From Apostichopus japonicus (lineage: Eukaryota > Echinodermata > Holothuroidea > Aspidochirotida > Stichopodidae), in contig NC_092563.1 in NCBI RefSeq assembly GCF_037975245.1, positions 1,515,001-1,579,000 of the forward strand: a stretch of DNA of 64,000 nt. Reading direction: 5' to 3'. Both the position numbers and the translations under genes were made by a program. The notes under the pieces were generated by a model that worked only from the letters and a program-made list of their open reading frames with translations, had not been told where the DNA came from and made no database searches. Position 1 is the first letter of the stretch, and each line of letters opens with the position of its first letter. Of this stretch, positions 1 to 64,000 are shown one piece after another.

Positions 1-338
1 AAATATTTTTTTTTAAATGGTTTCTTTCAGTTTGTCAGCGACTTCCAAGCCATCATGTTTTGTAATTATGATTCTTAAAAGATCAAATAGTTTATGGTTT
101 TGAAGTATGACGGAACGTTGTAAGAAATACAGTGACTGAGGTAAAGGTAGCATAAGATCCAGGATATTGGTTGCAAAGGAAAATTTATCAAGAACACTTG
201 TTTTACCTATTTTTAATTTAAAAAAACCCATGTGATTCACCTTTCTAAAAGTTTTAAAGTTGATCATACTGCATGTTTCAACAATGCAGGAATGATTTCC
301 CTCATTTTAAATCGTCTTGTGTTTTTTTTTTACTTCAG

Positions 339-3315
339 GCGGTGACAGCAAAACACTGATGCTGGTGCAAGTATCGCCTGTAGCCAAGAACTCTGGCGAG
401 TCGCAGTGCACCCTTAGTTTTGCTCAAAGGGTAAGATCGGTCGAGTTGGGTTCTGCTAAGAAGAAAGTAGAGACAGCAGAGATCGCAGCTCTCAGAGAAA
501 GACTCTCTCAATATGAGGTAGGTTTACAGTTGTTTAGTTTTTGGTTTTCAAACGGTTGCAAAATGAAAGTTGATGAACAAAGAAAGCAGTTATCCTTGAA
601 ATTCGAAACAGTGACATCAGTGTAAGACACTGCGCACTTGGTCCAATAATTTATTTGCCCTTTCAAGTTTGTGTTTACATTTCTAGTCAGTTTTCTGTTG
701 TTCATCTCTTTTGTATATTTCAAATTCAAGAGAGTTAAAATGAAAATGTTATAAAAGTTGTAACCCTTATTTGTCCTGACATTTTGTAAGAGATGGAAAG
801 ATTTACAGTTGGCACAGTTTCAGTTCAGTAACTCTTTAGAGATGTTGATTGAATATGTTATTTTTACTTAACTTGAAACATGCTGAATTGCCTACTATTT
901 TAAACAAAAGGCATGGTATCGAATGATGCTGGATAGCCACATTGTAAGAGTGCAGGAATTGTGTTCCTGACATCAATGGTATTGAGTCCTGTTGTTGCAT
1001 AAAATGGCTTTTACTTTTTCCAACATTTGTTCTTATTTTTCTATCGTTATATTTCCATTTATATTGTTGTCATTTTGTCACATAATTTGCTTTATCACCA
1101 CACAAATGCTGTTATCTTCTTATTTATTTTTATTGTTGCTATATTTGTCTCTTTTCTTCAAGTAGAGTTCTCGCAGTTTTTATTTATCACTTTTTTGATT
1201 TAATGCAAAGTTTAACCAATTAATGTAGGTGATCATTCACAAGAAAATTATTTTAAAAGTCTACAAATGACAAAGACTCAAATCAAGTATCATTGGTGAA
1301 TGGCCTGACTTGAAAGCTGGGGGGAGGTAGGGTTGTATTATAGAGTTAGAAATATCTCATTATTTTTGTGATTAAAACTAGGCTAAAAACGTACTTATTT
1401 GCCTTCATATAGAGTCATTTCTTTGTCAAGTCTGAATTGGGTCAAAATCTAACTCTTAACACTGATGTAGGAAGTTAAGAAGTCAATCGTAACCATTTCT
1501 TTATTATGAATTTCAACTATGCCTGCCGCACACTACACTGATCATGACGCAACTCGACTGTCGTTTCTGGATAATTGTTGATAGTCGGGTGTGTGTGCGT
1601 GGTCTTAAGATTACGACTGATCATGAATTTACCAGTCTTAAGTTGCGTCTGCTTCAGTCAGGCAGGCTGTAGAATTTTCCCCGACTGGTGTGGAAGCTGC
1701 CCAGTCTTCACAAATTCAACCAATCACGGGAATGTAATTCTGCATGTGACCTACACGACCATCTTTGGTTAACAGAAAGCAGTCGTTGTATGCACTTGTC
1801 AGTCATTCTGAGAGGCGGGGGAGGGGGGGGGTGGGGAGGGGAGGGGGCAGTCAAAAGCACAAACTAAGATTCCCCTTGTAATGACAGTCGAGTTGCATCG
1901 AGTCATGATCAGTCTAGTAGTGTGTGGCGAGCTTTAAGGTTCATCCGCCTCCCCTCCCGCAATACACAATATTCCTCAGCAGTTCTAGATCTCAGAATTA
2001 CATCAAAGAAACATGTCTGAAACGTAAAAAAAAAAAGGATTTGAACATAATTTACAAACCAACCTGACCTACACATCTCCAACTAACAACTGCAGTTCAT
2101 ACACCTTCTCATTTTAACCCGATTATGTTTCCTACGCCCTATGTATAACATGAATATTTCCTTGATCTTTTCACTAGGACTCTAGTGGGTAGTGACAGGG
2201 AGGTAACCTGTTGCATGGTTTTTATCTTTTGATATTTTTTGCATGTGACACATTTCTGTCTGTTTTGTCTCTGTTTCTATATGGAGTTTTCTTTGGGTCC
2301 TTTTTGTGGGTTATGATGATTGCATTTTAGTGGAATTTTAAACATATTAAAGGCCTGACCTAGTAATCTTGAGTGTTTTTTGTTTTTCCTGTGTGGTGTG
2401 CCTTAGAGGTTGAATAACGTTTGACTGTGCTCACCTGATGTACACCTATATAAAACAGAATTAACTGTAAACAGTGAAGAGTCAGTTACTTCTTAAAGAC
2501 ATCACAAATGTTTTGAATTAAATGATTAAATTGGCTTGATTTGATTGTTTGCTGCGCATTTATACTGTTCATTCAATATATATTTAGATTCAGATAGCAT
2601 GTCCAGTGTCCACCCTGTTTCCAGTTCACCCCAATTTTCAATATGTTAACTTAATTACTGCTGCTATAATTAATCAATAAGAATCTTGCCTTGGCTTGCT
2701 ATGTTGTTTAATTCCCAGCAGGGAGTTTGCATGTTTTATAATTATATTTCCCCAACTCAAAATGTTGCACTACGAAATGAGTCTGCTTGCATGGTACTAT
2801 CAACCTCTCATGCATATTATTGGAATTACCCCATGTTAAAATACCAGTAAATCTGGCACCACTTTTGTGGATGGCAATCAATGGCTTGCACAGGACTGGT
2901 TTCTATCTACAAAGTACTTAGTAGGTATCGATGGTTTATAGGTGATCCTGTAATGTGAATCTCACATGAAACTTTAGGTACATTTTCTCTGGTGAGAAGG
3001 GTTCAAACTGCAAAGAAAATGTAGATTTATACCTGAATTCCTATCTTGATGGTGAACAAAGAACTGCTTTTGGATGATCTGAAGTTACTGAAAATGGGAC
3101 TTTTCTTCAGATTTGCAAAAATGAAAACTGATACATTTTCTTCTCTTGAAGACTTAAGAAGTGAAAAAGCAAAGGTTAATTCAAGTACATTACAATATCA
3201 AGTCTTTTATTTGCCTCTTTTCTTTTCCCTACAGAATGGGGCCGTAGGTCAATATTCTTCACCAAAGCCGAAAGGAACGCCGTCCTCCAGAAAAGGCACA
3301 CCCAAAGCCAGATGA
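339..3315 (+). CDS. KIFC3: C-terminal-motor kinesin (kinesin-14, KIFC3-like), last two coding exons
   Basis: Two coding exons at 339-517 and 3235-3315 join in phase 0 and end in TGA at 3313-3315. The 5' part lies beyond the left edge. The first exon reads GGDSKTLMLVQVSP, the end of the kinesin motor core, then LSFAQRVRSVELG, the closing helix typical of KIFC2/KIFC3 kinesin-14 motors, which sit at the protein's C terminus. A short helical segment (AALRERLSQYE) and a basic Ser/Pro/Gly tail follow. Kinesin-14 proteins move toward microtubule minus ends; KIFC3 acts in organelle transport and at junctional microtubules. Splice sites are TTCAG at 338, GTAGGT at 518 and CTACAG at 3234. KIFC1 is unlikely because its end motif differs. 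KIFC2 cannot be excluded from so short a piece. Confidence 0.85.
518..3234 (+). other. Last intron of the KIFC3-like gene
   Basis: A 2.7-kb intron with GTAGGT donor and CTACAG acceptor. It holds one inverted-repeat element (about 1521-1932) with a G-run at 1816-1848. The rest is AT-rich sequence in which I see no exon-like reading frame. The open frame over 3046-3234 just before the last exon is intron read-through. Confidence 0.7.
1521..1932. mobile_element. Inverted-repeat element, family A copy 1 (MITE-like)
   Basis: The left end begins GCCTGCCGCACACTAC and runs through TGATCATGAC to ACTCGACTGTC. The right end, read on the other strand, begins GCTCGCCACACACTAC and also runs through TGATCATGAC to ACTCGACTGTC, giving roughly 45-50-bp imperfect terminal inverted repeats. 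The interior has no coding potential and contains a core word GCATGTGACCTA, also found in copies near 40.4 and 49.7 kb. This suits a non-autonomous DNA transposon. No convincing target-site duplication is visible, so the outer ends are approximate. Confidence 0.75.
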
Positions 3316-3493
3316 TGAAGACCTCCTACGATTGAATGCCAAAGAAGGCCAAAAAATCTACTCCCAAGATATTCCTATTTTAAGAATTGGTGATTGCCAT
3401 CTATTTTGTAAAACAAGTAAAGGGTGCCTTAAGCCGTTAATTAATATGAGGAATTTGTATTAATTGCTGACACATTGGCCAATAGTGTTGTCA

Positions 3494-3499
3494 AATAAA
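3494..3499 (+). terminator. Candidate poly(A) signal of the KIFC3-like gene
   Basis: AATAAA lies 179 bp after the stop codon in AT-rich sequence. It is the first canonical hexamer downstream of the stop. Confidence 0.5.
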
Positions 3500-6039
3500 T
3501 GAAATTCAGCTGTTGTCTCCTTCCATGATCCATGTCAGCTTCAGCAATCGTGAGCCTTTATTTCAAAGAACACTTTATAATGAAATTCAAAAGTAACTTG
3601 TATGGAGTGTTTTGGTGTTTGAATTGATGTTACACGCAAGAGCAATTCCCACGTCCATCAGTAATGGACCTTTTTAATCTCTGGTACATTATTTTATGAA
3701 AGCTCTATGATCGTAGCCTCATAGGAGGCTCAAGGAAGCTATAGGAAATTACTCCCTCAGGATATGTATCATGTAATAATTGTCCTTGTTTCATTATCCA
3801 ATATTTATGATAGAACTTTCAAATAGAAGCAATTGAAGGGAACTCTATTCAAAGGACATGACATGTCTTTGTTAATGACTTTACAGAGGTTTGTTGAATA
3901 AACAAGCTGAGTTGATCACCCTGGTGACTTGCTGATTCAGATGATGACTCAATCATTCAATAATTGATAGCGAGTACGTTCGTATCAGAACCAGCAAAGC
4001 AAGAGACATTTGTTTTTAATTAAACAAAGAACCGAAGAAGAGTGAATTTGTTGTGCCTTGGAATAAACACTTTGCTCCATATTTAATTTAAACTGTACAG
4101 AGCATCTGCAGTATCTCAAAACATATTTTCCAGCTAATTTAAATTTCTGCTACTAGAGGCTCGGTATCATGTGTTTTAAAACAAAACTCGGAGATGTTGG
4201 TACACATCAGTCATTTTCCTCTTTTACTCTCTATGTATTACTGTGAAAAATCATGCCAAAAGTGTTATTTTCATTCAGATGTAGATGGTACATTGGTTTA
4301 ATTTAAACAGTTTCACCAATCCATGCACAAACCATGGAAACCTGCATGGCATGATCCATTAATGGTGTTAAGAATTAACTTCAAAGCTATTTTGCTACCT
4401 GTGGATGGGAAGCAGTTCCTATCTTATGGATATCTGCCAGTGACATCATGATAATTGCTGTCACTACTTTAAGAGGAACGCAGTCGCTGAAAATATCTCA
4501 GCTGGGACATTTCCCTCTTCAGAAAGTACTTTGTAAACATTTCTGCATTGTGCAATATAAAGTTAGGAGTGAAAAATTATGAAAAATTCTTGCTTAAATG
4601 GGACACAGAGGAAAGCAGACACCCAATGAAAGACACATAATCAATATATAATACACTAGACTTTTCAGGTTAGAAAATGACACTGTATTCCTAATGTTTT
4701 AATCACATTATGTCTTAACATCCATGATGAAATCAATTATAGCGTACACTAACGAATGTTTGGTTTGAAAAGTGTTGTTTCTATGCAGCCTTCCTGTAGA
4801 GATTAAAACTAACTGAAACTTACATTTCTTTCACATTAGAATTCTTTCAATTATCGAGAAACATGTTAAGTAGTCAAGATGATTTAATTAAAATAAGAAT
4901 GGTATTGTTGATGAAAAGATATTTTGGAACTCAAAGTTTTATGAATGTATATTAACATCTCTTATATTTTGAATGCTTTTATGCTACTAGATTATTTAAC
5001 TCTATATATTTCATAATTGATGTGCATTAAACCAAGTCCAAGAGTTCCATTGATCATTGTCTTTATTTAAAGCAAAGTGCCATTACTTACATGTGATAAC
5101 AGAAAATGTAAAACCATCTTTTTGTCATCTTTTTTATATTTTTTATTTCTTATAAATTAGTTACAAAGACTCGAGTAGCATCCGTTCATCTCTTTACACT
5201 TCTGATGTGTTAATTTCAAGATACCACTACACACTAGTTATGTTACATCAAGGCTGAATAATACATCTATTAAAGAGCTTTGAGAATGAGAGAAGCGAAA
5301 CTTGCATCTACGAACATCGATCTTCAAAACAGTGAGGGCCTTAAGCCTGTCATCACCTAAAACACTACCAGAGCTCTGTAACAAAATGACACAGATAAAA
5401 TTACTACTTTACTTGAAACAAATTGTAACAGTGGATCTCCCATGCATCTGGCTGCTTTTCAATTCAAATCTGTTTGCGCTCTGTGTCACAATTTCCGTGT
5501 TCTCCTTATAGCAGTTAGCTCTTGTCCTATCCCTTACTATTAAATTTCAAATATGCTAAATGAGTTGGTATGGTTGTATTTACTTCAAAACATGCTCAAA
5601 ACTAAGACAACCATCTAGATATAATACACAAAAGGTAACCTGCACTACCCCCAAACATGCTAGAGAAAATAAGTCCGCCATTTTCAAAAAGTACTCCTCT
5701 TACACTGCAATGCATACAACAGCATGATATCTCATTGCGATACTCAAATGTCTAATTAGACCTCCTCTTCCTTAATATCAGGGGTTATAATGTCTTGCAT
5801 TTGAAGCATTGTTCTGCAAACTTTTCACATGTTTCGATAGCAACAATGATGACCTTTCAAGGCTGAATATGCTTCTATCATTAGGTGAGCTCTGCTCACC
5901 TCCAGACAATATTCTCCTACAGCCACTCAAATGCCTCTGAATTCATTTATACTCTTCTCCGTCCAGTCTCAGGGATCTCCTCTCATCTTGTCCAATCCTC
6001 CCAAAACTGCTTCACGTTGATGAATACCGGTCCTATTTT
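3500..6039. other. Spacer between convergent KIFC3-like and MPHOSPH6 genes
   Basis: About 2.5 kb of AT-rich sequence that probably includes the MPHOSPH6 3' untranslated region. A minus-strand AATAAA (TTTATT at 5062-5067) is one possible poly(A) signal about 1 kb past the stop. I see no exon, RNA gene or clear mobile element here; the open frame at 5302-5511 has no recognisable content. Confidence 0.5.
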
Positions 6040-9000
6040 TCAGTCATCATCAGACGGTTTCATGAATTTCATCTTCTTAATGTCACTCTCTTCCATTGTA
6101 CCAGTCCTGTTTCTCTTCTTGGTAAACTTCTTTCCGATGGTTCCAATCAGAGACGAATACCTGTCAAAAAGCAAGTAAGATATTTCTCACTTTAGCTGTT
6201 GTTACTTGAAGGAAGAGCTAATTGGTTATGAAACAGCAGATTGTTGATTTCTTTCAGAGCTTATGGGTCAACCCAACCATGGACTCATTGTAAACAGATG
6301 ACATTTCAAACTTGATAATAAGACTATTAAATTGCAACATTTCAAAACCAGAGGGACTAAAATCACACCATCGACCTTTCTTTGTTTCATACACAAATCA
6401 AATTTGACATGCAAGTTGCACTTACTCATTTTTTTACTACAGTAATTATTGCAAAGTCATACAAGTTTTCTAGCCCAACAGGTAGAATAAACAGATCTTA
6501 TCCTAATCCTTTGTTTTTGATAGTACCAACATTGAGTCAAAAACTTTAAATCAACAACATTTGCTATATATATAACAGTATCCAGTTATTTATTTATTGT
6601 TTTGAAAACTGGATTCATCTGGCAAACCTTGAACTGACTGGCTAGAGGTACAAAGTATACATTTTGATGCAAATTTGGAAAAAACTTGCAATATATTGAG
6701 TTTGTCTTTGTGTGGAAAAAAAACATGTAAAACTGGTGAATTACAGCAAATTTCACTTTGGTCATCGTAAGAGAAAGATAAGAAGCATCAATGAGTATTG
6801 GAGTAATTTCTTACATATTGTATTTACTATATGCATCAAAAGGACACTTATCAATGTCAGGAATTCTTTGATTCACAGAAGACGATGTTGAAAAATAAAA
6901 TATGTAAATTCTGTTTACCTGGCTGCCATCTCCTCATCTGAAACAGCAATTTCCTTTTCCCTTGCATCGCTTTCCTCAGCCTGCACTTTAGCTTTCTCAT
7001 TTGCCATCAGTTTCTGGAAACAAACATGAAGAAACACAGACTCAAACAGAGTACAAAGAGCATCAATAAATTAATAGATATTATATCAAAAATAGAAATA
7101 ATTATAAAAAGCTAAATACAAAACATTTGAATAACAACTTGTTTGGAAGTCTACATAGATTAAAAAAAAAGCACAAACATGTTTGGCTGTGTTCTGATGA
7201 CAGTCTAAAGAAAAACCCTTGACGACAAATAATGACTGTTTAATTTCTATAACAGCAATAGATGCTATTAGGGATCTTTCCAATTAATTTACATGTTTAG
7301 TTTAGGAATTGCAAAATCATATTAAGTCCCACCATATTGTATATCCTAACTGTGGCAAGTGAATAGGATATTAACCATATGTAATATTTCTTGATGGGGT
7401 AAGTACACAGATTGCTATGAAATGGTCATTGTCCAAGGTCATTGACAGGAAGTGATATTGCGTTTTACTTTCTTATTTACATCAATTTCAAAAGATCGTT
7501 GGACTTTATTTGTGTATCTTGAATAACACAACAAGCTATGAAGCTATACCATACATTATTATTTATAAAATTATACCGTACACTTTTTTTGATTATCAAT
7601 GTTTTCAAACATATAAGAAGGGATAAAATATCAGTACCTCAATGACTGGATTCATTCCTTTGAATGAGAACCTCCCAAATTGTAGATTCTCAAAAGGTAC
7701 AAAGCTGTCTTCCACTTCAAATTTGCTCCTGAAATAGAAACAAAAGCAAGATATTAATATGAAACATTTCACCCTTTTCTTCTGGATCAAGATTCGATAA
7801 ATTGTCATTAAATACTTGAGCAAACCCTACATACAAACCCAAACCCTACCTTGAGCAAACCCTACTTTGTGAAATATTCATCTTTATCTGATCAGAGCCT
7901 GTCCTATTTTATATAACAATGAGTTTTCTTACCAAAATTTGGCTGAATTCAAGAGATGAATTTAGCCAATGAGTAGTTGGAGGTAAAATTATTAAATATG
8001 CCACGTTAACTAGAGATCAAACTTTATGGCAAAAATATAAAAAATACCAGATTTAACTAACCTCTTCAATCCATGCAAACTCTCATAATTCTGAGTAACA
8101 ACTTATGGCTTGAGGTATGTACATGTGAGTAGCTATGACAGCTCTCAGTTCAATGTTGCATATATGACACACACATTCCATCAACAGGCTTAAATTTAAA
8201 TTAGTTAGGACTACTGCAAACATACTCTTTGACATCCAGATCTGGCAAGTCTAACACCCAGTGATCCTCGTCCACCTTTGACATCAGTGCTTTTTCTTCT
8301 TCAGCTGCATTTGCTTGACCATACCTCCTTTGCATGAACTATTCACAATAAAAGGAGGGGAAAAAAATCACTTTTGAATAGTTAACTGATAAATTTTACC
8401 TATCTTTTCTTCAATGTTCATACAGCAACAAAGGAAAAAACTTTTTATTTACTGTCCCAGAAAAAAACTCCAAATTTGTATAATGGCCCTGAATAATTTT
8501 ACCTTCTGGCTTTTTGTTTGTAGCAACAGCTTGAATATAAGCAGGAATAGCTTAAAACTATAATAACATAAATGTTACCCAGATTGTTCAATAATTTCAT
8601 AGTATTTTCATATGGAAAACTCCTCCTTCTACTTAGTGATTAATAATGAGACTTCCAGACACCTTAACTATTTGAGCATTTTGGCTTAATCTTGTACAAA
8701 ATAGCTATTTCTAGATGAAATGTTCAAAACATGGGCATTTGACCATCAACCTACAGTAGAAACACAGATCCATCAAAAAATTCCCCTCTCCATTTTAACA
8801 TATATCAAAGTCAACATCATTTTCATGTCTTTAAATACTAATTTACAGGAAAATAGTTGGTGACATGGAAACTGAGTACACGTGCAATGATCAATTCAGG
8901 CTGAGATAATCAACCACTGTCAGTGAGAAGTGAAAATCTTTCAGTCAAATGGAAGACTTTGCAAATTATATTGTAATTAATCTAATAATCCCTGTGAAGG

Positions 9001-9860
9001 CTTTGTTTATCAAGATATAATGCTGGTGCATTTTCATCATCAATGCATTCATATGAAAGTAGAAAGTGTGGTACATCATTAGGGTACTAATTACAAAATA
9101 TATCAATGAAGATAATTTTAGTACAGGAATTATCGAGGTATTTTATTACAAATAATGTGAATGAAGAATTACTGTAAAGATAAGACCATTCAGGGGCGTA
9201 TACATGATTTTTTGATAGGGGAGGAGGGGGAGTGGGAATGCAGGTGCTGGAGGACACCAGCCATTCAGGGGAATGTTGTGCGCCACAGCCCCTCCTCCTT
9301 GAATCCCACAATGACACTGCAGAAGTTAACGTTAGATGTATGTTAAGTGAGAGAGGGTTGTGGTCAAGTGGTTAAGGCAGTGGACTTGCGATCTAAGGCT
9401 TGCAAGGTTCGAGTCCCTGACCTGATTATTACATTGTGTCCCAGGGGACATGATGTAGATGTGGTGTATTGTTGTGCCCCAGGAGGGATTGTTTGAATTG
9501 TGCACACTTTGCTGTGTGGGTGTGACAAGCTACCAATGACCAATGGATAAGTTCTAAAGTTGTGTGAGGGGGCCTTCGCCTAAAAAAAAGCTGTAAACCT
9601 TCAACTTTAACTTTTAAACTTGAGAGTAATCAATTTGAAGAATTCATTTGGCACAGTGAGTATACCACGCCATGTTAATGCCATAACGACTCATGCCAGG
9701 CTGGATATGAAGCAGTTCCACGATGTCTGATCGATTTAAACTGGAAGGATGAGCCTAACAGATACTCTGTCACAAACGTAGGAACTATTTTGGGCTAAAT
9801 GTCAAGAAAATATTGCAATGGAATTACCTTCATCTGCTTAACATTCTTAGAGAGCTGCAT
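6040..9860 (-). CDS. MPHOSPH6: M-phase phosphoprotein 6, nuclear exosome cofactor (complete, five exons)
   Basis: Coding exons in transcript order are 9860-9828, 8338-8226, 7728-7638, 7013-6919 and 6160-6040. All introns are GT-AG, phases agree, and the sum is 453 nt, or 150 residues (human about 160). The N terminus MQLSKNVKQMKFMQRR matches the family's LSKN..MKFMQR start, and no in-frame ATG lies just upstream. Then come a DHWVLDLPDL motif, the FEVEDSFVPFENLQFGRFSF block with the family's GRxSFxGxNP core, VSDEEMAARY, IGTIGKKFTKKR, and a KKMKFMKPSDDD end. MPHOSPH6 binds the nuclear RNA exosome with MTR4 and RRP6 and helps 3' maturation of 5.8S rRNA in the nucleus; the basic C-terminal part suits RNA contact. 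It is divergent from KIF15, with 755 bp between the start codons. Confidence 0.95.
9350..9621 (+). mobile_element. tRNA-derived SINE in MPHOSPH6 intron 1
   Basis: A tRNA-like head carries an A box (TGGTCAAGTGGTTAAGG from 9361) and a B box (GGTTCGAGTCCC at 9406-9417), about 45 bp apart as in RNA polymerase III promoters. About 200 bp of non-tRNA body follow, ending in a CCTTCGCC plus A-run tail. The head resembles a Ser/Leu-type tRNA, but no acceptor stem closes around it, so it is a SINE rather than a tRNA gene. It lies antisense to MPHOSPH6. Confidence 0.75.
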
Positions 9861-10615
9861 TTTCGTTGACGAAGCAATACGTACGAACGAAACTTGACTG
9901 GAGTTGCGCAACGTTATGCTAAACCGATAGGTGGAAAGTAAGTATGAAAATACCTCTTCTTTATAGGGGAAGTAATGACCATACCCCTGATACCGTTCGC
10001 AATTTTTATTTGGACCAGGTAACTCAGCCGCCCCCCCCCCCTTGAGGATTTTTTTTAATGTTTTATGATATCGCTAGTATTTTCAAAAGAGAAAATGCTA
10101 AGATGCAACTAACAAGGCATGGGAAGTGCCATTTCCAGCGATCTGGGAGGCATATATTGACTATCGTACTTCAGAAACCAGTTTGAAGTCCATTAGTCTT
10201 ACTTACTAAGACACTTTCCCCCATAAATTATATTCGACCGTCATCTCCACTGGCCACGTGACTTTCGAGATTTTAAGTTAATACGATGGAAAGATAAAGG
10301 GTCACATGTCAATTTGGGTATGAAGATTTCTGTCACTCATTTAGCCCAAGTGAAATCTCTGCCACAGCCAAAGAACTATAAAGGCCCCTTCTCTATTTCT
10401 ATGGCCAGAGTGTAAATGTTGGCGTTCCAAACAAAAGACAAATTCAGTGCAAGTTAAAGAGATGGCGCTACTCTTCTTTGTTTTATTCGTATTTAGTTTG
10501 GCAAATATCGTAATATCGACAGGGCGCCTTTATTTGAAACATAAATTTAACTGGTTTGGGAACGCGTTAAAATAATAGCTGCCAATGAATCACTGTTGCA
10601 TCCAACGTTTTTATA
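9861..10615. promoter_or_regulatory. Divergent promoter region of MPHOSPH6 and KIF15
   Basis: There are 755 bp between the two start codons. Visible elements are TATAAAG at 10377-10383, a TTGGCG E2F-like word near 10420, and a CDE/CHR-like pair at 10522-10538 close to KIF15. A poly-C run lies near 10030. Transcription start sites cannot be read from sequence. The region could act as one bidirectional promoter or as two adjacent ones. Confidence 0.55.
10522..10538 (+). promoter_or_regulatory. CDE/CHR-like cell-cycle element before KIF15
   Basis: GGGCGCC at 10522-10528 is followed after exactly four bases (TTTA) by TTTGAA at 10533-10538. A GC-rich CDE spaced four bases from a CHR (TTTGAA) is the arrangement bound by DREAM and MYB-MuvB in animal G2/M genes. 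It sits 78 bp before the KIF15 ATG. Confidence 0.55.
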
Positions 10616-13600
10616 ATGAGTAAATCAGGTATGCCTTTATTTTCTTTAATTTGTTTATGTCCAGAAATTCGAAAAGACGATATAACTTTCCCCTAAAACA
10701 ATAAATCCAAGCTAAACATACGTTATGGTCTCACCTCCAATTATATCGTTAGCCTAGGCTACTGTATCATGTCTAGGTTTATATGTGTAGTTGTATAGTA
10801 ACCTAGGCTATTTAGTATAACCTGGGCTAGTTAAGTTGTGCCTTAGCCTACCTAACTTTAGCTTACTTAAAGTAACTGAGTAAATCTAGCCTAACTTAAG
10901 TACAGTACTGATGGCTCTTGCCTAAAGTTTCCTTAGCATTTACTGTAAATATTGTATGGTGAGAATGAGGAGTGATTCCTTTGCTATTGTGGGGACTCAA
11001 AATGTATGATAGGCCTAGCTTAGGCCTATAGCCTTTAACTTAGGTAAATTCACGATAGCAGTAAGGGCTTAACCAAATGTTAAGGAATGATGAACATTTC
11101 CTAAATTTGCCTAGGTCAAGACCTGAGTTACATGTCCTCACCTACACTTACCATTGACCACATGTTTGTGCTATTGTCTGCTTAAATATCATACTGTAGG
11201 CAATGTGACTTAATTTTGTCGTTGTAGGATTGTGCTGACTGTGAATGATGATAGTGGGCTAAATTCTATTATTTGCACAAATGTTTGTCTTTTGTTATCC
11301 CAGATTCTCTCAGAAGCAACGAGCCAGATACAAAGTGAGTGTTAACAATCATGATGTCACAATTTTTTCAACTGTTCAAATAATGTTTGGCTTTAACATA
11401 ATTAGCCAATATAGGACAGTGATATGATGGTCTTTATGATAAAGGTTGTCAACAAGGATGTTAATTTCTCTTCTTGCAAGGAAACCAGTTCTTTATATTG
11501 TAACTTTATTTTATTATTAAAATAACTTCATCCTTTTTCATTCTCTGATGCTTTTTGCTATATAACAGCTTTTGAATGTTTTCAAATAAAAGTTAAATGT
11601 CAATTGACACAGGTATGTTATTTTGTTCGGTTGTATTGAGAGCACAGCCAATTGCTATTGAAAGGTGGTAACATGCAGATGCCAAATCATTCGAACAGGA
11701 TGCCATTGAACCTTACAGGTCAGGATATTCTTGTAGAAAGAAAATACACCATTTGTGTAGAGAGAGAGATATAGACAAGAAGGATACCAGGCCTTGACTG
11801 GGTGATTTGCATCTACAGTATAGTGCATCCGTGAAAACTACAAAAATATATAAATTCTCAATTAACGTACAAAAATATATCAACATTCACGTAATGAATC
11901 AATAAATCGCAAGCAGTACAAAATATATCACATAAAGACAAGAAAATATTATGCAAACCTCAAAAGACGCAATTCAGATATTGTCTACAATTACACTTTT
12001 ACATTTAAAACTCCATTAACCATAATAGTTAAACCTACCTCATTGGTATCGCTTAATCCTCATGCATATTACACTGAGAATACAAGGTAACACTATCACA
12101 TGTACAGGCTGGCATATACTGAACAAGATAAATAGTTGAGGCGATGCTATTATCTGTCAAGCCACTGAAGCTACGCAGAAAATATTATGCAAACCTCAAA
12201 AGACGCAATTCAGATATTGTCTACAATTACACTTTTACATTTAAAACTCCATTAACCATAATAGTTAAACGTACCTCATTGGTATCGCTTAATCCTCATG
12301 CATATTACACTGAGAATACAAGGTAACACTATCACATGTACAGGCTGGCATATACTGAACAAGATAAATAGTTGAGGCGATGCTATTATTGGTCAAGCCA
12401 CTGACGCTATGCAGATCAAGAATGCAAATGAGCCTTTGATACTCAAATATACCATGCAACCGAATGATGACGTAACAGAAGGCATGACCTTACCTACTGA
12501 ATATTCAATATAGATAACACACTTTCTAATAGGGCAAGAAGAAACTATGTATACACTCTCTTACAGTACACTACTCTTACTCTTACATGTAAGTAGCCAA
12601 ATAGTTAAATTGTTTTTCCTGGGAAAATTCACAAGATATGTACATGTATTTAATGTTCCCAATTTTTTTTTAAAAACTAATGCTACCTTGTGTTGTGAAA
12701 TGAAATTTTAAGACATTTTGTAATGTACACACATGTGTGGCAACGAAATGAACCTGGAGCACTTTTATGTGATATCTGCATTATATGTAGGCTTAATATT
12801 TCAGGTATATTGTTTGCAAGTATTTCCTCATATTATAGGTCTGATTATAAATGTTATATTAAGTCAAATATTGTTAATGGTTATATTACCGTGGATGTTG
12901 TTAAGTCATATTACATCAGGTATATGTCACTGTACATATCCTAGGTAAGGTCATTATCAAATCATAATCAAATATACCTTGTACATACAAGAATATAACA
13001 TTACATATAAATTGACAATTGTATAATAATTGTTATTATATAACTAAAACAGTACTGGATGTATAAACTAAAACTTAAAAAATGGGGGACGTTCTGTATC
13101 AGGGTATAATTTAATCGTGATATAGCATCACAATACACTCCTTAAAATCAGGCCCAGGCTGCATAAGTTGATACCTTCTTTTTGGACATGTTAGAAAATC
13201 TGCAGAAATGTATTTTATATTGCCATTGTATGTTTTTGTTTTTGTTTTTTGTCTATCAGTTCTGATGGAGACTCCATAAAGGTTTTCCTTAGAGTCAGAC
13301 CTCCGGATGACTCTGAAGGGTTGGTTAATTATGGCCAATGTCTTGATGTTCAGAAGCCCGATACTGTCATTCTACGGATAAAGGCAGAGAAGAAGGTCTT
13401 TACGTTTGATCATGTTGCCGATCCTGACACCACTCAGGTATACTGTGTGTTACTGCTCATTGTGTGATGGCTATATTGAAGTAATAATAACATCATCTGA
13501 TATTGTCAAATAATCTGATACATGTATGCAAAGTTTGTTGTGAATTAAAGTCTAAAATTTCCGATTTTATGGAGCAATAAAGTTTACTTACTTACTTACT

Positions 13601-16600
13601 TAAATTCATTAAAAGCAAAAAAAATTGCTTTCTAGTAGCAGGAGGAAAGATATGCAATGAATGAATGTATGCATCACTGCAGTTGACATGAAACAGTTTG
13701 CAAAGATCTTAAATGTTTGTGAAATGGTTAAAGAGACAAATTAAGATCTAGTTCTTGCTGGCTTTTTGTTTGTTTTGTTTTATGCTGGTTGACTCCCTGC
13801 ATCACTGCCTATGACTTTTTATTTCTTTTAGTTTTGCATGCAAGTTACAGTAAAGAGAGATTGTAAAAGGAAATATCTACCAATTGATCAGTATTAAACA
13901 TACATTATGTAGAATAAAATATTGCAGTCTTGAAGCCTTATTGCCATTATATTACTCTGCAAGACCAGTGTAAACTGAAACTATTTATATGCATTTATTG
14001 TTGTACTGTACTTGTTTATCTTAGGAATGATCTTTTCAACGCAAGATGTTTTGATGTTTGGAAAGTTCAGAATACATCCCATTTCACATGTTAAATCATT
14101 CAGTGTTGTATTTTTGCTTTTATTTCATTATACCTGTAGTGTATTTATGCGAGCTTTAAATTTTATAGTTTCAGAATGTTTTCTTCCTTGAAATGTAAAT
14201 TAATATAACTTTGCCTATTCCGTAGGAAGAAGTATTTACAGCTGTTGGCAAGAAAACAATAGAAAGTTGTGTCAAAGGTTACAATGGAACAATATTTGCA
14301 TAGTAAGTTGAAATACTTCTCTGGTATATTTCTTTTTTTGTTTGTTTTGTTTGCTTTTGTTTTAATATTTCATATTCTTTATTTCTCTGTTAAACAGAAA
14401 TTATAAATGATACCTCATTGTCTGAGGTGCTTGTGAAGTTGTTAAGTTTGAAGTGTCTTCTCAGTTTATAGAGCACTCTGATGAACTCTAGAGCTGAATT
14501 AGTCCTGGGAAATTAAACATCTTTCTGGTATTCTGTTATGAGATTTTGATAATAAGGATAAGATCTACTCAATAAAATCTGCCGAATTAATTGTATTGAG
14601 TATTTCTAGCCACTTTCACATTTTTCATATTTTACTTTTTCTCAGTGGCCAGACAGGATCAGGGAAAACATTCACTATGCTCGGTAAGTTTGAGATCTTT
14701 CCATAATCATGAAATTTAACAATATCGAACAAGGAATGGAAAAAAACAACTCATAATTGAAACTGTTAGTGGTATGAGATCATTTTGTACACACAGTCTC
14801 ATGCTTTAAAGCAGGTTTAAGCTGGCTTTAACTTTTTGCGTTGAAAGTATTTATGTTATGTATAAAATTTCATGGATTTCTTTTTTTTTGTGGACGTTAC
14901 AGGACCATCCGAAAAGGGAGATAACTTTCATCATGAGCTCCGTGGGGTCATTCCAAGGAGCTTTGAATATCTTTTTAGCTTGGTCAACCGAGAAAGGGAG
15001 AAGGTAAGAGCTGACTCAATAAATTAATATCCACATCATCAAGCAAATGATACAAGGGATATCAATCAGAATATTTCATGTCATATTTTGTGTGTGTCAA
15101 ACATTAGTATATCAAGAATGTGTCTACAGTTTATTTCTTTTATTCAACTTCACAGCAAGGTGACAAGTTTGAGTTCCTCTGTCGTTGTTCATTTCTTGAG
15201 ATATACAACGAACAGATCTTTGACCTTCTGGATCCTGCCTCGGCCGGTCTCAACCTCAGAGAGAATATGAAGAAAGGAGTCTTTGTTGATGGAATCATAG
15301 AACAGACTGTGAATAGCCCCCATGAGGCATATAATGTAAGAAGGAGAACTCAGGTTTTATAATGCTGAAATTGCCCATGGGCGATAATTCACAGAACTAT
15401 GCCTTGCTGAAAGATATTATGTGTTGAATCTACTGGAGAAGAGCATTGGAAAAATCTCTGAACAAAATATTTCAAGAGAAAAGGATCTAGTTTACACAAT
15501 AAGACCTAACACATAGAGAATAATTTTCAAGCATAACCAATGATGGCTGTATATGCCTTCTTTTGTTTCTCTAGAATGTGGTCATTTCATCCCTTAGATT
15601 GTTAATAAAACCTGAAACAATGAGTTGTAAGCCAAGCATTTATTTCTTTGTTCTATCAGTTTGGTGCAATGTATTAATTATTTATATTTTGTTGATAACT
15701 TGATTTATTCCTCAGGTCTTATCAGCTGGCTGGCTGAACAGGAGAGTTGCAGCAACATCAATGAACAGGGAGAGCTCTAGGAGTCATGCAGTCTTTACTG
15801 TTTCCATAGAAACTAAGGTAAAAATGAGTTTTATGTTTCACTAACACCATCATCCGGGTTGATAGATTTCAAGCATATCTGATGAAATGTCAGTTGACAT
15901 ATTCTTTTAATCTTAACTTAATGGAGATGCAATGAAGTACTTACAACCGCTACACTTGTAGTCTTCATATCAAAGTGTTTGGCCATTGAGGACTAAATTC
16001 TCTTTTTCCTGAGCTGAATGATTCCTCAATAAGATTACAAAATTGGCTAAGGTAAGGGCCATGGATCACCTCCTCCTAATGTTGACATTTAACCTTACAG
16101 AATAGCACATCTTCATGTGTCACTTTGTGACCTTCAACACTTTCCATCCTATTCATATCGGAACCTGATTCTTAATTTCATGACATGTTTGTTTTTTAGG
16201 AAAAGAAGGCTGGAGTGGCTAATGTCAAAGTCAGTCAGCTTCATCTGGTGGACTTGGCTGGTTCCGAGAGGCAGAAGGACACTAAAACTGATGGCATCAG
16301 GCTAAAGGAAGCCGGCAGCATCAATAAATCACTCTCCACGTTGGGCAACGTGATCATGGCGTTAGTCGACATAGCCCACGGAAAGAAACGATTTGTTCCT
16401 TACAGGAACTCAAAGTTGAGTTTCCTTCTCAGGGTGAGTTTTTGCAGGCAAAAAAGCTACCTGAAAATTTGGGCACAGTTTTTGTGATATTTTGAAACAT
16501 ATCTTTTAAGTTTTCTGTGAATTTTATTACTTGTTTAAGTTGAACTAGGAAAAGTCCTAAAATGTTCAGAAATTTTGTTATTTATTTCTTTCTTGATTAT

Positions 16601-17571
16601 TAGAAATGTAATGTTGTTCAGTTGCTTACATAGGAATAACTGTGGAGAAACTCTGAAATGTTTGTCCTGCAATACACAATAGATTTAAGTTAATGCACAG
16701 GACAGACTTATTTAGACTCCTGCAAGGAGGGAATGCCTGAAAATGATTTATCAAGTTCTACCAAACACACAAGCTTTGCTGATTCAATTTTCTTGTGTTC
16801 CTAACTGAATGCATAATTCATTCTTGCTTCAAGTTGCTTGCCACTAATTATCAGGTATTTCGGTCACATAAGTTTAGCAGTTTGAGTGGACCTAAGTTTT
16901 TGAAGATTATTCTGTAATCAGGAAATGCAGAAAGTGATTCTCCTCACATGAACATAGCTTGATTTTATACAGAGATCTGTTGGATATTAGTGTGTGTAAA
17001 TACACTTTTGGTTTCTTTCCTCAGGATTCCTTGGGTGGAAATTCCAAAACCTTCATCATTGCCAATGTCCATCCAGGTGCCAAGTGAGTAATTTTGTCCT
17101 ATTGCTTTTATCTCTGTTTGAAAAAGGTAATGTTCAGACGAGTTTTCCAGCTGAAGAGTTTGGTAGATTAATTAATTTAGTCGCAAATTTCTTTTATCGA
17201 CTTAAAATCTGCATTTCCAGATTGTGCGAATGTCTCAGAGAAGGAAATATAGAAGTTATGAATTTATAGAGCTGCATGATGTGTTCATTCAAGTACAAAG
17301 AAAACTACTATATATATTCTTTTGGATACTTTTGTTTTTGAGATGTTTGCTGCTGAAGACTTTGGTTCAAATTACCTCTTTATCTTCTTACCAAGAAGAT
17401 GAGTAACAAACAAGTAAACCAGTGGATAATAAAACAGTTTACAACAAGATTAAAGCTATCTAAAACTTAAAAAAAAATCACTAAAAGGGCTGTTTTAATT
17501 CACGCAGATGTTTTGGCGAGACGCTTTCAACGCTAAACTTTGCCAGGAGAGCTAAGATGATCAAGAACAAG
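10616..17571 (+). CDS. KIF15: KIF15 exons 1-11: leader and motor domain
   Basis: Exons: 10616-10628, 11304-11334, 13260-13437, 14226-14302, 14646-14683, 14903-15003, 15156-15335, 15716-15817, 16200-16433, 17025-17083, 17508-17571. The leader reads [16 protein letters not shown], then the motor opens with [13 protein letters not shown]. Exon 3 ends with the conserved [12 protein letters not shown]. Exon 5 (38 nt) holds the P-loop, exon 8 switch I, and exon 9 switch II plus the [18 protein letters not shown] helix. Exons 10-11 close the core with IIANVHPGA and [18 protein letters not shown]. All nucleotide-binding and microtubule-binding signatures are intact, so an active motor is expected. 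Confidence 0.95.
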
Positions 17572-20500
17572 GTTGGTGTTTTTTTACTTTTACTTTTAAG
17601 TTTGGAAGAGACGTAAAGCTCTCTGCAGGCTTTATATGGCCAGATAAAACTTATTTGCATATCTGGATTGACTCTATATCTAGTTATATCTGGCTTGATA
17701 TGGCCAGATAAAACTTTATCTGCATATCTGGATTGACTGTATATCCAGTTATATCTGGCTTTATATGGCCAGATAAAACTTGATCTGCCAATCTGGATTG
17801 ACTCTATATCCAGTTATATCTGGCTTTATATGGCCAGATAAAGGCTTCATATGGCCAGATTATACCAGATATAAAGCCAGATCTGGGATTTCGGTAAGGA
17901 TTGAAAGGGAGGCTGGTAGTAGTCTGTTACTAACAATATAAATGTGAGCAGTTTCTCTGAAATTGATCTATAAACATATCTAAAATGCTGAATAGTCTCT
18001 CTAAGATTTTTTCAACATTTCAGATATTTGTAACTTTAGTTCTAAGTACCAATTATTGGATAAGCAGTAACATCTAACCGGATGGTACTTTGTTTATCCT
18101 CAAGATATGAGAATTGAGCACAACTTGTAAAAGAGGTTGTTCAGTCTGTTCCGATCACTTTGGTGTCACTCCCGATTTACCTTTAGGCCGTTGTGAATGA
18201 AGATGCCCAAGGTAACGTTAGCCACTTGCAAGCCGAGATCCGACGACTGAAGGAGGAGCTCTGTCAGTTTCAAACTGGAACGATACCTCACCCCCTCGGA
18301 CCAGCCGCAGGCGACGATAAAAGCAGTAAGTGTAATTGCGACCATCTTTATCATTATTTCATGAATAACTTTCATCAAGTTTCCCTTTAATCTAATGTAA
18401 TTATGAAAATAGTTTAATATTTACTGCTGTTGATGTTTATCTTTGCTTTCTACACTCAAGTTGTAATGCTGAGATATTTTATGTGCCGACTATATGTAAT
18501 GGGATGAAAACTGATTAATTAAAATGCAATAGATATCTTGAATGATGGAGAAGCACCAAAAGACATTGCATGCGGAAGATATTGTCTGCTGTCGAATATT
18601 CCAAACACCTTCTCGTTTGCCTTTCTTTAGATGAAGCAACGGTTGGTAGTCAGAACGTTGGGGTGTCATCGTCAGAGCTCAGGAAGTGGAAGAAAAACTT
18701 TTATAATGCGATGAAACTGAGAGAAGAATCAGTGAAGGTATCTTCCCTATAAATTTTGAATATTTTTGATCTTGATTTAAATATTTCTTAGTTGTCTCAC
18801 AAGAGAGTATTTCTTTGTCACAATTCTTTTATTCATAACGAATATTAAATTGATCTTTTTTGGTTTTGGTTTTCGTAGGATTTAACTGACAGGGTTTCTC
18901 AGTTGGAGACTCTCTGCAGGAAGAAAGACAAATTCATTCAGTCCTCTAAGATGTTAACCAGGTTCAGGGAGAACACAATCGCTCAGCTTCAGAAAACTGG
19001 ACAGATGTCACCGACAGAGAAAGAGGTATCTTTAATCTGAATAATTGTAATCTTCTTTCGAGTAATACTCTGTATATTTGATAACGTAGTAAAGATAGAA
19101 AAGAAGTCGGCAGCAAACAGATTTACTTTCACTACCAAATTGTAGACCTAATAATATAGAAATGGTAAACCTAACCGTAGCCTATCGTGTGATGTGAAGT
19201 TCCTAAGTTTGAATATATTGGCATTTAGTAAGCTCGGTTTTCAGAGAGAATACAAAGCCTACACTTTGCAACCCAACTAGGTGTTTGCAAATGTGCAGTA
19301 ATGTGATAACTTATTAGAGTCAGTTTAAATCTGACCATTTCAAAAATCATTAAGTATGTCAACAATGTGCATAACTATATGCACACATAAATAACAGTTG
19401 TGGTCTGACATATTTGGTTCTAAAGGTAAAAGGGTGGAGGGTCCAGGTAGTGAGTGAGTCCTAACCCTGGAAGAAAATAGCACATTTTTGCTTTGCTTTT
19501 ACACCCTTCTGATTGAACTGTCAGCTTGCAGGAATTCATAAGTCTTCTTTTCTGCTGTCATCAAATAACTCCTGTTTTTGTTTCAGTCTCAAGGTACGTA
19601 ATAACAAAACAGAACAACAGTTAGTTATGTAATAGAAATAGTAGCTAAGAGTTATTTTTCTGGCCGACCATGTTCTTTCATAGAAATCGTTAACGGCAGA
19701 GGTCCGTGCCATGAAAGAGCTCGTGGAGCACAACCCCATGGTGCTGAAGTACGCTATAGAGAACAAGAAACTGAGAGAGGAGGTGCAAAGACTCAAAACT
19801 ATGGAAATGGTTCAGAGTGGACTCGACTTTACCGCAGAGCAATGTGCCCAGCTGGACAAGGCATTTAAAGAACTAAAAGAAAACGTGGATGGTTAGTAGC
19901 AAAACTTAATAAACAGTTTTATCATTACTGAACTCTTCTGGGGTTTTCTAGTTTGTCCCCCCACCCCCCCCCCATCATTGAACCCCTCATCCAACTATTT
20001 ATTTTGCCACCAAGAAACTTTTAAAAGCAAATTTGAAATATTTTTGTCCTGCCCAAACTGGTGTAATCAGCTGTTTGTCAGTCTAATCCTGTGATAACAG
20101 TTACTTCATTTAATATGTATAATATGTTTTAGGTTACCACTGCATTGAATCTCTGCCGTAATATTCTGTTTATTGTCTCCCAAATGAGACATGAAGTAAA
20201 TCTATATAACATGTTGAATTTTATGCTGTGTCTTGAAAGTCGCAAATACTTATAACATTTTGATTTCTTCAGACGCTGGTAACTTCCGTTTTGATGGGAC
20301 ACCTTCAAGCACACCGACATCAATGCAAGTTCCCGTGGCAACTGTAGAAAGACAGAAGGCACAGCTGCAGGAGTTGCAAGCCCAGTTAGATTCGGTAACT
20401 ACTTGTTTATATTTCGTTTATATTTTCTGGTCTAACGCTCATCATTCTACAGTGGTTTATTTAAAAGGGTCAAACTGTAATTTTATTATTCAAAATTTCG

Positions 20501-23500
20501 ACATTTTTAATATAAATATCTTGACTTCTCATCTTGGAAATATCAACTTTTAAGAGAGGACAAAATTTTGACATTGCAGGTCAAAATTATGACTTCCAAC
20601 TGAAATGTTCAATTTTTAGAGATAAATTATTTTTGCCACTATCAAATTCTCTTGTGTGTAATGATAAAATTTAAATTGATTCATTGTTATGTAATGAGTG
20701 TTCTACCACACGTGACCAATGTCAGTGCTTTCTTCATTGAACTTGTTCAAACATTGGCTGTAAGGTGAAAGGTCATAACTAAAAGAATTGTACAACAAAG
20801 TAATTTAATATTGCCATTGCATTAGGAGGGTGAAGCATACAACACAACAGTATTTTGATGTCACACTGTATATTATCAACTTTAACTTCTTGTTAATTCA
20901 AAGAATAATTTATCTGGTATTGCATAGCAAAATACTATTGATAGTGAACACTTTGGGTCACAAATTAGTGCATTTTTTACCGTTTGTGATAATCAAAAGG
21001 AAAATATCAAAACTCAAAAAATTAATCCCTTTACTTGTAAGCTCCTCCCCCTCCCCCTCCCTCCCCCTCCTCCTCAACAAGACAAATATGAACAGTCGGC
21101 CGACTGCTTCACAGCCATTCAGACGACTTACAGAATTTATCAGTTCCCGTTGTTGCTACTGGCATTTAGGGTTTTGTAGCCTTATATAGCAACCTAACTG
21201 GTCCTTTGATTTGGGTGAGGCCTCCCAGTAGGCTTCATGTTCATTTCATTATATTGTCTTGTTCTTGTCAATCATATACATGATTGATGGTTGTTTGTAT
21301 TAGTGTGTGGTTTTGTAGTGTGATATTGGGGTTGCTCTTCTGTCTTTCAAGGAACTCAACCTTGATTTTTCTAATTTTCTCCACACAATGCTAGACCCGT
21401 CAAGAGGCAGCTGAACAGAAGGAGTTGTTTCATCGTAAGAGAACAGAGATGGAGGGAGAGTTGGAGTCATCCAGGAGGAATGCTCAGGAGTTAGAGACGG
21501 CCCTGGAGGGCATGAAGGCTAAAAACAGACTTGAAAGAGATGCCATGCATGATATGCACATGCAAACCATTAAGGTGAGGCGATGGAGACCCACCCGGAA
21601 TTATTATAAAGTAACATGGGGCAGGAGATGATGGGTTTAGGACTTTAATTATTAACAACAACCACTATCTGTCTTGTATGACAACCATTCCTACCATCTT
21701 AGGTTTGTCAGAAGGTCAACATGCAGTTCATTTATGTACAGTATATTGCCTTGAGCTTTCTTTATACATCATGATTTTGTTGGGTTACTACTTTAGTCCC
21801 TCCACTATCCTAAACTGAAACTTGTAAGGACAATATCCCAAGTTCCTATCTTGCAATCATTCTGGTTATCAAAACAACTTAAGACTTCCAAAACGAGTCT
21901 GGGACTCAGTTTAATTGCGGTACAGTCCCCTTGGATGGGTGAATAGTTTGTGAGCGACGCTGTCAATTTACCTCCGCCCGAGATGATTGAAGAATACGCA
22001 CAGGGTGTGAGAGTGCCTTCATGTCGTCATTGAAGAATACGCACAGGGTGTGAGAGTGCCTTCATGATCATCATTTCTTGTAGAATACACACAGGGTGAG
22101 AGAGTGCCTTCATGATCATCATTTCTTGTATAATACACACAGGGTGTGAGAGTGCCTTCATGATCGTCATTTCTTGTAGAATACACACAGGGTGCGAGAG
22201 TGCCTTCATGTCGTCATTGAAGAATACGCACAGGGTGTGAGAGTGCCTTCATGATCATCATTTCTTGTAGAATACACACAGGGTGAGAGAGTGCCTTCAT
22301 GTCGTCATTGAAGAATACACACAGGGTGTGAGAGTGCCTTCATGATCGTCATTTCTTGTAGAATACACACAGGGTGCGAGAGTGCCTTCATGTCGTCATT
22401 GAAGAATATGCACAGGGTGAGAGAGTGCCTTCATGATCATCATTTCTTGTAAAATACGCACAGGGTGAGAGAGTGCCTTCATGATCATCATTTCTTGTAG
22501 AATACACACAGGGTGTGAGAGTGCCTTCATGATCATCATTTCTTGTAGAATACACACAGGGTGTGAGAGCGCCTTCATGAACATCATTTCTTGTAGAATA
22601 CACACAGGGTGTGAGAGTGCCTTCATGATCATCATTTCTTGTAGAATACACACAGGGTGAGAGAGTGCCTTCATGATCATCATTTCTTGTAGAATACGCA
22701 CAGGGTGAGAGAGTGCCTTCATGATCATCATTTCTTGTAGAATACGCACAGGGTGAGAGAGTGCCTTCATGATCATCATTTCTTGTAGAATACACACAGG
22801 GTGAGAGAGTGCCTTCATGATCATCATTTCTTGTAGAATACGCACAGGGTGAGAGAGTGCCTTCATGATCATCATTTCTTGTAGAATACGCACAGGGTGA
22901 GAGAGTGCCTTCATGTCGTCATTGAAGAATATGCACAGGGTGAGAGAGTGCCTTCATGATCATCATTTCTTGTAAAATACGCACAGGGTGAGAGAGTGCC
23001 TTCATGATCATCATTTCTTGTAGAATACACACAGGGTGTGAGAGTGCCTTCATGATCATCATTTCTTGTAGAATACACACAGGGTGTGAGAGCGCCTTCA
23101 TGATCATCATTTCTTGTAGAATACACACAGGGTGTGAGAGTGCCTTCATGATCATCATTTCTTGTAGAATACACACAGGGTGAGAGAGTGCCTTCATGAT
23201 CATCATTTCTTGTAGAATACGCACAGGGTGAGAGAGTGCCTTCATGATCATCATTTCTTGTAGAATACGCACAGGGTGAGAGAGTGCCTTCATGATCATC
23301 ATTTCTTGTAGAATACACACAGGGTGAGAGAGTGCCCTCATGATCATCATTTCTTGTAGAATACGCACAGGGTGAGAGAGTGCCTTCATGATCATCATTT
23401 CTTGTAGAATACGCACAGGGTGAGAGAGTGCCTTCATGATCATCATTTCTTGTAGAATACACACAGGGTGAGAGAGTGCCTTCATGATCATCATTTCTTG

Positions 23501-26500
23501 TAGAATACACACAGGGTGTGAGAGTGCCTTCATGATCGTCATTGAAGAATACACACAGGGTGAGAGAGTGCCTTCATGATCATCATTTCTTGTAGAATAC
23601 ACACAGGGTGAGAGAGTGCCTTCATGATCATCATTTCTTGTAGAATACACACAGGGTGAGAGAGTGCCTTCATGATCATCATTTCTTGTAGAATACGCAC
23701 AGGGTGCGAGAGAGTGCCTTCATGATCATCATTTCTTGTACTGTTATTTTCCTTCCAGACCATAACCACACCAAAAAAAAAGGCTGCATACAGTTTGCGG
23801 TCCAGATTGGTTCTGCGTAGCAGCGACACTCCAACAGCAGGCCAATCAGGGGAACCTTGTTATGATTCTACACCTCCCAGAGGAGACGATAGGGAGTTTC
23901 CGATGGGTATAATCGACGAAGAGGTGCCCGACCACGTACTGGAACAATGCACCGAAGCACTCACTGTCGAAGTCCAGAAACTTCAGGTATAGTCATAGAC
24001 ACATGATTATTATTATTTTTGTTCAATTTTTAAAAGAAGATTGATTGATGGAAGTTTATTCAATAATAGAAAGTAAACCCATTGAATCTGTAGAGCTTTA
24101 CCCTAGTTTTGGGTAGCAATGATATATGTGTTTAAGAATGTCAAGGGCTTTGGTAAAATTTTGAAGATCTGAAAGCCCTATTTAGAGCTCATTCATGTAA
24201 TACAGATTCAGAACACATAGTCATTTACTTAAAGGTAATGTGTCTGCATACTTCTTAGCAAACAAACAGCTTCTAACAAACGAAACCAAAGTACTAAATT
24301 GTAACTGTCATAACTGTAATCATAATGCCAGCTGTTGAAACAATAAAACTAAAGATGAGTTCGAAAAATAATTTTGGGTATAGACAGATCTTTCTTTGTT
24401 TGCAAATATGAGACAAGTTTAGGTGTAGGGAGGGGTGACCTTACTACTAGGGCTAACTTATTGCACTGGATATAGTCCAACGAACACCTTTGAGCTAAGA
24501 CATTAAAGTCAGGATCACACACACACACACATATATTTAATTCTCAAGACAATATATGTATTTGACACTGGTGAAAAATTGTGTACAATTATGTAATTTG
24601 ATCATGAAGTTTGCATTGTCTTGTACCTTTGTCACACTTATTAATTCTGGATCTTTTGAGCTGTTTCTCTAGATTTTAACCCTAACCCATACCCTTTTCT
24701 TCCTTTAATTCCCTTCAGGAAAAAAACACAGAGCTTCACAACCAGCAAGAGGTTAGTGAAGAAAATGTTATGAAGATGGCGCAGCAAATTTCAAAGCTGG
24801 AATACCAGAATGAGGTGAGCTACTGTTTTGCTTTTAATAACAAAATAGCATGAAAAGAAAAATTAACTAAAGGAACAGCATCTCTAAAAAAAATAGCTAC
24901 GCTGCATCCCCTCCCCACTCCGCACCTACCCACACTCCCAAGTTTTGGAAGAAAACCTTAAAATATCCCATTTCCATTTTTATGATGTTAGAAAGTACCC
25001 TTTCTCCCACATGCAAAGTAAGTTACTGTTTTTGATCAACTTCAAGTGCTCTTTTCTTGAACAAGAGTTTAAAGGAAATTGTGTGATTTCCCCACACAAA
25101 ACAAAGTCAATCATCCCCATGTTCCTCAAAGTTGGTACAGCTTTTGTTTTTACCAGGATTGAAGATGAAAACGATGCATTATCTTTACAAGAGGATATCA
25201 ATAAGCTGCATCTATGGTCTGAGTAATGGCAAATGTTATTTAATGTTAGCAAGTGTAAGATTCTGCACTTTGGTCATAATAACCATCGTTTCAACTACTT
25301 TATGAATGGTCAGCCATTAGAGACAGTGAATGAAGAAAAGGATCTTGGTGTTATTGTTTCAAGCTCTCTCAAATTAAATACACAAGTTGTTGCCTGTGTG
25401 AAAAGAGCCAACAGGATTTTGGGAATGATTTACAGTACTTTTGAAACTAAGGAACATGAATTAATGTTGCAACTTTATAAATCTCTTGTTTGTCCACACT
25501 TGGAATTTGCCATTCAAGCTTGGAACCCATATTTAAAAGGTGATATAGATTATCTGGAAAAAGTACAGAGAAGATTTACAAGGATGATACCTGTTTTGCA
25601 GCATTTGCCATACAATGAAAGACTTTCTGCTCTAAATCTCACAACATTATCCACCAGAAGACTAAGAGGAGATTTAATTGAAGCTTTTAAAATTATGAAA
25701 GGTTTCGTAAAAGCTAGCCCTCAATTATGGTTTGAATTTAGCGACATCTCTTTTACTAGAGGCCATTCAATGAAACTGTGCGCAAAATATTCAAAATTGA
25801 ATGTACGCAGACATTTTTTTTCGATCAGGGTTGTATCCGAAATGGAATGCCCTTCCACAGTCTGCCATTGATGCTACCAGTATTAATCAGTTCAAGGGAC
25901 TTTTGGACAGACATCTGCATTGTAGGGGAGTTACAAGAGCTGTGCTCTCTCTCCCTTCTTCATCCCACACTACATCTGTCTAGTGATGAGGTGTGGGATA
26001 CAGGTGAATACAGGTGAATAAACACATACAAAAGACTGAAAACAAAGATAGATTTGCGAAATAATTAAATTTTATTCAAACCATTGAATATGCACCAAAA
26101 AGGTGAATTATCTTTTCTGCATTTCGTTACGTCTAGTTCACAACTTAGTGTTAATGTTTGTTGAATCCATTTAATCTGATCAACAGTTGCACTCTGAGGA
26201 GAAGACAGAATGGAGTCAGATGAAAGAAAACTTAATGCATCAGGTCGAGAAGTTAACTGAGGAGCTCTCCACTCTCAGGAATACATATGAGAGTAAGAAT
26301 ATTTGTATTATCTTTTGTCTTGTAAATATGTAGATATATTGCATGGAGGGTATTAAATACAGTGTTAATACTGTAACACAGTGTTAACACTGTTATCATT
26401 TAGTTACAGGGATAGTCCAGATTAAAGATATTTAGTTTAATAGTTTAATATTTAGATTAATAGAAGAGGAATGTGCTCTGAGCATGCTGCTGGTGAAATT

Positions 26501-26776
26501 TGCATTATTCAGTTCCTGAGAACCATTTTGGTAATAACAACATGTGAAGTTGACACATGTTTTGTACCAAAGAGAGAAGTTCAGCAAACAGGTGTGATAC
26601 CATAGATACACACCAAACAACCTTGTTTTTATGTTTTTCTTCTCAAGTTCTCATCCGATTTTTCTAGCTCAAAATATGGATACATCTCGATATGAATATG
26701 AAACAGTCATCGTGTAATTTTTAATTTTACATCCTCTTAAGTTGTAACCCAATCCAGTTCAAAGTAAAAATATAAA

Positions 26777-26840
<64 letters not shown>

Positions 26841-29800
26841 CATATAAAGCAAAGCAGCTTAGCTGTAAGTGTGCAACTATGACATCATACCTGTTTGCTT
26901 CAATTTCATTTACAGAACTAATTGTGAGAATTGCAATTATCAATATCTCTATAAAGCTATGTAGGAATTTCACTAGGTTGCTGGGAATGTGTTCCTCTTT
27001 TATTAATCAAAAATATAAATTTCCTGCGACTACCCTATTAACCATAGACTTCAGTGCATTAATAATTATTTTAAAGCATAAACTTGCATTAAAAGAAATG
27101 TTCTCTCTTGATCAGGTTAGTATCGAGATGATGTTTTTAACTACTGCATGGAAAAGTATCAAAGAGTTGACAATTGGGATGATTAATCTATTACACACTA
27201 AACTAGATCTGGTCGGTAAGTGCACCAGTTGCAATAAGAATGCAACCTGTATCAGACTGGAGAGTTGGACTAGATAGGTTTAAGCCAAAAAATTTCAATT
27301 TTGGTAAACTTGAGAAAAGAATATCTTTCACATCTGGTTCCATATGTCTACGGCATCAAAATCATGATTTGATGCTTTACCTATGTGTGGTTTGTTCCCA
27401 TTCTCAGCATAATTGGTTTCATCCTTTTTCCTTTCTGAACAGTCACAAGAGGAGAAGCAGAAGATTTCAGACTGATGTTACAATCTGTGGACAAGCAACA
27501 CTTGGAAGAGATGCAGAGATGTCAGAGCAGAGACTGTGAACAGGAGAAGTTAGTCTCGGAGCTCCAGACCAAACTGGTTAAAGCAGAGAGTCTGACCTCT
27601 CAACTTCAGCATGCTATTGATGAGGGATGTCATGATAAACAGCAATTAGAAGTAGGTCATGGAACATGAGCTTATAAACATAGCACCTTCATATAATACT
27701 ATCATATAATAAGATCTACAGTGTGTGAAACTCAAACCTAAAGAGATATTCCAGTGGTAGAAAATGTGGTAATTAAATGGAAAAGGAAAATTTTCCACAC
27801 TTTTAGTTGAAACCCTCATTGCAAAATATCTTTTACCTAACTCAAAATATGGTTGATTGAATAGAACTTAATTTTAATACTGTAGCTTAACCTTCAATTC
27901 TTCCCTGGAGTAGATCACAATAAGTGGTCTTTAATAACATGTCGGTAATTGTTCCTCAAAAGTTCATCCTTTTTTTATTCCAATCTTCTTGTTGATTTAT
28001 CCTCGATACATTTGGAATATCTGACAAGCTGTCAAAGATCTCTGTTTGTAGAATTTTCGTATTGCAACAGTTTTGTAGAATTATAATTTTCCAGCTGTGA
28101 GCAAGTTAGTTAAGTAATATAAAGAAAAAGGAGACATATGCAACTGGATGTGCTGTGATGACATCATTCACCCTGCTGTTGCCTGATGCATTATCACAAA
28201 ATATCACCAGATTTGAAAATAATCATATCTTTGCCATGTATTAGTTTAAAGTAGTTAATGATTTGGCTTGGCTGGTTACCTCACTACGAGTTTCTGGAGA
28301 GAAATCATTTCACAGGGTTTCTCAGTATGTGAAAATTCTGTTTCTTATTTGATTTATATATAACTTTATAATATCATCCAGTCAATGCATACACATCAAT
28401 TATTTAGTACTAGTTAGGTTGAAGGCGGAGTTACTCCTACAGGTTTGTGGTCTGATTTCCTTCTTACGCAGGAAAGAAACTATACTCTGGAGGCAGAAGT
28501 ATCCTTCATGGAGCAGCAGAGGAGAGAGCTGGAGGAACGTCTGCTGGCAGAGGTGACAGCAAAGAAAGAGCTAGCGCAAGAGACAGAGGTCAGGAAATGT
28601 CTACATATCTTAGATATTTACAGGCAAAGTTTATCAGCTTCGTTGGGAAATAAAAACAAAAGTCACTCATCATGGGTTTCCTATCTCAAAGAAAATTGTC
28701 ACCAGAGCATCTGTTTTCTCTCTGTAAGCTTAAGAACCCCTGAAGAAGAACTCTTTTGTCACTTTTGAGGACGCTAGAGATCAAAGTCAATAGAGATTAA
28801 CTTATATGGAAACATAACTTACCTTGGCCGAATACTACACTACAAACATTGAACTGTATCGTATTTACCCAATAATGGCTGCAGCTAATTCAGACAGCAT
28901 CTTTAATGAAATTTTGTCTGCAATTAGTGTGATGGTTATCACCTTTCCTGGGTCCTGTCATACTGTAACTAAATTATAAAATCCCTATGTGTGATCGATT
29001 TCCTGCTGTCCTTATGGTCATGTCAGTGCATTCTTATATTCAGATGTTTTAATGATTCTTTGTCGTATCCATGACTTTCTCATTCTTCATATATATCGTT
29101 TTGGACTGTTGCATTTTATTTTCTAGTATCGTGTAGTACGGGTGTGTTTTTTATAGTGCTGCTTTTGGCAGTTACATTTTTTGCCTTATTGGTTCTATAT
29201 ATTTAATATTTTGGGTTTTGTTCCTATTTGTTTTTAGGTTTTACATTTGTAAAGCGCTTTGAGCAGCTTTGCTGATTATGCGCTATTTAAATATTACTTA
29301 TTATTATTATATCCTTGTTTCCATCTCTATAGTCCATCATCCAACGTCTTGAATTAGAAAGCGAGAAAAACAGCCGACTGACCCAGGAAATCAAGGAAGG
29401 ATCAGACTCGACGCAGAAACTCGGAGAGATGAACGATCAGATCGGTAAAGAAAACGAATCTCTCAGAAAAACAGTTCTCGAACAGGTGAGCCACTCTTGG
29501 TCATTTCCAGGAGGTATGATAGTAGTAAGGGGTGTTACTGATCCAAATATGAAATGTGTTGAGACTGCCATCTTGATCTCAGAGTCAGGACTTGATCCCC
29601 ATTGTCACGATCAGATCGGGATTGTGTGAATAAGAGCGAGTAGGATGTTCCTGAGTTGGGTATTTATTTCACTGAAGCTACAATAACCCTTGTCTGAAAC
29701 TGAGGGTCTAGACTCAGATTTGAGGATCAGAGCTGGATCAAGTTTCAAACATCTGATGGGAAGATCTGTATGAAGTGTGAGATACCTTATGGGAACATGA

Positions 29801-32800
29801 ATGTACTACAGCCTTATCAACTCTGAATATGAATTATCATGACTTAGACCTCAGGTCCTTATCTGGATGTCACTGAAGCGAACCGCGGAGGGGGGGGGAA
29901 ATTACCGGTTATGGGGTTCTTTCGCTTCGAACTCATAAGTGATAAATGAGGATGCAAGAGTGTTCTTGTGTTGAAACAACGACTGACTTTTATTACAAAC
30001 TCTAACAATATGACAATGAAAATATACAAATGAACGAATCATGATACATGACAGTATACAGTAAATGGCTTTTACACTCTTAATGGCTTAACGGACTCTT
30101 TATGACCTAATAAACTCTTATTAAAACTATTCTGACTCGGGGGAAAAACCTATACTTGAACTACGAAATATTCACAGAACCTATGCTTCATCTACGACAA
30201 TACAGCATAGCAGTGAAAATGCTCTGTACCATAAATACTCAAGCTATGACAATGTAAAATGAACATTATGAAATAAACTGCAGAAATAATATAAAACGTT
30301 TGCCAACAGGCGAGGAATTTAACACCTTCGTAATGGCCAGCCTAGGGCAACACATGCCGCTGCAACTCATTATAGGCCTTTCCACCTAAACTGTTCCTAG
30401 ACAGCAGGAATTTCTACCTCCTGAACCCACAAACTCTCAAGAGACTTGGCACTCCATAGCTATCCACAAAGGCTAAGATTAGAAGGACAAGCTCTGAGAC
30501 AACTATATAGTGACCAACAGTAACAAAATGTTCAAGATACAAAATACGAATACGTATACGCTCTTTACACTGTGAGCAGTACAATACTCAAATAAAGGTA
30601 CAATAAAATAATAATCAATACAACTCAACTGTCAATACAGTACAATACACTGTTAATAACTCTCTGTATATAAACTCAACCTGACCCATACTGTCACTCT
30701 ACAGTATAACATAAAAGTACGCAATACAACTAGCACCCATGTGCTTAACGATACACAACCACTGATCTACATAGTGTACACAACACACACTATAAACCCA
30801 TAGGACCAAGGTCCAAAACACAACCTAACGAATGTACTTTACACAGTGAAGTACAACCTAGCCAATGGGGCAACATTCAAAACTTCATTTTAATTAAATA
30901 ATAATAAGGGTACGTACGGTATTTAACAATAATATCTGTGACTTAAACTCTTACTACACTGAAGTCAGCTCGCTCGCGATAAGGAAGAAGAAGAAGACTC
31001 TACGCTTGCGGTACAGGAAGCTCTCCATGCTCGCGGACATCAAGACTCCACTACTGTAGGCTAGTAGGTCCGCCATCCTGGAAACCAATGACTTCGAGCC
31101 ACAAGCCAACCATCTAAAACCTGAGGAGTCCTGCCTCTGAGAAGGGTGACATCTCCTCACGGACTCCAGATAGTAAAGATATATGTAAATCTGGGCTATT
31201 GACGACCCAAGATTAAATGAAATTAACAAAAGTAATAAGGGGTTTACGAGGCGATGCCCCGGAGCTCTGCATGGACGATGTTCGCCATACAACACCGTGT
31301 ACAGAACTGAAGAAAACACACGTGGAAACAGCTAACGCTACACAACTGACTGTTACGGCATATTACATAATACATGTAAATACAACGGGTGCACACTACA
31401 AAATTTCACTTCACTACATCACATTCAGATCTGGATGGAGTGTAACAGTGGTCTTGGAAGCAGCACATCATTTCAGTCAAATATCTATCACATGCATAAG
31501 TATTAGTCACATTTTTCAGAGTTTTTTTTTTAATATTTTATTTGTATCTTAGTTATTGACTTTCCTTTTCTTTTCTTTTGCAAATAGTAATTGATAATAA
31601 TACTTAAAATATCTCACTAGAAATCTCTGTTAATAAAAGTGCCCTTTTATATTTCAGGAGAGTCGCATTGATCAACTAGAGAAAGATGTACAATCCAACA
31701 GCAGTCTGAAGACAACCCTGGAACAGCAATTAGCCGAAACTAAGGTACGTATAAATTACTGTGAATTCTTTGTAAGGAACTGCTGTACAGTTTGTTTAGC
31801 AATTAACCCCATTTTGGGATTCGATAATGGATAAATCATTCCCTGGTTTGTAGCATGTAAAAAAATAAACAAAGTAACATGTGAACATGAAGAAGCATCC
31901 AATTCATAGGTACATCACATGACATAAGCACACATATTCTGTTCTGTCCCGATGATGAGATGCTCAGTTCATGAACGTCGGTGGGGAATCCAGATGTGTT
32001 TGAGATTTCATAATTTTCATGAGACTTTGTCAAGAATCATGGTTTTATCACAACTAAAACAGTACAGTTGCTCTATATCACCAGTTCTGGAATATTTCAT
32101 TCACGAAGTAGTAATTCACAACTGCCGAAATCTTTCCAACTTGAAAATAAGCCAGTGGTGAAAACCAAAGATAACTAAGTTAAGATTGCCAAGTCTTTAT
32201 TTTCTATATTCTTTTGATGCCGATTTCTCACAGGAGGCCATGTCTCAGATTCTTGGTAACCTGCAAGAGCAGAGGACCAAGCTTGCCGAGAAGCGTGTGG
32301 AGGTGGACGAGCTTGGCCAGCAGCTGCTTATAAGTGAACATGAGAAAGAAGAGGTTGCAGTAGTACTGGAGAGGGTCCAGATGAACCTGGAGGAAGTAGA
32401 AGCTCACTCACAGATGGCAGCAAATAAATACGAGGAGAAGGTAAGTCAAAGAAACAGCATTACATGGAGGCAATCTGAGCTCAGCCGGTGAAGCTACTAG
32501 GAGGAGGGGTGGCATCAAATGCAAGAGTGAAGGAGAGTGCTCAGACAACGGTAGAAACTTTCAAATTTGCAATAATTCAAGGCCTGTCATGACAAGTTAC
32601 TTACTAACCATGTATCAACCTTTGTATCTTTGTTTGGATAAAAAGACAATTTTTAGCTGCTTTGACAGAGTTACCTTATTTTCATACAGGCGTCGGAACT
32701 GCATACTTTCTGAACTGTGAAAAGAATTGCAATTTTTTCAGTCAACAAGAAGAAGTAAACAGAAATGGTTTAAATTACTCAGAAACATCCATTTAAGTTA

Positions 32801-35800
32801 CTCAGAAACATCCAAGTTATGCTACTTAGAAACATCCAAATTTAAACTACTCAGAAACAACCAATGAAAATTAATCAGAAACATCCAAATTTAAACTACT
32901 CAGAACATCCAATTTAAACTACTCAGAAACATCCAATTATCTTACTCAGAAACATCCAATTAAAATTTCTCAGAAACATCCAATTTAAACTAGTCAGGAA
33001 CATTGAATTTAAATTTACTCCTTCTTCCTTCTGAAGATAAGAACTTTGCAAGATGACCTACAGGAGATGAATTGTCAGCACTCTGACCTATTGATAGAGA
33101 TGGAGAAACAAGAAACCTTGCTGCAAAGCTCACAAGCAGATTGTGAAGATCTTAATGAATGTATCGCAGATTTGGAGAAAAAGGTGAGTCATGTAACACA
33201 TTTTACACTTGTCTAAGGTTGCACAAGTTGTTTTCTCTTGTTGTTTGTATCAAGTTCAAAATTTTACATCCTAGCAACGGAATAACTTACAGTATCTTGA
33301 TGGGAGTTGGAACTTGGATCAGTGTGTTCCTATTTACTTGTCCTGTATAAGACACTTTTTAAACCTCAGAATTCATTGTATCTGTTGTAACAGGCACATC
33401 AGTGTATGTATCATATCAGATAACCACATGGCTTGTGTCAGCTATATTCACACGCACTATGAACAGGCACATCAGTGTATGTATCATATCAGATAACCAC
33501 ATGACTTGTGTCAGCTGTATTCCCACACACTTTGAACAGGCACATCAGTGTATGTATTATATCAGATAACCACATGGCTTGTGTCAGCTATATTCACACA
33601 CACTATAAAGCTGTACTTTGTTCCCATGCTGATCCACCACAGTTGGGCTAAGTTCAGGCTACCAGCGGGTTTTCATAAATCCGACTCACTGAACAAAAAG
33701 AATGGTAAAGATGGTTGATTTATAACATGTTGAGTTTATGTGATGAGGTATTTGAACATAACAACAGATGATCAATGCTCGTGTAAAACTGTCTGTAAAA
33801 CTGTAAATATGTCACATATTCATCATTCTCACAGTAGTACCTACATCCTTTGCTGTTGCAGCATGTGCATGGATTGGGTACAAAGTTTCACTGTGGTCCT
33901 TTAGATTGATTTCACACCCATCCCTTTGCCTAAACTACTCTTTACCAAAAGGGATTTATACAGAATGTTCTAGATAGTACTGATTAAAGCAACTCGTTTC
34001 TCAGGTTCTGAAGGCTAAATGATCAACAATGCATTTTCAACCTATCTGGTTATCTCACTCCTTAAAGGTGAGTGACTATTATCTCTGGAAAACCTCTTGT
34101 TCAGACACAATTTTCTGTTAATACTGGAATAATCCTAGTCTTCTTGTTGCCTTCCACAGCTCAAAGATATAGAGCAACAGCTGGAAGAAACACAGGCTAA
34201 CATCTCCACGGTAATGGTGGAGAGCGCCCACTCATTGGAGGCACAGGAAACCATGCAAGAACTAGAGTCATATCCTTTGATAGTTTCCCTCTTGGGAAGT
34301 GGAATCTACGACTATTAATTGCAAAAATAAGTGGAATCTACAACTATTCATTGAAAAAATAATTGGAAACTAAGACTATTCATTGCAAAAATAAATTGAA
34401 TAAATCTTTCCTTTTCTTTGGAAGGATATGTTAATAATTGTTTAAACAACTTTCAGGGTAATTTTTGAAGTTAACTTTGGATGGACTTGGCATGGTGAGT
34501 TTATTAAATGAGTCCTCCTGTATCAACATTAACTGATGCAACATTATGATTTAACTCTCCACTTTGTGCAATTAAATTAAGAATACTTTCCATTTTTCCC
34601 TTCCATGGACATCTGGGCATAGCTGTTTACTGCTAGTCAATTTGGACACGAAGAAATACTTTTAAATATGATTTGTGTGGAATGTGCACAAATTACTTCT
34701 GTGAACTTTCCTGGTGGAATGTGAATGATTTAAGTCAAGTTATTGACTTTTGTTTAGAAAGACAAATGCAATGCATGTAATGTAACTAATAGCATTTCAT
34801 CTTATCATAGTTATGGTGTTTAAGTTTTAGTAACAGTTAATATCACAAAGTTATTTATGTCTTTCCTTAATGTTGTTTTCTCCACTTTGAGATCTTCCCA
34901 AGGGAAATTTATGCAGTTATCTGAAAGTTACGAGAATGTGTGTGAAGAACTGGAGAAGATGCGAGAAGAGAAAAACAAAGATATCAGAAACCTCAAGGTA
35001 AGTCTTCCACCTTGCTCTTGATTAGTCTGTTTCTATGTAAATAAAAGCTCAAGTCAATAATACATAATGTACTACTACCAATGTCAAACAGATCAAGAGT
35101 CCCAAGAGAAATAGTAAGAGAAAATTGCTCATATATTATACCTTGTTTTTAACATTTACTTACATCACATTGGATTACATGACTGATTGATTCTTCTCTA
35201 ACTTGGATTTCTAAAGAATTATCTAAATGTTCTTGTATTGTAAGGTGACCAGACGTCCCCGATTTTCGGGGACAGTCCCCGATTACAGTGTGCTGTCCCC
35301 GATTCGTCAAAATGTTCAGGAATTTCGAAAATATCACACATTATTAGTAAAATAATTGTAAAAACAAAATTTAGTCAAGTGTGCAGTCTCAGAACGGAAC
35401 TAATAACCAGTATTTCAGGTGGGCCAGTGTCAAGTGGAAACACTGTTAAAATATGCTAGATCGATCTAGCCTAGCACTCTTTCGACCATATAATTGGCAA
35501 CTACGGCGACACAACAACACTTTATATAGTGTGAGCATGAGCAACTCACAAGCTCTCAAAGAATCACGTAAAGTAAGTGAATTTCATCTAAGAAAAAGCT
35601 ACATTTTTGAAATAAAATTGATTTAAAAAGTGCTTCTGAGTATCACCATTTTGCATCTGAGCACCTTAGGCACTTGAAAATTTTCCAAAGGGGAGGGGGA
35701 CACCCCCACCCCTCCCCCATATCAGTCACGCAACAAATGTCCCTGATTCCAGTCAGGAAATTATGGTCACCTTATTGTATTGGTAATAAAGCATCTTGTA

Positions 35801-38800
35801 AGTGAAGAGTTGATTTTGTTGCTGACACTGAAAATTTGCTTTACGACGTGGTCAGTCATTTTGTATCAGACAACATTTTATACTGTCCTATCCCTAGATA
35901 ATTGTGTGTCTTTAACTCCTTTATGAGTGCATTAGTTCTGGTTACTATTGAAGACAATGTCAATTTTTATAAACAGGAAAAATTGAAAGATGTGGAACAA
36001 GTTGAAGAAGAGAAAGGACAACTTGAAGAGAGAATCCAGCAACTACAGAAATCAATTGAAGAGGCGACTGAAGAGGGCTCGAAGAGGTAAAACCTACATT
36101 TGAACATTATGCCTAGATATGAATATAAATGGTCTATTCAGGGTCAAAGGACTACTTACTATTTTGAACAGGCCAAGGGGATGTTAGTGAGAGAAGAAGC
36201 AAGCCAGGTAATATAAATGGCTGATTATTATATTATCGTTAACTTTGGGAGAGGGAAATCGTTCTTACTAGTGTATCACATCTAAATTGCTTCTACCATC
36301 AGGGAAGGGGTGTTACAAGAGAAGTTGAGAGCGCTGGAGGACAAAGTCATGGTAATGACCGAAGCTGTCGGAAGAAATGAAGAACTGAAAGAAGAAAACA
36401 AGACACTTCAAGAAAAGTCAGTAACTTTATTTCTTGACTGAAGCAAACCATACAATATGTAATATTGATTGTATTCAAAACTGCTAACAATAAGTAAATA
36501 AGCTAATGATAGAAGTATTCTGGTTCAAGAGATGGAAGAGCTATTTGGGAGCATTCTTTTGGAAGAGGGAAGGAGGAGGTGGGAGAGGGACCAAGTGCTT
36601 ATATTCTTAGTGGTGGGACCAGGTCATGCAGAATTCTTTTCATAATGGAACCAAATCACATTTACTAATCTCAAAAGCTAATCTATGTCTGTTTGCAATC
36701 ATTATAAAATTGTTTAAGTGTTCTGGAACACTCATTCTTCCATGGATTTTACTGAAACTTGGGAACAATGTTCATTGGATGTTAGGCTACTTTGACTACT
36801 GGCAAGTGAAGGTCAAAGGTCATTTAGGGGTCACTTCAGGTCATTCTGTGAAAATTTAAAAATGTATCTCCTCTTTCCCAGAAGACCACATGTTCTTGAA
36901 AGTTGGTCATAATGTTTCTTGGGTAGTGCTTCTTCTGGGGTGTACAGAAAGTCATTAGAGATCAAATTTAGGGGTCACTGATGGATATATGAAAACCTTC
37001 AAAATATATCTCCTCTTTCCCAGAGGACCACATGTTCTTGAAAGTTAATAGATGATGTCTTACCAATTAATGTTAGGAACATTGTAATGCATGTGATCGG
37101 TATTACCTCTTGTGTCAGGGAGGACTGTGTAAAATGAACACTAAATTTGATACTCCAACTGACATGAAGTTAAAGTTTTTAAATGACAGTGACAGGAGTT
37201 GGTATAAGTCAACAGGTATTCTAATGTTACTGTATGTGAAACACAATCTATGTACTAAGATGGTGGCAAATATGTTTTCCCCTTTGGTGTTCCTGTTCTG
37301 CAACAAACAATTTCTGGCAACATACTACTGTAAGGGGAGGAATCCACCTCACTAGTTTTTGTGAAACGGGTGAAACAAACTTGTGAACCACTATCAATAC
37401 TGGTATGTGACATGCACTAATGAAATATTAGAGAGTACATCCTTGCTGGAACAACATTTTGCATCAACTCAAATCTGAACGGTTGAGCTACTGCACCATT
37501 GGTGCTCTTGTTTTTAAAGAATAGAGTTCAGATAAAGTGATAGTTTGAAGAGAATGTATGACAGGCAATAATAAATTTGTCAACTGTAGAGTCAGCAGGA
37601 ATCGTAAGTCTATCAACACCTGAATAGATTTAAATTCTTAAAGTCGTCATCCTTTGTCCCTGATTAGATTTAAATTCTTAAAGTCGTCATCCTTTGTCCC
37701 TGATTAGATTTAAATTCTTAAAGTCGTCATCCTTTGTCCCTGGTTTGATTTAAATTCTTAAAGTCGTCATCCTTTGTCCCTGGTTTGATTTAAATTCTTA
37801 AAGTCGTCATCCTTTGTCCCTGATTAAATTTAAATTCTTAAAGTCGTCATCCTTTGTCCCTGGTTTGATTTAAATTCTTACAGTCGTCATCCTTTGTCCC
37901 TGATTAGATTTAAATTCTTAAAGTCGTCATCCTTTGTCCCTGGTTTGATTTAATTTCCTAAAGTCGTCATCCTTTGTCCCTGATTAGATTTAAATTCTTA
38001 AAGTCGTCATCCTTTGTCCCTGGTTTGATTCATGCTCTGCTAGCTGAGTCACCCATTGTCATTTTCTCCTTTCATAATCCTGTTAGAATCATGAAGCTAG
38101 AAGTGAATGATGAGCTCCTGGAAGATGACATGAATGAACTCCATCAAGAACTAGAGAGGTAAGTCTCTAAGTGAAACAGTCTCATGTATTTCATTACTAG
38201 AAAGAAACGATAACTGAGCTTCTCACTTGTTAAGCTGTGACCCACTCACTCTTTAATCAAGTATTGCCTTGTGCCTTCTCTAAATGGATTTTATATTGTT
38301 TTTTTTTAAATTCCAAACTGCTGGAAAGAGATGCTCATACACAGCATGGCAATCTGGTTCTCGAGAGTTCCAGGAAGGTGTTTTGAGGAACTTTAAGGTT
38401 GTTTGAGGGAATTTGATGGTGGTTTGGGGTAGTCAGCAAATAGAGCTATAAAAGTTTGATCAATAGTGATTAGTTTGGATCTTTACAGCACATTTGGATG
38501 TGATGCATCTTGCCTATCAAATATTGGTTTGCGATTTGTTGCAAATTCACAAACAATTTGAGATGCTTTCATATTGTATTTCTTTCTCTGCTACATTAGG
38601 GTTACAAGTCTAGAAAAATCACACTTTGAAGAAAAAGAAGATATGAAGTCCAAACTTGAGGTGGCAATGGAGGAGAAGTCAAGACAAACCAAGGTGAGTT
38701 TAGTTAATATCGGCCACAAAATTCCAGGATTGATGACAAAATGTAAGTTAGTAGTCATTATGTTGATTAAAAGTTCCTTACAAATTAAAACACTCAGAAA

Positions 38801-41646
38801 AGAAGATTTACTGCAAAAACACTGAATTTGTAATTCCTACTACACAAGAGATGCTTTAATTATATATTTCCGGTGTCCTTTCATTCTTGTGACACCAATT
38901 TTGAAACAACTGGCTTCTCAATGAAATATCAGCCCAAGAAATTCAGGCTACTTACTGTCCGATTTGACAGTGAATTTCACCATTTACCAGTAGAAAACAA
39001 AGGGCACCAGGCATTTCTCTGCAACCATAGATATATAGAACGTAAAACTAATAGTAATGTGATTAACAAAATTTTGGGAGTCAAAGATTCCTCATGATTA
39101 CCATACCTTATATAATTCTGTATTTACTGCTTTATTATCAGCAGATATTAGGCTGCTCCCAAAAGCCTGCACAGTGTACCTTAACCAATGTGTGATGTAA
39201 TTCATGGAAATGCCAGAGAGAACTCGATTTTAGATATTGTGACATTCTAGGTCTGTGAGGGTAACATCTCTTCATTTGGTTAACTGTGATAGATGATTTC
39301 AATGTGTGGTCAGTTGCAATCTGCAGTGATTTAATATGACTATTTGCAACTCCACTTGGTCTGTTGTATAATCATCTTCACTTCTCTATTTCTGTAAACG
39401 CTCCTGTGAACACTTACAAAATGCGATAAATTCAGGATGAAACCTACAGCTATCATCTTTTATATTTATGTACAGTTTATATCCAACATTTTTGAATATC
39501 TCTGTACCCCATACCAGGCCATGACTAAGTTGGAAAAGAAGAATGAAGAGCTGGAGTTGGAGAATGCTAAATTAGTCGGCCACCAGAACTTCAAGCAGAA
39601 GATACAGTACCATGTGAAACTCAAGGTGGAGAACAATGAGCTGAGAGAGGTAGAGAACTCAACAACCTCTTCTTTGTAATTGCAGCAAGAACTCATTAAC
39701 AACAGCAGGGGATGGTAGAGGACAAACAAGTCCAACCGTTTACCTTTTATTGTGATTGATAGTCCTTGTGTTACTTTTATTGATTATGAAAAACTGCACA
39801 TTTGTGGATGGTTATGGAAGTAGCGGACTACAGCGACATATTTAGTATTACATAATTATGAGGGATTGGACAAAGATATCCAGCTTTTGCTGTATTCCAC
39901 TTTGTTCATCACATAGCCGCTGCCATCTTGACCGGCTGATTAAGTATCGGAAATTTATTCAGGGTGCCATCTTGGGTCGGCATTGTCAAAAGTTCTTTGT
40001 TAGATGGCTAGTTAAGAAGAGTAGTTAAGAAGGGTAATCCCTCCCCAGTGATAAAATATATGTATTTTGTGTCATACAACTGATTCCATGCACATCCAGG
40101 ACTTTGATACAATCTAGCAAAGTTTATTGTTCCACGATGAATTGCATTAACTATTGGATAATATACTACATATATTTATATGGACAGACCTACAAATTTC
40201 ATTAAGAGAGGCATGGCAGAATAATAGATGTTGAGCAGGATGTGATGGAGACCATAAATTCCTGTATTATTTAATTTCTAGCAGTATTGAGGGTTTTAAG
40301 CCGACACTGACTGGCAGAGCATGAGCACACTCAACTCGACCATGGTAATAATGAAAAGTGTCGATAGTTGGTTTAGTCGCAATCCAAATTGTGCATTTGT
40401 TCACGACAAACACATCTGGCAGTAATAAATTTGCATGTGACCTAAACGAGCTCTGGTTATTAACAGCAAACATTCAATCTGTGTCCGGGGGTCAGATGTA
40501 AGTGCATGGGTCTTCCTCAAACACTAGACCACAAAAAGTTTAGAGTCGGGTCGTGAACAGTCCGGCAGTGTACGGCTGGCTTGATACAACATGAATCATG
40601 AATCAATTTGCATACATAACATTGACGGCTTTAAAAAACTTCTTTTGTACATTGTTTTTGTCAAAGAATCCTCATGATTTCCATACCTTATAATAAGGCT
40701 TATATAAGGCTTCTTTTGTACATTGTTCAACAAAACACAATGTTTACTATGTCTGTAGACTATGAAAACAAATTCAGAAATGTACCAAACTTGTTGGGAA
40801 TCAACCATGAATGCTGATTATGATCTCAAAATAAATTTTGATTTGGGACAAAACGTAAACAAATGATGTGGCATTATTGAATTACTCCAATGTGCAATAG
40901 CAAAGAACACTTTTCACGCTGTACAAATGTTGTACCTTTTCTGTGCAACAACACTTGTTATTTCCTCTCTCTAGGCAAGCACTGTAAATGATCGGTAGCA
41001 TGATTTCACAAAAATAACGATTTCACATTGGAAAGGTATAGAGTATAAGGTGATTTAGGGTGCAGGGTAGTTGAGGTGGTGACATAAGTTTGCACTACGG
41101 ATATTTACAATAATTCTTAGTTTGATATGACAATTCAAAGTGAGTTAATTGTATGAAGGGGAGATGGGTATTGAAGGGGTGCTTTAGTCCTACTTGGTGG
41201 ACACATAGTTATTCTTTTGAAAACAGTTTAGGATTTGTCTTTATGAGAATTCATGACCAAAATATACAATTAGTTAAGAAGAAGGTTAAACTATTTTTCT
41301 TGAATCACCTACATAATTGCTTACCTTTTAAAGTAAACAAGCCAAATACAGTTGGAACTCGTCAGATATCAATTTCCATATCCGCTTGAAATTTCTTAAA
41401 ATGATTGTTTCAAAATTCTCCTATAGTTCTCTAGTTTCAATTTATTTGGGTACATCAATTGAGATGTCTTTCTATTTTTTGTTTCTACAGCAACTGAAGA
41501 AATCTCACCAGGATGCCTTTAAGTACAAGCAAGAGCTGGACCATGCCAGACAGAAGCTTGGATTAAGTCCTTTGAAATGGACCAAAGAACAACAACAACC
41601 ACCACTGATGCCTCACAAGGAAAATTGTGACCCTGCAGCGAGCTGA
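10616..41646 (+). CDS. KIF15: Kinesin-12 motor KIF15, complete gene with 34 coding exons
   Basis: I joined 34 exons whose phases all agree: 4,230 nt, 1,409 residues, against 1,388 in human KIF15. Order: a short leader; an N-terminal motor (residues about 17-359) with P-loop GQTGSGKT at 101-108, switch I SSRSH at 226-230 and switch II DLAGSER at 258-264; then a very long coiled coil to the end. The near-C-terminal [19 protein letters not shown] matches the KIF15 signature that contacts TPX2. KIF15 is a plus-end-directed spindle motor that backs up Eg5 (KIF11) in keeping spindles bipolar. The start ATG at 10616 gives a 13-nt first coding exon. All introns are GT-AG except intron 27 (AT-AC). A likely AATAAA lies at 41665-41670, only 19 nt past the stop, so a longer 3' UTR is possible. 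Confidence 0.95.
11941..12412. repeat. 236-bp tandem duplication in KIF15 intron 2
   Basis: Copy 1 (11941-12176) and copy 2 (12177-12412) are nearly identical and differ at only a few positions (for example CCTACC against CGTACC). The high identity points to a recent event. No coding content is recognised. Confidence 0.9.
13560..13603 (+). repeat. TTAC microsatellite, possible retroposon 3' tail
   Basis: GCAATAAAG is followed by about five TTAC units. An AATAAA-like word running into a simple repeat is typical of LINE or SINE 3' ends, but no body is recognisable upstream. Confidence 0.4.
17632..17888. repeat. About 64-bp minisatellite with palindromic words, KIF15 intron 11
   Basis: Three full units and a partial one repeat every 64-65 bp around TATGGCCAGATAAAACTT and ATATCTGGATTGACTC. 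Both GCCAGAT and its complement ATCTGGC occur in each unit, so single strands can fold back. Confidence 0.85.
18187..23986 (+). CDS. KIF15: KIF15 exons 12-18: neck and first coiled coil
   Basis: Exons: 18187-18325, 18631-18737, 18879-19025, 19684-19891, 20273-20394, 21395-21574, 23759-23986. Exon 12 begins [25 protein letters not shown], the KIF15 neck that follows the motor. Exon 15 contains [22 protein letters not shown], matching the family's H-P-x-V-x-KYAxEN segment. Exon 18 starts [18 protein letters not shown] and has a Ser/Pro/Gly-rich non-helical break before the helix resumes with [16 protein letters not shown]. Human KIF15 has a comparable break with ITTPTKAY, so this hinge is conserved. 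Intron 17 (21575-23758) carries the 48-bp array. Confidence 0.92.
21988..23740. repeat. 48-bp minisatellite array (about 37 units), KIF15 intron 17
   Basis: Units of 48 bp (core ACACAGGGTG and GTGCCTTCATGATCATC) are interspersed with 43-bp variants carrying GTCGTCATTGAAGAAT. A block of ten 48-bp units plus one 43-bp unit (523 bp) starting near 22391 recurs at 22914 with the same order of variants, which shows a higher-order duplication. Because 48 is a multiple of three, long minus-strand frames stay open; they are not genes. The array stops about 18 bp before the exon 18 acceptor. Confidence 0.95.
24519..24532. repeat. Short CA microsatellite
   Basis: About seven CA units in KIF15 intron 18. 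Confidence 0.7.
24719..33183 (+). CDS. KIF15: KIF15 exons 19-26: middle coiled coil
   Basis: Exons: 24719-24814, 26187-26292, 27443-27651, 28472-28588, 29333-29485, 31658-31744, 32234-32440, 33037-33183. Apart from the phase-1 junction between exons 20 and 21, junctions in this block are phase 0. The predicted peptide is almost wholly heptad-type helix rich in Glu, Gln, Lys and Leu, as expected for a dimer or tetramer stalk. Exon calls rest on open frame, splice signals and coiled-coil composition more than on residue identity, since this part of KIF15 diverges quickly. Exon 22 uses a GTCAGG donor, the weakest here. Confidence 0.85.
25130..26022 (+). pseudogene. LINE reverse-transcriptase fragment, 5'-truncated and broken
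   Basis: Frames over 25150-25232 and 25233-25871 encode the C-terminal part of a non-LTR reverse transcriptase: [13 protein letters not shown], then [16 protein letters not shown], a [11 protein letters not shown] block, an [13 protein letters not shown] block and [12 protein letters not shown] stop codon interrupts near 25224. A frameshift near the T-run at 25815 moves the closing WNALPQSAI segment to another frame. The 5' RT half and endonuclease are absent, as in normal 5' truncation. The 3' end shows two ATACAGGTGA units and AATAAA. The type is CR1/Jockey-like; the clade is unresolved. It lies in KIF15 intron 19. Confidence 0.85.
26780..26837. repeat. TA dinucleotide microsatellite
   Basis: About 28 TA units in KIF15 intron 20. 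The open frame coding Tyr-Ile repeats here is a by-product. Confidence 0.95.
29225..29312 (+). mobile_element. LINE/SINE 3' tail (GTAAAGCGCTTTGAGCA type)
   Basis: TGTAAAGCGCTTTGAGCA followed by a TATGCGCTATTTAAAT word and TTATTATTATTAT is the widespread 3' end of L2/CR1-type LINEs and their SINE partners. Only the tail is recognisable. It ends about 20 bp before the KIF15 exon 23 acceptor. Confidence 0.65.
29870..31428 (-). mobile_element. Unclassified 1.56-kb insertion, solo-LTR-like, KIF15 intron 23
   Basis: The segment is flanked by the 9-bp direct repeat ATCTGGATG (29861-29869 and 31429-31437). Its plus strand is visibly A/C-rich, unlike the surrounding intron, and the boundary is abrupt. 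On the minus strand it has a CpG-richer part near 30960-31330, a 121-residue open frame with no recognised domain, and an AATAAA (29989-29994) about 120 bp before the end. That layout suits a solo LTR or other retroposon. I see no terminal inverted repeat and no primer-binding site or RT domain, so the class is open. Confidence 0.4.
32771..33016. repeat. About 24-bp minisatellite, KIF15 intron 25
   Basis: About ten degenerate units built on ACTCAGAAACATCCAATTTA. The array ends some 20 bp before the exon 26 acceptor, leaving only a short polypyrimidine tract between. Confidence 0.85.
33388..33606. repeat. 73-bp tandem repeat, three copies, KIF15 intron 26
   Basis: Three units start with AACAGGCACATCAGTGTATG and continue through ATATCAGATAACCACATG, spaced about 73 bp apart. 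Confidence 0.85.
34160..41646 (+). CDS. KIF15: KIF15 exons 27-34: distal stalk and C terminus
   Basis: Exons: 34160-34269, 34886-34997, 35977-36086, 36303-36416, 38087-38158, 38600-38693, 39518-39649, 41491-41646. Exons 27 and 28 join across an AT-AC intron to give [13 protein letters not shown]. Exon 30 must use the donor at 36417 (GTCAGT), because the competing donor three bases later leads to a stop in exon 31. Exon 33 holds the conserved [13 protein letters not shown] block near residues 1333-1346. The last exon ends LGLSPLKW, a Gln/Pro-rich stretch and [11 protein letters not shown]. That KEN tripeptide could be a KEN-box degron (APC/C-Cdh1), which is inference. Confidence 0.9.
34270..34885 (+). 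other. KIF15: U12-type AT-AC intron (KIF15 intron 27)
   Basis: The 5' end ATATCCTTT (34270-34278) is the exact U12 AT-AC donor consensus. A TTCCTTAAT branch-point motif (34863-34871) lies about 15 bases before a TCCAC acceptor ending at 34885. Joining GAGTC to TTTGAGA keeps the KIF15 frame open and coiled-coil. A GT-AG alternative (donor at 34211, acceptor at 34916) is also in frame but drops 30 helix-forming codons. Confidence 0.8.
35243..35772. mobile_element. 530-bp hAT-like MITE in KIF15 intron 28
   Basis: The left end AGGTGACCAGACGTCCCC and the right end, read on the other strand, AGGTGACCATAATTTCC share a terminal inverted repeat. A 7-bp direct repeat TATTGTA flanks both sides (35236-35242 and 35773-35779). 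The left arm contains short repeats of GTCCCCGATT. There is no coding capacity. The 7-8-bp duplication suits hAT-type non-autonomous elements. Confidence 0.8.
36781..37060 (+). repeat. About 142-bp GGTCA-rich repeat, two copies
   Basis: The word TATCTCCTCTTTCCCAGA, then GACCACATGTTCTTGAAAGTT, recurs with 142-bp spacing (36865 and 37007). Each unit carries GGTCA words such as AGGTCAAAGGTCA at 36810-36822. A related pair in opposite orientation lies near 62370-62680. Confidence 0.7.
37621..38030. repeat. 40-bp minisatellite, 10.25 exact-length units, KIF15 intron 30
   Basis: Units read TAAATTCTTAAAGTCGTCAT then CCTTTGTCCC with a variable TGATTAGATT or TGGTTTGATT. Nine consecutive periods are exactly 40 bp with no indels and few substitutions, so the array is young. 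It ends 57 bp before the exon 31 acceptor. Confidence 0.95.
40298..40582. mobile_element. Inverted-repeat element, family A copy 2
   Basis: The ends AAGCCGACACTGACTGGC and, on the other strand, AAGCCAGCCGTACACTG form a degenerate inverted repeat. Inside is GCATGTGACCTAAACGAGC followed by a TGGTTATTAACAG word, matching the interiors of the copies near 1.75 and 49.7 kb in the same orientation. It lies in KIF15 intron 33. Confidence 0.65.
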
Positions 41647-43172
41647 CTGCGACAGACATCCACGAATAAACAATCCTAAAGTGATTATACCCGAGAAGAC
41701 AGGGTTACTTATTAATCACTCTCTGTGGTCTCGTCATAAAAGCATCACTGCAATTCCTCCATACGTACCACAAATGTCCAAGATTTTAATCCTGTTTCTG
41801 TTAATGAATATTATTATATAATTGCCTTTACCATTCAGTTTTCACTATTTTAGTACATAAGACAATGATGTAGTGTTTTAGATCAGGTACTATTATTAAG
41901 CGGCAGGTTTAACTGGAGTAAATGTGGGAAAGGTAGATATCAATGTAAATTGTTTTATGCTTGATGAACACAGTGACAATTGTAAACAAAATTGGACTTG
42001 AATGAGTCACATTTGTCTCAAATTGGAACATTTCTAATGTCTATTCTATGAAATCAATTTTCAGTTATACTTTTGAAAGTTCTATTTGGTAATTCACTCG
42101 TATATGAAGCATTCACTCATATATGAAACAGATATAAAACAAAATTAGTTACTTGGGGTCCTGGAGAACAGAACAAGAGTGAACTGAGGGTTGGAAGTTG
42201 GTAAATCAAAATTTAAATTAATTAAAAATTGTTAATTCTGGGTATTATCTTTGGGATTAACATATATATTTTTTCGGGCATTTTATTGAATATGATTCAC
42301 TTGGAGCTGTTTTATTTAATCTCCTTTTAACACAATTTTGGCAATCCTTGCAAGTCATTTTCAGTTAAATTCTAGAAACTGTTTCTTTTTAGAATCCAAT
42401 TGCATCGTAGAGTGAAATGGAAAAGTTGTATTTGGTTTAGGTGTCCCATAGGTTAGGGTTATTACTTATAACGAAACAGCTAAGGAGTTTTAACTCATCA
42501 TCCACGAGGAACATAAAATCATGCAATACAGATGTAATTCACCTAACTCATGCATTTTTATCTTATTTGAGTTTAGTTTTAGTTTTGTTTTAATTTTCGT
42601 TTACCAAGAATCAACTTAAATTGCTCCTTCATCTGGTTATGCAATATTTTTGAAGCCCTAACCCAGAGTTACAGACAATTTTATTGTTAACAGCTGTAGA
42701 TTTCACTGAAATGGGATGTTTTTTGCAACATCATCAGAATTACCTCTAGATATGCCAGGAAGTGTTCAAAACTGTTTTCATCACTCAGACATGTAAATGT
42801 AACAATTACCCTTTATTTTTTTAAGTTTGGATGGTACATTTAAAAATAGAGAATTTTATGGAGTCAGTATTAAAATTTGCAGTATTAGAATTTACCCCAT
42901 TTTTTACATTTACTAGTTGAGTTGCCACTTTTCAAGTATTAAAATAACCAACCCAGATAAAAAGGTACAGCCTTTGGTAATACCACATTGGAAGGTATCC
43001 CCTCTCCCAGGCATTGTCAAATCATCACAGGAGACAGTTCCCAAGATATTTTCAAACCTATTTTTGTCCTACAAGGAGCAGAAATAAGTGCAGTTACAAC
43101 AAGGAGATGTTTCACTTACCCAAGTTCTAAAATCGGGATTCTTAACGCTTAAGATCTCAAAAGAGACTGTTT

Positions 43173-43211
43173 AACCAGGGAGTTGTTATGGAACATAACA
43201 ACTCCCTGGTT
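43173..43211. repeat. Perfect hairpin, 18-bp arms with 3-base loop
   Basis: AACCAGGGAGTTGTTATG (43173-43190), loop GAA, and its exact complement 43194-43211. The outer flanks continue the pairing imperfectly. No T-run follows, and no coding role is apparent. Confidence 0.9.
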
Positions 43212-44940
43212 TAACAGCCATCTTAATTACTACTGTAACAGAACAACATCTTTCTTGAATTGGCATCCACTTCATTTATTAGACACCAGATAATAAAACA
43301 AGCACAACATTATGGCCAAGAGTATGTGTGCTCTTTACTTTCATTACCTTACAATGTCTTCAATTGTCACTGGCTATGGATACAGGCTGTACTTTTTACT
43401 CCGGCAACTTATAGATCACTGAATGACCAAGCATTTGCTTTGCTGTTAATGCCATTAAGAATAAGCAGCCACAATTGCTACCTGTCTCACACAAATGGGA
43501 CACCCTCCCTCCCTCCCCCCCCTCACAAAACAATTCCCCTTACTGGGAGTTAATGCATCTTCCGTAAGCATGGTGAAGCTTGCAAGACCCAGAACCTTAT
43601 AGTAGTAATACTGCCCTCCTAAATATATGCCTCCGCCAATTACAGAGACGTTACCCAGACACAAATATTTAATAAGCTGTTCAAACAGCAACATGAATCG
43701 ACGAATAGAGAATTCCTGACTGTTAAAATCTCAAACCTGAAGATTTGGTAGTTCAACATTAAGTTAAAGACTGATAGAGCATTCATCTCTTGAAAGTGTC
43801 AGGATTCACCGTAGAGCAATTGATTCTCCTTCCATACATAGCTCAGAGGTACGAGCAGCACCAGAAAAGTAGACGGAAAGAAAGCAAATATAAAAAGAAA
43901 AATTAATTTTCAATTTGTAAAAAAAAAAAATCAATTTATTAACAGCTTTACTCTTCTCTTTTTTCTTTCTTTTTTACTCTGCTCATGACCCAAAATACAA
44001 AAGCTGCTTACCTATACTAACAATTTATCATAAAAATATTTAATTAGGAATTGTTATCTGAATCAAACTTAATCACCAGGTTCATGAAATGTGAACAAAA
44101 ATGTTGGAAAAACAAAATCTCTCTCTTAATTTAATATCTTAATGATCAAAATCTCACAGAAATGAAACAAGTGCTTACAATTTATCGTTATAAAATAACT
44201 GAATAATTGGGAATAATTTTGACTACGCAGTACTTAAAAAGAGAAATGTATATACTATTCTACTTTGCCTCAAATAATCACACTTTTCATTTTCTGTTTG
44301 TATCTTTCTGAATGGAATGACAATGTTCAAATGTTTAGTCATACCGGCATGACTACACTACGTACAGGCTTGAAGAAAAACGTATTACAGTTAAAAGAAT
44401 GGACACCATGAACACATCTGATGAAAGCTTGTAGCTTCATCTGTTTCACTAATACCGTATGAATAGTTACACTCTAAGACATGTCACTGTGCTAAAGATT
44501 CATAGATATACTATCACAGAGAATGTAGCAAGGCCATCCATCACACAAAAGCAAATGTTAGGATAACTTGGATTATGAAAAATACTTCTTTTTCTTTCCC
44601 TTTTCCTAAAGGACCAGTTCTTCCACTGATATGAATACTGACATATTCTGTAGAACCAAACCAAGTGTGTTAACTTCAAAGATATCATTGAAACTTTGCA
44701 AGTAATTTACAGAGCCAATGTGGGCGGTTCGACTAAATAGTACATTACCCTTTGATAATACAGGGAGTTGGTAGAGATACCAATCCTTGATCCCTGTTCT
44801 ATCTCCTTCACCAGACTCGCTTTTGTCCAACACCTCGGACAGTTGACGGAGCTACGGAAAATAGGGTGTTCAGAGAGTTACACTAGTATCATATCGTCTA
44901 CAGACTCTTTTGGAACTTTTGCATGGACAGTAACAATGAA

Positions 44941-45129
44941 TATAGATATATATATATATATATATATATCTATATATATATCTATATATATATATATATA
45001 TATCTATATATCTATCTATATATATCTATATATATCTATCTATATATATATCTATATATATATCAATATATATATATATCTATCTATATCTATATATATA
45101 TCTATATTTATATATATATATATATATAT
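44941..45129. repeat. TA/TATC-rich microsatellite
   Basis: About 190 bp of TA interrupted by regularly placed C (TATATC units). Tyr-Ile open frames across it are artefacts. Confidence 0.95.
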
Positions 45130-46689
45130 TACCTAGGTTATTTATTTATTTCTCATTTTAGAGAAAACGTTTTCTGGGGTTTTTCTTTCCTCCTCATTTT
45201 AGAGGCAAAGTTTTCTGCTTGAAATGGTGACATATGTTTGGAAACAATTAGTTACTCCCTCAGGAGCCCCATTCATAAAATAATTATGGTTTAATAATTC
45301 CATCTTAATTATCGATATGGCATCCAAAGCAAAAGCTCCAAAATAGTTTGATAAGGTGGTCAAAATTATCGATGCTTAGAGACATCAAAATATGAAATAT
45401 CTAGCATAAGAATGGACTCACTTTGTTTCCCTTTTGTCTTACTACAGAATGACAAATGCCAACCAAATGTTTGTTCTAAGAAAGCAACTTGTTTACGAAG
45501 GTGACTATTTTCAAGCCCAGTAGTGTTCGATTTCCATCTGGGCAATGAGCGAGAAAATTTCAGTTAATATTGTCTTGGCCAAATTCAGTTTGAATCTGTA
45601 ACAAAGTGAGTCCATGCAAACAGCAAATATATTTTTGATGAAACAATTCCTCCCCCCCCCCTTCCCCTATGATTTCAAAAGAAATTACTCAGAATGAGAC
45701 CTGCATTTTCTTGCTGAGAAGTTTAAACCGTTCATGTAGTTTGGTAATACAAATAATACTGAATGAGCCCATAAAAGACAACCTATTTAATTGTTATTTC
45801 AATGCATAAATTGTTGCCAACATGAAAGAACAGAAATTAGGTCTGTGGCTACTAAGTATTATTTTGCATGAACACCTGCTACCAAAGTTAAGAACTGTTT
45901 AGAAAGCAAGTAACTATATCTGACTAGAATTATTCTGCCTGCCTGTTGAACAAAATTAAAATCACTCTGATGAACCACACAGAGTTCTAGTATGACTACA
46001 GCCAGCTCCCAGAGACTACATCAAGAAAAACAAGACAAAGGTTCACACCTTGGACAAATTTACCGACAAACCTTTTGCCCTCGAAATATTAAAACTTTTG
46101 AAAAGGAGAGTAAAAAGGAAACTTTTCATTATGAAACATCATATTTTAAACGTTGAAGACCAAGGTGGGATGTTCAGGTCATACCCCCTCAAATTTTACC
46201 ACCACCACAACTGTGGCTGTATATCATGCCGATCGAATTGAATGCATATAACGGTCTTATCATTTAAGATTTACTTAGGGTGCTCACACATCTTTCCTAA
46301 CCATGGGCTCATGTAGGCCTTCCCTGGCTGAGTTGAAACCATGGCCTCTGCAACACTCCTGAGAAAAGAAAACAGTAGAAACATCATCGTGTTCTTTTAC
46401 AACCATTAGTATTCCCATAAAAAAAAAAATATTAAAAATATGGTAAAGTTTATCTTGCAATTAATTGCCATTTATTGATTCACAATTTTGATAATGGTCA
46501 AGAAGAATGATAAATTCCAATATTCTCAACTGATGACATATTTGTCTGCTGCTTAGCCTAGTTTGAAGAGAGTGACTATCTATGACATTAAATAATGCCA
46601 AACTAGGCAAGTGGAAATGTTTATTTCTGGGATCAATGAACTCATTTGGGATCGGATCTGAGATCACAGAACAAAATCACAGAACAGGG

Positions 46690-47230
46690 ATCAGAGCAGG
46701 CATTGCATCTTGGATGACAGATAACCTGAAATGTGATGACAGATGACATATCTGGGATCATAGAACAGACCTGATCCCTGGGATCACAGGGACAGACCTG
46801 GGATTAGAGCAGGCCTTGCATCTTGGATGACAGATAACCTGAAATGTGATGACAGATGACAAATCTGGGATCATAGAACAGACCTGATCCCTGGGATCAC
46901 AGGGACAGACCTGCGATCAGAGCAGGCCTTGCATCTTGGATGACAGATAACCTGAAATGTGATGACAGATGACAAATCTGGGATCATAGAACAGACCTGA
47001 TCCCTGGGATCACAGGGACAGACCTGCGATCAGAGCAGGCCTTGCATCTTGGATGACATAATCTGAAATGTGATGACAGATGACAAATCTGGGATCATAG
47101 AACAGACCTGATCCCTGGGATCACAGGGACAGACCTGGGATCAGAGCAGGCCTTGCATCTTGGATGAGAGATAACCTGAAATGTGATGACAAATGACAAA
47201 TCTGGGATCATAGAACAGACCTGATCCCTG
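46690..47230. repeat. 113-bp tandem array, about five copies
   Basis: The word AGAGCAGGCCTTGCATCTTG recurs at 111-113-bp spacing (46698, 46811, 46924, 47037, 47148). Smaller GGGATCACAGAACAGACCTG-like words continue in degenerate form on both sides to about 47570, so the long unit grew from a roughly 20-bp motif. Confidence 0.9.
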
Positions 47231-47976
47231 TTATCACAGGACAGAGATAACATCTGGCATCACAGAATGAACCGTTGATATGGAATCACAGGACAAACCT
47301 GAAATCACAAACCTTAAATCTCTGAACCCAAAACAGATCTGATATGTAATACAGAAGACTTAACAACTGGGATCACAAAAGTGATCTGAGGCCACAAAGC
47401 CAACCTTGCATCTGGGATCACAGAGTAGGACCAGACATCTGGAACTCCAGAACAGACCTGGGATCAGAGCAAACTTGGGATCAGACCTGTCATCTAATAA
47501 CAGAAGACTTAACATCTGTGATCACAAAATATACCTAACATATGAGATCATAGAACAGATTTGGGGATCAAAAATTGTACCTGAAGTTGAGAATGGTTTG
47601 GACAACACACTTAAAACTATACCCGATCCAGGATCCCTCTTTAATGTACAATTTGATTTTGTTGGCATAAAATCTGTGGATAAAAATTCACAACGTAGTT
47701 TCGACAAATTGCAAGTGGATGCAACACTAAAAAAACAACCTGAGAAGACAATACAATCTGATATTACAAATAACTGTTCCTGTTAAAATTCTTGCAAATT
47801 AATTCCATAATTGGGAACTTAACAAGAATGTAGTGGGTAACACCTCATGCCTCATGCAATATCTTACATCACTAGCTCATATTTTGTGATCTTTAGTAGG
47901 TTATGTGACCACAATACCAACTGGTAGTTGCACTACTCAGGTTATCATCTAACTATATCTCTCTGCATCTAAGAGT

Positions 47977-61109
<13,133 letters not shown>

Positions 61110-64000
61110 CTGGGAAAGAGAATTAAATAGTACCAAAGAGTATTATTTCCTGAACAAAATCTACAAGAAAATGATGATGGATTTTTCATCAAATCATTTC
61201 TCAGTTTTGGTTCATTAAACTAGTACGAAATTTGTATGTTTACTTCATTGCCATAACTTGAGTGTGAAATCTTCTCGTTCAAGTCAGGGATGGAACAAAT
61301 TCATATCCACATAGAATCTACAGAACATACACTGTTTCATTGACATTTACACTTACTTTACCACCAATTTCTGACATACAAAGTCAAAATGATATTTCCC
61401 ATTCCCAGAGTCCAGGCACCCTACAGGACCTTATCCCAATATTCTCTTGTTACTTGAATGAGAGTGAGCTGGATATTGTATAACATGAAAAACCTCTCTT
61501 TTTGTGTAATTCTCTCATCAATCTCTCTTTCCCTCTCCATCTCTCATCCCAGCAAGTGAAAAATATCTTCAATTCCTGGGAATGTTGTTCACCACTAACA
61601 TTCAATGAAGAAGACTTAGTGTAGTATATACAAAGAATCAAAGCAACTTGGGATACAAAGGATTTTTTATATTCGATATTTGACCGGATTTGCGAGCACA
61701 GTAGCTAACAATGCATTTAAGAAATATATAAAATCAGCTTTTTAATATTTTGAAATTTGAATATTTTGAAATTAATAATTTGAAATTTCAATACACTTAA
61801 AGGAAACCTGGATTATGCACTTAGATCCCCCACTAGCAAAAAAAACCCACTTTCACTCCCTATCACAATACAGTATTTATTTTCATCCTAAACTATCACA
61901 CATAGTATCTGCCTGCAAGCCTAACCTGCATTAGAGTAAAGTCAATGTTAGGCTATGCTGCAGCCTATAACAAACTCCTTTTGAACTGCTTTTCATATTA
62001 TGGTTTGATTTCCTAGTTGCATCATTTAACAGGTGTAAATTTAACATTTGAAAGATGTATTCTTGCTTATATTTCCAGCTCAGGTCAAATGTTGTGATAA
62101 CATAAAAATATATCCCAATTAATATGAATTGTGATTCACATTGGTATCGTTCGTTCTGATGAAAGTTGTATGTACAAACAGCACCCACTTGTAATGCAAC
62201 GACCTATGCAGTTAGCGACACAGTTTAGCCAATGGCAATTGGTTCCAATTTCTCTGGTACTATGTACGGATGCCCATAAGCTAATTTCCAATTGCCAACA
62301 AACTCTCCAATTGTTGTGAGGTGTAACGCACATTTTATCTAATAGGCTGGTCTGTTGGAGATACAGTAGATTACGAAACAAGGTTTCCACAATTTGACCT
62401 CTGGTGACTCCAACCGAATTTGACCAGTGCCACAACATTCAATAGGCTTCTTCCACTCAATGTGGTTCTTCTTCACACAAAATATGAGATTGGTCCAAGT
62501 TTCCTCTATGATATATCGTGTTTACAAGGTTTTCACAACTTGACCCCTAGTGACCACTAATGAACTTTGACCTCGACCAAAAACAATACGCTCCTTAATG
62601 TGGTACTTCTTCACACAAAATATGAGATTGATCCAATCTTCCCTTCTTGAGATATCGTGTTTACAAGCAATGTATCACACATACTCATCCGCCTGCATAA
62701 CCACATACAGTAGGTTTACGATTATCATTGAAACCAAAGAAAACTTCAACATTTATATCAAATTTATTCCACCTTTACTACTCTCCTCATGATATAAATA
62801 TATATTTCAAAGGAAATTTATAGCATTTGTCGTACAAATTGTGTAAGTAACAAGATGTGCGTGGTACAACCTCAATTTTATTTATGAAATGCTGTATTTA
62901 GACCCAACAAATTTGTCACTGTTATTCTTCAAGGGCTGGGAATGTCCTCATATATTTGCACTTCTTATCTCATTTCACCTGTTTGTAGTTTACAGTTGTG
63001 GCTTCATGTACAACACTGTGCAGTAGGTCGTCCCAAAATATCTTGTTGGTTGACATGACATAGAATTCCAGACTATAAAGTGGAGTTTAACAATGAGCCT
63101 TTAATTAGAGTTAGGATTCTAGTTATAGTTATTCCTTTTGCAAGTCTAAAAGGGAGATCTATTTGTTAAAAATCTCCCACTGACTAATATGAATAGAAAG
63201 TTAAGGTTATGTATCTAGACCTTTTCAACCCTAACCCCACACTGCTCCCTTCCTTACGCTACAGAAACTTCTGGATTGTGTTGATTTTCAAAATCCAGTC
63301 ATATTTTGGGGGCTTAATCAAGCAAATCAGGTACAGTATCCAGCTAGATTTGTAATGCCAAATCTGGGATATCCCTACACACAACAAGAAACCTCATCAC
63401 CAATTCCATAATAATAGGAAAAGGAACATTTGTGTTCTTTAGTTTACCTATATCAATTTTGTTACCCTTTATGAGCAAGGTCAAGGATGAAGCTAAAACC
63501 CACCTTTGCAACATAGCCTAGGCCAACTAACAAGTAACATACCAGTATGCCTAGGCCTACACCTAATTGGGCCAAATAAGATTGCACTCTAAATGGGTTT
63601 TTTTCTGCATGTTAAATGGTGCCGACACATTCAGCATAGGCTGTCGTCAATTTTACTGTGGCAAAACCAAATGGGCGATAAACTAACACAGTAACAGCAG
63701 TAACAGTAAATTCCTGCTAACCTGAATGTAGGTTAGTCTAAAAACAATACCTGACGTTTATTAACCTGTCCCTGATTCATGCTGCGTGAAATGTATTAAT
63801 AAATTCGCTACACTTAGGGATTGGGTAGGCTAAATACTAAGTCTACGTGTGTAGGCAGTATGACAGTATGAGCATGACACTTGACAGAACTAAGGAAGTG
63901 TTTTGCCATGGCTAGGTCACACATGTTGCAACGCTTGTGAACGTTAGGCTACCACAGTACCATGTACAGTTAACAACGGAAAATCGTTTTTCCGACGATA
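61110..64000. other. Upstream flank or first intron of PRPF4B
   Basis: AT-rich sequence with no exon I can support. It contains a pair of about 138-bp repeats near 62370-62680. The last kilobase has AGGCCTA-rich words like those in KIF15 intron 1. It is probably PRPF4B intron 1, since the acceptor at 61110-61112 needs an upstream exon. Confidence 0.5.
62370..62680 (-). repeat. About 138-bp GGTCA-rich repeat, two copies
   Basis: CTTCACACAAAATATGAGAT recurs at 138-bp spacing (62471 and 62609). On the minus strand each unit carries GGTCAAA and GGGGTCA words in the same order as the pair at 36781-37060, so both belong to one dispersed family. Confidence 0.65.

What the first reader, a model, noticed from the sequence alone, without database searches (positions are those of the whole stretch)
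34270..34885. AT-AC, U12-type intron inside KIF15
Exact ATATCCTTT donor, TTCCTTAAT branch-point motif and an AC acceptor about 15 bases later are the three hallmarks of a minor-spliceosome intron. All other KIF15 introns I placed are GT-AG. The join keeps a 1,409-residue frame. A competing in-frame GT-AG route (34211-34915) would skip 30 codons, so the two spliceosomes could give alternative stalk lengths.
Basis: partly seen in the sequence, partly recalled or inferred. Interest (0 to 1): 0.72.

Follow-up and report, generated by a model that had tools for sequence, protein, structure and literature searches.

The report
Ordinary minor-spliceosome intron in KIF15
One intron of this KIF15 mitotic motor gene carries the exact signals read by the rare second splicing machine that many animals have, and the same genome holds the RNA genes of that machine, so this looks like a sound but ordinary new example of a known kind of intron.

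Summary
The intron at 34270-34885 is as described: donor ATATCCTTT 9/9, branch site TTCCTTAAT 9/9 (34863-34871), first downstream AC at 34884-34885. It joins exons 34160-34269 and 34886-34997 in phase 2 with an open frame, in a KIF15 gene (537.9 bits to a KIF15 structure against 275.8 to KIF4). One of 60 resampled windows held an exact donor/branch/terminus pair. The same genome gives over-cut-off matches to U11, U12, U4atac, U6atac and CCDC84/CENATAC, and its own U11, U6atac and U12 can pair with the signals. A U12-type AT-AC intron is very likely. Transcripts and KIF15 orthologues could not be tested. New member of a known kind; low interest.

The parts
34160..34269 (+). KIF15 exon 28 of my model (110 nt), upstream of the U12-type intron; ends with two bases of a split TC|T Ser codon (phase 2)
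   Evidence: AG acceptor score 12.0; open frame into exon 29
34270..34885 (+). AT-AC U12-type intron, 616 nt, intron 28 of my model
   Evidence: donor 9/9, branch site 9/9, AC terminus
34270..34278 (+). U12-type 5' splice site ATATCCTTT
   Evidence: exact consensus; +4 to +9 can form 6 base pairs with the host's own U11 and U6atac
34863..34871 (+). U12-type branch site TTCCTTAAT
   Evidence: exact consensus; 7 base pairs predicted with the host's own U12 snRNA, -7.4 kcal/mol
34884..34885 (+). AC 3' splice site, first AC after the branch site
   Evidence: sequence; 15-16 bases from the candidate branch adenosines
34886..34997 (+). KIF15 exon 29 of my model (112 nt), downstream of the U12-type intron
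   Evidence: open frame; GT donor score 11.9
34890..34891 (+). AG six bases downstream, possible minor AT-AG tandem acceptor (drops 2 codons, in frame)
   Evidence: frame check; AT-AG combinations are described as disfavoured (PMC3584512, passage)
   Evidence: donor 5.3, acceptor -0.2; would drop 30 codons
9238..41646 (+). KIF15 gene, 35 coding exons in my model; 5' end uncertain
   Evidence: dynamic-programming model with hand edits; motor best matches KIF15 structures

Best explanation
A conventional U12-type (minor) AT-AC intron in the coiled-coil stalk of KIF15. The U11/U12 di-snRNP would bind ATATCCTTT and TTCCTTAAT, U6atac would replace U11 at the 5' splice site, CENATAC would help as reported for AT-AN introns in human cells, and exons 28 and 29 would be joined in phase 2. 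Shown here: the sequence signals, the open join, the gene's identity, and snRNA and CENATAC matches in the same genome, with snRNAs that can pair with the signals. Inferred: that the intron is actually removed by this route in cells.
For: Exact 9/9 donor and 9/9 branch site, against at most 7/9 donor and 8/9 branch in the 32 other introns scored. Open 74-codon join between a strong AG acceptor and a strong GT donor. GT-AG alternatives nearby are weak or out of frame. Over-cut-off genome matches, one reported for each (counts are lower bounds): U12 115.9 bits (cut-off 53), U4atac 72.2 (53), U6atac 104.2 (33), U11 88.7 (39); three collinear CCDC84/CENATAC stretches on C12 (75.5, 32 and 30.8 bits, cut-off 25.3; the first with one stop inside the scored stretch). 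Predicted duplexes of the host's own U11, U6atac and U12 with the intron. Phase 2 agrees with the reported bias of U12 introns against phase 0 (PMC7367187, passages).
Against: No transcript data. The branch-to-AC distance (15-16) is a little longer than the cited optimum of 11-13 (PMC3584512 and PMC6717393, passages). A genome-wide count of TTCCTTAAC N(6-11) AC shows no excess over its reversed control (2,347 against 3,908; it tested the AAC form, not this intron's AAT form), so that count gives no support. In the gene-model test the U12 route won by 28.7 units, but 20 of these I had assigned to the U12 sites myself and the codon table had been retrained on the U12-route model. Looser motif matching is not enriched in the window. 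No orthologue was available.
Confidence: 0.95

Rival explanations
1. The exons are joined by the major spliceosome through a GT-AG route (34211-34916, the reader's alternative) that drops 30 codons, as the main or an alternative isoform.
For: In frame and open once corrected by one base; the donor score 5.3 lies inside the range of the model's 32 GT donors (3.6 to 12.6).
Against: Acceptor 34917 scores -0.2, below the model's 33 AG acceptors (lowest 3.2), with no pyrimidine tract. The best-scoring any-frame pair, 34211 with 34903 (10.4), shifts frame. It would leave an exact U12 donor and branch site unexplained.
Confidence: 0.03
2. The AT-AC intron is real but is spliced by the major spliceosome, as known for a few AT-AC introns.
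For: U2-type AT-AC introns exist (PMC6717393 and PMC2831892, passages).
Against: The AT-AC U2-type introns of sodium channel genes all carry G at +5 (PMC2831892, passage); this donor has C at +5 and the full U12 motif. The exact U12 branch site is also present.
Confidence: 0.01
3. KIF15 uses this intron as a switch (an addition to the best explanation, not exclusive of it): retention (stop codon about 16 codons into the intron) or joint skipping of exons 28 and 29 (in frame) tunes the motor when minor-spliceosome activity falls.
For: Frame checks; minor-spliceosome inhibition causes skipping of exons flanking minor introns (PMC8034651, abstract and passages); CENATAC loss retains AT-AN introns and causes chromosome segregation errors (PMC8280824, abstract and passages).
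Against: No expression data. 'KIF' and 'kinesin' do not occur in the main text of the CENATAC paper. In-frame joint skipping can arise by chance, as 22 of the 34 introns of my model are phase 0.
Confidence: 0.07

Closest known systems
U12-type AT-AC introns of animals (minor or U12-dependent introns)
   Same: Exact 5' splice site, branch site, AC terminus, short branch-to-acceptor distance, a lone minor intron among major introns in my model, host minor snRNAs present
   Different: Nothing structural; the host gene name KIF15 did not occur together with U12-type, minor intron, minor spliceosome, U12 or AT-AC in the held papers; intron databases and supplementary tables were not searched
CENATAC-dependent AT-AN minor introns (PMC8280824)
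   Same: AT-AC subtype in a mitosis gene; CCDC84/CENATAC matches are in the genome
   Different: Dependence on CENATAC is not shown here, and 'KIF' and 'kinesin' are absent from that paper's main text

Membership tests
U12-type AT-AC intron | 5' splice site ATATCCTT(T) (consensus recalled) | tested here: met
   ATATCCTTT at 34270, 9/9
U12-type AT-AC intron | Branch site TTCCTTRAY (recalled) close to the 3' splice site | tested here: met
   TTCCTTAAT 9/9; 15-16 bases to the last intron base, slightly above the cited 11-13 optimum
U12-type AT-AC intron | AC terminus | tested here: met
   34884-34885
U12-type AT-AC intron | Junction joins coding exons in frame | tested here: met
   74 open codons across exons 28 and 29
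U12-type AT-AC intron | Host has minor spliceosomal snRNAs able to pair with the signals | tested here: met
   U12, U4atac, U6atac and U11 above cut-off; predicted pairing of U11, U6atac and U12
U12-type AT-AC intron | Removal depends on the minor spliceosome in cells | not testable with these tools
   needs RNA and snRNA knock-down
U12-type AT-AC intron | Same-position minor intron in orthologues | not tested
   no orthologous KIF15 gene was reached; one viral-contig scan with 204 residues of the stalk found none
KIF15 (kinesin-12) | Motor domain closest to KIF15 | tested here: met
   537.9 bits to KIF15 (7ryp) against 275.8 to KIF4, the best non-KIF15 row of the 60 of 154 shown
   acceptor below the range of the model's 33 AG acceptors; better-scoring pairs out of frame

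The most novel reading that the evidence does not exclude
An AT-AC minor intron in the stalk of a mitotic kinesin makes KIF15 output depend on CENATAC and U6atac levels, with retention or in-frame joint skipping of exons 28 and 29 as the output, so that AT-AC splicing directly sets spindle-motor dose in this lineage.
Probability: 0.06. Interest if true: 0.5.

Novelty: new member of a known kind. Interest (0 to 1): 0.18.

Why it matters
It adds a clean AT-AC minor intron in a mitotic motor gene and points to a simple test of whether KIF15 is among the cell-division genes that depend on AT-AC splicing. By itself it changes no view of minor introns.

Tried and rejected
Open in-frame GT/GC-AG pairs with donors in 34166-34400 and acceptors in 34781-34985 were ranked: 60 found, best 12 printed, highest summed score 5.6. 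Other U12-type introns in KIF15: 33 introns of the model scored (the uncertain first one left out); only this one matches both motifs fully. A retrocopy that would record the splice was sought in the own genome with joined exons 28+29: three matches reported, the two exons themselves and a genomic copy of exon 29 on C12, which lies in a rearranged, intron-bearing copy of KIF15 pieces. Genome-wide motif counts: ATATCCTTT 12,168 against 9,577 reversed, but no excess for branch site plus AC (2,347 against 3,908); neither is used as support. Scan of viral contigs with 204 residues of the stalk: 11 pattern matches, none a relative. Rfam scan of the window at gathering cut-offs: 0 matches. Papers: KIF15 with U12-type, minor intron, minor spliceosome, U12 or AT-AC gave 0 papers each; kinesin-12 with minor spliceosome 0; kinesin with four minor-intron terms 0; KIF15 with ZRSR2 gave 1, on prostate cancer, seen as a listing only. 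A broader search listed 20 of 479 papers, none of the 20 holding KIF15. 'Kinesin' is absent from the main texts of PMC6717393, PMC8280824, PMC10639083 and PMC2831892. All papers were seen as listings, abstracts or passages, none whole. A positive control with a recalled prohibitin-2 protein did not complete.

Full report
What is there. The reported interval 34270-34885 begins ATATCCTTT, holds TTCCTTAAT at 34863-34871 and ends in AC. It lies between exon 34160-34269, entered by an AG acceptor, and exon 34886-34997, left by a GT donor (scores 12.0 and 11.9). Joined, the two exons give 74 open codons, and the intron falls in phase 2.

The gene. I built a gene model by dynamic programming over splice-site and codon scores (recalled vertebrate values), dropped two zero-length exons and took the short motor exons that the stricter run missed or clipped from the looser run. 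The model has 35 coding exons (9238-41646, 1,467 residues). The motor part matches KIF15 structures at up to 537.9 bits; the next kinesin among the 60 of 154 rows shown, KIF4, has 275.8. Of 34 introns, 33 are GT-AG and one is AT-AC, but the model allowed only GT and AG elsewhere. Scored against the U12 consensus (33 introns, the uncertain first one left out), this intron has 9/9 and 9/9; the other 32 reach at most 7/9 at the donor and 8/9 at the branch.

Chance. An exact donor, an exact branch site and a fitting terminus within 5 kb occur once on the real + strand; 60 first-order Markov resamples averaged 0.017, with 1 of 60 having one. Looser matching shows no enrichment (3 real against 2.57 with a donor mismatch allowed; 35 against 57.2 with one in each motif). 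The weight rests on exactness and on the pair sitting on the ends of two coding exons in frame. The GT-AG-only gene model scored 621.0 against 649.8 with the U12 route. Of that gap 20 units were my own score for the U12 sites, the codon table had been retrained on the U12-route model, and the GT-AG-only run had a laxer acceptor floor; its solution passed through a one-base exon at 34457.

The machinery. It gives one reported over-cut-off match each (counts are lower bounds) to U12 (115.9 bits), U4atac (72.2), U6atac (104.2) and U11 (88.7), and three collinear stretches matching CCDC84/CENATAC, the factor reported to promote AT-AN minor introns (PMC8280824, abstract and passages). Read from the genome itself, U11 and U6atac are each predicted to form 6 base pairs with +4 to +9 of the donor, and U12 7 with the branch site.

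Weak points. There is no RNA evidence. The branch-to-acceptor distance, 15-16, is above the cited optimum of 11-13 (PMC3584512, passage). A genome-wide count of branch site (AAC form) plus AC shows no excess over a reversed control (2,347 against 3,908). No orthologue could be compared.

The alternative route. As written (34211-34915) it shifts frame and meets a stop; one base longer (34211-34916) it drops 30 codons in frame. Its acceptor scores -0.2, below the model's 33 AG acceptors (3.2 to 13.6; these were picked with a floor of about 1). Two other in-frame open pairs score slightly higher in sum (5.6 and 5.3 against 5.0), each with a poor donor. The best GT-AG pair in any frame, 34211 with 34903 (10.4), and the next seven are out of frame. 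A review states that alternative splicing at U12-type introns appears almost absent in humans and that AT-AG combinations are disfavoured (PMC3584512, passages). If the minor spliceosome fails, two outcomes are more natural: retention, with a stop about 16 codons into the intron, or skipping of flanking exons, as reported under inhibition (PMC8034651, abstract and passages). Skipping both exons keeps the frame (222 nt); skipping either alone does not.

A decayed copy. A rearranged, partly inverted copy of KIF15 pieces lies at C12:19.072-19.102 Mb (84-96% identical by piece of 150 bases or more, minisatellite pieces 79-91%). It holds the 3' part of this intron from about 34365 on and exon 29, but not the donor. 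Its branch site reads TTCCTTCAT while the AC is kept. It retains introns, so it is not a retrocopy and gives no record of splicing.

Verdict. A well-supported AT-AC U12-type intron in KIF15: a new member of a known kind, of low interest. The regulatory reading is open but unsupported. KIF15 did not occur together with minor-intron terms in the paper searches made, which do not cover intron databases or supplementary tables.

Noticed in passing
own genome G000:C12:19071916-19101901 (L011, L012-L017) against window 10.1-14.3, 20.1-28.4, 34.4-36.0 and 39.7-40.0 kb: A rearranged, partly inverted copy of KIF15 pieces with introns, 84-96% identical by piece (minisatellite pieces 79-91%). One breakpoint falls near 34365, inside the 32-base tandem repeat of the U12-type intron; the copied branch site is TTCCTTCAT. 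The 39.7-40.0 kb piece (96%) may be a dispersed repeat.
   Followed up: partly
window 34297-34401: Tandem repeat of a 32-base unit, 3.3 copies, just inside the U12-type intron.
   Followed up: no
window 22030-23740: Minisatellite of a 48-base unit, 36 copies, ending just before KIF15 exon 18 (23759); the window has many such arrays (34 rows, some overlapping).
   Followed up: no
window 339-517 (+): Exon like the end of a kinesin motor domain (Pfam Kinesin 27.6 bits, below the 29.3 cut-off); by recall it resembles a C-terminal-motor (KIFC-type) kinesin, so a second kinesin gene seems to end upstream of KIF15.
   Followed up: partly
window 55903-61219 (-): Several charged, RS/KH-rich reading frames that by recall resemble the N-terminal part of the splicing kinase PRPF4B; the four frames sent to Pfam gave no match.
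   Followed up: partly
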